The position numbers were made by a program, and so were the translations under genes. Shown here piece by piece: positions 1-64,000 of a DNA stretch of 64,000 nucleotides; positions within the stretch are counted from its first letter, which is position 1; the number at the start of each line of letters is the position of its first letter. The stretch is from an uncultured Bacteroidota bacterium (GTDB lineage Bacteria; Bacteroidota; Bacteroidia; Flavobacteriales; Flavobacteriaceae): contig CABXHU010000004.1 of NCBI GenBank assembly GCA_902512065.1, forward strand, positions 1-64,000, read 5' to 3'. The notes beneath the pieces are model-generated. The model saw only the letters and a program-made list of their open reading frames with translations. It was not told where the DNA came from and made no database searches.

Positions 1-53
1 TTAAACTTAATTAGTCCTCTAAATAATTCTAAATTATGTTCCTGGTGTGCCAT
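1..53 (-). CDS. Cytochrome c oxidase subunit IV-like, N-terminal fragment truncated by the left window edge
   Basis: Reverse complement of 1-53 reads MAHQEHNLELFRGLIKF..., starting at CAT 51-53, directly downstream of COX3; resembles the start of the prokaryotic caa3-type subunit IV that follows COX3 in Flavobacteriia. Confidence 0.55.
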   Translation of the reverse strand, partial: MAHQEHNLELFRGLIKF

Positions 54-65
54 TTATAAAATATA

Positions 66-1046
66 TTAAACAAGATAAAAGAATGTGAAAACAAAAACCC
101 AAACCAAATCAACAAAGTGCCAATACAATCCAACTTTTTCAACCATTTCATAATGACCTCTCCTCTCATATGTGCCTAAAATAACATTAAAAAATATTAT
201 AATATTTAATACTACTCCAGAAAATACATGGAATCCATGGAATCCAGTTATAAAGAAGAAAAAGTCTGCAAATAAAGGCATTCCATATTCATTCTCAGTT
301 AAATTTGCTCCCGTAACAATTGATTGTCCATTGGCTTTTAAAATATTTAAAGATTCATCTCTAGATAAAATCGTTTTCTCTCCACCTTCATCTAATGTCT
401 GAGTTCTTACCAAAACATTAGGAGAAGCTTCCATTCCCTTTATTATTTCTGCAATAGAGTATTCAGGTAATGTTCCTTCATCATAAAACCAAAGACCGTT
501 TGTTTCTTCATGTTGAACTCTATCAGTATGATGTTTATGAGCAAAATCATCTAATGCAACTCTGTGATGCGAATGTGAATCAACAAATTGCAAGATATTA
601 CCTCCCTTTGTTTTTACAGCACCATAATCTCCATTAATAAAAGTTGCCCATTCCCAAGCCTGAGATCCAACGAATATTGCACCTCCAAGAATTGTAAGCA
701 ACATGTAGAAAGCTACTTTAGATTTCTTCATTTGATGTCCTGCATCAACAGCCAAAACCATTGTAACCGATGACATAATTAAAACAAAGGTCATAAATGC
801 AACATATATCATTGGCAGTTCCTGGCCGTGTACAAAAGGAACGTGCGTAAATACCTCATCAGCAATTGGCCAAGAATCTAAAAACTTAAACCTTGCAAAA
901 CCATATGCTGCTATGAATCCAGAAAATGTTAATCCATCTGAAACTAGGAAAAACCACATCATTAACTTCCCATAAGAAGCATTCATTGGTTTATTTCCGC
1001 CACCCCATGTATTTTCGCTTGATGAAACACTAACTAAAGAACTCAT
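66..1046 (-). CDS. Cytochrome c oxidase subunit III (long form with hydrophilic insert)
   Basis: ORF 326 aa; multi-TM; FFFFITGFHGFHVFSGVVLN and WHFVDLVWVFVFTFFY motifs. Confidence 0.92.
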   Translation of the reverse strand: MSSLVSVSSSENTWGGGNKPMNASYGKLMMWFFLVSDGLTFSGFIAAYGFARFKFLDSWPIADEVFTHVPFVHGQELPMIYVAFMTFVLIMSSVTMVLAVDAGHQMKKSKVAFYMLLTILGGAIFVGSQAWEWATFINGDYGAVKTKGGNILQFVDSHSHHRVALDDFAHKHHTDRVQHEETNGLWFYDEGTLPEYSIAEIIKGMEASPNVLVRTQTLDEGGEKTILSRDESLNILKANGQSIVTGANLTENEYGMPLFADFFFFITGFHGFHVFSGVVLNIIIFFNVILGTYERRGHYEMVEKVGLYWHFVDLVWVFVFTFFYLV

Positions 1047-1084
1047 AATATCATATTATTTTAAGTGTCACAAAAATAACTATT

Positions 1085-1663
1085 TTATCTGAAGAAAACT
1101 AAAAATAAAAACAAGTAAATCCACAAAATATCAATGAAATGCCAAAAAATTGATGCCAACTCAAATCCTAAAAAATTATTTGATGAATATTTTCTTTTTG
1201 AATTGTTAAATATTACAAATAAAAGCACTAATATTCCTGCCAATACATGGACAAGATGAACAAAGGCAATTAAGAAAATAAATGATGTCGTTATAGTGCT
1301 TGTTGGACCTGTAAAATGATAACCATTTTCAATAATTTCATTAAATCCTATAAACTGACTAAAAGCAAAAGAAACCCCTAAGAATAATGTAATACATAAA
1401 TAGATAGTAGTAACTCTATAATTATTTTTTAATAATTCCCTTCTAGCTAAAATTAAAGTTAAACTGCTAATTATAATTAATACTAAACTATAAGTAAAAG
1501 CTGAAGGTAGTTCAAAATTTAATATCCAATCCTCACGAGATTTACTAACAATAAAGGCGCTTGTAAAGCCGGCAAAAGTCATAATTAAAGAAGCAATACC
1601 TAGCCAAACCATCATTTTTAAAGCACGCGCATTATTTTCTTTCATATTTCTATTATTATCCAT
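1085..1663 (-). CDS. Heme-copper oxidase subunit III family protein (short paralog)
   Basis: ORF 192 aa; AFVHLVHVLAGI and FWHFIDILWIYLFLFL motifs. Confidence 0.9.
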   Translation of the reverse strand: MDNNRNMKENNARALKMMVWLGIASLIMTFAGFTSAFIVSKSREDWILNFELPSAFTYSLVLIIISSLTLILARRELLKNNYRVTTIYLCITLFLGVSFAFSQFIGFNEIIENGYHFTGPTSTITTSFIFLIAFVHLVHVLAGILVLLFVIFNNSKRKYSSNNFLGFELASIFWHFIDILWIYLFLFLVFFR

Positions 1664-2527
1664 TTATCTTAAAATTTTATCAAACAATAAAACAATCTGC
1701 ATCAAAGTTAAATAAGATACACTTGCTAACATTAATTTTTTGGCATTTAGATCTGTATTATCATTAAATAATTTAACTGCATAATAAATTAACACTAATC
1801 CTATAAGTAAAACAATGACTAATCCATAAATACTCAAAAACAAATCTCCTGTAAGATTAAATGCCGGAACTATTGACATAAGAACTGCCCAAGTAGAATA
1901 AAATAATATTTGTGAAGTAGTAGATCTATCCTTTTTTCCTGTAGGGAGCATCTTAAATCCAGCATTTTCATAATCCTTATTTTGCATCCATCCAATAGAC
2001 CAAAAATGTGGAAATTGCCAAAAAAATTGCATTAAAAATAACATTACTCCCTCAATACCAATTTCTCCAGTGGCAGCGACCCAACCTAACATGAAAGGCA
2101 AAGCTCCAGGAATTGCTCCAACAAAAACTGATAAGGGTGTAACTAATTTTAGTGGGGTATATACAGAAGCGTATAAAAAAATAGATATTGCAGCAAGTAG
2201 TGCAACCTTTGAGTTAATCATATATAACATGAATAATCCAATAATAGTTGAAAGTACTGCTAAAACTAAAGCTGTATTTATAGAAATTTTTTTTGTAGGA
2301 AGTGGTCTGTTTTTAGTTCTAACCATCAATGCATCTAAATCCTTTTCAATAATCTGATTGTAAATATTTGAAGCTGCAACAACAAAGAAACCTCCAAACA
2401 TTAATAACGCTAACACTTTAATATCAAACTCTTTGTAGCCTAGCATGTAGCTTATAAATGAAGAGAAAACTACACTTAGTGAAAGTCTAAATTTTGTTAA
2501 ATCATATAGAGATTTTATGCTCAGCAT
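1664..2527 (-). CDS. cyoE: Protoheme IX farnesyltransferase (heme O synthase)
   Basis: ORF 287 aa; UbiA-type motifs NIYNQIIEKDLDALMVRTKNRPLPTKKIS and YTPLK. Confidence 0.95.
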   Translation of the reverse strand: MLSIKSLYDLTKFRLSLSVVFSSFISYMLGYKEFDIKVLALLMFGGFFVVAASNIYNQIIEKDLDALMVRTKNRPLPTKKISINTALVLAVLSTIIGLFMLYMINSKVALLAAISIFLYASVYTPLKLVTPLSVFVGAIPGALPFMLGWVAATGEIGIEGVMLFLMQFFWQFPHFWSIGWMQNKDYENAGFKMLPTGKKDRSTTSQILFYSTWAVLMSIVPAFNLTGDLFLSIYGLVIVLLIGLVLIYYAVKLFNDNTDLNAKKLMLASVSYLTLMQIVLLFDKILR

Positions 2528-2559
2528 TATTGATTACAAAAAATAAAAAATTTGAAATT

Positions 2560-2590
2560 CAAATATAAGTCTAATATCTAATTAGACAAA
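2560..2590 (-). promoter_or_regulatory. Bacteroidota-type promoter for cyoE-cox3-cox3-cox4: TTTG-N19-TATATTTG
   Basis: Complement: TTTG (587-590), 19-nt spacer, TATATTTG (560-567); matches the TTTG/TAnnTTTG consensus; 33 nt upstream of the cyoE ATG. Confidence 0.7.
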
Positions 2591-2619
2591 CTTAAATAAG
2601 ATTAAAGTAATTGATTTTT

Positions 2620-3333
2620 TTAATCCTGAACTTGAAAAATAATTGGCAATGAATAAGGCACAATTACTGCCTTCCCTCTTTGTTTTCCAGGCTTCATTTT
2701 TGGCAACAGATTAATAACTCTTTGTGCTTCTTTTTCTAATCTTGGGTGTGGTGCTCTAGCCCTAACACCTGTAACACTTCCAGTTCTGTCAATCTTAAAA
2801 ATAACTTGAATTCTTTGTCTTCCACTTAATCCTAAATCTCCAGCTAATTCAGTGTTGAATTTTCTTTGGACAAACTTGGCAATCTTATCAGACATACATT
2901 TTCTTTTAGTTGCATTATTTCCTTTATCACATCCAGGGAAAACTGGTACATTTTCAATTACAGCAAAAGGAACTTCAACATCTTCAAATTCCTCTACCTC
3001 AATATCATCAATATCTATTTCTTCTTCTTGATCTGTTTCAGTAGATTCAATAACCGTTTCCTCAATTTCTTCCTCATCCTCAACTATTTCAATAACCTCA
3101 GGAGCTGGTGGCGGTGGTGGCGGTGGCGGTGGTGGAACTATTTGTTCCGTAACAGGAACCTCTTCCTCATCTAATAAGTCCATATTGACCTTGCCTAAAT
3201 CTAAATCAGATTTGTCATATACCTTATAGTTTATAGCTCCATAAGATAAGAATACCATAAGCGCTAATCCTATAGCAAAATATAGTGAGCTATTTCTTGC
3301 TATGTCTGCGTTTGGGCTTTTTTTAATCTGCAT
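2620..3333 (-). CDS. Energy transducer TonB family protein
   Basis: N-terminal TM, Pro-rich then acidic segment, C-terminal TonB domain (FPGCDKGNNATKRKCM...IQVIFKIDRTGSVTGVRARAPHPRLEKEAQRVINLLPKMKPGKQRG). Confidence 0.93.
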   Translation of the reverse strand: MQIKKSPNADIARNSSLYFAIGLALMVFLSYGAINYKVYDKSDLDLGKVNMDLLDEEEVPVTEQIVPPPPPPPPPPAPEVIEIVEDEEEIEETVIESTETDQEEEIDIDDIEVEEFEDVEVPFAVIENVPVFPGCDKGNNATKRKCMSDKIAKFVQRKFNTELAGDLGLSGRQRIQVIFKIDRTGSVTGVRARAPHPRLEKEAQRVINLLPKMKPGKQRGKAVIVPYSLPIIFQVQD

Positions 3334-3386
3334 TGTTCAATAGTTGAAAAGTAAAATAACCAATTATTTAAATAAAAAACAAGAGA

Positions 3387-3746
3387 TTATGATTTTTTAA
3401 TGTTGTTTTTTAAAAACAGAAAACTACAGGCAATTAATGATCCTATTGTGTTAGACAAAATATCTTCCAATTCAAAGTTCCTATAAGTTGTTAAATTTCC
3501 TTGAAATAATTCCATTAATATCCCATAAAATATTGAAAATAAAAATACGTAGAGGAGTGTTCCTTTTTTAAATAATTCTCTAATTGGAGCATACCATATT
3601 ATACAGAAAACAAAATAAATTCCTGAATGAATAATTTTATCTATATGTGTAATATTTGTATCTGATTCAATTTTTATAAGTGAAGCAAATATTATAAGAA
3701 TTGAAAATAGAAACGCAATAAATAAATTTGTTTTAATTTTCACCAA
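3387..3746 (-). CDS. VanZ-like family membrane protein
   Basis: 119 aa, 4 TM; DKIIHSGIYFVFCIIW and ELFQ motifs; overlaps gcvH by 14 nt. Confidence 0.75.
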   Translation of the reverse strand: MVKIKTNLFIAFLFSILIIFASLIKIESDTNITHIDKIIHSGIYFVFCIIWYAPIRELFKKGTLLYVFLFSIFYGILMELFQGNLTTYRNFELEDILSNTIGSLIACSFLFLKNNIKKS

Positions 3747-4116
3747 TAAGGTCTTTGTAATCTTCAGCTGATAGTAAATTATCTAATTCTTGATCATCAT
3801 TAACTTCTATCTTAACCATCCATCCATTTCCATAAGGATCGCTATTAACTTCTTCAGGAGCACTATCTAAAGATTCATTGAATTCAATAATTTTTCCACT
3901 GACAGGAATAAACAAATCTGAAACTGTCTTAACAGCTTCAACTGTGCCAAACACATCATCAGTATTTAATGATTCCCCTAGTGTTTCCACTTCAATGTAT
4001 ACGATATCTCCTAGTTCTCTTTGTGCAAAATCAGTAATTCCAATAGTAGCAATATTGCCTTCTATGGATACCCATTCATGATCTTTAGTGTATTTTAAAT
4101 TTAGAGGTGTCTGCAT
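3733..4116 (-). CDS. gcvH: Glycine cleavage system H protein
   Basis: 127 aa; KYTKDHEWV, lipoyl site ETVEAVKTVSDL (FGTVEAVKTVSDLF). Confidence 0.97.
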   Translation of the reverse strand: MQTPLNLKYTKDHEWVSIEGNIATIGITDFAQRELGDIVYIEVETLGESLNTDDVFGTVEAVKTVSDLFIPVSGKIIEFNESLDSAPEEVNSDPYGNGWMVKIEVNDDQELDNLLSAEDYKDLIGEN

Positions 4117-4127
4117 TATATTTTCAT

Positions 4128-7100
4128 TTAGTTTCCAAAGTTATATCTCATAGTAAATCCAGATCTAATAGTAGTTTGCGGAAATGCCGTAGAAATTGCA
4201 TAATCTGAGAAAGAATAGTCAAAATAGAAAATCCCAGTTAAATTTTTACTAAATGCATAATCCGCAGAATATTTAAAATTCAAAATTGTTTGACCAGATG
4301 TTACCTGATTGTTATCCAGATCCAAATATCTAACAATTGTTTTATTATTCCTAATAGAAAAATCTGCTTTCATTATTAAATCACTTTTTATTAATTGTCT
4401 TGCTCCAGCCAATCTAGATCTGATTTGAAGATCCTTAATTCTATAGCCTAAACCTATAATATATTCATTCCCTTGAATCTCAGTCAATAAATTATTATCA
4501 AAACTTAATGAAAGCAATCTATCTTTTCTAATCTCTGCTAATATTTTTAATGAATTTTTCATTTCCATATCTAATTTAAATAGTGGGCTAAATTGCTCCA
4601 TTAAATTAATATTACTATAAAGAAATTCATTTTTATAATTGTTAGATTGATCAAAAACATCAGGGTCCTGAGATATGAAGTCTAACTCTGGATTCCCTGG
4701 CTGATAATCTAAATTAGACCTAAACTGATTGATAGTATATGTTGAATTATATCCATGAGTTATAGAAAATCTCTTAAAATTCTTTTTAAACCATTTTAGT
4801 CTCATAAAGCCTGTATACCTTAGTGTCCAATTTGGAATAGGAACATCTCTAAATGCTCCTAAACTAACATTATTTGGATCAGCACCAGAATATGCTGAAA
4901 GAAAAGCAGGTAATAAAACTGATTGGTTTGTTTTTCCATATCCTAATGGGAAGCCGCTTAGATCTCCATTCTCAAAATTGTTTGGATTAGCAAAATCAAT
5001 TCCTGCATTTATAGCTAAACGTCTTGCTATAATTAACCTATTGTTTCTAAAAGTTTCAAATGTCTCAGAGCTGTTTTCATCACTAGCTGAAAAAGCTGTT
5101 TTTATGAGCATAGTGGAAATATTAAAGTTCCCTAAAGTATTTGTAATAAGTGAATTATAATCGTCACTGATCCCATTATTATCAACATCTATTGTGTTAA
5201 AATTCTCAGTAAAATTTCTAGAATAAGTTCTACCTCCAGTTAAATCAATTTTTAGATCTTTTACTGGCACTACATTTGCTGAAAAAGTTAAATTCTTATT
5301 AGTTACCTCTGAATATTGTTGGTTAAATTCTGGAAAAACAGTTAACCATCCATTTCTAGCTGCTAAATATCTAATATCGCGCTGACTGCCAAATGTATAT
5401 CCAAATGTAGGTTTAAAAGATCCTATAAAATCAGGTGTTTGTAAATATCCCGGAAGAAAAGTTCCATTATTTTCTGAATAATTAAATTGAACTCTTTTAA
5501 CTGCTGTTATCAATTCAATTAATGACTTCACAAAAGGTGTTGTTTTTTTCTTCTTGTTATTAGCTGAATTATTTTGATTTGCAAAACCAGGTCCAGATTT
5601 AGCGCTAGAATTATTCTTTGTTAGACCAATATATTTATAGAATTTAGACATATCAAAAGTTCCATTAAAATTATGAGTATTTGCATTTGAAATAGTATTG
5701 CCTAAATCGTAAACCTGCCCATTAAGGGTAATATTTCCAAATAGATCAGATCCTTTTTGCCATTGGAAATCCCCTGTGTATGAATACATTGCTCTAATAA
5801 AACTAAAAGTTGGAATCTTGTCAATTGGCAATTGATAATTAACGGCAAGTTGCTGTGTTTGTCTATTTGGATCTCCTATGTCAAAGAATCTGTTCCATAC
5901 GTCCAAATTAGGATCTTGACTTCCATTAATTATATCATCAACAAAATAATTTCTAATAATATTGTTATTAGCTGCTGAATAATTAAGATTTAATCCATCT
6001 GAAATTGGATATGAAAAACTATACTGGAAGTCAAAAGTATAATTTCTCCTAAACAATTCTTGCATTTCAAGATTTCCTTCCGCCAAATTTATATCTCTAA
6101 ATTTCTGTTTATTAAACTGCCTAATAAAGTCCGTATTGATTGATAAATTAGATGGCAGAAGATTTAAATTAAAATCTTTTAAAATTTTAAAATATTTTCC
6201 TGTAAATAATGAGTCATTATTTTTAAATGGTTCTAATTTTGGAGAGTTAAAATTAAAATTATAGCTAGCTCCTGCTCTAATATTTTGATCTAGCATGCTT
6301 TCAATTTCATAATCTCTATGTTCTGTTTGATTATATGAATAATTAAAAGTGAAATTTTCTATGTCATAAAATCTAGGCTTGCTATCTCCTGTTTTTTGTT
6401 TACTTACACCTATTAAATTAATACTCTTTCTTTTCGTATAATCTTCAGATTGTTGTAAAATAGTGTTTTTATCTTCCTGAGTTTCTGCAGCATCTAATCT
6501 GGAATTTAATTTTATGTCTCTATATTGCTGATCATATTCTGGAGTTATTAATTCTTCTCCTTGACCATAATTAAAAGGAATATTTAATCCCCATTTTTTT
6601 GGGAAAAGCTGACCTACATTTATATTAGAAACTATATCATATTGCTTCTTATCAATTTTATCCCTTTCACTTGGCCCTTGTTCTATAGATCCAAATCCAT
6701 TTGTACTTTGTCTTGCTGTTGCACTTATTGTCATAAAATCAGCAATATTTGAATCTAATGCTAATGTAGCAGCCCAACCTCCCTTATTATCCATATCAGA
6801 TAATCTTAATTCATTAAACCATACTTCAGCGCAAACATTCATATTATCTTGTCTAGGATTTTTCACCCCTACCATTAATGCCCTAATATCTCCAAAATTT
6901 GGATTACCTTTTATGGCAACCCTGTGTTGGCCTAAATCATATTCTGAAAATTCATTTACAGGGTCCTCACTTACTATATCATTTATAACATTGTAAAAAG
7001 TAGCATCTTGATTTCCTAAAGTCCCATTAAATATTGCGTTGGATTTTATTACTTCAAGAACACTTATGGGTAAATTAATTTCATTAACTAGGGGCCAAAC

Positions 7101-10100
7101 AACTTGAGGGTTCAATGATCCTGAGGATGATTTTTTTAGAGGAATTTCTATCTGATAATAATTTTCAGATAAATCATTTCCCAATCTAACAAATCCGACT
7201 ATATCTCCATCATTTAATCCAGGTGACAATCCATCCTCAGCATGAATAAACATTCTTATTCTTTTAAATTGCCTCATGTCAACATTTAAATTTTTGTACA
7301 CTCCTCTAGAATCTTCAGGCTCAAGGTCACATACATTTAAAACTAATGATTGTTCATTTTGTCTTACAATAGTGTTATTATTATTAAATTGTTCTCTTTC
7401 AACCCCTGGTGGAGAAACATAGCTTTCTTCATTTTCTTGTATGCCAATAGTTCCAGTTGAAAAATCTGTATTATCATTATTATTATCTATCTCTTCATCT
7501 AATGTCAATAAATATTTTCTCCAATCACTCCTTACTAAATCAAGTGATCCAAATCTGAAAATTGTATTTTTTGAAAAATCATTTAAATACATTCTAATAA
7601 ATCTTATAGATCTAAAATCTGTAATACCGCCTATTTCATTTGTAGGCTCATTTACAGGTATTCTGAATTGATACCATTTAACTAATTCAGAAGTTCCATT
7701 AGGAAGTGTTACATTTTTTTCTTTTCTATCTTTTATAAATTCATTGTTAATATCTGCTAAACTATTTGGAGTGATATTTAATTCATACTCAAAATAGCTG
7801 TCAATAGTATTCATGGTATTATCTCTGTTAATGTCTTCAACATCAGGTTGAGATGATGAGCCTCTATCAGTATTGGAAATGGTTTCAGGAGAATTTCCAT
7901 CTAGTCCATTATACATTTTGTATCTATCAAAAATATTTCCTGATTGATTTAAGAAATATCTATAATTATCATTTGCTGGATCCTGAAGATCTGCAAAATT
8001 TGGAAATGCAATTGCTTCTTCTTGGTCATCATATCCGTCAAGCCCGATATCCTGATTTATTCTCTCCTGACCTAATGAAGCAAAAGAATAAATTAGTGAT
8101 TGATTCTGTGGGACAACCGTACCCCATATAGTCTGTGGCAAAAGACTAATATCTCCATCTTCAGGAAGTCCATTTTCATATTGTTTCCTTCCATCCTTAA
8201 TAACATCTTCTGATATATTCCCTAAATTAAAGGTTAGTTTTCCTCCATTATTTTCAGAGTCATTTAAAAATGGGTCCATTAGCCAAAACTCTATATACTC
8301 AACATTTGATTGCTCAAAATCAGTTGTGTTAATTAATCTGGTAATACCCCCCCAACTGTTCTGAGGATCATCTAAATCCTCTCCAACGGCATCGCTGTCC
8401 ATATTATATGGGCCTCTTTTTGTTGGATAAAAATTTAAGTCAAAGGAATTAATTACAGTAGTCTGTCCTTGTACTAGGTCTACCTGAGGAAAAATTTCAT
8501 CAATAAAAATTCTTCTAGTATATAGATTTGATATGTCTTCATCATTTATTTCAGCTGGTCTTTGACTACTATAAAATACAGGGTCTATTGTATACCAGTT
8601 TAATAGAGCTCTATCAAAACCATTTTGAATTCCATTATTGTCTTCATCTCCTTGATTATAGACCATCCCTAAGTCTCTTGGTCTACTAGACAAATACCAA
8701 GACTGAGGAGATAAAAGATCTATTACATTTTGTGATCCTTCAAAATCATCAATATAAGATGTAGCTTCACCATTAAAATTATTTCCTTTTGGAGCTCCAG
8801 GTATTAAATATGCTAACTCTCCACGAACAGATAAATTAGAAGGAGCTTCCGTCTCTATATTTGGTAGCTTATTTGCTAGCCTTGTTAAAAATGGTATTTC
8901 AGAAGAAAAATTAGCGTCAAAACCAAAAATTGTATTATTTATTGGTTCTGTTCCATAATTTGCTTTTTGAGTTAAAGGCCTTTCATTTAAATTTAATAAA
9001 GTAGTTGAGGCTATAAATTTCTCACTAAACTCATGCTCAATATTGAACCCTGAAAATCTTTTTGTTTGTTGGCCAAAAACGGCATTATTTTCTACGCTTA
9101 CATTTATAGGTGTATTAGACGATTGTAGGGCAGGGTCTAATATTTGAACTGTTCCTAGTTGATAATTAACTGTATAGTCTACTCCTTCTACCAATACTCT
9201 CCCTCCAGCAGTAACTGTTACTGAACCTCTAGGAACATTATATGCTCCAATTGGGATACCTCCCCCAGATGATGATTTATACCTGCCTGTAATTTGAAAT
9301 TTATTCTTTTCTGAATCTTGTAATGCAACAGTTTTAGTAGACTTATATAATGATCTATAAACATATTTTTTTTGATTTAAATTATAGTCATTTTGATTAT
9401 TTTCATCTCCTTCATAATTTTCTGAGCTACTTAGTCTTAACTTGTCAAATAAATATTTACCAAATGGTTCTGACTTGGTAAAAATTATTTTACCATTTTC
9501 TTGAATCACAGTAATCCCAGGAACAAAATCAAAAAAGCCATCCCCAGAAATTTGAGGATCATTATTAAAATTTAATCTGTCAAAATTAAATAAATTAAGT
9601 AAAGGCGTTTCATTTAATTCTGGCTCTCCTGGTTGAGGATTTGGAAAAGGGGTAGACTCAACTGCACTTATATAATTTAATGCTGATGACTCATTATAAA
9701 AAATATTTAATTTAAAATCTTCCCTTTCTAACTGAAATGCTCCAGTACTATAAATATTTTTCATCATCAAATCCCACATTGGCTCCTCCACGCTGCTTAC
9801 TGTACTTTTTAATAGTTTAAGAACAAGGTTATTAGAATTAACAATTGTATTAGTTTCAGAAAAAGATACCTGAGTAGCCTGAACACCATCATTAGCAAAT
9901 TCACCAACTTGAAAGACTTGACCTCCGACAGTATATTGAAAAGCAACTGCTAATATTTCATCATTTTCAAGCTTCTGATTTAATGAAATATATCCTAATT
10001 GATTATTAATCTTATAATCAATGCCTTCTCTTAATTTTTTTGCATTTTCTAATTTACCATATCCAAACCCTTCTGAAACATTTGGAACTAAAATACCTGT

Positions 10101-11324
10101 CTGTAGTGTTGCAATATCTCTAATTGCATCTGTCAACTGTGATAATCCACTTCCTATAGCTGTTGGGTCAAAACCATTATTTCCATTATCTGGATAAGCA
10201 GATGGCCCTGCATATATATTAACAGAAGAAGAAACATCTGATGATTCACCTAAGTCCTGAAATGCTACTATATTTCTTACATCATTAATTTGATTTGTTC
10301 TATTTGTAACCCACACCTCACTTCTAGTAATTTGAACATTAGTATTAATAAAAGGATAATTTAATAATGCTTCATCATATTTGTTTTTAAAATAGTGACT
10401 TAAAAAGAAATGTCTATTTTCATCATAGTCTAATGCTCTAAACTCAAACTCTTGAATTGTTCCTCCGCCCTGAGACACTACAGATCTTGATTCAGATTTC
10501 TGTTCTGAAAAAACTGCTGTAACTCTTGTTTTTCCAAATTTTAGTTGAGTTTTAAATCCAAATAAACTTTGAGCTCCAGAAATTAAAGAGCTGTTAAGAG
10601 GCATGCTTACATTACCTACCTCAATTTTCTGGATTATATCATCTTCTGTTGGTTCAAATTCTAATTTTAATAGGTTTTGAAAATCAAAGGTAGATTGTGT
10701 ATCAAAATTTGCATTAACCTGAACTCTTGTCCCAACCTTTCCAAGAAGACTTAATCCTATTCTTTGATCAAAATCAAATGTTAGATTACTTCTATTTCTA
10801 GGAGAGAATGCAGGATTATCTTGTTTAGTAAATAACATCCCTAAGTCAACCTCTATTGATCCTTGCGGGACTACTTCAATAGTGTTTCCTCCAAATATGC
10901 TTTCAAATATTTTTGAATTCACATAAATCTCAGGAATTAGATTTTTTTGCAACTCATCTGTTCCATCTTTTTTTCCTTCAGCTGCATCAATTTTTGATTT
11001 ATAATAATCCTTTAAATCCTGAACTAATATTAATTTCTTATATTCCTCAGGACTTAAAATAATAGGATAATTAATATTATATTCTCCAACACTTAGGTTG
11101 TAATAGTACATATCAGTAGTAGAATCATACTCGTAATTTTCGATAAAACTACCAGGGGGTGGTAAATTTAATTTACCAAATGAAACGCCTTCTGCATCAG
11201 CTATTGAATCTTGAAGACTAGAATTAGTTGTCTCTTGAGAAATCAATAAACTACTATAAAAAACTAAACATAAAAAAAGACTAGAAAATCTTGTTTTCAT
11301 TAAACTAAAAGTAATTTTATTCAA
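4128..11324 (-). CDS. sprA: Gliding motility / type IX secretion outer-membrane translocon SprA
   Basis: 2398 aa; typical SprA length and sequence character, with a signal-like N-terminus; downstream of ruvA and upstream of gcvH as in Flavobacteriia. Confidence 0.95.
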   Translation of the reverse strand: MNKITFSLMKTRFSSLFLCLVFYSSLLISQETTNSSLQDSIADAEGVSFGKLNLPPPGSFIENYEYDSTTDMYYYNLSVGEYNINYPIILSPEEYKKLILVQDLKDYYKSKIDAAEGKKDGTDELQKNLIPEIYVNSKIFESIFGGNTIEVVPQGSIEVDLGMLFTKQDNPAFSPRNRSNLTFDFDQRIGLSLLGKVGTRVQVNANFDTQSTFDFQNLLKLEFEPTEDDIIQKIEVGNVSMPLNSSLISGAQSLFGFKTQLKFGKTRVTAVFSEQKSESRSVVSQGGGTIQEFEFRALDYDENRHFFLSHYFKNKYDEALLNYPFINTNVQITRSEVWVTNRTNQINDVRNIVAFQDLGESSDVSSSVNIYAGPSAYPDNGNNGFDPTAIGSGLSQLTDAIRDIATLQTGILVPNVSEGFGYGKLENAKKLREGIDYKINNQLGYISLNQKLENDEILAVAFQYTVGGQVFQVGEFANDGVQATQVSFSETNTIVNSNNLVLKLLKSTVSSVEEPMWDLMMKNIYSTGAFQLEREDFKLNIFYNESSALNYISAVESTPFPNPQPGEPELNETPLLNLFNFDRLNFNNDPQISGDGFFDFVPGITVIQENGKIIFTKSEPFGKYLFDKLRLSSSENYEGDENNQNDYNLNQKKYVYRSLYKSTKTVALQDSEKNKFQITGRYKSSSGGGIPIGAYNVPRGSVTVTAGGRVLVEGVDYTVNYQLGTVQILDPALQSSNTPINVSVENNAVFGQQTKRFSGFNIEHEFSEKFIASTTLLNLNERPLTQKANYGTEPINNTIFGFDANFSSEIPFLTRLANKLPNIETEAPSNLSVRGELAYLIPGAPKGNNFNGEATSYIDDFEGSQNVIDLLSPQSWYLSSRPRDLGMVYNQGDEDNNGIQNGFDRALLNWYTIDPVFYSSQRPAEINDEDISNLYTRRIFIDEIFPQVDLVQGQTTVINSFDLNFYPTKRGPYNMDSDAVGEDLDDPQNSWGGITRLINTTDFEQSNVEYIEFWLMDPFLNDSENNGGKLTFNLGNISEDVIKDGRKQYENGLPEDGDISLLPQTIWGTVVPQNQSLIYSFASLGQERINQDIGLDGYDDQEEAIAFPNFADLQDPANDNYRYFLNQSGNIFDRYKMYNGLDGNSPETISNTDRGSSSQPDVEDINRDNTMNTIDSYFEYELNITPNSLADINNEFIKDRKEKNVTLPNGTSELVKWYQFRIPVNEPTNEIGGITDFRSIRFIRMYLNDFSKNTIFRFGSLDLVRSDWRKYLLTLDEEIDNNNDNTDFSTGTIGIQENEESYVSPPGVEREQFNNNNTIVRQNEQSLVLNVCDLEPEDSRGVYKNLNVDMRQFKRIRMFIHAEDGLSPGLNDGDIVGFVRLGNDLSENYYQIEIPLKKSSSGSLNPQVVWPLVNEINLPISVLEVIKSNAIFNGTLGNQDATFYNVINDIVSEDPVNEFSEYDLGQHRVAIKGNPNFGDIRALMVGVKNPRQDNMNVCAEVWFNELRLSDMDNKGGWAATLALDSNIADFMTISATARQSTNGFGSIEQGPSERDKIDKKQYDIVSNINVGQLFPKKWGLNIPFNYGQGEELITPEYDQQYRDIKLNSRLDAAETQEDKNTILQQSEDYTKRKSINLIGVSKQKTGDSKPRFYDIENFTFNYSYNQTEHRDYEIESMLDQNIRAGASYNFNFNSPKLEPFKNNDSLFTGKYFKILKDFNLNLLPSNLSINTDFIRQFNKQKFRDINLAEGNLEMQELFRRNYTFDFQYSFSYPISDGLNLNYSAANNNIIRNYFVDDIINGSQDPNLDVWNRFFDIGDPNRQTQQLAVNYQLPIDKIPTFSFIRAMYSYTGDFQWQKGSDLFGNITLNGQVYDLGNTISNANTHNFNGTFDMSKFYKYIGLTKNNSSAKSGPGFANQNNSANNKKKKTTPFVKSLIELITAVKRVQFNYSENNGTFLPGYLQTPDFIGSFKPTFGYTFGSQRDIRYLAARNGWLTVFPEFNQQYSEVTNKNLTFSANVVPVKDLKIDLTGGRTYSRNFTENFNTIDVDNNGISDDYNSLITNTLGNFNISTMLIKTAFSASDENSSETFETFRNNRLIIARRLAINAGIDFANPNNFENGDLSGFPLGYGKTNQSVLLPAFLSAYSGADPNNVSLGAFRDVPIPNWTLRYTGFMRLKWFKKNFKRFSITHGYNSTYTINQFRSNLDYQPGNPELDFISQDPDVFDQSNNYKNEFLYSNINLMEQFSPLFKLDMEMKNSLKILAEIRKDRLLSLSFDNNLLTEIQGNEYIIGLGYRIKDLQIRSRLAGARQLIKSDLIMKADFSIRNNKTIVRYLDLDNNQVTSGQTILNFKYSADYAFSKNLTGIFYFDYSFSDYAISTAFPQTTIRSGFTMRYNFGN

Positions 11325-11329
11325 ATTTG

Positions 11330-11911
11330 TTACAAATTTTTTAAAGTCTCTTTAATAATACTTTCAACTGAAATTTCTGGGTTTTCTATTACAATTTTGT
11401 CCACCAGTCTTTCAGATGACTTTTTATTAATTCCTAAGACTTCTAATGCAGATAACGCTTCTTCTCTATTAGTATTGTTCACAGAAGCAAATCCTTCGTC
11501 TAAATCATAGACCTTTAAAATTTTATCACGAAGATCTATAATTACCCTTTGAGCAGTTTTTGAACCAATTCCCTTAACGGATTGTATTAGTGAGACATTT
11601 TCTCTTGAAATAGCTTCAATGATTTGATCCGGAGAAATAGATGACAACATAGTTCTAGCAATACTTGAGCCAATGCCATTAACAGAAATTAAGAGCCTAA
11701 AGATTTCTCTTTCTTTTATTGAAAAAAAGCCATAAAGCGTGTGGGAGTCTTCTTTAATCTGAAGATGTGTAAATAGCTTTAAATTTTCATTATCTGGAAT
11801 TTGAGAAAAAGTGTGTAAGGAAATATTTATTAAGTATCCTATTCCATTGCACTCAATTATCACACTTGTTGGAGCTTTTTCAACTAACCTTCCTTTTACA
11901 TGAGTTATCAT
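11330..11911 (-). CDS. ruvA: Holliday junction branch migration protein RuvA
   Basis: 193 aa; MITHVKGRLVEK, LFTHLQIKEDSHTLYGF, VKGIGSKTAQRVIIDLRDK. Confidence 0.97.
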   Translation of the reverse strand: MITHVKGRLVEKAPTSVIIECNGIGYLINISLHTFSQIPDNENLKLFTHLQIKEDSHTLYGFFSIKEREIFRLLISVNGIGSSIARTMLSSISPDQIIEAISRENVSLIQSVKGIGSKTAQRVIIDLRDKILKVYDLDEGFASVNNTNREEALSALEVLGINKKSSERLVDKIVIENPEISVESIIKETLKNL

Positions 11912-11929
11912 AACAGCAATTTACAAATT

Positions 11930-11937
11930 CAAATTTA
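11930..11937 (-). promoter_or_regulatory. Candidate -7 box TAAATTTG upstream of ruvA
   Basis: TAnnTTTG match 19 nt before the ruvA start; no clear TTTG at -33. Confidence 0.4.
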
Positions 11938-11983
11938 CTAAAATTATGTACACATTTATTAAATCTGCGTAACATATATATTC

Positions 11984-12904
11984 TTATTTAAGAAAATTCA
12001 AATTTCTTTTTAAACCATTATAACCTGCTCTTTTTAATGGGGAGCTTTTAAAAATCTTATTAAAGGTTTTTTCAGTAATCTCTTGCCATTGATTTTCGCT
12101 CAAATCCATTGTTTTAGAACTAAGATTAAACAAAGGCTCTTTATGTGGTTTAGAGAATTTGTTCCAAGGGCAAACATCCTGACATATATCACATCCAAAT
12201 ATCCAGTCATTAAACTTCCCCTTATATTCATTAGGAATATTCTCTTTTAATTCAATTGTGAAATATGAAATACACTTACTTCCATCAACTACATATGGCT
12301 CAGCTATTGCCTCTGTAGGGCATGAATCTATACATGCTCTGCACTCTCCGCAATGGTCAGTCTCAATTGTATCATAATCAAGATCTAAATCAATTATTAG
12401 CTCTGCTAAAAAATAATATGAGCCTACTTGCTTTGTAATTAAATTTGAATTTTTTCCAACCCAGCCTAAACCGCTTTTTGACGCCCATGATTTTTCTAAA
12501 ATAGGCGCTGAATCAACAAAAACTCTTCCATAAACCTCGCCTACTTCTTCTTTTATATATGACAATAATTGTTTTAATTTTTCTTTTATAACATAGTGGT
12601 AATCTTTACCATAAGCATATTTAGAAATTTTTGGAAGACCTTCTTTTTGAAAATTATTTGGATAATAGTTATATGCAAGTGAAACTATACTTTTAGCTCC
12701 TTCTACAAGCTTTGTAGGATCTAGTCGTTTATCAAAATAATTTTCCATGTATTTCATTTCCCCATGCATATTAGAATTTAACCACTTTTCTAATCTTGGA
12801 GCCTCATTATCTAAAAATTCTGCTTTGCTTATTCCGCAAGAGATAAAGCCTAATCTTTTGGCTTCATTTTTTATTAATTCCGTGTAACGAATTTTATTTT
12901 TCAA
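11984..12904 (-). CDS. queG: Epoxyqueuosine reductase
   Basis: 306 aa; [16 protein letters not shown] and [13 protein letters not shown] 4Fe-4S motifs. Confidence 0.95.
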
Positions 12905-12923
12905 GTATTGAAAAATTAGATTT

Positions 12924-13946
12924 TTAGAATAACCCTTTTTGGCCAGTTTTTGGAGTTTTACCTAAATGCTTATATCCCAATTCTGTAACTTGGCGTCCTC
13001 TGGGAGTTCTCATTATAAAGCCTTGCTGAATCAAAAAAGGCTCATACACTTCCTCAATGGTTTCAGAGTTTTCACTTACAGCAGTAGATAAGGTAGTAAT
13101 GCCTACAGGGCCTCCTCCGAATTTATCTATAATAGTAGATAGTATTTTATTGTCCATTTCATCAAGACCATTAATATCAACATTAAGAGCCTTTAAACTG
13201 CTTTTAGTTATAGCAATATCAATGGTTCCATCACCTTTAATTTGAGCAAAATCTCTTACTCTTCTAAGCAAAGAGTTAGCAATTCTTGGAGTACCTCTAC
13301 TTCTTCCTGCAATTTCTATTGCCGCTTCCATTGAAATTTTTACATCCAAAATTTTTGCACTCCTTTCAATTATACCAGATAACAGTTCTGCAGAATAATA
13401 TTCAAGTCTATTACTAATTCCAAATCTAGCTCGCATTGGAGCAGTTAATAGTCCTGATCTTGTTGTTGCTCCTACTAGAGTGAAAGGATTTAAATTAAGT
13501 TCTACAGATCTTGCATTTGGACCAGACTCTATCATAATATCAATCTTGTAATCTTCCATAGCAGAATATAAATATTCTTCAACTATTGGGCTTAACCTAT
13601 GAATCTCATCAATAAATAAAACATCCCTTTCTTCAAGATTAGTTAATAATCCGGCTAAATCAGCTGGCTTATCTAAAACAGGGCCTGATGTTACCTTAAC
13701 TGTTACTTCAAGTTCATGTGCTAAAATATGAGCCAAAGTAGTTTTTCCAAGTCCTGGAGGACCGTGAAATAAAGTGTGATCTAGTGCATCTCCTCTTTGA
13801 TTTGAAGCTTGAACAAAAATTTTCAAATTTTCAATAACTTGATCCTGACCACTAAAATCATCAAAAGAACTAGGTCTTAAATTATTCTCAAATTCCTTCT
13901 CTTCAGTAGATAAATTAATAGAGGAAGGATCTAAATTTTCGTTCAT
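12924..13946 (-). CDS. ruvB: Holliday junction DNA helicase RuvB
   Basis: 340 aa; [50 protein letters not shown]. Confidence 0.98.
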
Positions 13947-13972
13947 AACTACAATGTATGAAAAAAATCTAT

Positions 13973-15757
13973 TTAATACTCTTCTTCTCCTTTTTTAAGT
14001 GGGATGTGCTGAGGTACAAAATCTTCTTTATATCCAGGCTTACTATAATCATATGGCCATCTATAAACTTCAGGAATTTTACCTTTCCAATTTCCATGAA
14101 TATGCTTCATTGAGGCTGTCCATTCTAGAGTAGTAGAATTCCATGGATTTTGAGGAGATTTTTTTCCATAAAACATGCTGTGGAAAAAATTATATAAGAA
14201 AACAATTTGTATTAACGCTCCAATTATTGCAAATACAGTAATTACTGTATTGGTGTCTGCTAAATCATCAAATAATGGAAAACTTGAATTAGTATAATAT
14301 CTTCTGGGGAGTCCTGCCATTCCAATAAAATGCATTGGGAAAAATATACCATAAGCACAAATTGCTGTTACCCAAAAGTGTATATAACCTAAATTTTTAT
14401 TCATCATACGTCCAAACATCATTGGAAACCAATGATATATTCCAGCAAGCATTCCATACAATGCAGAAATTCCCATTACCAAATGAAAGTGAGCTACTAC
14501 AAAGTATGTGTCATGAACATTAATATCTAATGCGCTATCCCCAAGAATTAATCCAGTTAGACCGCCACTTATAAAAGTTGACACAAATGCTATTGCAAAC
14601 AGCATTGGGGGATTAAATTGGATATTTGCTTTCCATAAAGTTGTAATATAATTAAATGCTTTAACCGCAGATGGAATTGCAATTAGTAAAGTTGTAAAAG
14701 TAAAAACTGAACCTAAAAATGGATTCATTCCAGTGATAAACATATGATGACCCCATACAATAGTTGATAAAAAGGCAATTGCAAGAATTGACATAATCAT
14801 AGCCTTATATCCAAAAATTGGTTTTCTTGAGTGAGTCGCAATTACTTCAGAAGCAATGCCTAGAGCAGGTAATAAAACAATATATACTTCAGGATGACCT
14901 AGAAACCAAAATAGGTGTTCAAATAAAATTGGAGAGCCTCCTTGATAATGTAAAACTTCACCTTGAATGAAAATATCTGACAAGTAAAATGATGTCCCAA
15001 AACTCCTATCCATTATTAATAATAATGCACATGAAAGTAAAACAGGAAAAGAAATTACACCAATAATTGCAGTAATAAAAAAGGCCCATATAGTTAATGG
15101 CATTCTGGTTAGAGACATTCCTTTAGTTCTTAAATTAATTATAGTAACAATATAATTTAGTGAACCTAAAAGCGATGATGCAATAAAAACAGCCATTGAG
15201 ACTAACCATAATGTCATCCCTAGTCCAGACCCTGGCTGGGCTATCTCTAATGCACTAAGGGGTGGATATATAGTCCAGCCTGCTGCTGCTGGTCCAGCTT
15301 CAACAAATATTGAGGCAACCATAAGAACAGTTGAAATAAAAAACAACCAATAAGCAATCATATTTAAAAATCCTGTAGCCATATCTCTAGCTCCTAATTG
15401 CAAAGGAATTAGCAGGTTACTAAATGTTCCACTTAACCCAGCTGTTAATACAAAGAATACCATGATGGTACCATGCATAGTTACTAATGCTAAATATATA
15501 TCTGCATCCATTACTCCTTCTGGAGCCCATTTACCTAATAAAAATTCAAAAATCACACTTGGCTCTTCAGGCCATGCTATTTGCATTCTAATTAATGAGG
15601 ACATTAAAATCCCTATTATGCCCATAAATATTACTCCAGTAAAAAGATACTGTTTAGCAATCATCTTATGATCTTGACTAAAAATATACTTAGTAATAAA
15701 AGTTTCTTTGTGATGGTGTTCGTGATGATCTTTATCAAATACTATATATTCTGACAT
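13973..15757 (-). CDS. ctaD: Cytochrome c oxidase subunit I
   Basis: 594 aa; [40 protein letters not shown]. Confidence 0.98.
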
Positions 15758-15767
15758 ATTCTATATT

Positions 15768-16853
15768 TTAATTTTGAGCAATTAATGAATTTTCAAAAAC
15801 TTGTTGTTGGGTTATCCATTTGTCAAAGTCTTCCTGAGATTCAACAATTATTTTCATCTGCATATTATAATGCGATTTTCCGCAAATTTTATTACATAAA
15901 AGAACATAATCGAAATCATAAGAATCAAGAGGTTCTTCTCCCTTTTTAATTAATTCCTTGTTTTTTTCATCTCTAATCTCATTTATTGTAAGAACCTTAT
16001 CAATCATACCTGGAGTATTTCTCATTTCCTCAGTTGTCATAGTAGGAGTTAACAAAAATTGTGTGACCATGCCAGGGACACAATTCATCTGTGCTCTAAA
16101 ATGGGGCATGTATGCTGAATGAAGCACATCTTGTGATCTCATCTTAAATAAGACTGGCTTGTTAACTGGTAAATGTAATTCAGTAGTAATTACATCATCA
16201 CTAGCATTAGGATCTGATTCATCTATACCTAAAATGTTTGCGCGATTTATATCAATTAGTCTTACATTTGCTTTTCCTAAAGAATTATCATTTCCAGCAT
16301 ATCTTGCTTTCCAATTAAATTGCTGAGCATATAATTCAACGACCATAGGATCATCATCTTCTGATATATTCATTACATTCGCCCAAGTTAAAAGACCATA
16401 TGTAATAAAGGCTGTTAAAACTACCGCCGGTATGATTGTCCAAATAAGTTCAAGTTTATGATTATCTGCATAAAACAATGCCTTATTTCCTTTCTTCCCT
16501 TTGTATTTATAGGCAAAATAGTGAAGTAAAAACTGTGTAATTGTTTGCACAAAAAAGATTAATGCAAATGTGCTTATCATTAATGTATCAATTTTTGTCC
16601 CATGTTCTGATGCTGCATCCGTTATTAGAGGAAAATGACCATATTTAATAAAGCATATTATTGTAATGGCATATATAAATGCAAGGAAACCTAACATCAA
16701 TCTTGCATTAAGCTTATTATCCTTATCATTGGCAATTTGAGAATCATCAATTATTTCTCCTTTCAAGGCACGAGTCAAATCAAAAATTTTGATCATTTGC
16801 CAAATTGCAATTGAAATAAAAACTAATGTTAATGTTATAAATAATGTAATCAT
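15768..16853 (-). CDS. coxB: Cytochrome c oxidase subunit II (CuA)
   Basis: 361 aa; QFNWKARYAG, HSAYMPHFRAQMNCVPGM, CNKICGKSHYNM. Confidence 0.96.
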   Translation of the reverse strand: MITLFITLTLVFISIAIWQMIKIFDLTRALKGEIIDDSQIANDKDNKLNARLMLGFLAFIYAITIICFIKYGHFPLITDAASEHGTKIDTLMISTFALIFFVQTITQFLLHYFAYKYKGKKGNKALFYADNHKLELIWTIIPAVVLTAFITYGLLTWANVMNISEDDDPMVVELYAQQFNWKARYAGNDNSLGKANVRLIDINRANILGIDESDPNASDDVITTELHLPVNKPVLFKMRSQDVLHSAYMPHFRAQMNCVPGMVTQFLLTPTMTTEEMRNTPGMIDKVLTINEIRDEKNKELIKKGEEPLDSYDFDYVLLCNKICGKSHYNMQMKIIVESQEDFDKWITQQQVFENSLIAQN

Positions 16854-16868
16854 TTCTATAATATAATT

Positions 16869-18179
16869 TTAATAATGAAAATGTTCGCTTTCCTTTATAT
16901 AAGGATTGCCTTTTGCTAAAAGAGGTGCCTTAGAAAGAGAGTAAAAAACTAATATTAAAAACAATCCTGTAAAAAATGCTAATGCACTTATTTCAGCTAA
17001 TCCAAATCCATATCTATCAACAACTGTTGCGGGCATAATCATCATATATACATCCATATAATGCCCTATAAGTATTACACTTCCAGCCATTACTATAAAC
17101 CAAGGTATTCTTTTATAATCGCTATTCATTAACACTAAGAATGGGAAAATAAAATTTAATGCAAACATAGTAAAAAATGGGATAGTGTAATCTTCAATTC
17201 TTGTAATAAAATAGGTTACCTCTTCAGGAATATTTGCATACCATATTAACATAAATTGAGAAAACCACAAATATGCCCAAAATACACTAAAGCCAAACAT
17301 ATACTTTGCCAAATCATGAAGATGGCTGTCATTAACAAATTTCATATATCCCTGAGATTTTAAATATATTGTTATCAATGCTATTGTAGTAATACCGCTC
17401 ACTATCATGCTTGCAAATAGATACCATCCAAACAATGTGCTAAACCAATGTGGATCTACACTCATTACCCAATCCCATGACATCATTGATTCTGTATATA
17501 TATAAAATACTAAGAAACCTGCAGAGATTTGAAAATTTCTTTTAAAATTTTTATTATCTTTTGCAAGGTCTTGAGCAATAGAAAATTTTCTACTAAAATA
17601 TCTATAAAGACTCCATCCTCCTATGAATATTAATGCTCTTATTAAGAATGCCGATTTATTTAACCATCCTGATTTTCCTTGAATTAATTTATCATGAGCT
17701 ACAACATCGGGGTCCATCCATATAAAAAGATGTTTGTCAGCAAAAAATGCTATAGCAATTACAATTAAAGCTCCAGGTAATAAATAATAAGTTATAGCCT
17801 GCATTACTCTAAATAATACTGGCGACCATCCTGCCTGTGATGCATATTGAATTGCATAAAATGCTAATACTCCTAATGATATCATCATAAAGAAAAAAGC
17901 TGCTACGTATAAAGCAGCATATGGTCGATTATGAATTTGATGCATAACATGTTCTGCATGCTCATCCTTATGTGAAGATTCATGTGCATCATTGTGATGC
18001 TCTTCATTAGCTTCTTCCATATGAGCTGTTTCATCGCCATGAGAAGATTCATGTGCTAACATTTCTTTCACTTGGTCAAGAGTTTTATGAGATTCCATAT
18101 AGCTATATGTCCAGCCTATACTTCCTAATAAAATTAGTGCCAGTGAAAAAATCTTAATACCATTTGAAATTTTATACAT
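16869..18179 (-). CDS. actF: Alternative Complex III subunit ActF
   Basis: 436 aa multi-TM; MSWDWVMSVDPHWFSTLFGWY; position at the 3' end of the act cluster. Confidence 0.92.
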   Translation of the reverse strand: MYKISNGIKIFSLALILLGSIGWTYSYMESHKTLDQVKEMLAHESSHGDETAHMEEANEEHHNDAHESSHKDEHAEHVMHQIHNRPYAALYVAAFFFMMISLGVLAFYAIQYASQAGWSPVLFRVMQAITYYLLPGALIVIAIAFFADKHLFIWMDPDVVAHDKLIQGKSGWLNKSAFLIRALIFIGGWSLYRYFSRKFSIAQDLAKDNKNFKRNFQISAGFLVFYIYTESMMSWDWVMSVDPHWFSTLFGWYLFASMIVSGITTIALITIYLKSQGYMKFVNDSHLHDLAKYMFGFSVFWAYLWFSQFMLIWYANIPEEVTYFITRIEDYTIPFFTMFALNFIFPFLVLMNSDYKRIPWFIVMAGSVILIGHYMDVYMMIMPATVVDRYGFGLAEISALAFFTGLFLILVFYSLSKAPLLAKGNPYIKESEHFHY

Positions 18180-18180
18180 A

Positions 18181-18741
18181 CTATTTTTTTAAATCTGATT
18201 TTAATTTCATCACATAAGATGTCACAAGCCATCTTTCCTTTTCATTTAATTGATTTGCATATGAACCCATAGTATTCCTTCCATAATATATTACGTGATA
18301 CACACTTCCCTCAGTAATATCTCTACCTTCATCTAAATAACTTGGGATACCTAATATTTTTTCTCTTTTAAATAAGATGCCTTTCCCGTCCCCATTATTT
18401 CCATGACAAACACCGCAATAAATATCATATAATTCCTTTGCCTTTGCCATATTAACTTCATTACTCTCTAGTGGATTTTTTAAATTCACTTTTGCTGTGT
18501 CGTATCCAGCATTTGAATCCTCATATTGATACAGAGAATATCCTCTAGGGATAGTTCCTTCAACAGGGATTAATGCTGCCTGGTTGTTTTCAAAAAGACC
18601 ATTTTCTGAATAAGCTTCATATCCGACAGACTCATACATGTTTGGCATAAACTCATAATTTGGAGACTCATTATTCTTACATGAACTAAGAGTTAATGTT
18701 ATAGCTACTAATAATATTTTATATACTAATCTCATATACAT
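18181..18741 (-). CDS. actE: Alternative Complex III subunit ActE, mono-heme cytochrome c lipoprotein
   Basis: 186 aa; lipobox LSSC; heme motif CGVCHG. Confidence 0.92.
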   Translation of the reverse strand: MYMRLVYKILLVAITLTLSSCKNNESPNYEFMPNMYESVGYEAYSENGLFENNQAALIPVEGTIPRGYSLYQYEDSNAGYDTAKVNLKNPLESNEVNMAKAKELYDIYCGVCHGNNGDGKGILFKREKILGIPSYLDEGRDITEGSVYHVIYYGRNTMGSYANQLNEKERWLVTSYVMKLKSDLKK

Positions 18742-19275
18742 TTAATGTGCTTTTGAATCAACAATATTAATTTCAACAGCTCCAGAATCTTTTAATATTT
18801 TCTTTAATTTTCCTGTAACTTCATCTACAGTTATTTCAACTAAAAAATGATCATCTGTGGTTCTAGGATCAGGATTCTCTGCAGTTTTAAATGGCCACAT
18901 TCTACTTCTAAGATAAAAAGTAATAACCATCAGATGAGCAGCAAAAAACACCGTCAATTCAAACATTATTGGGACAAAGGCTGGCATATTTTCAATATAG
19001 CTAAAGCTAGGCTTGCCCCCAATATTTTGAGGCCAATCAGCAATCATTGTATAATACATCATTAAAATAGAAACTGTAATTCCAAGACATCCATATATAA
19101 ATGATGCAATGGCAATTCTGGTTGGTTCCAAGCCCAATACCTTGTCTAGTCCATGAACAGGGAATGGCGTATAGACTTCTTCAATGTGATAATTATTCTC
19201 ACGAATAGTCTTAACAGCAGACAATAAAACATCGTCATCATTATAAAAAGCACGAACTATTTTTGAAGCTTTCAT
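18742..19275 (-). CDS. actD: Alternative Complex III subunit ActD (DUF3341)
   Basis: 177 aa; YTPFPVHGLDKVLG, 2 TM, abuts actE. Confidence 0.93.
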   Translation of the reverse strand: MKASKIVRAFYNDDDVLLSAVKTIRENNYHIEEVYTPFPVHGLDKVLGLEPTRIAIASFIYGCLGITVSILMMYYTMIADWPQNIGGKPSFSYIENMPAFVPIMFELTVFFAAHLMVITFYLRSRMWPFKTAENPDPRTTDDHFLVEITVDEVTGKLKKILKDSGAVEINIVDSKAH

Positions 19276-20720
19276 TTGATTTTTTTCATTTTTATAGCTG
19301 AAGTTCTTTTATCAGCTCCTGTTCCACTTAATGACTTTCCAGATTCTCTTATTCTCTTATACTTTTCCCCTGAAGTTTTTAAAATTGTTTTAACCTCAGC
19401 CTGAGCAATTACAGGGAATGTTCTCGCATATAATAAAAATAATACAAAGAAAAACCCTATAGTCCCCATAAAAATACTTATATCAATAAATGTTGGAGAA
19501 AACATTGTCCAAGATGATGGTAAATAATCTCTATGTAGAGATGTAACAATAATAACAAATCTCTCAAACCACATTCCGATATTTACTACAATTGAAATAA
19601 AAAATGAGAACATAATACTTGTTCTTAATTTTTTAAACCACATAAATTGTGGTGAAAAAACATTACATGTCATCATTGACCAGTATGCCCAAGCATATGG
19701 TCCAGTTGCTCTATTTAAGAATGCATATTGCTCATATTCAACTCCAGAATACCATGCTATAAAAAGTTCTGTAATATATGCAACCCCAACTATGGATCCT
19801 GTAATCATTATAACAATATTCATTAATTCAATATGTTGGAGAGTAATATAATCTTCTAAACTGCAAACTTTTCTCATAATAATAAGCAATGTCTGTACCA
19901 TAGCAAAACCTGAAAAAATTGCTCCTGCAACAAAATAAGGCGGAAAAATTGTTGTATGCCATCCAGGAATTACTGAAGTAGCAAAATCAAAAGATACTAT
20001 TGTGTGTACAGATAATACTAATGGAGTTGCTAAACCAGCTAACACCAATGATACTTCCTCAAATCTTTGCCAATCTTTTGCTCTACCTGTCCATCCAAAA
20101 CTAAGTATACTATAAATTCTTTTTTGAAAAGGCTTGACTGCTCTATCTCTAATCATTGCAAAATCAGGCAATAACCCTGTCCACCAAAATACAAGGGAAA
20201 CGGACAAATAAGTAGAGATTGCAAACACATCCCATAAAAGAGGTGAATTAAAGTTTACCCAAAGTGATCCAAAAGCATTGGGAATAGGGACCATCCAGTA
20301 ACCAAGCCATGGTCTTCCCATATGTATTATAGGGAATAATCCTGCTTGTATAACAGAAAAAATTGTCATTGCTTCAGCTGATCTATTAATTGCCATTCTC
20401 CATTTTTGACGAAATAAAAGCAGCACAGCTGATATTAAAGTCCCAGCATGTCCAATTCCTACCCACCAAACAAAATTTGTAATATCCCAAGCCCATCCAA
20501 CAGTCTTATTTAATCCCCAAACTCCAATACCAGTAGATATTGTATATATGATGCATCCTACGCCCCAAAGAAACATTGCTAGCGCTATAGAAAAAACAAT
20601 CCACCATTGTCTATTTGCTCTAGTCTCAACAGGCCTAGCTATATCAACAGAGACATCATGATAAGATTTTTCTCCTGTAACTAATGGTTTTCTAATTGGT
20701 GCTTCATAATGAGACCCCAT
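19272..20720 (-). CDS. actC: Alternative Complex III subunit ActC (NrfD/PsrC-like membrane quinol subunit)
   Basis: 482 aa; WWVGIGHAGTLISAVLLLFRQKWR, PIIHMGRPWLGYWMVP. Confidence 0.95.
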   Translation of the reverse strand: MGSHYEAPIRKPLVTGEKSYHDVSVDIARPVETRANRQWWIVFSIALAMFLWGVGCIIYTISTGIGVWGLNKTVGWAWDITNFVWWVGIGHAGTLISAVLLLFRQKWRMAINRSAEAMTIFSVIQAGLFPIIHMGRPWLGYWMVPIPNAFGSLWVNFNSPLLWDVFAISTYLSVSLVFWWTGLLPDFAMIRDRAVKPFQKRIYSILSFGWTGRAKDWQRFEEVSLVLAGLATPLVLSVHTIVSFDFATSVIPGWHTTIFPPYFVAGAIFSGFAMVQTLLIIMRKVCSLEDYITLQHIELMNIVIMITGSIVGVAYITELFIAWYSGVEYEQYAFLNRATGPYAWAYWSMMTCNVFSPQFMWFKKLRTSIMFSFFISIVVNIGMWFERFVIIVTSLHRDYLPSSWTMFSPTFIDISIFMGTIGFFFVLFLLYARTFPVIAQAEVKTILKTSGEKYKRIRESGKSLSGTGADKRTSAIKMKKIK

Positions 20721-20738
20721 ACTTTTTCTTATTATTAA

Positions 20739-23700
20739 TTATACTTTTTTTTCGTTTCTTACTTTAACTTGATAAACTACATTTGGCTTAGTTCCAACAG
20801 AATCCAGCAAATGATAAGCTCTTTTATCATGTTTTAATTTATATATTTCACTTTCTTTTTCGTTTATATCTCCAAACCTCATTGCCCCGGTAGAACAAGC
20901 TGATGCACAAGCGCAAGTATCATTAAATTCTCCTTCAGCTACGGGTCTACCTTCTAATTTTGCTTTTAGTATCACTGCTTGTGTATTTTGAATACAGAAT
21001 GAGCATTTTTCCATCACACCTCTAGATCTTACTGTAACATCAGGATTTAAAACCATACGCCCTAAATCGTCATTCATATGATAATCAAACTCATCATTAT
21101 GGTTATATAAAAACCAATTAAATCTTCTGACCTTGTAAGGGCAGTTATTTGCACAGTATCTTGTCCCTACACATCTATTGTATGCCATATGATTCTGTCC
21201 TTGTCTTCCATGACTAGTTGCTGCAACCGGGCATACAGTTTCACAAGGAGCATGATTACAATGTTGACACATAATTGGCTGAAATGCCACTTGTGGATTT
21301 TCTGATGGACTTTCAAGTTCTCCAAATGAAGTTAATGAGCTTTCTAGGCCACTGATGTCGTCTTTCTTTTTATCATCCTGATGAAAAGTTTCTTCTGAAG
21401 AATAATATCTATCTATTCTTAACCAATGCATGTCTCTGCTTTTTCTAATTTCTCTTTTTCCTACAACTGGCACATTATTTTCTGCATTACAAGCAATTAT
21501 ACATGCTCCACATCCAGTACACGCATTAAGATCAATTGACAAATTAAAATGATGACCAATAGATCTGTCAAATTCATCCCACAAATCAACCTTAGGAGAA
21601 GAAACAGGAGTTTCAATGTGATTTAAAGAAACAACGGTTTCAGCATTCCAGTATTTCTGGTCCTTAGTATTAAATACTTCTAAACTAGTTTCCTTAAGTA
21701 TCTCTCCTCTGCCCATTAGTGTATTATGCAACTGGATACAAGCAAACTCATGTTTCCCATCAGTTACTTGAATTGATACTAACTGATCTGTTTTAAAATT
21801 TTCATATAACTGATACCCATTAACTCCAGTTTTCATTTCATCTTTAACTCCCTTAGATCTTCCATACCCAAACGATAAACCTACTGTTCCTCTAGCTTGA
21901 CCTGGCTGAATTATTACAGGAGCTTTAATTGATATGTCATTCAATTTTACAATTGCATATTTCCCATTTAAACCACCATCAGCATCATGACTAGACTCTG
22001 AAAAGAACGTACTAGGCTCTAAATATAGATCAAGTTTTTTTGCATCAAATTCTGAAATTGTCAAATAATTATCCCATGTTGTTCTTGTTAGTGGATCTGG
22101 AAATTCTTGCAACCATGGATTATTAGCTTGCTGACCATCTCCCATACCAATCTTAGGATATAATGTTAACTCATATAAATTATTAGTTGATGAAACTTTA
22201 TTAATTAGATCATTAAGATCAGTATAATATGTTTTATATTTTGCTGATCTTAAAAATTTACTTTTTGAAATAGTGCTATTCTTTTTAGAATAGACTCCAT
22301 CATGAAGCGCCTTGTCCCAATATGTATCTTCTAAAATATTTTCCTTCCAATTATCCTTAACATACTGGTAATACGATTTATTATTATTTGACCATATTAA
22401 CAGCTGATCCTGAAATTGTCTAGTGTCAAATAATTTATTGATTACCGGCTGAATTAATGATAATTCTCCATGTCTAATTTCAGCATCACCCCATGATTCT
22501 AAATAATGTGAAGTGGCAGCAGCATAGTGAACATGAGCTGCTGTCTCATCATTCTTCATTGTAAAAGAAACTGAAAGATCAACCTTGTCTAGAGCTTCAA
22601 CAAATTCATTAGAATTAGGCATAGAATACGCTGGATTTACTCCAGCCATAATTAGTGCGCCTACTTTACCTCTCTGCATTTGCTCAAGTAAATTGCTGAC
22701 TTTCGCATTATTTCCTAAACGCGTCTTAATTATCTGATTTGGCTTAAATGCTTTACTTTTTATTTTCTCATTTATCTGAAGAACTAATCCTTGATAATCC
22801 ACATCATTAATCCCTGAGACTACCACAGCATTTTTCTTGCTATTAAGAATTTCTTTAATAGTAGAATCTACTTTGTTTTGTAAATTTTCAGATAAGTTAA
22901 TTTTATTGTTTGTTGAAAATAATTTAGAATATATCGCTAGAAGTACTAGTTTTTGTTCAGAAATTCTAATAGGAATTCTAGTGTCTGCATTTGCTCCACT
23001 TAATGTCATATTTGATTCAAACTGAATATGTCTTGACATTTTCCCTTTCTTTGGAATTCTGTTTTTTGTATAACCATCTTCAAATCCTCCACCTTGCCAA
23101 TCTCCAATAAAATCAGCTCCAATTGATACTACTAAATCTGCGCTTGAAAAATCATAGTTTGCTAAACCTCTTTGACCATATCGTTTTTCAAATGCATCTA
23201 AAGCTGCTGACTCAGAAATACTATCATATGTGATATGATCTACATTAGCATATTTGTTTTTAAATTCATCGATTAATTTATTTGTAGAAGGACTTGCGAA
23301 TGTTTGCGTTAATAGGACAATTGATTTTGATGAATTATCAATCTCCTTTAATTTTCTTTTAGTCTCAAAATCAAATTCAGTCCATGAAGAAGGTAGGCCG
23401 TTTTTAATAGGCTGTGCTAATCTTCCACTGTCATATAAATCTAATATTGAAGCATGAACTCTTGCGTTTGCAGAAGAAAATGGAGCTATTGTATTTCCTT
23501 CAATTTTTATTGGTCTTCCTTCTCTATTCTTAACCAATATGTTTGCAAAATCATAGCCATTTGATATAGTTGTTGCATAAAAATTTGCCAATCCCGGTAC
23601 AATTTCATTAGGCTGTACAACATATGGTATGGATTGAACAATAGGTCCCTCACAAGCAGCAAGTGTAGCAGCAGCTGTGCTAAATCCTAAATATTTTAAG

Positions 23701-23867
23701 AAATCTCTTCTAGAAGTTGAGCTGTTTGACAAATTTTCCTTGTCACCTAAAAATTCATCAACAGGAATTTTATCAACAAACTCTCTATGTTGAATTCCAT
23801 CTATACTAGGGTTCCTTTCAGAACTTAGATCTGATAAATTTTTCCAGTATTTCTTTTTATTAGACAT
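20739..23867 (-). CDS. actB: Alternative Complex III subunit ActB (molybdopterin-oxidoreductase-like plus Fe-S ferredoxin domain, Tat-like signal)
   Basis: 1042 aa; SRRDFLKYLG, CTGCGACIIACNAENN, CQHCNHAPCETVCPVAAT, CVGTRYCANNCPYKVRRFNW. Confidence 0.96.
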   Translation of the reverse strand: MSNKKKYWKNLSDLSSERNPSIDGIQHREFVDKIPVDEFLGDKENLSNSSTSRRDFLKYLGFSTAAATLAACEGPIVQSIPYVVQPNEIVPGLANFYATTISNGYDFANILVKNREGRPIKIEGNTIAPFSSANARVHASILDLYDSGRLAQPIKNGLPSSWTEFDFETKRKLKEIDNSSKSIVLLTQTFASPSTNKLIDEFKNKYANVDHITYDSISESAALDAFEKRYGQRGLANYDFSSADLVVSIGADFIGDWQGGGFEDGYTKNRIPKKGKMSRHIQFESNMTLSGANADTRIPIRISEQKLVLLAIYSKLFSTNNKINLSENLQNKVDSTIKEILNSKKNAVVVSGINDVDYQGLVLQINEKIKSKAFKPNQIIKTRLGNNAKVSNLLEQMQRGKVGALIMAGVNPAYSMPNSNEFVEALDKVDLSVSFTMKNDETAAHVHYAAATSHYLESWGDAEIRHGELSLIQPVINKLFDTRQFQDQLLIWSNNNKSYYQYVKDNWKENILEDTYWDKALHDGVYSKKNSTISKSKFLRSAKYKTYYTDLNDLINKVSSTNNLYELTLYPKIGMGDGQQANNPWLQEFPDPLTRTTWDNYLTISEFDAKKLDLYLEPSTFFSESSHDADGGLNGKYAIVKLNDISIKAPVIIQPGQARGTVGLSFGYGRSKGVKDEMKTGVNGYQLYENFKTDQLVSIQVTDGKHEFACIQLHNTLMGRGEILKETSLEVFNTKDQKYWNAETVVSLNHIETPVSSPKVDLWDEFDRSIGHHFNLSIDLNACTGCGACIIACNAENNVPVVGKREIRKSRDMHWLRIDRYYSSEETFHQDDKKKDDISGLESSLTSFGELESPSENPQVAFQPIMCQHCNHAPCETVCPVAATSHGRQGQNHMAYNRCVGTRYCANNCPYKVRRFNWFLYNHNDEFDYHMNDDLGRMVLNPDVTVRSRGVMEKCSFCIQNTQAVILKAKLEGRPVAEGEFNDTCACASACSTGAMRFGDINEKESEIYKLKHDKRAYHLLDSVGTKPNVVYQVKVRNEKKV

Positions 23868-23882
23868 ATTAAAATCTACAAA

Positions 23883-25214
23883 TTAATAATGACATTTTCC
23901 ACATTCTAGTCCTCCCATTTGGGCTACAGTTAATTGCTCTACCCCATATTTTTTTGATAATTCTTCATGAATTTTAGCATAATATTCATTGTCTTTTACT
24001 TTCACATTTGTTTCTCTATGACAGTTTATGCACCATCCCATTGTTAATGGAGAGTGCTGATACATAATTTCCATTTCTTCAACAGGGCCATGACAAGTCT
24101 GACATTCAATTCCTGCAACTGAAACGTGTTGTGAATGATTAAAATAGGCAAAATCCGGAAGGTTATGGATTCTTATCCATTTTACTGGGTATGTTACCCC
24201 GGTATACTCCTGTACTTCATCGTCCCAGCCAACTGCCTTATATAATTTTTGTATCTCATCATCATAAAATGCTTTTGAATATTCTTCAGATGTTTCACCA
24301 GTATACTCATATATCGTCTTATGGCAATTCATACAAACATTTAAAGAAGGAATGCCTGAATGTTTGCTTACTCTTGCAGATGAATGACAATAATTACAAT
24401 CAATTTGATTATCTCCAGCATGAATTTTGTGAGAATAATGAATTGGCTGTACTGGCATATAGCCTTGATTAGTTCCTAGCTGCATTGTCCAGCCATAAAA
24501 ACCATATGCGCTAACAAGTAGAAACAAAATTGCCGAACATAACATTAAAAATTGATTATCTATAAAGGCTTTCCATAGAGGTTTCGATTTTTCTTCTTCA
24601 ATTAATTTTACGTCATTTAAAATAGCAAAATTCCTAAGCGTATTACTAACTAAGAAAAGTCCAATAGCCAATAAAAAGAACAGAAAAGTAAAAACACCTA
24701 AAATAATGTCGTTAGATAGTCCTAAATCATTCGATGGGCCAGTAGTTGAAGTTGCGGTAGCTGCAGCAACTGGAACTGTTTTTTCTTGATTAGTATAGGC
24801 TAAAATATTTTCAATATCTGCATCCGATAATGAGGGATAAGCTGTCATAGCAGCGCGATTATACTCGGAATAAATTTTATTAGCATATGAATCTCCTGAT
24901 TTTATAACTGATGCACTATTTCTAATCCAAGCATAAAGCCATTGCTTATCAAGCCCTTGATCATTTAATAACCTATCCTCAACATGACGAAGAGCTGGGC
25001 CTGTCATCTTTTTATCTAGCTTGTGACAAGCTGCACAATTTGCATTAAACAAAGTTTTTCCTGCAGCTATATCAATATCCTGTGCAAATGAATTAGTGTA
25101 GGAAAAAATAAAAAAAAGAGAGAAAAATAAATGGATGAAAGAACATTTAGAAAAATTAAAAAAATTTCTAAAATTATAAGATCTTAAATATTGCTTTTTA
25201 TATCTTATATTCAT
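23883..25214 (-). CDS. actA: Alternative Complex III subunit ActA: N-terminal mono-heme cytochrome c fused to pentaheme c-type domain
   Basis: Six CxxCH motifs (CAACH, CNYCH, CMNCH, CQTCH, CINCH, CGKCH). Start moved from the track's TTG (25238) to ATG at 25214 because a promoter box lies at 25243-25250. Confidence 0.93.
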   Translation of the reverse strand: MNIRYKKQYLRSYNFRNFFNFSKCSFIHLFFSLFFIFSYTNSFAQDIDIAAGKTLFNANCAACHKLDKKMTGPALRHVEDRLLNDQGLDKQWLYAWIRNSASVIKSGDSYANKIYSEYNRAAMTAYPSLSDADIENILAYTNQEKTVPVAAATATSTTGPSNDLGLSNDIILGVFTFLFFLLAIGLFLVSNTLRNFAILNDVKLIEEEKSKPLWKAFIDNQFLMLCSAILFLLVSAYGFYGWTMQLGTNQGYMPVQPIHYSHKIHAGDNQIDCNYCHSSARVSKHSGIPSLNVCMNCHKTIYEYTGETSEEYSKAFYDDEIQKLYKAVGWDDEVQEYTGVTYPVKWIRIHNLPDFAYFNHSQHVSVAGIECQTCHGPVEEMEIMYQHSPLTMGWCINCHRETNVKVKDNEYYAKIHEELSKKYGVEQLTVAQMGGLECGKCHY

Positions 25215-25242
25215 TCTAAAATTCGTTTGAAAAAACAAAGCA

Positions 25243-25250
25243 CAAAAGTA
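25243..25250 (-). promoter_or_regulatory. Candidate -7 box TACTTTTG of the act operon
   Basis: TAnnTTTG match; TTG 22 nt further upstream as a weak -33. Confidence 0.5.
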
Positions 25251-25354
25251 ATACCAAAAATGGGTATTTTAACAATAAAATATTGATTATTTCTTTAAAT
25301 TATTAATTTATAATGATTCTAAATAAAAAAGTAATAGAATAAATTATAATCCAT

Positions 25355-25362
25355 TAAATTTG
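25355..25362 (+). promoter_or_regulatory. Candidate -7 box TAAATTTG upstream of the SPOR-like gene
   Basis: Exact TAnnTTTG, 19 nt before the ATG at 25382; -33 not clear. Confidence 0.4.
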
Positions 25363-25381
25363 TTCATTATCAAAACATAAA

Positions 25382-25783
25382 ATGAAAAAGCTAGTTCAAG
25401 TTTTATTTAGTTTAATATTTCTTTTCTTTAATCAAACCCTCCTGTACTCTCAAAAAGGGGAAATAGCAATAACGCAAAGTATTGAAATTGAAAAGATTAT
25501 AGAAATTAAAAAAGAGCTAAATAAAAATTCTTCAATGCTTAGAATACAAATTTATAATGGAAATCGGGATGAGGCTAAAGAGATTAAAGAAAAATTTGAA
25601 AAAAGAAAAATTGACTCAATCGTTGATATAGTTTATGAAACGCCTAATTATAAAATATGGATTGGTAATTACATAAATCAATTAGAGGCCGATATTAAAT
25701 TACTGGAAATCAAAAAATATTATTCTGATGCATTTATTTTTAGACAAAAAAACAAACAAATAATTGAAGAAGAAATCGAATAA
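25382..25783 (+). CDS. SPOR-domain-like exported small protein
   Basis: 133 aa; signal peptide; LRIQIYNGNRDEAKEIKEKFEKR...YKIWIGNYINQLEADIKLLEIKKYYSDAFI resembles SPOR. Confidence 0.75.
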   Translation: MKKLVQVLFSLIFLFFNQTLLYSQKGEIAITQSIEIEKIIEIKKELNKNSSMLRIQIYNGNRDEAKEIKEKFEKRKIDSIVDIVYETPNYKIWIGNYINQLEADIKLLEIKKYYSDAFIFRQKNKQIIEEEIE

Positions 25784-25785
25784 AA

Positions 25786-28365
25786 TTAAAGTTTCTTTTT
25801 AACTTCTACGTTAATAAACCCTTCTATTTCATCTCCTACTCTTATATCCTTAAAATCATTTACCTGCAATCCACAATCATAACCTTTATTAACTTCTTTT
25901 ACATCATCTTTAAATCGTTTTAATGATGCTAAAGATCCCGAAAATATTACCACTCCTTCTCTAATAATTCTTACCTCAGAGTTTCTAAGAATTGATCCTT
26001 TTGTAACCATGCATCCTGCAATAGTCCCTAACTTAGATACTTTAAAAGTTTCACGAACTTCACAAAAACCAGTAATTTCTTCTTTAATGTCTGGGGAAAG
26101 CATTCCTTCCATAGCATCCTTTAATTCATTAATTGCATCATATATAATCGAATAAGTTCTTATATCAATTGCTTCTTTATCCGCCACCTGTCTAGCATTA
26201 CCCATAGGTCTAACATTGAACCCAATTACCAATGCATCTGATGCTGACGCAAGCAATACATCACTTTCAGTAATTGCTCCAACTCCTTTATGGATGATAT
26301 TAACTTGTATTTCCTCAGTAGATAGTTTTTGAAAAGAGTCCGTTAACGCTTCAACAGATCCATCAACGTCTCCTTTAAGAATTATATTTAATTCTTTAAA
26401 ATCTCCTAAAGCAATTCTTCTACCAATTTCATCTAATGTAATATGTTTCTGAGTCCTAACAGTCTGTTCTCTTTGTAACTGATTTCTTTTAGTAGCAATT
26501 TGTTTTGCTTCTCTTTCATCATTATATACTGAAAAGCTATCACCTGCTTGTGCAGCTCCGTCAAGTCCAAGAATTGAAACAGGAATAGATGGCCCAGCAA
26601 CTTCAAGGTCATTCCCTCTCTCGTCATACATAGCCTTTACTTTTCCTGTATTTTTTCCGGCTAATACAAAATCTCCTATTTTTAATGTTCCTGTTTGAAC
26701 CAATATTGTAGAAACATATCCTCTACCTTTATCTAAAAATGCTTCAACTACTGTTCCTGAAGCATTTCTTTCAGGGTTAGCTTTAAGTTCTAAAAGTTCT
26801 GCCTCAAGAAGAACTTTTTCCAAGAGCTCATCAACTCCGTCTCCAGTTTTAGCAGAAATATCATGAGACTGAATTTTTCCTCCCCAATCTTCCACTAAAA
26901 GATTCATGTTCGATAAACCTTCTTTAATCTTATCAGGATTCGCTTCAGGTTTGTCAATTTTATTTATAGCAAAAACTATAGGGACGCCAGCAGCTTGAGC
27001 ATGTGATATAGCCTCCTTAGTTTGGGGCATTATATCATCATCTGCTGCAATAACAATTACAGCTAAATCCGTTACTTGCGTACCTCTAGCCCTCATAGCA
27101 GTAAATGCCTCATGACCAGGCGTGTCTAAAAAAGTGATTTTTTCACTATCCTTAAGTTCTACACTATATGCTCCAATATGCTGAGTAATACCCCCTGACT
27201 CTCCAGCTATTACGTTCTCTTCTCTTATATAATCTAACAAGGATGTTTTTCCATGATCAACATGCCCCATTACAGTAATAATAGGTGGCCTAGATTTTAG
27301 GTCTTTAGGATCATCTAGCACCTCCTCAATAATTTCTTCTTTTTCAGCAGTAACAAATTCTATCTTATAACCAAATTCTTCAGCTACAATTGATAATGTC
27401 TCCGCATCTAATCTTTGATTTAGAGTTACCATAAGTCCTAGAGTCATACATGCAGATATAATTTCAGTTGATGGCACATCCATCATAGTAGCAATTTCAC
27501 TAGCAGTAACAAACTCTGTTACTTTAAGCACCTTGCTCTCCTTCTCAATAACTGCAAGCTCATCCTCTGACTTTTGCTTATGTTGGTCTCTTTTTTCCCT
27601 TCTATATTTTGCTGCTTTACCTTTTGCTGATTTTCCTTGAAGCTTCTCTAATGTCTCCTTAATTTGCTTTTGTACTTCCTCTTCATTTGGCTCTTCCTTG
27701 ACAAGCTTTTTTCCTTTAGTTTGACCCCTTAATCCTTTTTTATTTAAATTATCAGCTGATGGTTTTGGAATAATTCTTTTTCTTCTTTTCTTAGGCTTAG
27801 GCTTTGGCTTTTCTTCCTCAGATTTCTTAGAAGGTATTTCTTTAAATTTAGATAAATCCAATGTTTCTCCTGTAGATTTCAATCCAGATAGTTTTTTATA
27901 ATTATCTGCCTTATGTTCATCTAAATCTGATTTTTTTTCTTCAATTTTATCTTCTTTTAATTTTGGAGTATCTTCTAATTTAGAATCTTTGTCATCTTCC
28001 TTTGCAGTCTCTCGTTTTTTTGGTTTTGGCTCTAGATCAATCTTGCCCAATTTCTTAAATTTCGTAACCTTAGACGCTGCAGTAATTACTTCCGCTTTCT
28101 TTTTATTTATTTCTTCAAGCTCTGCTTCTCTTTTTATCCTTAACTCCTCTTTTTCTTTAATTTGAGCTTCAGCAACCTCTTTAGAAGCTACCTTATTGTC
28201 CGCATCCAATTGAAATTCACCACATAGTAAATCATAGATTTCTTCACTAATTTTACTAGTGGGTCTTTTCTCTATTTCATGACCTTTCGATTCCAAAAAA
28301 TCTATTGCTCGATCAATAGAAATATTTAATTCTCTAAGTGCTTTATTTAATCTAACTGCAGGCAT
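25786..28365 (-). CDS. infB: Translation initiation factor IF-2
   Basis: 859 aa; Lys-rich N-terminus; [39 protein letters not shown]. Confidence 0.98.
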
Positions 28366-28395
28366 ATATCCTTTATCTATAATTTATAATATTAA

Positions 28396-29628
28396 TTAAT
28401 TTTCAAATTCTTCTTTTAAAATTTTAATTACATTATTGATTGTTTCTTCTTCTAAGTCTGTTCTTTTAACTAGATCTGCTGCATCTTGTTCTAAAACACT
28501 TTTAGCAGTATCTAATCCTGCCTTAGCTAATTCATCAATAACCCATGATTCAATCTCATCAGAAAATTCCGTTAATTCTACATCTTCCTCTACTCCGTCT
28601 CTGAATACATCTATTTCATAGCCAGTAATTTTTCCAGCTAGTCTAATATTATGACCACCCCTTCCAATTGCTTTACTTACCTCTTCTGGATTAAGCATAA
28701 CTTCAACCCTTTTAGTCTCTTCATTTATTTTCATAGAAGTAATCTTTGCTGGATTTAATGATCTTGAAATAAATAACTGTAAATTATTTGTATAATTTAT
28801 AACATCTATATTCTCATTACCTAATTCTCTAACTATACCATGAATTCTTGAGCCTTTCATTCCTACACAGGCTCCAACTGGATCAATTCTATCATCATAT
28901 GAGTCTACAGCTACCTTAGCCTTTTCACCAGGGATTCTTACTACTTTTTTTATTGATATTAATCCATCAAATATTTCTGGGATTTCCTGTTCAAATAATT
29001 TTTCTAAAAACACTGGAGAAGTTCTTGACAGAATGATTGAAGGCTTAGTTCCTTTAAGCTCTACGCTTTCAATAATTCCTCTAATATTATCCCCTTTTCT
29101 AAAAAAATCTGATGGTATTTGCTTATCCTTTGGCATAATTATTTCATTGCCATCATCATCCAATAGGATAATAGCTTTATGTCTAATGTGATGGACTTCT
29201 GCCGTATATATTTCCCCTTCTAATTCTTTGAATTTCTTATATACATTAGTATTGTCATGTTCATGAATTTTAGCTGTCAGATTTTGTCTTAATGCTAAAA
29301 TTGATCTTCTTCCCAAATCAACTAATTTAACCTCCTCAGAAACATCTTCTCCTACTTCAAAATCTGGTTCAATTTTTCTAGCCTCTGATAATGATATTTC
29401 ACAATTTTCATCCTCTAGCTTATCATCTTCTACAACAATTCTATTTCTCCAAATTTCAAGATCACCTTTATCAGGATTAATAATGATATCAAAATTGTCA
29501 TCATCTCCATATTTTCTTTTTAAAGTAGACCTAAACACATCTTCTAAAATTGCCATTAATGTAGATCTGTCAATTAATTTATCATCTTTAAATTCTGAAA
29601 AAGATTCTATCAATGTTATATTCTCCAT
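28396..29628 (-). CDS. nusA: Transcription termination/antitermination factor NusA
   Basis: 410 aa; RIPGEKAKVAV, DPVGACVGMKGSRIHGIVRELGNENIDV, KAIGRGGHNIRLAGKITG. Confidence 0.97.
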   Translation of the reverse strand: MENITLIESFSEFKDDKLIDRSTLMAILEDVFRSTLKRKYGDDDNFDIIINPDKGDLEIWRNRIVVEDDKLEDENCEISLSEARKIEPDFEVGEDVSEEVKLVDLGRRSILALRQNLTAKIHEHDNTNVYKKFKELEGEIYTAEVHHIRHKAIILLDDDGNEIIMPKDKQIPSDFFRKGDNIRGIIESVELKGTKPSIILSRTSPVFLEKLFEQEIPEIFDGLISIKKVVRIPGEKAKVAVDSYDDRIDPVGACVGMKGSRIHGIVRELGNENIDVINYTNNLQLFISRSLNPAKITSMKINEETKRVEVMLNPEEVSKAIGRGGHNIRLAGKITGYEIDVFRDGVEEDVELTEFSDEIESWVIDELAKAGLDTAKSVLEQDAADLVKRTDLEEETINNVIKILKEEFEN

Positions 29629-29639
29629 AATTTATTTAA

Positions 29640-30104
29640 TTAAAGTTTTATTTTCACTTTTGCTTCAACAATGTCCTTATATAATAAGTCTATCTTTTTT
29701 TCTACTGTTATTTTACCCTTTCCAATTGGTTTTTTTTCTCTTTGTTTCCAAAATAGACTAATCTGATTGGAATTAGCATTAACTAGTTTTGCTTCATATT
29801 TCAAATCGTCTTTAGTTTTAATAACTAATATTCTTCCAATATTTTTTATATACTGTCTAATATTAGAAAGAGGGGTTACAGCTCCAGAAGATGTTACTTC
29901 TAGAGAAAAATCATGTTTATCCCTGTCAATATTGTGCTCAATAGATCTGCTAACATATATGCAGTCTTCTACTGTTACCCCATTATCTCCATCAATTATA
30001 ATTTTAATGGAATTATCAAGAGCTATATCCATATCTATTAAAAATAGGTCTTCCCTGCTTTTTAAACAGTTTGCTAGTTCGTTTTCTATAATATTTCTTA
30101 ACAT
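29640..30104 (-). CDS. rimP: Ribosome maturation factor RimP
   Basis: 154 aa; GVTVEDCIYVSRSIE, LEVTSSG; upstream of nusA. Confidence 0.93.
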   Translation of the reverse strand: MLRNIIENELANCLKSREDLFLIDMDIALDNSIKIIIDGDNGVTVEDCIYVSRSIEHNIDRDKHDFSLEVTSSGAVTPLSNIRQYIKNIGRILVIKTKDDLKYEAKLVNANSNQISLFWKQREKKPIGKGKITVEKKIDLLYKDIVEAKVKIKL

Positions 30105-30115
30105 TTTTCTATAAA

Positions 30116-30150
30116 AAGAGGGGACTTTTCGTCCCCTCTTAATTTTTTTT
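30116..30150. terminator. Intrinsic terminator-like hairpin with U-rich tracts on both strands
   Basis: Perfect 10-bp stem AAGAGGGGAC / GTCCCCTCTT (116-125/131-140), 5-nt loop, T8 run on + strand and TTTTTA on - strand; lies between tRNA-Gln and rimP. Confidence 0.8.
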
Positions 30151-30226
30151 CATTAATCAGTGGCAGCAAATATACAATATTATTTTGAAATCAATCAAAT
30201 ATAATTAATAGCTGCTATCATATTAG

Positions 30227-30299
30227 TTGGCCTACTAGGGCTCGAACCTAGACTCTTCTGGACCAAAACCAGACGTGTTGCCAGTTACACCATAGGCCA
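30227..30299 (-). tRNA. tRNA-Gln(UUG)
   Basis: 73 nt cloverleaf: TGGCCTA/TAGGCCA acceptor, TCTGG-TTTTGGT-CCAGA anticodon arm (TTG), CTAGG-TTCGAGC-CCTAG T arm, A73; CCA not encoded. Confidence 0.95.
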
Positions 30300-30311
30300 A
30301 TAATGAGGAAG

Positions 30312-30342
30312 CAAATTTATAACAATCTTTTATTTGAACAAT
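30312..30342 (-). promoter_or_regulatory. Promoter of tRNA-Gln: ATTG-N19-TAAATTTG
   Basis: -7 complement 312-319, 19-nt spacer, -33 complement 339-342; 13 nt upstream of the mature tRNA 5' end. Confidence 0.6.
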
Positions 30343-30395
30343 ATTATTTAAAGAATTAAGTTATTTTTTTAAATAATATTAGAGGAATTTATTCA

Positions 30396-30403
30396 TAAAT
30401 TTG
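30396..30403 (+). promoter_or_regulatory. Candidate -7 box TAAATTTG directly upstream of the DUF2723 gene
   Basis: Exact TAnnTTTG 12 nt before the ATG at 30415; -33 element not clear. Confidence 0.35.
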
Positions 30404-30414
30404 GATGAAAATAC

Positions 30415-33400
30415 ATGAAAATGAATGAAAATGATTTTAAAAAATGGAACTTAATTCTAGGATGGTTATGTTTTTTAATAGCATTCATAGTGTATTATTT
30501 AACTACTGAGCCCACTGTTAGTTTCTGGGATACAGGGGAATATATCACCACATCGGCAAAACTTCAAGTTGGACATCCTCCTGGAGCCCCTCTTTTTCAA
30601 ATGCTAGGAGCTATTTTCTCAATTTTTGCATTAAGCAGTGAACAAGTAGGATTTACAATAAATTTGATGAGTGGATTTGCAAGTGCATTGACCATATCGT
30701 TTATGTTTTGGTCTATTACCATGTTATTATCAAAAATTTCAAATAAAATAGATGATTCTAAAGATAAATCAATAGCTATTCTTTCAGGAGGATTAACAGG
30801 AAGTTTAGCTTTTACTTTTACTGACACTTTTTGGTTTAATGCCGTTGAAGCAGAAGTCTATGCAATGGGAACCCTAATTATGGCTATTTTATTCTACCTA
30901 GCCCTTAGATGGGAAAAAGACATGGACAAGCCTAAAGGTGATAAATGGCTTATTTTAATATGTTTTATGATTGGACTATCCTTTGGAATACATTTGATGG
31001 GTCTACTAACTATTCCTGCAATTACACTAATTTATTTCTTTAAAAATTACAAAACTATAAATATCAAAAATTTCCTATTTGCTAATGTAATAGGTGTGGC
31101 AATTCTTATGGGGGTATTTAAATTAATGCTCCCCCCAACTCTTAAGTTCTTTAGTTTTATGGAGTTATTCTTTGTTAATGATATGGGCTTGCCATTTAAC
31201 TCCGGAACAATAGTTTCATTTCTTCTAATTGCCAGCACTTTTTATTTCGCTATTTCATATACATCAAAAAGAAATCTTGTTACTGGGAATACTATAGTAT
31301 TATGTATTCTTTTTATTTTCTTAGGATTTTCATCCTGGATAATGCTTCCTATAAGAGCAAATTCAAAAGTTGTTGTCAATGAAAATAATCCTTCAACTGT
31401 AAGAGAACTTCTTGCTTATTATAACTTAGAACAGTATCCTAAGACCTATTTATTTTATGGCCCACTATTTACTGACCAATATTCTGGGCTTGATGAAAGC
31501 AACCCTTATACTGATGATAAGCCAAAATATGAAAAAGATGAAAAAAATGAAGAGTACATTATAGTTAATGATTATAAAAATGCTGCTCAAAATTTTAATT
31601 CAAAACATGCTTCATTTCTTCCAAGAATGTGGAGCCCTGAACATGCAGAAAATTACATGAAATATTCAGGTTTTTTAAATTTTAAGGTCAAACCAAAATA
31701 TATATCTGAAAACTCTATTACTGAAGTTATTAATGATTTTAAAGTAAAAATTCAAGCTGACCAAATAGACTATGAGACCTTTCACAAATTTCTAAAACAA
31801 TATGGACAATTTTTAGATATTGAAAAGCCGTCTGTATTAAGCAATATATATTATTCAATTGATTTTCAAATTGGATATATGTACTGGAGATACTTTATGT
31901 GGAATTTTACTGGAAGACAAGATGACTTGCAAGGAAAATTTAATATGCATGGGAACTGGATCAGTGGAGTTAATTTTATTGATGAAATGCATTTGGGAAT
32001 TAGTCAAGAAAATCTCCCAAGTGATGTCTTAAATAATAAAGCGCGCAATACTTATTATTTTCTGCCACTAATTCTAGGTATAATAGGGCTAATCTTTCTT
32101 TGGTATAGAAATAGAAAATTATTTTGGGTAATGTTAGTATTCTTTTTATTCACTGGAATAGGGATTCAAGTATATACGAATGTTAGAATATTTGAGCCTA
32201 GAGAAAGGGATTATATTGTGATTGGTTCATTTTATGTTTTTGCCATGTGGATAGGATTTGGAGGCTATGCTATATGGGAATATTTAAAATCTAAAATCAA
32301 ATTTAAATTATTATCTATTACTGTTGGAGTGCTTTGTATACTATTAATTCCTGGCATATTAGCTTCAAATAATTGGGATGATCATAATAGATCTGGAAGA
32401 TACTCTGCTCATGCTATGGCCGTAAATTATCTAGAATCCTGCGCTCCAAATGCTATACTATTTACCATAGGGGATAATGATACTTTTCCGCTTTGGTACG
32501 CACAAGAAATAGAAGGTATTAGAACTGATGTTAGAGTAGTGAATACCAGTTTACTCAGCACTGACTGGTATATAGATCAAATGAAAAGAAAAGCATATGA
32601 AAGTGATCCAATTCCATCCTCATTATCTCATGATAAATATAGACATGGTACCCGTGATTACGTAATAAAAGAAACTATTACTAATGATACACTTGATATT
32701 AATATTTTCTTAGATTTTATTACAAGAGATGAAAAAAGATTTAAGTATAAAGCTCTTTTAGATCAGCAAGGATATGACACAAGAGGACTAAGATCCCAAG
32801 ATCTTAATGCTAATTATTTGCCAAGTGAAAACATAAGTATTAAAGTAAATAAGAATAACGCTCTATCAAATAATATAGTTAGCTCAGAGGATGCTGATAA
32901 AATTGTCGATTCAATAATTATAAAAATCAAAGGTCAAGCTTTATATAAAAATCGTCTGTTGATGCTTGATATAATTGCTAGCAATGAATGGAAAAGGCCA
33001 ATTTATTTTACTGGTGGGGCATTTGGAGATGAAGATTATATATGGATGAAAGATTATCTACAAGTTGAAGGAGTCTGTTATAAATTAACTCCTATTAAAA
33101 CACCAGTTGATCCTGAAAGACCTTACGAAATGGGTCAAGTAAATATAAGCACAATGTATCCTCTAGTAAAAAAATGGAAATGGGGTAAAAGGAGCGAAAA
33201 AGAAATCTATTATGATACTGAATCGAGAAGGAATAGTATAACCTATAGAAGCAATATGATTAGATTAATTGATCAATTAATCATTGAAAATGAAAATGAA
33301 AAAGCAGAAGAAATTCTAGATCTAGCAATGGCAAAAATGCCTATTGAAGATTTTGGGTTCTACACTCTTTTAATTCCCTTTATTAACTCATATTATACAA

Positions 33401-33636
33401 TAGAGAAAAAGGACAAAGCCAGAGAGATTTTTGAAAAAATTGCTATAAAATATAAAGAGAGTCTTGAATATTATAGTAATATTTCAGATTCTAATAAGAA
33501 TAAATATGCAGAATTAATATATACAGACATTGAGAGGTATAGATCTCTTGTTGATGTGCTAATATCTTATGAAGAAGGCGAATATTTAGAAAGTAAAATG
33601 AAGGAATTTAATGACTATTTGGATCTATTCTTATAA
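30415..33636 (+). CDS. DUF2723 family (GT117-like, protein O-mannosyltransferase-type) membrane protein
   Basis: 1073 aa; TEPTVSFWDTGEYITTSAKLQVGHPPGAPLFQMLG, WFNAVEAEVYA, many TMs, C-terminal TPR-like region. Confidence 0.9.
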   Translation: MKMNENDFKKWNLILGWLCFLIAFIVYYLTTEPTVSFWDTGEYITTSAKLQVGHPPGAPLFQMLGAIFSIFALSSEQVGFTINLMSGFASALTISFMFWSITMLLSKISNKIDDSKDKSIAILSGGLTGSLAFTFTDTFWFNAVEAEVYAMGTLIMAILFYLALRWEKDMDKPKGDKWLILICFMIGLSFGIHLMGLLTIPAITLIYFFKNYKTINIKNFLFANVIGVAILMGVFKLMLPPTLKFFSFMELFFVNDMGLPFNSGTIVSFLLIASTFYFAISYTSKRNLVTGNTIVLCILFIFLGFSSWIMLPIRANSKVVVNENNPSTVRELLAYYNLEQYPKTYLFYGPLFTDQYSGLDESNPYTDDKPKYEKDEKNEEYIIVNDYKNAAQNFNSKHASFLPRMWSPEHAENYMKYSGFLNFKVKPKYISENSITEVINDFKVKIQADQIDYETFHKFLKQYGQFLDIEKPSVLSNIYYSIDFQIGYMYWRYFMWNFTGRQDDLQGKFNMHGNWISGVNFIDEMHLGISQENLPSDVLNNKARNTYYFLPLILGIIGLIFLWYRNRKLFWVMLVFFLFTGIGIQVYTNVRIFEPRERDYIVIGSFYVFAMWIGFGGYAIWEYLKSKIKFKLLSITVGVLCILLIPGILASNNWDDHNRSGRYSAHAMAVNYLESCAPNAILFTIGDNDTFPLWYAQEIEGIRTDVRVVNTSLLSTDWYIDQMKRKAYESDPIPSSLSHDKYRHGTRDYVIKETITNDTLDINIFLDFITRDEKRFKYKALLDQQGYDTRGLRSQDLNANYLPSENISIKVNKNNALSNNIVSSEDADKIVDSIIIKIKGQALYKNRLLMLDIIASNEWKRPIYFTGGAFGDEDYIWMKDYLQVEGVCYKLTPIKTPVDPERPYEMGQVNISTMYPLVKKWKWGKRSEKEIYYDTESRRNSITYRSNMIRLIDQLIIENENEKAEEILDLAMAKMPIEDFGFYTLLIPFINSYYTIEKKDKAREIFEKIAIKYKESLEYYSNISDSNKNKYAELIYTDIERYRSLVDVLISYEEGEYLESKMKEFNDYLDLFL

Positions 33637-33637
33637 T

Positions 33638-33934
33638 CTATGCATATTCTTGTAGCCTCCCAATTAATGTATTAGCATCTTCTTCCCCATTTTGTCTCCA
33701 TTTCATTTCACCGCTCTTGTATATAATTAAAGTTGGAACTCCTTTTATTCTTAATGCATCTGCAAGTTCATTGTTTTTTTCCACATCTATTTTAATAACC
33801 TTAGCCTTATCTCCCAAAGCTGCTGCAACATCTTTAAGTACAGGATGCATGGTATTAGAGGCTTCATCCCATTCTGTAAAAAACTCCAATAATACAGGAA
33901 CTTCAACGTCAATTAAGTCTCCAAATTTTGCCAT
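33638..33934 (-). CDS. Thioredoxin-fold protein lacking the CxxC active site
   Basis: 98 aa; VPVLLEFFTEWDEASNTMHPVLKDVA, cis-Pro loop GVPTLIIYKSGEMKWRQNG; no cysteine at the WCGPC position. Confidence 0.85.
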   Translation of the reverse strand: MAKFGDLIDVEVPVLLEFFTEWDEASNTMHPVLKDVAAALGDKAKVIKIDVEKNNELADALRIKGVPTLIIYKSGEMKWRQNGEEDANTLIGRLQEYA

Positions 33935-33963
33935 TAACTAGATTTTAATGTAAATAGATAATA

Positions 33964-33971
33964 CAAATATA
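33964..33971 (-). promoter_or_regulatory. Candidate -7 box TATATTTG of the thioredoxin-like gene
   Basis: Exact TAnnTTTG 30 nt before the start codon; -33 not clear. Confidence 0.4.
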
Positions 33972-34148
33972 ACATTTTCGTAAAATTTGATGTTAAAACT
34001 ATGTTAATCAATAGGTTAATTAATTTTAAACTAATTCTATTATTTATTGCAAATAAAAAAAAATAAAAGATTAATAAAACAAAATCGTTTTTATTATTTT
34101 AGAGTAATTATTCTTCTTTAATATTATTATAAATTATAGATCATTATT

Positions 34149-35828
34149 ATGAAAAATCAAAACAATAATTCGGCTCTTTATACATTGGTAAGTGTTTTCT
34201 TCTTTTGGGGGTTCATAGCTGCATCGAATGGTGTCTTTATACCTTTTTGTAAAACCTATTTTAGTATAGATCAATTTCAATCACAATTAGTAGATTTTGC
34301 ATTCTATGGAGCTTACTATATAGGTGCATTAATTTTATTTATTTGGTCTAGTCAAACAGGCAAAGACATTTTAAATAACTGGGGGTATAAAAGAGGAATT
34401 ATTTATGGGCTGATTATTTCAGCTATAGGAGCAATAATAATGCTTCCTTCAGTCAATGGAGCAGCATTTGGCGAAACACAAGTTTTCTACTATGTATTAG
34501 TTGTGCTATTTATTGTTGGGCTTGGATTTTCTCTTCAACAAACTGCAGCTAACCCATTTGTAGTTTCTCTAGGGGACCCAGCTACTGGCTCAAATAGACT
34601 AAATCTTGCTGGGGGTGTTAATTCTTTTGGAACAACAATTGGACCTTTATTGATTGCGTTTATAATATTTGGTTCTGCCCCAATTTCTGGTGATGAATTA
34701 ACTGAATTAATTAAAACTGGCAGTATTCAACTTAGTACTATCCAAGGATTATATCTTGGTGTAGCTGCATTATTTATTGCAGTAGCAATATTTTTCTATG
34801 TGTCCAAAAATTTGCCTGATGCTAAAAATGAAGACAGTTTTGAATCTGCAACAAAAGCAAAAAACTTACTTATTATATTAACTGTAATTATGATTCTTTG
34901 TTTTGGTTGGATTTTTTATACCTATACAGATGGGTATGATTTAATGGAAGGTGAAAAATTAGAAAATTATAGGCTTTTAGCCTCTGTTATAAGCCTATTC
35001 GCTGTATTTGGATTAATATATTATGCATATAAAAAAGCGCAAAATAATTCCAATGGATGGGGAGCTCTTCAATATCCTCAATTGGGACTTGGAATGCTTG
35101 CAATTTTCACCTATGTTGGAGTTGAAGTTACAATACAAAGTAATTTAGGAGAATTATTAAAAAATGTGAGTGATGCTGTAAATAATTTAAATCCTCTAGG
35201 ACTTGAAGTAATGAGTGATTCAGAAATTGCAAAATATATTTCTCTTTATTGGGGAGGACTAATGATAGGAAGATGGAGCGGGTCAATAACTGTTTTTAAT
35301 CCTTCTAAAAAATTGAAAAAAATATTAATGTGTACTGTTCCATTTTTAGCCTTTGGAGTTATTATAGCTGTTAATCAAATTAGTGGAAATCCAATAACAT
35401 CTAATGAAATATTCATATTCTCATTTATTATTGTAATTCAAATAATTGGATTCTATTTAGCAAAAGATAATGCTATAGCAACTATGAAAATATTTAGTCT
35501 TCTTGGAGTTTTGGCAATGTTAATTGGAGTATTAGCTTCAGGAAAAACTGCATTGTTTGCGTTTCTTACTGGGGGATTGTTTTGTTCAATAATGTGGCCA
35601 TGTATTTTTTCCTTGAGTATTAATGGAATAGGAAAATATACATCGCAAGGCTCATCCTTTTTAATTATGATGATTTTAGGAGGCGCTATAATTCCTCCTG
35701 TTCAAGGAAAATTAGCTGATATATTTTCTATTCAAGAATCATATTGGGTGGCTGTTCTATGTTTTGCATTTTTGCTTATCTATAGCTTTATGACACAAAG
35801 AATTTTAGCAAAACAAAACCTTCTATAA
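34149..35828 (+). CDS. FucP/GluP-like sugar MFS transporter
   Basis: 559 aa; [62 protein letters not shown]. Confidence 0.9.
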
Positions 35829-36802
35829 TGCAAAGAAGGAAGTTTATAAAAAAAGCATCATTGATTTCTATAGGGCTTGGTATAGCAAACAAAGCTTATT
35901 CAAAAAATTACAAAAAAACTAATAGTTTATACAATAATATTACTCCTCTAGTTATTGCAACTTGGGATGTAAAAAATGCAACAAAAAAAGCATGGAAAAT
36001 AATACAAAATAATCAAAGCTCTTTAGATGCTGTTGAACAAGGATGTATGATAGAAGAGGCTAATGAAAATGGCCAGTCAGTTGGAAAGGGAGGGTTGCCA
36101 GACAGAAATGGCAATGTAACATTAGATGCATGCATTATGAATAGTAAAGGAGATTGCGGCTCGGTTGTTTTTCTTAAAAACATAAAACATGCAATATCTC
36201 TAGCAAGAAAAGTTATGGAAGACACTCCACATGTTATGCTTGCTGGTATAGGAGCTGAAGAGTTTGCCTACTCCATTGGTTTTAAAAAAGAAAACTTACT
36301 TACTAAAGCTTCTAAAAAAACATGGGAAAATTGGAAAAAAACTTCAAAATATAAACCTGTTATAAATATCGAAAATCATGATACAATTGGAATGTTAGCA
36401 ATTGATAATAATGGAAATATTTCTGGGGGCTGTACTACAAGTGGACTGGCATATAAAATGAGTGGAAGAGTTGGTGATTCTCCAATTATTGGATCTGGAT
36501 TATATGTAGATAATGAAATTGGTGGTGCAGTGGCAACAGGTCTAGGTGAAGAAGTTGTTAAAACTGTTGGGAGTTTCTTAATTGTAGAGCTAATGCGTCA
36601 AGGACATTCTCCACAAAAAGCATGTGAAATAGCAATAAGTAGGATTGTAACTAAAAGTGATTACAAAAATTTTCAAGTAGGGTACATAGCATTAAATAAA
36701 CAAGGCGATACGGGCTGTTATTCAATACAAAAAGGATTTAGTATGACTTTATGCCAGTCAAATAATAATGTTAATATAAAATCAGATTCTTACACAACTT
36801 AA
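35828..36802 (+). CDS. N4-(beta-N-acetylglucosaminyl)-L-asparaginase (Ntn hydrolase), Tat-like signal
   Basis: 324 aa; [12 protein letters not shown] leader; autocleavage motif NHDTIGMLAID; GGCTTSGLAYKMSGRVGDSPIIGSGLYVDN. Confidence 0.95.
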   Translation: MQRRKFIKKASLISIGLGIANKAYSKNYKKTNSLYNNITPLVIATWDVKNATKKAWKIIQNNQSSLDAVEQGCMIEEANENGQSVGKGGLPDRNGNVTLDACIMNSKGDCGSVVFLKNIKHAISLARKVMEDTPHVMLAGIGAEEFAYSIGFKKENLLTKASKKTWENWKKTSKYKPVINIENHDTIGMLAIDNNGNISGGCTTSGLAYKMSGRVGDSPIIGSGLYVDNEIGGAVATGLGEEVVKTVGSFLIVELMRQGHSPQKACEIAISRIVTKSDYKNFQVGYIALNKQGDTGCYSIQKGFSMTLCQSNNNVNIKSDSYTT

Positions 36803-36831
36803 TTAATGTAATTCCTTAACTTCTATCCAAT

Positions 36832-39597
36832 ATGAGTAATAAAAAACGTGTCTTTTTAATTGATGCATATGCTCTAATTTTTCGTGGTTATTATGCCTTT
36901 ATAAAAAATCCTAGAATTAATTCAAAAGGGCTAGATACCTCTGCAATTTTAGGATTTACAAATTCATTATTTGATGTAATTAAAAGGGAAACCCCTGAAT
37001 ATATTGCTGTCTGCTTTGATAAGGGTGGCAGTCAAGACAGAATAAAAATATTTTCAGAATATAAAGCTAACAGAGATGAAACACCAGAAGGAATTAAAAT
37101 AGCTGTTCCATATATAGAGAAAATTCTAAATGCCCTTGGGATTTGTATAATGGTTAAAGAAGGATATGAAGCAGATGACATAATAGGAACATTAGCAAAA
37201 CAAGCAGAACAAGCAAATTTTGAAACCTTTATGGTAACCCCCGATAAAGATTTTGCTCAATTAGTTAACGACCAAACATTTATGTACAAACCCTTATTTG
37301 GCGGAGGCTATGAAACATGGGGAGTAGAAGAAGTTAAAAGTAAATTTGAAATTAATGATCCTATTCAAGTAATAGATTTCTTAGCAATGAAAGGTGATTC
37401 TGTAGATAATATTCCTGGACTTCCGGGTGTTGGAGATAAAACAGCAAAAAAGTTTCTTAAAGAATATGGTAGTATTGAAAATCTATTATCTAATACAGAT
37501 AAAATCAAAGGGAAATTAAGAGAAAAAGTAGAGGCTAATAGCGAGGCTGGCTTACTTTCCAAAAAACTTGCTACAATTATAACAGATGTTCCTGTCGATT
37601 TTGATGCCAATAAATTCAAATTATCTCTAGATAATCCTGAAAAATTATTAGAAATATTTACAGAATTAGAGTTTAGAAGATTAGCTGAAAACTTTAATAA
37701 AATATTTCATGATAAAATTCAAAAAGTAAAAGATCCTGTTAAGGAAATTATTATTGAAAAAAAATCATTTACTGCGGGTCATGGTCAATTTTCTCTCTTT
37801 GATCAGGAGAATAATGACGCAAATGAAAAGGCTTCTAAAAGAGTTTCAAAAGATCAAATTACTCATGTTTTTCAAATTATTGATTCAAAAATAAGTGCTA
37901 AGCTTTTTCTAGATAAATTAATGAAGCAACGCTCTGTTGCATATAGTCTGTTATTAGATGACACAAACCCTTTAGAATCTAATTTAACTGGAATCTCATT
38001 CTGCTGGAATAAAAACAAAACATATTTCCTTGATATTTTATCCTTAAATCTAACTGAAAAAAAAATACTGCAAAAAATAAAATTATTTTATGAAAATAAT
38101 TCAATTGAAAAAATTAGTGAAAATTTAAAGTATGATATAAAATCCTTTTCAAAATATAACATCTCTATAAAAGGAGAAGTTTTTGACACAACATTAGCGC
38201 ACTATTTGATTAATCCTGATATTAATCATAACACTAAAATAATCTCTGAAAATTATTTAAATTATTCTTTGATCAATGGAGAAAATGAAATTAACAACCT
38301 CTCTGATAGAACAAATATAATTTTCCAATTAAAAGGACTTCTTGAAAAAGAGTTAAAGCAAAATAAACATATTTCATTGTATAAAGAAATAGAAATACCT
38401 GTTCTAAAAGTGCTTGCTAGTATGGAAATAGAAGGAATTAATCTAGATGTAGCTTATTTAAATAAGCTCTCAAAAGAAACAGATAAAGATATCCAGAAGA
38501 CAAAAAAAATAATATATAATGAATCAAAAGAAGAATTTAATATATCCTCTCCAAAACAATTAGGTGAAGTTTTATTTGATAAAATGAAAATAATATCTAA
38601 TCCAAAAAAAACAAAAACTGGTCAATACTCAACTTCTGAAGATGTATTATCATATTTGGCAAAAAATAATGATTTTGTTAAGCATATTCTTGAGTATAGA
38701 AGCCTTACTAAGCTCCAAAATACATATATAAGAGCATTGCCTAATGAAGTATTAAAAGACACCGGGAAAATTCATACAGAATATATGCAAACAGTTGCTG
38801 CTACTGGGAGATTAAGTAGTATAAATCCAAACTTGCAGAATATTCCTATTAGAACCAGTAGGGGTAAAGAAATTAGAAGAGCATTTATTCCTAGAAGTAA
38901 GGACTTCGTTATATTATCAGCCGATTATTCTCAAATTGAATTAAGGATAATTGCCGCATTAAGTAATGAGGAGAATATGATTAATGCCTTCAATAATAAT
39001 GAAGACATACATTCGTCAACTGCTGCTACTGTATTTAACACAAAAATTGAAAATGTGACCAATTCACAAAGAACTAACGCAAAGACAGTGAATTTTGGTA
39101 TCATTTATGGTGTTTCTGCTTTTGGATTAAGCAACCAAACAAATCTATCCAGAAAAGAATCTAAAGAATTAATCGAGACTTATTACAATAAGTACCCTAA
39201 ACTAAAGGAATATATTGCCACGCAGATTGCATTTGCTAGAGATAAAGGATATGTAGAAACATTGCTAGGCAGAAGGAGATACTTAAAGGATATTAACTCA
39301 TCCAATTCAGTGGTAAGAGGGGGTTCAGAGAGAAATGCTATTAATGCTCCTATTCAGGGAAGTGCAGCAGACATAATTAAAATTGCTATGATTAATATTC
39401 AATCTAAACTAATAAATAGAACATATAAAAGTAAAATGCTTCTTCAAGTACACGATGAATTAGTTTTCGATGTATTTAAACCTGAATTAAATGACATTAT
39501 TTCTTTAGTAAAAGAAGAAATGGAAAATGCGTTTTCATTAAAAGTACCGTTAGATATAGATATGAATTATGGCGAGAATTGGTTAGAAGCACATTAA
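36832..39597 (+). CDS. polA: DNA polymerase I
   Basis: 921 aa; 5' nuclease domain (LIDAYALIFRGYYAF, YEADDIIGTLA, GDSVDNIPGLPGVGDKTAKK); polymerase motifs DYSQIELRIIAALS, NAKTVNFGIIYGVSAFGL, LLQVHDELVFDV. Confidence 0.98.
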   Translation: MSNKKRVFLIDAYALIFRGYYAFIKNPRINSKGLDTSAILGFTNSLFDVIKRETPEYIAVCFDKGGSQDRIKIFSEYKANRDETPEGIKIAVPYIEKILNALGICIMVKEGYEADDIIGTLAKQAEQANFETFMVTPDKDFAQLVNDQTFMYKPLFGGGYETWGVEEVKSKFEINDPIQVIDFLAMKGDSVDNIPGLPGVGDKTAKKFLKEYGSIENLLSNTDKIKGKLREKVEANSEAGLLSKKLATIITDVPVDFDANKFKLSLDNPEKLLEIFTELEFRRLAENFNKIFHDKIQKVKDPVKEIIIEKKSFTAGHGQFSLFDQENNDANEKASKRVSKDQITHVFQIIDSKISAKLFLDKLMKQRSVAYSLLLDDTNPLESNLTGISFCWNKNKTYFLDILSLNLTEKKILQKIKLFYENNSIEKISENLKYDIKSFSKYNISIKGEVFDTTLAHYLINPDINHNTKIISENYLNYSLINGENEINNLSDRTNIIFQLKGLLEKELKQNKHISLYKEIEIPVLKVLASMEIEGINLDVAYLNKLSKETDKDIQKTKKIIYNESKEEFNISSPKQLGEVLFDKMKIISNPKKTKTGQYSTSEDVLSYLAKNNDFVKHILEYRSLTKLQNTYIRALPNEVLKDTGKIHTEYMQTVAATGRLSSINPNLQNIPIRTSRGKEIRRAFIPRSKDFVILSADYSQIELRIIAALSNEENMINAFNNNEDIHSSTAATVFNTKIENVTNSQRTNAKTVNFGIIYGVSAFGLSNQTNLSRKESKELIETYYNKYPKLKEYIATQIAFARDKGYVETLLGRRRYLKDINSSNSVVRGGSERNAINAPIQGSAADIIKIAMINIQSKLINRTYKSKMLLQVHDELVFDVFKPELNDIISLVKEEMENAFSLKVPLDIDMNYGENWLEAH

Positions 39598-39657
39598 TTT
39601 TGTTATTTTGACAAAAATCTATAGATAAGACTCTCTGAAAATATTTTTAAATATCTA

Positions 39658-39688
39658 TTTGGTTATATAATATATAATTGTAGATTTG
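39658..39688 (+). promoter_or_regulatory. Promoter of rplM-rpsI: TTTG-N19-TAGATTTG
   Basis: TTTG 658-661, 19-nt spacer, TAGATTTG 681-688; rplM ATG at 39732. Confidence 0.75.
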
Positions 39689-39731
39689 CATCCACTTTTG
39701 AGGTAAATATAATTTTAACTTAAAAAATAGT

Positions 39732-40187
39732 ATGGATACATTGAGTTATAAAACAATTTCAGCTAATAAATCTACAGTTAACAAATTGTGGGTGCTAGTT
39801 GATGCTGAAGGGCAAACTCTTGGAAGACTTGCATCTAAAGTTGCTATTCTGCTAAGAGGCAAACATAAACCAAACTTTACTCCACATGTAGATTGTGGCG
39901 ATAATGTTATTATCATAAATGCTTCAAAAGTCAATTTATCTGGAAAAAAGTGGGAAGACAAAAAATATATTCGTTATACAGGATACCCTGGAGGACAAAG
40001 ATCTCTTTCTGCAAATCAATTATTTGCTAAAAATCCTAGCTCAATTGTTGAAAAATCAGTTAAAGGAATGTTGCCAAAAAATAAATTAGGAGCTGCTTTA
40101 TTTCGAAACCTTTATGTTTATAATGATTCCAAACATACACAAGAGGCGCAAAAGCCAGTATCAATTAATCTAAATGATATTAATTAA
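39732..40187 (+). CDS. rplM: 50S ribosomal protein L13
   Basis: 151 aa; WVLVDAEGQTLGRLASKVA, LRGKHKPNFTPHVDCGD, GMLPKNKLG. Confidence 0.98.
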   Translation: MDTLSYKTISANKSTVNKLWVLVDAEGQTLGRLASKVAILLRGKHKPNFTPHVDCGDNVIIINASKVNLSGKKWEDKKYIRYTGYPGGQRSLSANQLFAKNPSSIVEKSVKGMLPKNKLGAALFRNLYVYNDSKHTQEAQKPVSINLNDIN

Positions 40188-40577
40188 ATGGGAGAAGTAA
40201 TTCATAAAATTGGAAGAAGAAAAACTGCAATTGCTAGAGTTTATTTAAAAAAAGGCAAAGGAAAAATAACGGTTAATAATAAAGATTATAAAAATTATTT
40301 TCCAACACTTACACTACAATATAAAATTAATCAGCCTTTTGCATTGACTAATAATGAAAAAACCTTTGACACTAGCATAACTGTTTATGGAGGTGGGGCA
40401 ACAGGTCAAGTTGAGGCTATTAGATTAGGTTTGTCTAGAGCACTATGTGAAGTTGATGAGAAAAATAGAGAAATCTTAAAGCCTGAAGGATTATTAACTA
40501 GAGATCCAAGAATGGTTGAAAGGAAAAAATTTGGTCAGAAAAAAGCGAGAAAGAAATTCCAATTCTCAAAAAGATAA
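40188..40577 (+). CDS. rpsI: 30S ribosomal protein S9
   Basis: 129 aa; GRRKTAIARVYLKKGKGKITVN, GLLTRDPRMVERKKFGQKKARKKFQFSKR. Confidence 0.98.
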   Translation: MGEVIHKIGRRKTAIARVYLKKGKGKITVNNKDYKNYFPTLTLQYKINQPFALTNNEKTFDTSITVYGGGATGQVEAIRLGLSRALCEVDEKNREILKPEGLLTRDPRMVERKKFGQKKARKKFQFSKR

Positions 40578-40621
40578 TATTATTCAAATATGTTATAAAT
40601 CAAAATTTAGTTTAGCATCTA

Positions 40622-40661
40622 AATATCTAAGGCTTAATTTAATTTATACCACTTAGATATT
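40622..40661 (+). promoter_or_regulatory. Inverted repeat in the rpsI-rpsB intergenic / rpsB leader
   Basis: Perfect 10-bp arms AATATCTAAG (622-631) and CTTAGATATT (652-661), 20-nt loop, no U tract; 29 nt before the rpsB ATG. Confidence 0.5.
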
Positions 40662-40690
40662 GCTATAATTAAGAACGTAAACTAATTCAA

Positions 40691-41509
40691 ATGGGAAAAA
40701 TAGAAGTAAAAGATTTAATTAAAGCAGGTGTTCATTTTGGACATCTCACAAGGAAATGGAATCCTAATATGTCTCCATATATTTATATGGAAAGAAATGG
40801 AATTCATATAATAAATTTATATAAGACAATAAGCAAACTTGATGAAGCTTCTTCAGCACTAGCTAAAATTGCAACATCTGGTAGAAAAATATTGTTTGTA
40901 GCTACAAAAAAGCAAGCTAAAGATATAGTTGCAGAAGCTGCCAATAAAGTAAATATGCCTTATATAACTGAAAGATGGCCTGGAGGAATGCTGACTAATT
41001 TTATTACAATTAGAAAAGCAGTAAAAAAAATGAGTTCTATTGATAGAATGAAGGAAGATGGGACCTTTAATACTCTTTCAAAAAAAGAAAAACTGCAGGT
41101 AGGTAGACTTAGAGAAAAATTGGAGAAAAATTTAGGATCAATTGCTAATATGACAAGACTTCCTGCAGCTATTTTTGTAGTTGATGTAGTTCGAGAGAAT
41201 ATTGCAATTAAGGAGGCGAAAAAATTAAACATACCTATTTTTGCTATGGTTGATACAAATTCAGATCCAAGAGGAATTCAATATGTAATTCCTTCAAATG
41301 ATGACGCTTCAAAATCAATTACTAAAATTCTAGAATATATCGCAGATGCAATTAAAGGTGGGTTAGAAGAAAGGGCCTCAGAAAAGGCAGCTGAAGAAGC
41401 TAAAGAAAAGGCGGCTGAAGAAGCTAAAGAAAAGGCGGCTGAAGAAGCTAAAGAAAAGGCAGCTGAAGAAGCTAAAGAAAAGGCGGCTGAAGAAACTAAA
41501 GAAAAATAA
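40691..41509 (+). CDS. rpsB: 30S ribosomal protein S2 with a repetitive charged C-terminal tail
   Basis: 272 aa; AGVHFGHLTRKWNPNMSPYIYMERNGIHIINLYKT, RWPGGMLTNF. Confidence 0.97.
   Translation: MGKIEVKDLIKAGVHFGHLTRKWNPNMSPYIYMERNGIHIINLYKTISKLDEASSALAKIATSGRKILFVATKKQAKDIVAEAANKVNMPYITERWPGGMLTNFITIRKAVKKMSSIDRMKEDGTFNTLSKKEKLQVGRLREKLEKNLGSIANMTRLPAAIFVVDVVRENIAIKEAKKLNIPIFAMVDTNSDPRGIQYVIPSNDDASKSITKILEYIADAIKGGLEERASEKAAEEAKEKAAEEAKEKAAEEAKEKAAEEAKEKAAEETKEK
41387..41506 (+). repeat. Five tandem 24-bp repeats encoding AAEEAKEK inside rpsB
   Basis: gcRgctgaagaaRctaaagaaaar repeated five times up to the stop codon, with few substitutions. Confidence 0.95.
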
Positions 41510-41516
41510 TATTATT

Positions 41517-42350
41517 ATGAAAATTTCTGCATCAGAAGTAAATAATCTAAGAAAATCTACGGGTGCTGGTATGATGGATTGTAAAAATGCATTGGTAGAA
41601 GCCAATGGAGATCTTGATAAAGCAATTGAAATATTAAGAAAAAAGGGCCAAAAAGTTGCTGCAAAAAGAGCTGATAGAGATTCGCATCAAGGTGCAGCAA
41701 TTGCTATAACTAATAAAGAAAAAACTATTGGGGCAGCAATTGTATTAGCTTGTGAAACAGATTTTGTTGGAAAAAATGCTGACTTTGTTAGTCTAGCAAA
41801 TGAGCTGGCTAACATAGCCCTAAGCTGTGATTCTAAAGAAGATTTACTAAAGGCTTCAGTTGACAATATGAATGTTAAAGAAAAACTTTTAGAACAAACA
41901 GGCGTGATTGGTGAAAAAATTCAAATTAATAAATTTGTTAAAATTAATGCGCCATATGTTGGTTCATATATACATGCAGGAAATAAAATTGCAACTGTTG
42001 TTGGTCTATCTAAAACAAATTCTGATTTACTTGATGATATGGTAAATGTATCAAAAGATATTGCAATGCAGGTAGCAGCCATGAACCCTATTGCGCTTAA
42101 TGAAAAAGGTGTAGATTCTAATGTAATAGAAAAAGAAATTGAAATAGCTAAAGATCAATTAAGAGCTGAGGGTAAGCCAGAAGCAATGCTGGATAATATT
42201 GCTAAAGGGAAACTAAAAAGATTTTTTAAAGACAATACATTAATAAATCAAGCATTTATAAAAGATGCAAAAATTAGTGTTTCTGATTATCTTTCATCAT
42301 TCGACAAAGAACTTACTGTGACATGTTTCGATAGAGTTTCTATTGGATAA
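41517..42350 (+). CDS. tsf: Elongation factor Ts
   Basis: 277 aa; LRKSTGAGMMDCKNALVEANGD, ETDFVGKNADF. Confidence 0.98.
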   Translation: MKISASEVNNLRKSTGAGMMDCKNALVEANGDLDKAIEILRKKGQKVAAKRADRDSHQGAAIAITNKEKTIGAAIVLACETDFVGKNADFVSLANELANIALSCDSKEDLLKASVDNMNVKEKLLEQTGVIGEKIQINKFVKINAPYVGSYIHAGNKIATVVGLSKTNSDLLDDMVNVSKDIAMQVAAMNPIALNEKGVDSNVIEKEIEIAKDQLRAEGKPEAMLDNIAKGKLKRFFKDNTLINQAFIKDAKISVSDYLSSFDKELTVTCFDRVSIG

Positions 42351-42405
42351 TTTCTCCTATAATATTTCTAAGATTAAAGGTTGTTATGAATTAAAAAATG
42401 TATAG

Positions 42406-42413
42406 TATATTTG
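42406..42413 (+). promoter_or_regulatory. Candidate -7 box TATATTTG of pyrH
   Basis: Exact TAnnTTTG 17 nt before the pyrH ATG; weak TTG 22 nt upstream. Confidence 0.5.
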
Positions 42414-42429
42414 TGTACATTTATTAATT

Positions 42430-43143
42430 ATGAGCTATAAAAGAATTCTCCTAAAACTTTCCGGAGAAGCCCTTGTGGGTGATGATAAAACAGCAGGAAT
42501 TAATTCAAAAAAACTGTTGCACTACGCAAATGAAATTAAGAAAATACATGATATCGGTGTTCAAATTTCAATAGTAATTGGAGGGGGAAATATTTATAGA
42601 GGGTTTAATAATACTGAACATAAAATTGACAGAGTACAAGGGGATTATATGGGGATGCTTGCTACATTAATAAATGGACTGGCTCTACAAAATACACTTG
42701 AAAATATTGGAATTCCAACTAGGCTACAAAGTGCAATAAATGTGAATCAAGTGGCTGAACCATACATAAAAAGAAAAGCCATCAGGCATTTAGAAAAAAA
42801 TAGAATTGTAATTTTTGCTGCTGGAACGGGAAATCCATATTTTACAACAGATTCTGCTGCTGTACTAAGAGCTATTGAAATTGAAGCAGATGTAATATTG
42901 AAAGGCACTAAAGTAGATGGAATTTATAATTGTGATCCTATAAACAATTCAAATGCTATTAAATATGAAAACATTACTTTTAATGAAGCGATATCTAAAG
43001 GATTAAAAATAATGGACACTACGGCATTTACCTTAAGTCAAGAAAATAATTTACCTATAATTGTTTTTGATATTAATTTAAAAGATAATTTAATCAAAGC
43101 TGTGTCTAAACAAAAGATTGGTACAATTGTAAATATTCAATAA
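42430..43143 (+). CDS. pyrH: UMP kinase
   Basis: 237 aa; KRILLKLSGEAL, IVIGGGNIYRG, FAAGTGNPYFTTDSAAVLRAIE. Confidence 0.98.
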   Translation: MSYKRILLKLSGEALVGDDKTAGINSKKLLHYANEIKKIHDIGVQISIVIGGGNIYRGFNNTEHKIDRVQGDYMGMLATLINGLALQNTLENIGIPTRLQSAINVNQVAEPYIKRKAIRHLEKNRIVIFAAGTGNPYFTTDSAAVLRAIEIEADVILKGTKVDGIYNCDPINNSNAIKYENITFNEAISKGLKIMDTTAFTLSQENNLPIIVFDINLKDNLIKAVSKQKIGTIVNIQ

Positions 43144-43144
43144 A

Positions 43145-43702
43145 ATGAATGAAGAGTTAAATTTAATATTTGATTTAGCCAAAGAATCTATGTCAAATGC
43201 CATTAATCATCTAGAAAAGAAGTTAATGAATATTCGAGCAGGGAAAGCTAATCCTAATATGCTTTCCGGTGTTACTGTAGAATACTATGGGACAAGCACT
43301 CCTCTATCTCAAGTGGCAAATATTAATACCCCAGATGGCAGAACAATAATTATTCAGCCATGGGAAAAATCAATTTTGCCTGAGGTTGAGAAAGGAATAG
43401 AATTAGCAAATCTTGGTTTTAATCCAATGAATAACGGAGAAACAATAATTATTACTGTTCCCGCTCTCACTGAAGAAAGAAGGGGAGAATTAGCAAGGCA
43501 AGCTAAATCAGAAACTGAGGAGGCAAAAATTGCAGTTAGAAATGCTAGAAAAGATGCAAATAATGAAATTAAAAAATCATCTGAATTTTCTGAAGATTTG
43601 AAAAAAAATTCTGAATTAGATATACAAGAAATAACTGATAGTTATATTTCTAAAATTGATAAAATTTTTGATCTTAAAGAAAAGGAAATAATGACTTTAT
43701 AA
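43145..43702 (+). CDS. frr: Ribosome recycling factor
   Basis: 185 aa; LMNIRAGKANPNML, PDGRTIIIQPWEKS. Confidence 0.97.
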   Translation: MNEELNLIFDLAKESMSNAINHLEKKLMNIRAGKANPNMLSGVTVEYYGTSTPLSQVANINTPDGRTIIIQPWEKSILPEVEKGIELANLGFNPMNNGETIIITVPALTEERRGELARQAKSETEEAKIAVRNARKDANNEIKKSSEFSEDLKKNSELDIQEITDSYISKIDKIFDLKEKEIMTL

Positions 43703-43746
43703 TAATTTTATATCCAAGTATCAAGATAATATTATAATTAAAAAAT

Positions 43747-46146
43747 ATGACAGAAAAGAGTTCAGGCGGTTTGTGGGAGTTTATTGCAAGAATTATTCTA
43801 AACAATAGGATACTTATAATCATATCACTGATTTGTGCAACATATTTTTTCAGCACACACTGGCATAAAATTCGTTTTACCTATACTGAAGCCAACCTTC
43901 TCCCTGACACTCATGAAGAAAATTTAAAATACAATTCGTTTACTAGTAAATTTGGGGAAGAGGGTAATCTAATAGTAATTGGGGTAAAAGACTCTCTATT
44001 ATTTACACTTGAGAATTTAAATGCATGGAATAAACTTTCTAATAGTTTTAGAGAAATTCCTGAAGTAGAGTCTGTAATTGCTTTTGGAGATCTACAAAAA
44101 TTAATTAAAGATAAAAATGCCCGACAATTTTATATTGAACCATTTATAGAAGATTCAATTAATTCTGATTTGGAGTTAAATAGGTTAAAAGATGAGCTTT
44201 TTCATAAATCCCCTTTTTATGATAAATTTCTGATTAATACGGAAACAAAATCTGTTAGAAGTGCAATTAATTTAAAAACAGCTATCGTCAATACTATTAA
44301 AAGAGAGGAATTCATTAATAACATTTTATTGCCAAGGGTTTCTGAATTTGAGGAAGCATATAGCCTAGATGTTAGAATCTCTGGAATGCCGTATGTAAGG
44401 ACTAAATATTCTGAGACAATTAAGGCTGAACTTGGAGAATTTGTGCTCCTTGCCATATTAGTTACATCATTTATTTTCTACTTCTTTTTTAGATCATTTA
44501 GAGCAACATTTATTTCGGTATGTACAGTATGTATAGGTGTTATGTGGACTCTAGGAATTATTGGTATTCTTGAATATGAACTTACAGTATTAACTGCAGT
44601 AATCCCCCCTTTAATTATTGTTATAGGTATGCCAAACTGTATTTACTTGATTAAAAAGTATCAGCACGAGGTTAATACACATGGAAATAAATCTCTTTCA
44701 TTGCAAAAAGTAATTACAAAGATTGGAAATGCAACATTAATGACTAATGTTACAACTGCTTCAGGATTTGCTACATTTATTATAACCAATAGTCAATTGT
44801 TGAAAGAATTTGGAACTGTAGCTTCTCTTAGTATTTTATCAATTTTTATAATCTGCATACTAGTTATTCCTATAATTTATAGTTTTTTGCCTATTCCAGA
44901 CTCTAAACATTTAGAACATTTAAATAAAAAGTGGATTATTTCACTTTTTGACTGGATGGCAAAAACAGTAAAAACTAAAAAGATTGAAATTTATACTCTA
45001 TCAATAATTCTATTAGCAGTTAGTATAATTGGGATATATAAAATAGAAATCTCTGGGAGTCTAATCGATGATATGCCTAGAAATACAGAATTCTTTGAAG
45101 ATATAATGTTTTATGAAAAAGAATTTAATGGTATTCTGCCTCTTGAAATATATATAGACACAAAACGTAAAAAAGCAGTTACTAAATTATCCACAATAAA
45201 AAAAATGAAATTGCTGGAAGATATTATTTCAGAAATACCTGAATTATCACGTCCAATATCTGTGGTAAGCCTAGTAAAATATTCTAAACAAGCATATTAT
45301 AATGGTAATCCAAAATATTATCAAGTGCCCACAACTCAAGAAAATAGTTTTATTCTTTCATATGCAAAAAATTCAACTTCTGGTTCTGATGGAATTGATT
45401 TAATTAAGAATTTTGTAGATAGTACGGGGCAATATACAAGGATTACAACTTTTATGAAGGATATTAAAATTGAAAGAATGGAGAGAATTGAGGAAAAATT
45501 AGATTATGAAATAGCTAAAATTATGCCTAAAGATAGATTTGAAGTGTATCTTACGGGTAAAGCTTATTTGTTTCAACAAGGAACTTATTTTTTAGTTAAA
45601 AATCTTATAATTTCTCTATCATTAGCTATTGTATTAATTTCAATATTTATGGCATATATGTTCAGGAATTTTAGAATGATTATTATTTCTCTTATACCTA
45701 ATTTATTACCTCTTTTAATTACAGCAGGATTAATGGGTTTCATAGGCATTCCTATTAAGCCTTCAACAATATTAATTTTTAGTATTGCTTTTGGTATTTC
45801 TGTTGATGACACAATTCACTTCTTAGCAAAATATAGACAAGAGCTACAAGAAAATAATTGGCAAATAAAACAATCAGTATATAACTCTATCAAAGAAACT
45901 GGCATTAGCATGTTCTATACATCTGTCGTTCTCTTCTTTGGATTTTCAGTCTTTATAGTATCCAATTTTGGCGGCACAGTTGCTCTTGGAGCATTGGTTT
46001 CTGCCACACTTCTTCTTGCAATGCTTTCTAATCTTCTACTTTTACCTTCATTACTTCTTTCACTTGAAAGAAGTATAGCAAATGAGAAAGTCTTAAAGGA
46101 GCCTAAAATTCAAATTCTAACAGATGAAGAGGATTTATTGAATTAA
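43747..46146 (+). CDS. RND/MMPL-family transporter
   Basis: 799 aa; two sets of TM helices; IPPLIIVIGMPNCIYLI, FGISVDDTIHFLAKYRQE. Confidence 0.88.
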   Translation: MTEKSSGGLWEFIARIILNNRILIIISLICATYFFSTHWHKIRFTYTEANLLPDTHEENLKYNSFTSKFGEEGNLIVIGVKDSLLFTLENLNAWNKLSNSFREIPEVESVIAFGDLQKLIKDKNARQFYIEPFIEDSINSDLELNRLKDELFHKSPFYDKFLINTETKSVRSAINLKTAIVNTIKREEFINNILLPRVSEFEEAYSLDVRISGMPYVRTKYSETIKAELGEFVLLAILVTSFIFYFFFRSFRATFISVCTVCIGVMWTLGIIGILEYELTVLTAVIPPLIIVIGMPNCIYLIKKYQHEVNTHGNKSLSLQKVITKIGNATLMTNVTTASGFATFIITNSQLLKEFGTVASLSILSIFIICILVIPIIYSFLPIPDSKHLEHLNKKWIISLFDWMAKTVKTKKIEIYTLSIILLAVSIIGIYKIEISGSLIDDMPRNTEFFEDIMFYEKEFNGILPLEIYIDTKRKKAVTKLSTIKKMKLLEDIISEIPELSRPISVVSLVKYSKQAYYNGNPKYYQVPTTQENSFILSYAKNSTSGSDGIDLIKNFVDSTGQYTRITTFMKDIKIERMERIEEKLDYEIAKIMPKDRFEVYLTGKAYLFQQGTYFLVKNLIISLSLAIVLISIFMAYMFRNFRMIIISLIPNLLPLLITAGLMGFIGIPIKPSTILIFSIAFGISVDDTIHFLAKYRQELQENNWQIKQSVYNSIKETGISMFYTSVVLFFGFSVFIVSNFGGTVALGALVSATLLLAMLSNLLLLPSLLLSLERSIANEKVLKEPKIQILTDEEDLLN

Positions 46147-46161
46147 TTTCTAGCAAAAGCA

Positions 46162-46169
46162 TATCTTTG
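46162..46169 (+). promoter_or_regulatory. Candidate -7 box TATCTTTG of asnS
   Basis: Exact TAnnTTTG; TTG 21 nt upstream (46138-46140); 18 nt before the asnS ATG. Confidence 0.5.
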
Positions 46170-46186
46170 ATATAAACAACTGATTA

Positions 46187-47620
46187 ATGGGCAATACAAC
46201 TGTTATTAAAATATTATCAGAATCAAACAAAAATGAATTAGTTGAAATTTCTGGGTGGGTTAAAACCTTTCGAGCTAATAGATTTATTGCACTTAATGAT
46301 GGTTCATGTCTTGAGAATATTCAATGTGTTATTGATTATGAAAGTACAGATGAAAATATTCTAAAAAAAATAACAACGGGAAGTGCAGTTAAAATATCAG
46401 GTAAAATTGTCGAAAGTGCGGGAACAAAACAAGCTATAGAAATTCAAGTAAATGATATTAGTATTCTTGGCGAGTCTAATCCTGAAGAATATCCAATCCA
46501 GCCTAAAAAACATTCATTTGAGTTCCTAAGAGAAAATGCTCACTTAAGACCAAGAACTTCTACATTTAATGCGATTATGAGGCTAAGATCATCATTGTCC
46601 TTTGCGATTCACAAATTTTTTAATGAACAGGGGTTCTACTATGTTCATACCCCAATAATTACAGGAAGTGATGCTGAAGGAGCTGGAGAACAATTTAGGG
46701 TAACTACGTTAAACCCCAAAACCCGTGACTTAAAATCTAGTAAACAAATTGATTATAAAAAAGATTTTTTTGGAAAAGAAACTTACCTAACTGTATCTGG
46801 CCAGCTTGAGGCAGAAGCTTATGCAATGTCTCTTGGAAAAGTTTATACATTTGGCCCAACATTTAGGGCTGAAAATTCAAATACTTCAAGACATCTGTCT
46901 GAATTTTGGATGATAGAGCCTGAAGCAGCATTTATGGATTTAAATGGAAATATGGATTTGGCTGAAAAATTTCTAAAGTATCTATTACAATATACCTTAG
47001 AAAATAAAAAGAATGAATTAGAATTCTTAGAATCAAGACTTCTAGAAGAAGAAAAAAGAAAGCCTGAAAAGGATAGAAGTGAAATGAGTTTAATAGAAAA
47101 AATTAATTTTGTTGTAACTAATAAATTTAAACGCATAACTTATACTGAAGCTATTGATATTTTAAGACAATGTAAGCCAAATAAGAAAAAGAAATTCAAG
47201 TATATAATTAAAGATTGGGGCGCAGATTTACAAAGCGAACATGAAAGATATTTAGTTGAAAAACACTTTAAATGCCCTGTAATAATATATAATTATCCTG
47301 CAAGTATTAAATCATTTTATATGAGGCTAAACGATGACAATAAAACGGTCAGAGCAATGGATATCCTTTTTCCAGGGATAGGTGAAATTGTTGGAGGTTC
47401 TCAAAGAGAAGAAAGAGCAGATGTGCTTAATAAAAGAATGAAAGATATTGGGATTGATACAAAAGAATTTTGGTGGTATAATGACCTTAGAAAATTTGGC
47501 ACTGCAGTACATTCTGGGTTTGGACTAGGTTTTGAAAGATTAGTAATGTTTGCCACAGGCATGTCTAATATAAGAGATGTAATTTCATTCCCAAGAACTC
47601 CACAAAATGCTGAATTTTAA
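46187..47620 (+). CDS. asnS: Asparaginyl-tRNA synthetase
   Basis: 477 aa; OB domain, FRAENSNTSRHLSEFWMIEPEAAF, GFGLGFERLVMFATGMSNIRDVISFPRTP. Confidence 0.97.
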   Translation: MGNTTVIKILSESNKNELVEISGWVKTFRANRFIALNDGSCLENIQCVIDYESTDENILKKITTGSAVKISGKIVESAGTKQAIEIQVNDISILGESNPEEYPIQPKKHSFEFLRENAHLRPRTSTFNAIMRLRSSLSFAIHKFFNEQGFYYVHTPIITGSDAEGAGEQFRVTTLNPKTRDLKSSKQIDYKKDFFGKETYLTVSGQLEAEAYAMSLGKVYTFGPTFRAENSNTSRHLSEFWMIEPEAAFMDLNGNMDLAEKFLKYLLQYTLENKKNELEFLESRLLEEEKRKPEKDRSEMSLIEKINFVVTNKFKRITYTEAIDILRQCKPNKKKKFKYIIKDWGADLQSEHERYLVEKHFKCPVIIYNYPASIKSFYMRLNDDNKTVRAMDILFPGIGEIVGGSQREERADVLNKRMKDIGIDTKEFWWYNDLRKFGTAVHSGFGLGFERLVMFATGMSNIRDVISFPRTPQNAEF

Positions 47621-47634
47621 ATATCCATTTCATC

Positions 47635-49074
47635 ATGAAACAATATTTAAAATTAAAGCTTAATCAAAAATTATCTCCACAACAAATCCAACTAATGAAG
47701 CTAATCCAGCTTCCTACCATTGATTTTGAGCAAAATATTCAAAGAGAGCTAGAAGAAAATCCTGCATTAGAAATTGAAGAAAATAGAAACGAAAATATAG
47801 ATGAAGATTATTCAAATTCTAACGATGAAAGATCAAGTGATAATGAAGATATAAATATTGACGAATATCTAAATTATGATGATACTCCTTCATATAAACT
47901 AAACTACAGCCCCAATAATGAAAACGAAAAGAATGAAATTCCTTTTGCATCAGGGACTTCATTCACTGAATATTTAACAAGCCAGCTTAATACGTTAAAA
48001 CTAGATAATAAAGAGAAAAAAATAGCAGAATTTTTAGTTGGGAGTATTGATAATAGCGGTTATATACGACAAGAACTTAATGAAATTATTGATGATTTAG
48101 CTTTTACTCAAAATCTTGATGTATCAATTGAAAAGCTAAAAAATATACTATCAATTGTACAGCAGCTAGACCCTCCTGGTGTTGGAGCTCAGTCACTAAA
48201 AGATTGCTTAATACTTCAATTAAAAAGAAAAGCTGTAAATGATGATGTAGAGCTTACTATTGATATTTTAGAACATTCATTTGAACATTTTTCTAAAAAA
48301 CATTTTAATAAATTAATAGCAAAATATAATATTTCAGAAGAAAGATTAAAAGCTGTAATTAAGGAAGTTGAAAAATTAAATCCTAAACCAGGCAATAGTT
48401 ATTCCAATACAGATAGGCCAATAGAACACATCATCCCAGATTTTAAAATAGAAATAGATAACAATAATCTTCTTTTAACACTAAATAACAGAAACAGCCC
48501 TATATTAAAAATTTCTAAAGAATACGATGAGATGTTGAAAGGGTATAAATTAGATAAAAACAAAACCAAATCTCAAAAAGATGCAGTACAATTTATAAAA
48601 CAAAAATTAGACTCTGCGAAATGGTTTATTGATGCAGTAAAGCAAAGACAAGAAACCCTTTATGTTACAATGAGTGCAATTATGGAATATCAAAAAGAAT
48701 ATTTTATTACTGGAGATGAAAAAAATATGAAGCCTATGATTTTAAAAGATATAGCTGAGAAAATTGAAATGGATATTTCAACTATATCTAGAGTTGCTAA
48801 TAGTAAATATGTTGATACACCTTATGGGACTAAACTATTAAAAGAATTTTTTAGTGAATCTATGACTACTCAATCAGGAGAGGAAATCTCTACAATAGAA
48901 ATAAAGAAAATATTGCAAACAATAATTGAGAATGAAAATAAAAAATTTCCAGAAACTGATGAAAAACTTGTTAAATTACTAGTAAATAAGGGCTATAAAA
49001 TTGCTAGAAGAACTGTTGCAAAATATAGAGAACAACTAAATATCCCTGTAGCTAGGCTAAGAAAAGAAATTTAA
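47635..49074 (+). CDS. rpoN: RNA polymerase sigma-54 factor
   Basis: 479 aa; LKLNQKLSPQQIQLMKLIQLP, DISTISRVANSKYVDTPYG, RPN-type box IARRTVAKYREQLNIPVARLRK. Confidence 0.97.
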   Translation: MKQYLKLKLNQKLSPQQIQLMKLIQLPTIDFEQNIQRELEENPALEIEENRNENIDEDYSNSNDERSSDNEDINIDEYLNYDDTPSYKLNYSPNNENEKNEIPFASGTSFTEYLTSQLNTLKLDNKEKKIAEFLVGSIDNSGYIRQELNEIIDDLAFTQNLDVSIEKLKNILSIVQQLDPPGVGAQSLKDCLILQLKRKAVNDDVELTIDILEHSFEHFSKKHFNKLIAKYNISEERLKAVIKEVEKLNPKPGNSYSNTDRPIEHIIPDFKIEIDNNNLLLTLNNRNSPILKISKEYDEMLKGYKLDKNKTKSQKDAVQFIKQKLDSAKWFIDAVKQRQETLYVTMSAIMEYQKEYFITGDEKNMKPMILKDIAEKIEMDISTISRVANSKYVDTPYGTKLLKEFFSESMTTQSGEEISTIEIKKILQTIIENENKKFPETDEKLVKLLVNKGYKIARRTVAKYREQLNIPVARLRKEI

Positions 49075-49547
49075 TTTAAAGAAACGTCACCAATTCTAGT
49101 AGTATAGTTAATTTTTAGCGCATTAACTTTTCTTAATTCTTGTTTAATATCTCCTACTATACCCATATTTGTTTCCTTGTCTACCTTTAATGCAGTAGTT
49201 AAAAATGGTCTTACTTCCTCTCTCTTTGATTCTCTTTCAGCATAAATAAATGCAGGAATATCTGAAACCTCAGAAAATTTATCATTTAATTGAACTCTTG
49301 CTTCTGTTCCATATTGGGCTTGATATCCAGAATTGGGTTTGCCTGCATATATATACATCACAAGATCTTTTTTATCAAGTTTTTCAACTTGATCAGCAGC
49401 AGGTAATTGATTATTAATTTTCAATTCATTATCTCTCATTACAGTTGCCACCATGAAGAAAAATAATAACATAAAAACAATATCAGGTAGAGAAGCTGTA
49501 TTTACTGCTGGTATTTCTCCTTTATTCTTTTTATTAAATTTTGACAT
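49071..49547 (-). CDS. ExbD/TolR family biopolymer transport protein
   Basis: 158 aa; PAVNTASLPDIVFMLLFFFMVATVM. Confidence 0.92.
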   Translation of the reverse strand: MSKFNKKNKGEIPAVNTASLPDIVFMLLFFFMVATVMRDNELKINNQLPAADQVEKLDKKDLVMYIYAGKPNSGYQAQYGTEARVQLNDKFSEVSDIPAFIYAERESKREEVRPFLTTALKVDKETNMGIVGDIKQELRKVNALKINYTTRIGDVSLN

Positions 49548-49559
49548 AATTATATTTTT

Positions 49560-50156
49560 CTATTGAACCTCAGATAATTTTTGTGGATATTCTTTTCTAA
49601 GACGATTAATTTTCTCCTTTAATTTGGTTTTATTTCCAGGCCAATTAACATCTCTATAATTTTTCATCATTCCGTCATAAGACTCTCCATAAAGATCTTC
49701 TGCTCTAACATTTCTTAAATGAGTATATGCAGCGACAAGTTCATTTTGAACTGAAATATATGCAGCATAAGATGTTTCTCTTTCATTCTTTAAAGAAATA
49801 ATAGCTTTATCTGGATTATCAGAAGATGACGGATCTCCATCACCTTTACAATAGTCACAAGCATCCTCATCTTTTCCTCCTCCATTATCCAAAAATTCTA
49901 TTGCAGCAGCCCTTATATCTACTAAGTCCATTAGCTCATCCTCAACAAGAATTTGATCCTTACCATTTAACAATACAGTAAAAATATTTCTCTGTTTAAT
50001 TACCACATCTTCTTGATCTTCTTCAATAGGTGGAAGTTTTCTGCTAATACCTGAATCAGTCTCAATAGTAGTTGTAACTAAGAAAAAAATTAAAAGCAGG
50101 AAAGCTATATCAGCCATTGAACCTGCATTGACTTCTGGAGATGATCTTCTTGCCAT
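49560..50156 (-). CDS. ExbD/TolR family protein with CxxC insert
   Basis: 198 aa; PEVNAGSMADIAFLLLIFFLVTTT; insert EDACDYCKGDGD. Confidence 0.92.
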   Translation of the reverse strand: MARRSSPEVNAGSMADIAFLLLIFFLVTTTIETDSGISRKLPPIEEDQEDVVIKQRNIFTVLLNGKDQILVEDELMDLVDIRAAAIEFLDNGGGKDEDACDYCKGDGDPSSSDNPDKAIISLKNERETSYAAYISVQNELVAAYTHLRNVRAEDLYGESYDGMMKNYRDVNWPGNKTKLKEKINRLRKEYPQKLSEVQ

Positions 50157-50159
50157 AAA

Positions 50160-50573
50160 TTATTTTCTATTTTTTATACTAAACCATAACATCGATCCAC
50201 TTGCAATGAGTATAAGTGAATAAAACATAAATAATGCTGCACTTATTAACTTAGATCCTGTAGCGGATAACATTTTACCATCTCTAAGTGGCGTGTCTTC
50301 TCCTCTAGCTAAAACAAAATAGCAAATCAAAAATAAAAATAGAAAACCTCCTAATGTTTTTAATGTACTCCTTAATGCATTCTTATCAGCTATTACATTT
50401 TTCAATGTATAAAAGGCAACAGATGAAACAATTAATCCCATAATCAAATAGGCAACAAATAACATATAGTCAATGCCTACAAGCATGTCCATCATTTGAA
50501 TCATCAAAACAAATAATACTCCTAATAGTGATAAAGCGTATGCTATATACTTTATAATCTTATATGAATTCAT
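50160..50573 (-). CDS. Conserved-type membrane protein of unknown function in the exb operon
   Basis: 137 aa, about 4 TM, between exbB-like and exbD-like genes with 3-5 nt gaps. Confidence 0.75.
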   Translation of the reverse strand: MNSYKIIKYIAYALSLLGVLFVLMIQMMDMLVGIDYMLFVAYLIMGLIVSSVAFYTLKNVIADKNALRSTLKTLGGFLFLFLICYFVLARGEDTPLRDGKMLSATGSKLISAALFMFYSLILIASGSMLWFSIKNRK

Positions 50574-50578
50574 AATGG

Positions 50579-51373
50579 TTATTTCTTATTATTAACTAAT
50601 ATATCCATAAGTGAAATGGAAGCATTTTCCATATCATTAACAATGCTGTCAATTTTTGCAATAATATAATTATAAAAAATCTGAAGTATAATTGCAACAA
50701 TCAACCCAAATACCGTAGTTAAAAGAGCTACTTTAATACCTCCCGCAACTAACGATGGCTGCATGTCTCCAGCTGCCTCAATTTTATCAAAAGCTTGAAT
50801 CATTCCAATAACTGTTCCCATGAATCCTAACATAGGTGCAAGAGCTATAAATAATGATATCCATGAAACATTTTTCTCAAGCTGACCCATTTGCACACCG
50901 CCATAAGCAATTACAGCTTTTTCTGCTGATTCAACGCCTTCATTAGCTCTGTCCAATCCTTGCCAAAAAATAGATGCAACAGGGCCTGGCGTGTTTTTAC
51001 AAACTTCCTTAGCTGCTTTAACTCCTCCAGATTTCAAAGCTGCTTCAACTTCTTCTGTTAATTTATCTGAGTCAGATTCAGATAAATTAAGAAATATAAT
51101 TCTTTCAATAGCAATAGCTAACCCTAGAATAAGACATAAAAGAACTATACCCATAAATCCTGGGCCTCCTTCAATAAATCTCTTCTTTAATTCTTGATGA
51201 AAATTTAGTTGTACTTCCTCTTCCATTTCCTCTACAACTTCCATTGAACTATCTACTTGGGCTTCTTGAACTTCAGTTGTTTCCATTTCATCTTGAAATA
51301 TGATGTTGTTTGAATCTATATTATGAATAAATACAACCGAAATAATTGCAATAATACTTAGTAATCTTTTCAT
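50579..51373 (-). CDS. MotA/TolQ/ExbB proton channel family protein
   Basis: 264 aa; LFIALAPMLGFMGTVIGMIQAFD, VALLTTVFGLIVAIILQIFYNYI. Confidence 0.93.
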   Translation of the reverse strand: MKRLLSIIAIISVVFIHNIDSNNIIFQDEMETTEVQEAQVDSSMEVVEEMEEEVQLNFHQELKKRFIEGGPGFMGIVLLCLILGLAIAIERIIFLNLSESDSDKLTEEVEAALKSGGVKAAKEVCKNTPGPVASIFWQGLDRANEGVESAEKAVIAYGGVQMGQLEKNVSWISLFIALAPMLGFMGTVIGMIQAFDKIEAAGDMQPSLVAGGIKVALLTTVFGLIVAIILQIFYNYIIAKIDSIVNDMENASISLMDILVNNKK

Positions 51374-51429
51374 TTTGTTTCGTTTAATTAATTTAATAGA
51401 GCGTTAAAGATATAAAAAATTATAATTAA

Positions 51430-51444
51430 CACGATAATATCGTG
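51430..51444. repeat. Perfect 15-nt palindrome immediately 3' of tRNA-Ser
   Basis: CACGATAATATCGTG abuts the tRNA discriminator base. Confidence 0.6.
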
Positions 51445-51532
51445 CAGAGAGGAAGGGATTCGAACCCTCGATACACTTGTGGTGTATACACACTTTCCAG
51501 GCGTGCGCCTTCGACCACTCGGCCACCTCTCT
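51445..51532 (-). tRNA. tRNA-Ser(GGA)
   Basis: 88 nt; AGAGAGG/CCTCTCT acceptor, CTGGAAA anticodon loop (GGA), long variable arm, GGTTCGAATCC T loop, G73; CCA not encoded. Confidence 0.95.
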
Positions 51533-51627
51533 ATATAATATGATTATTATATCAAAACAAATAAAAAGAAAAAATATTAATTATAAAACTTTATATAATG
51601 CTTTTTTATGATATAAAGATGATTTTT

Positions 51628-52395
51628 TTATGTCTTAAATACTTCGATTGAATTATTTGTAGTAATATTTATGATCTCATTAGTATTAACTTGGTAAATC
51701 TCTGCTAATCTTTTGATAATATGTATAATAAATCCGCTTTCATTTCTCTTCCCTCTATTTGGTGTAGGGGCTAAATATGGAGAGTCTGTTTCTAAAACTA
51801 TATTGCTTAAATCTATTTTATTTAGAAATTTATCTATCATTCCGTTTTTAAATGTAACTACCCCTCCTATTCCCAATTTCATGCCCATAGAAATAATTCT
51901 GTTTGCTTGTTCTAAAGTGCCTGTAAAACAATGAAAAATTCCCGAAAGATCATCAGTTCCTTCTGATTCTAAAACTTCAAATATTTCATCATATGATTTT
52001 CTAGAATGAATAACTATTGGAAGATTATATTTCCTTGCTAACCTAATTTGCTTAATAAAAACTTCTTTTTGAACAGATAGATTGTCCGTCTTCCAATATA
52101 GATCAATTCCTATTTCTCCAACTGCTACACATTGGTTTTCTAAAATATTTTTTTCCACATGTTTTAGCTCTTCAGAGTAATTACTTCCAATATAACAAGG
52201 GTGAAGTCCTGCCATTAAAAACATATTTTTTGGAAATTTTATTTTAAGAGCTAACATAGATTCTGTATAAGAAGAATCAATTGCTGGTAAAAAAAATCTA
52301 GTAATATTAGAGCTTATGGCATTATTTATTACATAATCTCTGTCTGAATCAAATTCTGGAAGATACAAATGGGTATGCGTGTCTGAAATTGTCAT
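51628..52395 (-). CDS. TatD family metal-dependent hydrolase
   Basis: 255 aa; SDTHTHLYLPEFDSDRD, AVGEIGIDLYW, VIHSRKSYDE, LETDSPYLAPTPNRGKRNE. Confidence 0.95.
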   Translation of the reverse strand: MTISDTHTHLYLPEFDSDRDYVINNAISSNITRFFLPAIDSSYTESMLALKIKFPKNMFLMAGLHPCYIGSNYSEELKHVEKNILENQCVAVGEIGIDLYWKTDNLSVQKEVFIKQIRLARKYNLPIVIHSRKSYDEIFEVLESEGTDDLSGIFHCFTGTLEQANRIISMGMKLGIGGVVTFKNGMIDKFLNKIDLSNIVLETDSPYLAPTPNRGKRNESGFIIHIIKRLAEIYQVNTNEIINITTNNSIEVFKT

Positions 52396-52402
52396 TATAC
52401 TA

Positions 52403-53599
52403 CTATAATTCTAGGGATTTCAAAATATTATTACCCATCAAAATTTCAGAAGGATTTTCTAAGGCTTCCTTAATTGCCACTAGGAAGCCTACGCTCTCTC
52501 TACCATCAATAATTCTATGATCGTATGAAAGGGCTAAGTACATTACAGGTCTAATCTCAACTTTTCCATTAACAGCAATAGGTCGCTCAATAATATTGTG
52601 CATTCCTAAAATAGCACTTTGAGGTGGGTTAATAATTGGAGTGGATAACATACTCCCAAAAACTCCGCCATTAGAAATAGTAAATGTACCTCCAGTCATT
52701 TCATCCACTGTTATTTTTGAATCTCTTGCTCTTTCTGCAAGTGTTTTAACCTGAATCTCAATTTCTCTAAAAGACAATTTTTCTGCATGTCTAATTACAG
52801 GGACCATAAGTCCTTTTGGCCCTGAAACAGCAATACTAATATCACAATAATCATATGTTATCATTTCATTTCCATCTATCATTGAGTTTACAGCTGGAAA
52901 TTCTTTAAGTGCTCTAACGCATGCAAGAGTAAAAAAAGACATGAAGCCTAAGTTAACATCGTGTTTTGTTTTGAATTTTTCTTTATACTTTTTTCTTAGC
53001 GCAAAAATAGCAGACATATCTACCTCATTAAAAGTAGTTAACATTGCTGTTTCATTTTTTACACTAACTAATCTTTCTGCAACTTTTCTTCTTAAAAGAG
53101 ATAGTTTAGTTCTCTTTACATCTCTTTTTTCATTGCTTAAAGATCCCATTGATGGCTTAGCTATTAAAATATCTTGTTTAGTAACTCGCCCATCCTTTCC
53201 AGTTCCTGTAATATCGCTAATATTGAAGTTATTTTCAGCAACTATTTTTTTAGCTGCAGGACTTAAGATTTCTGATTTAGTAGTGCTAATAGGTTCTTCA
53301 ATTTTTGATAACACGATCTCGTCTTTAGATTCTGTTTTTGAAGATTTTCTAGCTTCACCTTCTTTAGAAGTGTCAATTAGACAAACTACTTGACCAACAT
53401 CTACTGCATCTCCTTCTTGAGCCTTTAATGTAATTACACCGTCTTCTTCTGCTGGCAATTCTAGTGTAGCTTTATCACTATCAAGCTCTGCTATAATTTG
53501 ATCTTTTTCTACATAGTCTCCATCACTAACTAGCCATGTTGCAATTTCTACCTCTGTTATTGATTCTCCCGGAGAGGGAACTTTCATTTCTAAAACCAT
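52403..53599 (-). CDS. sucB: 2-oxoglutarate dehydrogenase E2 (dihydrolipoyl succinyltransferase)
   Basis: 398 aa; lipoyl [17 protein letters not shown]; catalytic [20 protein letters not shown]; downstream of sucA. Confidence 0.95.
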
Positions 53600-53662
53600 A
53601 AAACTTTAATTACTAGTTCTTAAAATTATTAATTTTCTATATAATATATCCTATTAATTACA

Positions 53663-54598
53663 TTAATTAATTAAGCCATTGAGATCATACATTGAAAAAA
53701 ACTCCCAAATTATTTCACTTGCAATTATATCCCTGTTGCCCCATGCTCCAAACCAATCATGTCCTCCTCCATCTACTCTATAGTGCCTTACCATAGTATT
53801 ATTGTTCCCATTTAAATATGTGATTTCTTGAACAGTTGAATTATCGAAAGTATATATATCTGGCATATCAGTTATCAAAGGCTCTGTACTACATGCATTA
53901 TGTGATCTCCAATAATCTACAACTGTATCTATGCCCATAGTCCATGCTTCATTACCACTATATGGAACAACTCCATCACTAGTCCCATGCATTTGAAGAA
54001 TAGAGATTGCCCGCTGTGGTTGACAACTATAAAAAGTTTGTGGTGTCATTGATCCTGTTACTGATGCAATTGCTGCAATTTTATCACTAAGCTGACAGGC
54101 TAGTAAAAAACTCAGATAACCTCCATTAGACATTCCTGTACTATAAATTCTTTCCGAATTTATTGAATAGTTTTCTGAAATATTTTCAATCAAAAAATCT
54201 GCAAATGCAACATCATCTACAATACTTGCAGTAGTCCATCCTCCAACATTCCAATGAGTAATTCCATTTAAAAAAGTTCCTTGAGGATATACTACTATAA
54301 AATTTTCTTCAGATGCAATATCATTAAACTCTGTATATTCCATTATAACCTGATTATTGCTTCCATAACCATGAAAACAAAAAAGCATAGGAACAGGTTC
54401 AGAAGGGTCGTAAGAATCTGGGACATAAATGTTAAATGATCTAAGTAGCCCATCAAATTCAATTTCATATTCCTGTAATCCATATTCTACTGGGATGACT
54501 GGATCCGTTGAATCTATAACATTTATTGGGTCCGGCACATCAACCGTTTCAGGCATGCAAGAAAAAATAAATATTAAAATAATTAAAACTCTTTTCAT
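53663..54598 (-). CDS. Lipoprotein alpha/beta-hydrolase, PHB-depolymerase/LpqC/CE1-like esterase
   Basis: 311 aa; lipobox IFSC; YVPDSYDPSEPVPMLFCFHGYGSNN; GMSNGGYLS; terminal-region His (GGGHDWFG). Confidence 0.88.
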   Translation of the reverse strand: MKRVLIILIFIFSCMPETVDVPDPINVIDSTDPVIPVEYGLQEYEIEFDGLLRSFNIYVPDSYDPSEPVPMLFCFHGYGSNNQVIMEYTEFNDIASEENFIVVYPQGTFLNGITHWNVGGWTTASIVDDVAFADFLIENISENYSINSERIYSTGMSNGGYLSFLLACQLSDKIAAIASVTGSMTPQTFYSCQPQRAISILQMHGTSDGVVPYSGNEAWTMGIDTVVDYWRSHNACSTEPLITDMPDIYTFDNSTVQEITYLNGNNNTMVRHYRVDGGGHDWFGAWGNRDIIASEIIWEFFSMYDLNGLIN

Positions 54599-54624
54599 AA
54601 AATTTTTTATTATAAAATTAGAAG

Positions 54625-57384
54625 TTAATTTAAAATTTGATTGTTCTTTTCTACATCAAACACATAATCAATAACTTCTCTATGTCTTTTTTCAAATCTA
54701 ATAGAGCTTCCTGCAGCAGTTGCTCCATAATATCTTCTAGATGCAATTCTAAAATCCTTAGCTTCTTTTAAGTTCATTAATAAAAATCCATATACTCCCA
54801 TATTTCTTGGCTCCTCTTGAGCCCATACTATATCCGATGCATTAGCATACTTTCTTATAATAGATCTAATAATTTCTTTAGGTAAAGGGAATAGTTGTTC
54901 AATCCTAATAATGGCAACATTGTCTCTACCCAATCTTTCCTTTTCTTCTAATAAATCATAATAAAACTTCCCTGTGACAAATACTATAGTTTCAATTATC
55001 TTAGGATCTGCATTAGAATTATCAATTACTAGCTGAAATCCTCCTTTTGTGAATTCATCAACTGAAGAAATAGCTTTTGAATGTCTCAATAAACTTTTTG
55101 GGGTGAAAACTATTAGAGGTTTTCTATAATTGGTTTTCATTTGTCTCCTTAGCAAATGATACATGTTTGCTGGAGTAGTGCAATTTGCTACAAATACATT
55201 ATCCTTTGCACATAATTGTAAATATCTTTCAACTCTAGCAGAGGAATGTTCAGCGCCTTGGCCTTCATATCCATGAGGGAGTAACATTACAAGACCATTT
55301 TGTGTTTTCCATTTGTCTTCTCCAGAAAATATATATTGATCAATAATAATTTGTGCTCCATTACTGAAATCTCCAAACTGAGCTTCCCAAATAGTTAATG
55401 TATTTGGATTATTCATTGCGTATCCATATTCAAATCCAAGGACTCCATATTCTGAAAGCAAAGAATTATAAATTGAGAAGATTCCTTGATTTTCTGAGAT
55501 ATTATTATGTAATATTATTTCCTCTTCACTTTCCTCAGACTTGATTACAGAGTGTCTGTGTGAGAAGGTCCCGCGTTCAACATCTTGTCCAGATATTCTA
55601 ACATTAAATCCTTCTTCTAATAAACTACCATATGCCAAATGCTCTGCCATTGACCAATCTAATTTGTCATTGTTAAACATTTCAAGTCTAGAAGAGATTA
55701 ATTTTTTAATTTTGTTAATGAATTTTTTTTTCTTTGGTAATGTTGAAATAATTTCTGTAATTTTTTCTAATTTAAGTCTAGGATATGTAGTATTAACTGG
55801 CATCATCATTTCTTTCTGATTTGCTCTAGAAAAAGAATTCCACTCATCCTCCATAAAATCTGATATTTTTGTTTTTTTAACCTTTTTAGAATCCTTAAGT
55901 TGGTCTTCAAGCCAGTTTTTATATGTGATCTCTAAATCCTTTACATGTTTTTCATCAACCACCCCCTCACTAATTAATTTTTCAGCATATATTTTTTTTG
56001 GATTAGCATGTTTTGATATAATCTTATATAGTTTAGGCTGAGTAAATCTTGGTTCATCTCCTTCATTATGTCCATATTTCCTATAACCAAGCAAATCAAT
56101 AAAAACATCTCTTTTAAATTCCATTCTAAAATCTAAAGCAAATAAAATAGAATGGACTACAGACTCTACATCATCAGCATTGACATGCAATACAGGAGAT
56201 AAAGTTACTTTTCCAACATCAGTGCAATACGTACTTGATCTAGCATCTAAGTAATTCGTAGTAAAACCTATTTGATTATTAACTACAATATGTATTGTTC
56301 CGTCTGTCTTGTATCCATCAAGTTTAGACATCTGCACTAATTCATAAACAAGTCCCTGACCAGCAATAGCTGCATCTCCGTGGACAATGATAGGGAGAAC
56401 TTTTTCAAAATTTCTTGGAAATTGTGAGTCCTGTTTTGACCTTACAATTCCATTAACTATAGCCCCAACTGCTTCTAAATGAGACGGATTTGGAGCGATA
56501 TTTAAATTAATTTTTTTTCCTTTAATTGTTTCTCTATTGCTGGTCCATCCTAAATGATATTTAACATCTCCATCAAATATTTTTTCTTCATAATCTTTAC
56601 CTTCAAATTCACTAAAAATATTTTTGGCTGATTTTCCAAAAATATTAACTAGAGTACTTAGCCTTCCTCTATGAGCCATTCCCATAACAAACTCCTCAAC
56701 ACCTTTATCAGCTGCTATTTCAATTAAAATATCTAGGGCAGGGATTAATGATTCCCCTCCCTCTAATGAAAATCTCTTTTGGCCAACATATTTTGTATGT
56801 AAAAAATTCTCAAATGAAACTGCTTCTACAAGTTTTTCAAGCAATTGCTTCTTTTGGCTAGAAGATAATTTTGGGTGATTGTTATTAATATTTAACTTAT
56901 TTTGAATCCAATTTATTATCTCAGGATCTCTTATATACATATATTCGATTCCTATTGAATCACAATATATCTCCGTAAGATACCGAACTATAATACGAAG
57001 CGACTGTGGCCCAATACCTAAAATTTCACCTGCATTAAATACTGTATCTAAATCCTCATTTGATAAATCAAAATTTTCTATATCTAAAGAAGGAGTATAT
57101 ATTCTTCTATCTCTTACAGGATTTGTTTTAGTAAATAAATGGCCTCGAGATCTATATCCATCAATCAAGTTTATCACATTAAATTCTTTTTTAACATGAT
57201 CAGGAATTTGTGATGTAACACCTTCAACAATTTCTCCATCAAAAAGCTTGTTACTTCCAAAATCATATCCTTGAAAAAATGCTCTCCAGCTCGGCTCTAC
57301 TGAATCAGGGTCTTTTAAATATTGATCATATAAATCTGCAAAGAATGCAGTATGAGCGGCATTTAGAAAAGAAAAATTATCCAT
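54625..57384 (-). CDS. sucA: 2-oxoglutarate dehydrogenase E1
   Basis: 919 aa; FVMGMAHRGRLSTLVNIFGK, HGDAAIAGQGLVYE, LPHGYEGQGAEHSSARVERYLQLC. Confidence 0.98.
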   Translation of the reverse strand: MDNFSFLNAAHTAFFADLYDQYLKDPDSVEPSWRAFFQGYDFGSNKLFDGEIVEGVTSQIPDHVKKEFNVINLIDGYRSRGHLFTKTNPVRDRRIYTPSLDIENFDLSNEDLDTVFNAGEILGIGPQSLRIIVRYLTEIYCDSIGIEYMYIRDPEIINWIQNKLNINNNHPKLSSSQKKQLLEKLVEAVSFENFLHTKYVGQKRFSLEGGESLIPALDILIEIAADKGVEEFVMGMAHRGRLSTLVNIFGKSAKNIFSEFEGKDYEEKIFDGDVKYHLGWTSNRETIKGKKINLNIAPNPSHLEAVGAIVNGIVRSKQDSQFPRNFEKVLPIIVHGDAAIAGQGLVYELVQMSKLDGYKTDGTIHIVVNNQIGFTTNYLDARSSTYCTDVGKVTLSPVLHVNADDVESVVHSILFALDFRMEFKRDVFIDLLGYRKYGHNEGDEPRFTQPKLYKIISKHANPKKIYAEKLISEGVVDEKHVKDLEITYKNWLEDQLKDSKKVKKTKISDFMEDEWNSFSRANQKEMMMPVNTTYPRLKLEKITEIISTLPKKKKFINKIKKLISSRLEMFNNDKLDWSMAEHLAYGSLLEEGFNVRISGQDVERGTFSHRHSVIKSEESEEEIILHNNISENQGIFSIYNSLLSEYGVLGFEYGYAMNNPNTLTIWEAQFGDFSNGAQIIIDQYIFSGEDKWKTQNGLVMLLPHGYEGQGAEHSSARVERYLQLCAKDNVFVANCTTPANMYHLLRRQMKTNYRKPLIVFTPKSLLRHSKAISSVDEFTKGGFQLVIDNSNADPKIIETIVFVTGKFYYDLLEEKERLGRDNVAIIRIEQLFPLPKEIIRSIIRKYANASDIVWAQEEPRNMGVYGFLLMNLKEAKDFRIASRRYYGATAAGSSIRFEKRHREVIDYVFDVEKNNQILN

Positions 57385-57447
57385 TATAAAAATTCCTATT
57401 TTTCAGATTATAAAGTTAATTAATATTAATTAAAAAGAGCAGAAAAA

Positions 57448-58422
57448 CTATATCTTCCTTTTCGTTAAAGCATCGCCAAAATTATGAAGAAATTCGTGTT
57501 TTTCTTTAGGCAAATCAAGTGAATCTAAAATTTTAAATGCAATATCCGTATACTTTTTTATTTCTAGGATAACCTCATTTTCAATATTGCAATCATTATA
57601 TATTTCTTTCACTAAAACTATTTTTTGTTGATTATCCTTGTGAGGGCTATTATATAAAGAGATTAAATTAGCTTTTATTTCATTAGAAACTAATTCAAGT
57701 GTTTTTAAATATAAAAATGTTTTCTTTTTCTCAATTATATCTCCACCAATTTTCTTTCCAAAATCATTTTCATTTCCATAACAATCAAGATAATCATCTT
57801 GCAATTGAAAAGCTATTCCTAAGTTCTTTCCAAAATCATAAATTTTTTCTTGCTGCTCCAAATTTGCATCAGCTATAATGGCGCCCATTTTCATTGCTGC
57901 CCCAATTAATTCTGCAGTTTTACATGTAATCATTAACAAGTATTCTTCAAGTGATGTTTCTTTTCTTTTTTCAAAATCAATATCTAATTGTTGTCCTTCG
58001 CAAACTCTTATTGCTGTTTTACTAAATAGTGATGCCATTGGAACAAAAATATCTGGCTCATAATTTTCAAATATCTGATATGCCAAAATTAGCATTACAT
58101 CACCAGATAAAATTCCTGTACTACTATTCCATTTTTTATGTACTGTAATATTGCCTCTTCTTAGATCAGCAGAATCCATTATATCATCATGAACTAAAGA
58201 AAAATTATGAAAAATTTCTCCTGCTAAAGCAGCATCTAATGCTTTAGCTGGTGATCCAGAAAAAATATCTGTACTGACCAAAGTTAATATCGGCCTAATC
58301 CTTTTCCCTTCAAGGCTTAATATATAATGAACTGGAGCATACAAGTTTTCCGGGACTGCACTTATAGTATATTTTTCTAAATGCTCTGTAAACATTTTAT
58401 GATATTCAGAAAGAGAAAGCAT
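57448..58422 (-). CDS. Polyprenyl (isoprenoid) diphosphate synthase
   Basis: 324 aa; GKRIRPILTLVSTDIF, LVHDDIMDSADLRRG, FQLQDDYLDCYGN. Confidence 0.96.
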   Translation of the reverse strand: MLSLSEYHKMFTEHLEKYTISAVPENLYAPVHYILSLEGKRIRPILTLVSTDIFSGSPAKALDAALAGEIFHNFSLVHDDIMDSADLRRGNITVHKKWNSSTGILSGDVMLILAYQIFENYEPDIFVPMASLFSKTAIRVCEGQQLDIDFEKRKETSLEEYLLMITCKTAELIGAAMKMGAIIADANLEQQEKIYDFGKNLGIAFQLQDDYLDCYGNENDFGKKIGGDIIEKKKTFLYLKTLELVSNEIKANLISLYNSPHKDNQQKIVLVKEIYNDCNIENEVILEIKKYTDIAFKILDSLDLPKEKHEFLHNFGDALTKRKI

Positions 58423-58518
58423 CTTATTTTATTATTTGGGTAAATGTATAATAAAATCCTAATTTAAAAAAGGCAATGAAAATTATAAAATATGGTAGAG
58501 TTATAAATAATATCTTAT

Positions 58519-58526
58519 TAAATTTG
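58519..58526 (+). promoter_or_regulatory. Candidate -7 box TAAATTTG of aspS
   Basis: Exact TAnnTTTG 19 nt before the ATG at 58545; -33 weak. Confidence 0.45.
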
Positions 58527-58544
58527 CAATTATAAACTAAGCTC

Positions 58545-60293
58545 ATGTATAGGACTCATAATTGTGGAGAAATAAGAAAATCTGAAATTGGGAAACAGGT
58601 TGTCCTTTCTGGATGGGTTCAAAAATTGCGAGATAAAGGATTTATGGTGTGGGTAGATCTTAGGGATAGGTATGGAATTTCGCAATTAATTTTTGATGAG
58701 CAAAGAACCAGTAAAGGCTTATTAAATCAAGCAAAATCATTAGGTCGAGAATTTGTTATACAAGTAAGCGGGGAGGTAATTGAAAGAGTTTCAAAAAATC
58801 AAAATATTGCAACTGGTGATGTTGAAATTTTAGTAAAAGATTTAGAAATTTTAAATAGCTCAACTACTCCACCCTTTACAATAGAAGACAATACGGATGG
58901 GGGCGAAGAATTAAGAATGAAATATAGATATTTGGATATTAGAAGGGAGCCAATCAAAAACAATTTAATATTAAGACATGAAATAACTCAGCAAGTCAGA
59001 AAATATCTTTCAGATAATTCATTTATAGAAGTTGAGACTCCATGCTTAATTAAATCTACTCCAGAAGGTGCAAGAGATTTTATTGTTCCCTCTAGAATTA
59101 ATGAAGGTGAATTTTATGCACTACCACAATCGCCTCAAACCTTTAAACAATTACTTATGGTTGCTGGCCTTGACAAATATTTTCAAATTGTAAAATGTTT
59201 TCGAGACGAAGATTTAAGAGCTGATCGTCAACCTGAATTTACTCAAATAGACTGTGAAATGGCCTTTGTTGAACAAGATGATATTCTAAAAACGTTTGAA
59301 GGACTTATAATTGATATTTTTAAAAAAATTAAGAATATTAATATTGATCCTTTCCCTAAAATGACATATGACCAAGCAATAGAGAGATATGGAACTGACA
59401 AGCCAGATACTAGATTTGGGATGGAATTTGTAGAATTAAACGATGTATCACAACATAAAGACTTTAATGTATTTAATTCTGCTGAATTAGTTGTTGGTAT
59501 TTCAATTACTGGAGGTAATTCAATGACAAGAAAAGAAATTGATAAATATATAGAATGGTTAAAAACTCCTCAGATTGGAGCAATGGGGATGGTATATATT
59601 AGATGCAATGATGATGGGGTCTATAAATCATCTGTAGATAAGTTTTATGATCAATCTGATCTTAAAAATATTGCTGATAAAACAAATTCAACTAAAGGGG
59701 ATATAATAATGGTATTATCTGGAGATAAAGATATAGTAAGGACACAACTTAGTGCGCTTAGACTTGAGATAGCTAAAAATCTAGGATTAAGAAATTCAGA
59801 AGAATATGCTCCTTTATGGGTTATAGATTTTCCATTACTAAGCTGGAATGAAGATGAAAAGAAGTTTCATGCAATGCATCATCCATTTACATCTCCCAAA
59901 CCTGATCAGATTGACCTATTGAAAAAAGATCCTGGATCGGTAAAAGCCAATGCATATGACTTAGTAATAAATGGAAATGAAATCGGGGGAGGTTCAATAA
60001 GAATTCATAATAAAAATATTCAACAAGAAATGTTTAATTGTCTTGGGTTTACAAAAAATGAAGCGGAAGAACAATTTGGATTTCTAATGAATGCTTTTAA
60101 ATACGGCGCTCCTCCTCATGGAGGTATAGCATTTGGTCTAGATAGATTAGTCGCAATACTGGGTGGAAGTGAAACCATTAGAGATTTCATTGCTTTTCCT
60201 AAAAATAATTCGGGGAGAGACATAATGATTGACTCACCATCAAAAATATCTAAAGAACAGCTTAAAGAACTCAAGCTTAAGCAAGACCTTTAA
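58545..60293 (+). CDS. aspS: Aspartyl-tRNA synthetase
   Basis: 582 aa; [74 protein letters not shown]. Confidence 0.98.
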
Positions 60294-60303
60294 AACATAG
60301 ATA

Positions 60304-60522
60304 ATGAAAATATTTATTTATGTAATATTTATTTCATCTATAATTCTGATTTTATCTGGCTATTTAATTGATGGAATTAATTCAGAAAAACTTATTGGGC
60401 TAGGAACAGTTCTGCTTTTTTTTATTGTAATTCCTTTGTTTCTGTATTATAGATGGAAAAATAAAAGTTTTAAAGATTTTATATTAAAAAATGATAATAT
60501 AAAAAATGGGAATAAACTATAG
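60304..60522 (+). CDS. Small membrane protein of unknown function
   Basis: 72 aa ORF, two predicted TM segments, ATG 11 nt after aspS on the same strand. Confidence 0.6.
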   Translation: MKIFIYVIFISSIILILSGYLIDGINSEKLIGLGTVLLFFIVIPLFLYYRWKNKSFKDFILKNDNIKNGNKL

Positions 60523-60549
60523 ATCTACTACAGCTTATTTAAATAAAAT

Positions 60550-60570
60550 AATACTCTAGCAAAGAGTGTT
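60550..60570. terminator. Candidate bidirectional terminator hairpin between convergent genes
   Basis: AATACTCT-AGCAA-AGAGTGTT (8 bp, one G-U) with A/T-rich flanks, between the 60304 ORF (+) and tadA (-). Confidence 0.5.
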
Positions 60571-60581
60571 TAAATAAAAAA

Positions 60582-61031
60582 TTAGTTCATGTTTCTTCTA
60601 GTAATAAAGAATTTATCTAACATTTCTTTAGATTCATTTTCTAGTATACCGCTATTAACTTTTGTTTTAGGATGGAGCCTCCCCCCCATTGTTTTATATC
60701 CTCTATTAGAGTCTTTTACTGCATAAAATAAATTAGAAATTCTACTCCAATATAATGCCCCAGCACACATTTGACATGGCTCTAAAGTCACATACATTGT
60801 GCAACCATCAAGATATTTTCCCCCTAGAAAATTCTCAGCAGCAGTTATAGCTAGTATTTCAGCATGAGCCGTAACATCATTTAATGTCTCAGTTAAGTTA
60901 TGTGCTCTAGCTATTATTTGATTATCAATTACAATAACAGCTCCTATAGGAACTTCACCCTTTGTCAAAGCAATCTTTGCCTCCTCAATAGCCTTTGCCA
61001 TAAAATAGTTTTTATCGTATTCTAACTTCAT
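60582..61031 (-). CDS. tadA: tRNA-specific adenosine deaminase / CMP-dCMP deaminase family
   Basis: 149 aa; HAEILAI, TLEPCQMCAGALYWSRI, GEVPIGAVIV. Confidence 0.92.
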   Translation of the reverse strand: MKLEYDKNYFMAKAIEEAKIALTKGEVPIGAVIVIDNQIIARAHNLTETLNDVTAHAEILAITAAENFLGGKYLDGCTMYVTLEPCQMCAGALYWSRISNLFYAVKDSNRGYKTMGGRLHPKTKVNSGILENESKEMLDKFFITRRNMN

Positions 61032-61109
61032 TAATATATTGTTCTATAATTATTTTGTTGTGAAAATACTGATGGCAGAAAAAATTCTATTTTAAATAAA
61101 AGTAAATTT

Positions 61110-62444
61110 TTAGTATTCATTAGCTGTTATTTTTTTGTAAATTAATAATGCTTGACTATCTGAAAAAGATGCAATATAATGACATATTTCTAATATTCGT
61201 GAGTATAGTTCTGGTTTGTTTATATCTACTGTATCAGGCAAAAGATTTAGGATTAACTTATCATAACTATTAGCATTTCCTGCATGCATATTATTAGCTG
61301 CTGTAATGTAGCTTTCTAATAATACACTTATAAGATTATAACCTGCAATTTCTTTTTCAATAACCTCCTTTGACTCATATATGTTCTCTACACTAATCTT
61401 AATAATATCAGAAATCTGAGCTTTATATTTACTTCGATCCAAAAGAGATGATTCAAATACTCCTTTTATTATTTTCTCTTCATTATTCATAAATATATCA
61501 ACACTCTCATTAATCAAAGTATTTATAGACAAGGCTCTTAAATAGCTTATTCTATCAGTAGTATTACTTAGTTGATGATACTTTTTTGTGTTTATTGAAT
61601 CTCTTACCAAATTAATCAAATATTCTAATGCAAATTCTTCTTCAATTAATCCAAGATTTATGCCATCCTCAAAATCAATTATTGTATAACAAATATCATC
61701 AGCTGCTTCTACTAAATATGCTAATGGATGTCTTGTATAGCTCCCTGTTGAATCTTTTGATAATCCAAGTTCTTGTGCTATTTCAGAAAATATTCTTACC
61801 TCAGACTGAAAGAACCCGTATTTCTTATGGGAAACATTTACAGTAGGTTTTATCGGAAGGGACCCCTTTGGATATTTTACAAAAGCTCCAAGTGTGGCAT
61901 AGCTTAATCTAAGACCTCCTTCTCTTCCAATTCTTGATTGTGTAAGGATTTTAAACCCATTCGCATTCCCTTCAAAATCACATAAATCTTGATACTGCTT
62001 CTTAGTTAAACTCCTAGAAAAATCTTTCCCCTTGCCAGATATAAAAAACTGTCCAATAGATTTTTCTCCAGAATGACCAAATGGTGGATTCCCAATATCA
62101 TGAGCTAATGATGCAGAAGCTACAATTGCTCCAAAATCATTAGCCTGATAGCCATGAACATCTCTTAAATCAGGATATTTTTCAAGAATTTTTAATCCTA
62201 CCTTCCTGCCTAAAGACCTTCCAACAACACTAACCTCTAAGCTATGGGTTAGCCTAGTATGGACAAAATCTTCATTTGACAAAGGGACTACCTGTGTCTT
62301 ATCTTGTAAGCTTCTAAATTCAGAAGAGAAAATTATTCTATCATAATCTACCTCAAAGCCAAGACGAATTTCATCTTGATCCTTTCTTTCCCTTTTTTGA
62401 GTATCTCCAAACCTTTTTAATGATAATAATTTTTCCCAGTTCAT
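61110..62444 (-). CDS. dgt: dGTPase-like HD-domain dNTP triphosphohydrolase
   Basis: 444 aa; RTRLTHSLEVS-type VHTRLTHSLEVSVVGRSLG, ASLAHDIGNPPFGHSGE, LVEAADDICYTIIDFEDG. Confidence 0.94.
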   Translation of the reverse strand: MNWEKLLSLKRFGDTQKRERKDQDEIRLGFEVDYDRIIFSSEFRSLQDKTQVVPLSNEDFVHTRLTHSLEVSVVGRSLGRKVGLKILEKYPDLRDVHGYQANDFGAIVASASLAHDIGNPPFGHSGEKSIGQFFISGKGKDFSRSLTKKQYQDLCDFEGNANGFKILTQSRIGREGGLRLSYATLGAFVKYPKGSLPIKPTVNVSHKKYGFFQSEVRIFSEIAQELGLSKDSTGSYTRHPLAYLVEAADDICYTIIDFEDGINLGLIEEEFALEYLINLVRDSINTKKYHQLSNTTDRISYLRALSINTLINESVDIFMNNEEKIIKGVFESSLLDRSKYKAQISDIIKISVENIYESKEVIEKEIAGYNLISVLLESYITAANNMHAGNANSYDKLILNLLPDTVDINKPELYSRILEICHYIASFSDSQALLIYKKITANEY

Positions 62445-62509
62445 TTTTTATTTCCTGATTAGCAATATAACAATAATCTGTTAATAGATCTCAAAATTAT
62501 ATTTAACTA

Positions 62510-62542
62510 ATAACATTCTCTTAACATTAAGGTTACATTATA
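62510..62542 (+). promoter_or_regulatory. Pho-box-like array: three TTAACA-like hexamers on an exact 11-bp period
   Basis: ATAACA (510-515), TTAACA (521-526), GTTACA (532-537), each followed by TT; immediately upstream of a near-consensus -7 box GATCTTTG (547-554). Confidence 0.6.
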
Positions 62543-62580
62543 AAATGATCTTTGCAATAGAATATTAATTCATTTTAAAA

Positions 62581-63579
62581 ATGAAAAGATATATATTATT
62601 AGTTCTAGTATTATTTACGATGTATTCCTTTTCTCAAAAGGACAATAATGCAGTTAATGCTAAAGGGAAGCCTCATTTTAAAGTATTTTGGAATTATCAT
62701 TATGCAGAAGGTATTCAACAAGGTAGTGCCTTTGAATTAACAAGAGCCTATCTTGGTTACAAATATAAATTTGATGAGAGATTTTCTGCAAAAATTATCT
62801 ATGACATAGGGGAAAATGATGCCGGGAGTAATCATACTGCATTTGTAAAAATAGCGCAACTCGATTACAAAATAGATCCAAGTGTTAAAATCAGTATGGG
62901 ATTGATTGGAGGAAAGCAGTATAAAGATCAAGAAAATCATTGGGGATATAGATACATTTATAAAATGCTTCAAGATGAACATAAATTTGGTCCTAGTGCT
63001 GATTTAGGAATAAATGTAGAATTTAAAATTAGTAAAACAATAATAGGGAACCTGTTTGTGTTAAATGGAGAAGGATATAAAAATCTTCAAGACGATGATG
63101 GAAATCAAAGGGTTGGAATGAGTCTGATTTATAATCTAACAAAAAAATTAACTACTAAATTCTATTATGACACGTATGCCTCTGAAAACTCTAAGTCATT
63201 AAATAATTTGGCTTTTTTTGCTGGCTATAAAGCCGATACATGGAGCATTGGAGCTGAATATAATAAAATGGAAAATGGAATAAACTACAAAACAACTATT
63301 GATGGACATAATCTAGATGGTATTTCTTTTTATGGCAGTTATGGCTTTAATAATAAAATTGAAATATTTGCTAGATTTGATGAAATATCCTCTAATACTT
63401 TAACTAATCAAGACAATAGCTGGAACTATAATAAAGATGGAGCTCTATTAATTTTTGGAATTGAATACGCAGTTTCTAAAGGAGTAAAATTTTCAATAAA
63501 CACAAGGAGTTTTAATTATATAAATGATGATATAGAAGATATGTCATTAATATATTTTAACACAGAATTTAAATTATAA
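62581..63579 (+). CDS. Outer-membrane porin (phosphate-selective porin O/P-like)
   Basis: 332 aa; signal peptide; ELTRAYLGYKYKFDERFSAKIIYDIG; alternating beta-strand pattern; terminal ...YFNTEFKL. Confidence 0.85.
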   Translation: MKRYILLVLVLFTMYSFSQKDNNAVNAKGKPHFKVFWNYHYAEGIQQGSAFELTRAYLGYKYKFDERFSAKIIYDIGENDAGSNHTAFVKIAQLDYKIDPSVKISMGLIGGKQYKDQENHWGYRYIYKMLQDEHKFGPSADLGINVEFKISKTIIGNLFVLNGEGYKNLQDDDGNQRVGMSLIYNLTKKLTTKFYYDTYASENSKSLNNLAFFAGYKADTWSIGAEYNKMENGINYKTTIDGHNLDGISFYGSYGFNNKIEIFARFDEISSNTLTNQDNSWNYNKDGALLIFGIEYAVSKGVKFSINTRSFNYINDDIEDMSLIYFNTEFKL

Positions 63580-63583
63580 AGAA

Positions 63584-64000
63584 ATGGAGAATATTTATTT
63601 ATTAATGTTAGTTGCACTAGTTGCATTGGCTATTGCAGACCTTATAGTAGGGGTCAGTAATGATGCAGTTAATTTTTTAAACTCTGCTCTTGGTACCAAA
63701 GTACTTTCGTTTAAAACCATCATGATTGTTGCCAGCATTGGGATTGCTGTTGGAGCAGTGTTTTCTAGTGGGATGATGGAAGTAGCCAGAAAAGGAATAT
63801 TTAATCCTGGCGAATTTATGTTTAATGAGATCATGATAATTTTCATGGCGGTAATGATTACAGATATTTTATTACTTGATTTCTTCAATACTATTGGATT
63901 GCCAACATCTACTACTGTCTCTATTGTATTTGAACTATTAGGAGCCTCTGTTGCTATGGCACTAATTAAAATTGGACTAGATAATGGTAGTTTTTCAGAT
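63584..64000 (+). CDS. Inorganic phosphate transporter, PiT family (truncated by right window edge)
   Basis: Open frame from ATG 63584 to the end (139 codons): MENIYLLMLVALVALAIADLIVGVSNDAVNFLNSALGTKVLSFKTIMIVASIGIAVGAVFSSGMMEVARKGIFNP...DFFNTIGLPTSTTVSIVFELLGA; GVSNDAVNFLNSALGTK is PiT signature-like. Absent from the supplied ORF track because it lacks a stop. Confidence 0.9.
   Translation, partial: MENIYLLMLVALVALAIADLIVGVSNDAVNFLNSALGTKVLSFKTIMIVASIGIAVGAVFSSGMMEVARKGIFNPGEFMFNEIMIIFMAVMITDILLLDFFNTIGLPTSTTVSIVFELLGASVAMALIKIGLDNGSFSD

Follow-up and report, generated by a model that had tools for sequence, protein, structure and literature searches.

Three direct repeats, set 11 bp apart upstream of a porin-PiT operon, very probably constitute a genuine flavobacterial Pho box with TTAACA half-sites (probability of about 0.87, on the evidence of sequence comparison). 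The repeats have a conserved spacing and a conserved phase to the −7 box, are linked to phosphate genes, and belong to a genome encoding a probably orthologous PhoB/PhoR-like pair. As in other Pho boxes, at least two repeats lie head to tail at 11 bp, and phosphate-acquisition genes follow, both here (porin-PiT) and in relatives (pst, nptA and PiT). The sequence-only reading of this DNA had proposed an operator for a PhoB/PhoP-type regulator; conservation, linkage to phosphate genes and the finding of the box at pstS and nptA in relatives support this proposal, and such a regulator would be expected to bind the site.

Repeat array, promoter and operon

The window (the whole stretch of DNA analysed, 64,000 nucleotides) contains the following features:

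61110..62444, minus strand: HD-domain (dGTPase-like) gene, divergent neighbour
62510..62515, plus strand: repeat 1 of the probable Pho box, ATAACA, predicted at −49 to −44; register kept in orthologues
62521..62526, plus strand: repeat 2, TTAACA, most conserved of the half-sites, starting 26 bp upstream of the −7 box
62532..62537, plus strand: repeat 3, GTTACA, starting 15 bp upstream of the −7 box
62547..62554, plus strand: −7 box, GATCTTTG, one mismatch from TAnnTTTG
62559, plus strand: predicted transcription start
62581..63579, plus strand: outer-membrane porin, OprO/OprP-like, 332 aa, predicted 16-stranded barrel
63584..64000, running beyond the window, plus strand: PiT phosphate transporter, 764 aa in full, same operon

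The three hexamers lie where the sequence-only reading had placed them, in steps of exactly 11 bp, and a check of the sequence confirmed (T)WACATT as their common core. The box one base off TAnnTTTG was likewise found as described, with a gap of 4 bp between the third 11-bp unit (62532-62542) and GATCTTTG; counted from the shared GTTACATT core, this gap is 7 bp. The −7 box has the form GATATTTG in sister genomes, such that the genus keeps GATATTTG/GATCTTTG rather than TAnnTTTG, the form present in several other families. In Flavobacterium psychrophilum, the −7 box extends from −12 to −5 (PMC9723704), and the transcription start was predicted on this basis, giving a predicted porin leader of 22 nt. 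Repeat 2 would then lie at −38 to −33 and occupy the position of the absent −33 element: no TTG-type −33 element was found upstream of the −7 box at this site or in the aligned consensus of relatives.

The downstream genes are a porin and a PiT transporter, as had been claimed, and are separated by 4 bp; they are co-linear in most marine relatives. The PiT assignment is supported by the PHO4 domain profile (PF01384; 99.8 bits for the full protein, cut-off 33.7), and that of the porin by its fold, the structural model having 16 strands and matching porins including OprP (2o4v, TM 0.72). The match of the porin to Pfam Porin_O_P (PF07396; E 9.5e-4, 18.9 bits) lies below the family cut-off of 20.9 bits, and a sequence search of the PDB with this protein returned no significant relatives. 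The model thus points to a porin rather than to a proven OprP, and the term “phosphate porin” rests on context and on the general 16-strand fold.

The motif WTWACATT-N3-TTWACATT-N4-TWACATT occurs once in the window even with three mismatches allowed, and that copy is perfect; the mean of dinucleotide shuffles gave an expectation of 0.06 copies per window. The two-repeat core, taken without the −7 box, has its sole perfect copy in the whole assembly at this site (1.27 Mb, 77% complete, such that further targets may be missing), and when a correctly placed −7 box is required as well, the pair occurs just once in this genome at ≤1 mismatch. In a sister genome (G001), this combination has only one perfect copy, at the orthologous promoter. 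A degenerate two-repeat core (≤2 mismatches) was rejected as a genome-wide marker: being no commoner than its reversed control, it is uninformative alone. This result, together with an A+T content of about 80% in the intergenic region, is what could be said for chance repeats in A+T-rich DNA. We give that explanation almost no credence, given the low expectation for the triple motif and a conservation specific to the 11-bp spacing, to the phase and to the gene context, which already contradicts it.

Conservation of spacing and phase, and linkage to phosphate genes

The repeats are strongly conserved upstream of orthologues, both in sister genomes and across other families within the order; their loss from such regions had been named in the sequence-only reading as grounds for abandoning it. 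The set of porin upstream regions was enlarged by 80 loci from named genomes, yielding 55 non-redundant regions of 300 bp; windows of 150 bp had missed several Lutibacter sites, which were recovered at 300 bp. A TTWACA pair at 11-bp spacing was present in 36 of the 55 regions, and pairs at most other spacings in 2-5, with the exception of spacings of 6, 16, 19 and 22 bp (11-21 regions); the raised count at 22 bp is expected, because arrays of three also yield 22-bp pairs. Triples at 11 bp were found in 22 regions, and at other spacings in 0-4. In the 150-bp regions, the 11-bp pair was present in 31/59, versus 1.7 in shuffles.

The distances from repeat to TTTG in the 55-region set peaked at 15 and 26 bp, and a few were observed at 36-38 and 47-48 bp, forming an approximate 11-bp ladder. 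The aligned consensus was TAACATT-N4-TTAACATT, to which a third unit was often added, and TTTG lay 30 bp downstream of where the second repeat begins; the aligned rows were picked on the motif, and the independent evidence comes from the spacing and offset tests. The first two repeats are the most conserved pair, the second lying 26 bp upstream of the −7 box. Repeat 3 is degenerate in many relatives and strong in Lutibacter-type pst operons. The suggestion that the repeats stand in for the −33 element agrees with these fixed distances (the 15- and 26-bp peaks) and with the missing TTG-type −33 sequence.

The neighbours of the porin vary with lineage: PiT in marine clades, pstSCAB-phoU in Lutibacter and relatives, and phoBR or nptA elsewhere. 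The 11-bp pair was found in 35 of the 39 loci in which the porin was linked to PiT, pst, nptA or phoBR, versus 1 of 16 unlinked porins (P = 5e-9, uncorrected for shared ancestry). The same box precedes pstS (G043 and G046) and nptA (G046 and G058) in related families. A scan of 251 genomes of the family for the exact composite pattern returned 12 matches, and none for the reversed control. Three of these matches lay before porin-PiT, two directly before PiT and one beside an nptA-like gene; the remainder included matches upstream of TonB-dependent receptors or of lipoproteins without an assigned role, and a single match, possibly a chance one, before a ribosomal gene. The matches before genes with no clear phosphate role count against the Pho-box reading, as does phoB itself: a box upstream of the PhoB homologue, envisaged in the sequence-only reading, was not found in the genus (best pair, 9/12).

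Some of the genes following exact Pho-box-like promoters recur: TonB-dependent receptors in two genomes and a CAP-domain lipoprotein in two genomes (L217:7844, L218:2317, L222:4251 and L223:5247). These genes, which have no known phosphate role, are possible further targets.

The regulator pair and the proposed switch

The genome encodes one PhoB-like regulator and a PhoR-like kinase (G000:C1:37079 onward). Downstream of phoB-phoR lies trmB, and an acyl-ligase gene flanks the set; both neighbours also border the phoBR-pst-porin clusters of other families. The closest relatives of the response regulator (56-68% identity) are the regulators whose genes adjoin porin, pst or nptA in other families, together with their counterparts in other genomes; paralogues are 30-40% identical. 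The response regulator scores best against PhoB models, yet remains under the NCBIfam cut-offs (211 vs 296 and 201 vs 270); the kinase is likewise below the NCBIfam PhoR cut-off. The designation of the response regulator as a probable PhoB orthologue is based on synteny and on grouping by identity, the tree having left the deep forks of the group open.

The acyl-ligase gene beside phoB-phoR-trmB (L046:1462-3194; G000:C1, about 37040-38770) corresponds to the far end of the pst-porin cluster elsewhere. This arrangement suggests that transport genes once lay between phoBR-trmB and the acyl-ligase gene and have since been lost or relocated.

At low phosphate, PhoR would phosphorylate the PhoB-type response regulator, which would then very probably bind the head-to-tail 11-bp half-sites. 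Bound PhoB would recruit the housekeeping sigma factor to a promoter with a −7 box and without a −33 element, and the porin-PiT operon would be switched on for phosphate uptake. It is the geometry of the site that suggests activation at low phosphate. The repeats lie upstream of the −7 box, not over it, at a fixed distance, which is the classical position of an activator, and without them the promoter would have no −33 element. These features make it highly improbable that the box represses the operon, although deletion of the PhoPR pair in Riemerella raised pstS about 8-fold (PMC5399024), and the sign of regulation could therefore differ. No more probable is a site serving both the operon and the HD-domain gene, as its position in a divergent intergenic region might suggest; the box is kept in relatives with a different upstream neighbour, and since it persists without the HD-domain gene, that gene is probably not part of the system.

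The repeats might instead serve as the operator of a different regulator of the OmpR family, an RprY-like protein being the most plausible candidate, or of an ArcA-type redox regulator. Binding to direct repeats of 10-11 bp is general among OmpR-family regulators, and apart from the PhoB-like protein, the genome was found to encode a single full-length OmpR-type regulator, which is RprY-like. The motif of Riemerella anatipestifer PhoP was noted to resemble that of E. coli ArcA (PMC9603813). However, the box tracks phosphate genes across families, being found upstream of pstS and nptA as well, and the regulators encoded beside the boxes belong to the PhoB-like rather than the RprY-like group. 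We therefore consider another regulator very unlikely, and a Pho box bound by PhoB the better reading.

Known Pho systems and the apparent absence of Pst and free PhoU

The type of switch is already known, and its exact layout has hardly been described before in this bacterial group. In Bacillus subtilis, the PhoP box is built of TTAACA-like hexamers repeated every 11 bp, and frequently contains three or more; it differs in being associated with an unrelated promoter type, and the regulon is much smaller here. The E. coli Pho box takes the place of the −35 element. Like the site described here, this box, which is the operator of PhoB in E. coli, consists of 11-bp head-to-tail direct repeats before phosphate uptake genes (PMC4415409). 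Its half-site is CTGTCAT rather than TTAACAT, and the promoter here has a Bacteroidota −7 box, with the best repeat 26 bp away.

Within the Flavobacteriales, the DAP-seq motif of Riemerella anatipestifer PhoP, a PhoP/PhoB-like regulator, has TTTAACA as its most conserved bases (583 peaks), matching the repeats described here; as far as the accessible part of that report extends, this putative PhoB counterpart was not assigned a rule of spacing or promoter phase, or tied to phosphate genes (PMC9603813). The F. johnsoniae PhoBR cluster (Fjoh_0541-0546), which encodes a glycosyltransferase, a PF07396 porin, PhoR and PhoB, has parts matching the phosphate-linked phoBR-porin clusters; PhoB was induced at low Pi, but the porin beside phoBR was not, and no Pho box was mentioned (PMC8115612). 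The uninduced porin counts against the reading proposed here. The control of phosphate starvation in Bacteroidota has been studied genetically, and the papers found, among which the Riemerella PhoP motif was the only one, gave no rule for site spacing and promoter phase. The 251-genome scan suggests that the rule of 11-bp TTAACA repeats 26 or 15 bp before a −7 box is sharp enough for Pho regulons to be mapped from sequence alone. Such a rule would be useful for interpreting phosphate stress in uncultured marine flavobacteria, which are abundant.

Searches of six incomplete genomes of the genus returned no match over the cut-off for PstB and none for PhoU, and nptA was not found in the four genus genomes searched. 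The genus thus appears to lack Pst and free PhoU.

The C-terminal domain of PiT, of about 200 aa, has a PhoU fold missed by Pfam (L074:3585-5876; 63584-64000 onward). It was modelled with good confidence on an 86%-identical PiT from a sister genome, and comparison with PhoU crystal structures gave a TM of about 0.7; by sequence, the domain had no significant PDB relatives, and the fold emerged only from the structure comparison. We raise, as a tentative and rather doubtful idea, that the Pho regulon of this streamlined marine flavobacterium has been pared to essentially one strong target, with PstSCAB and free PhoU lost and the PiT-fused PhoU-fold domain informing PhoR of phosphate; signalling from this domain to PhoR is speculation.

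Another genome (G037) encodes, besides the flavobacterial PhoB-like regulator, a second regulator that is formally of PhoB type, since it passes the Bacteroides PhoB model, and whose gene shares a contig with pst-phoU (L084:6122-8622).
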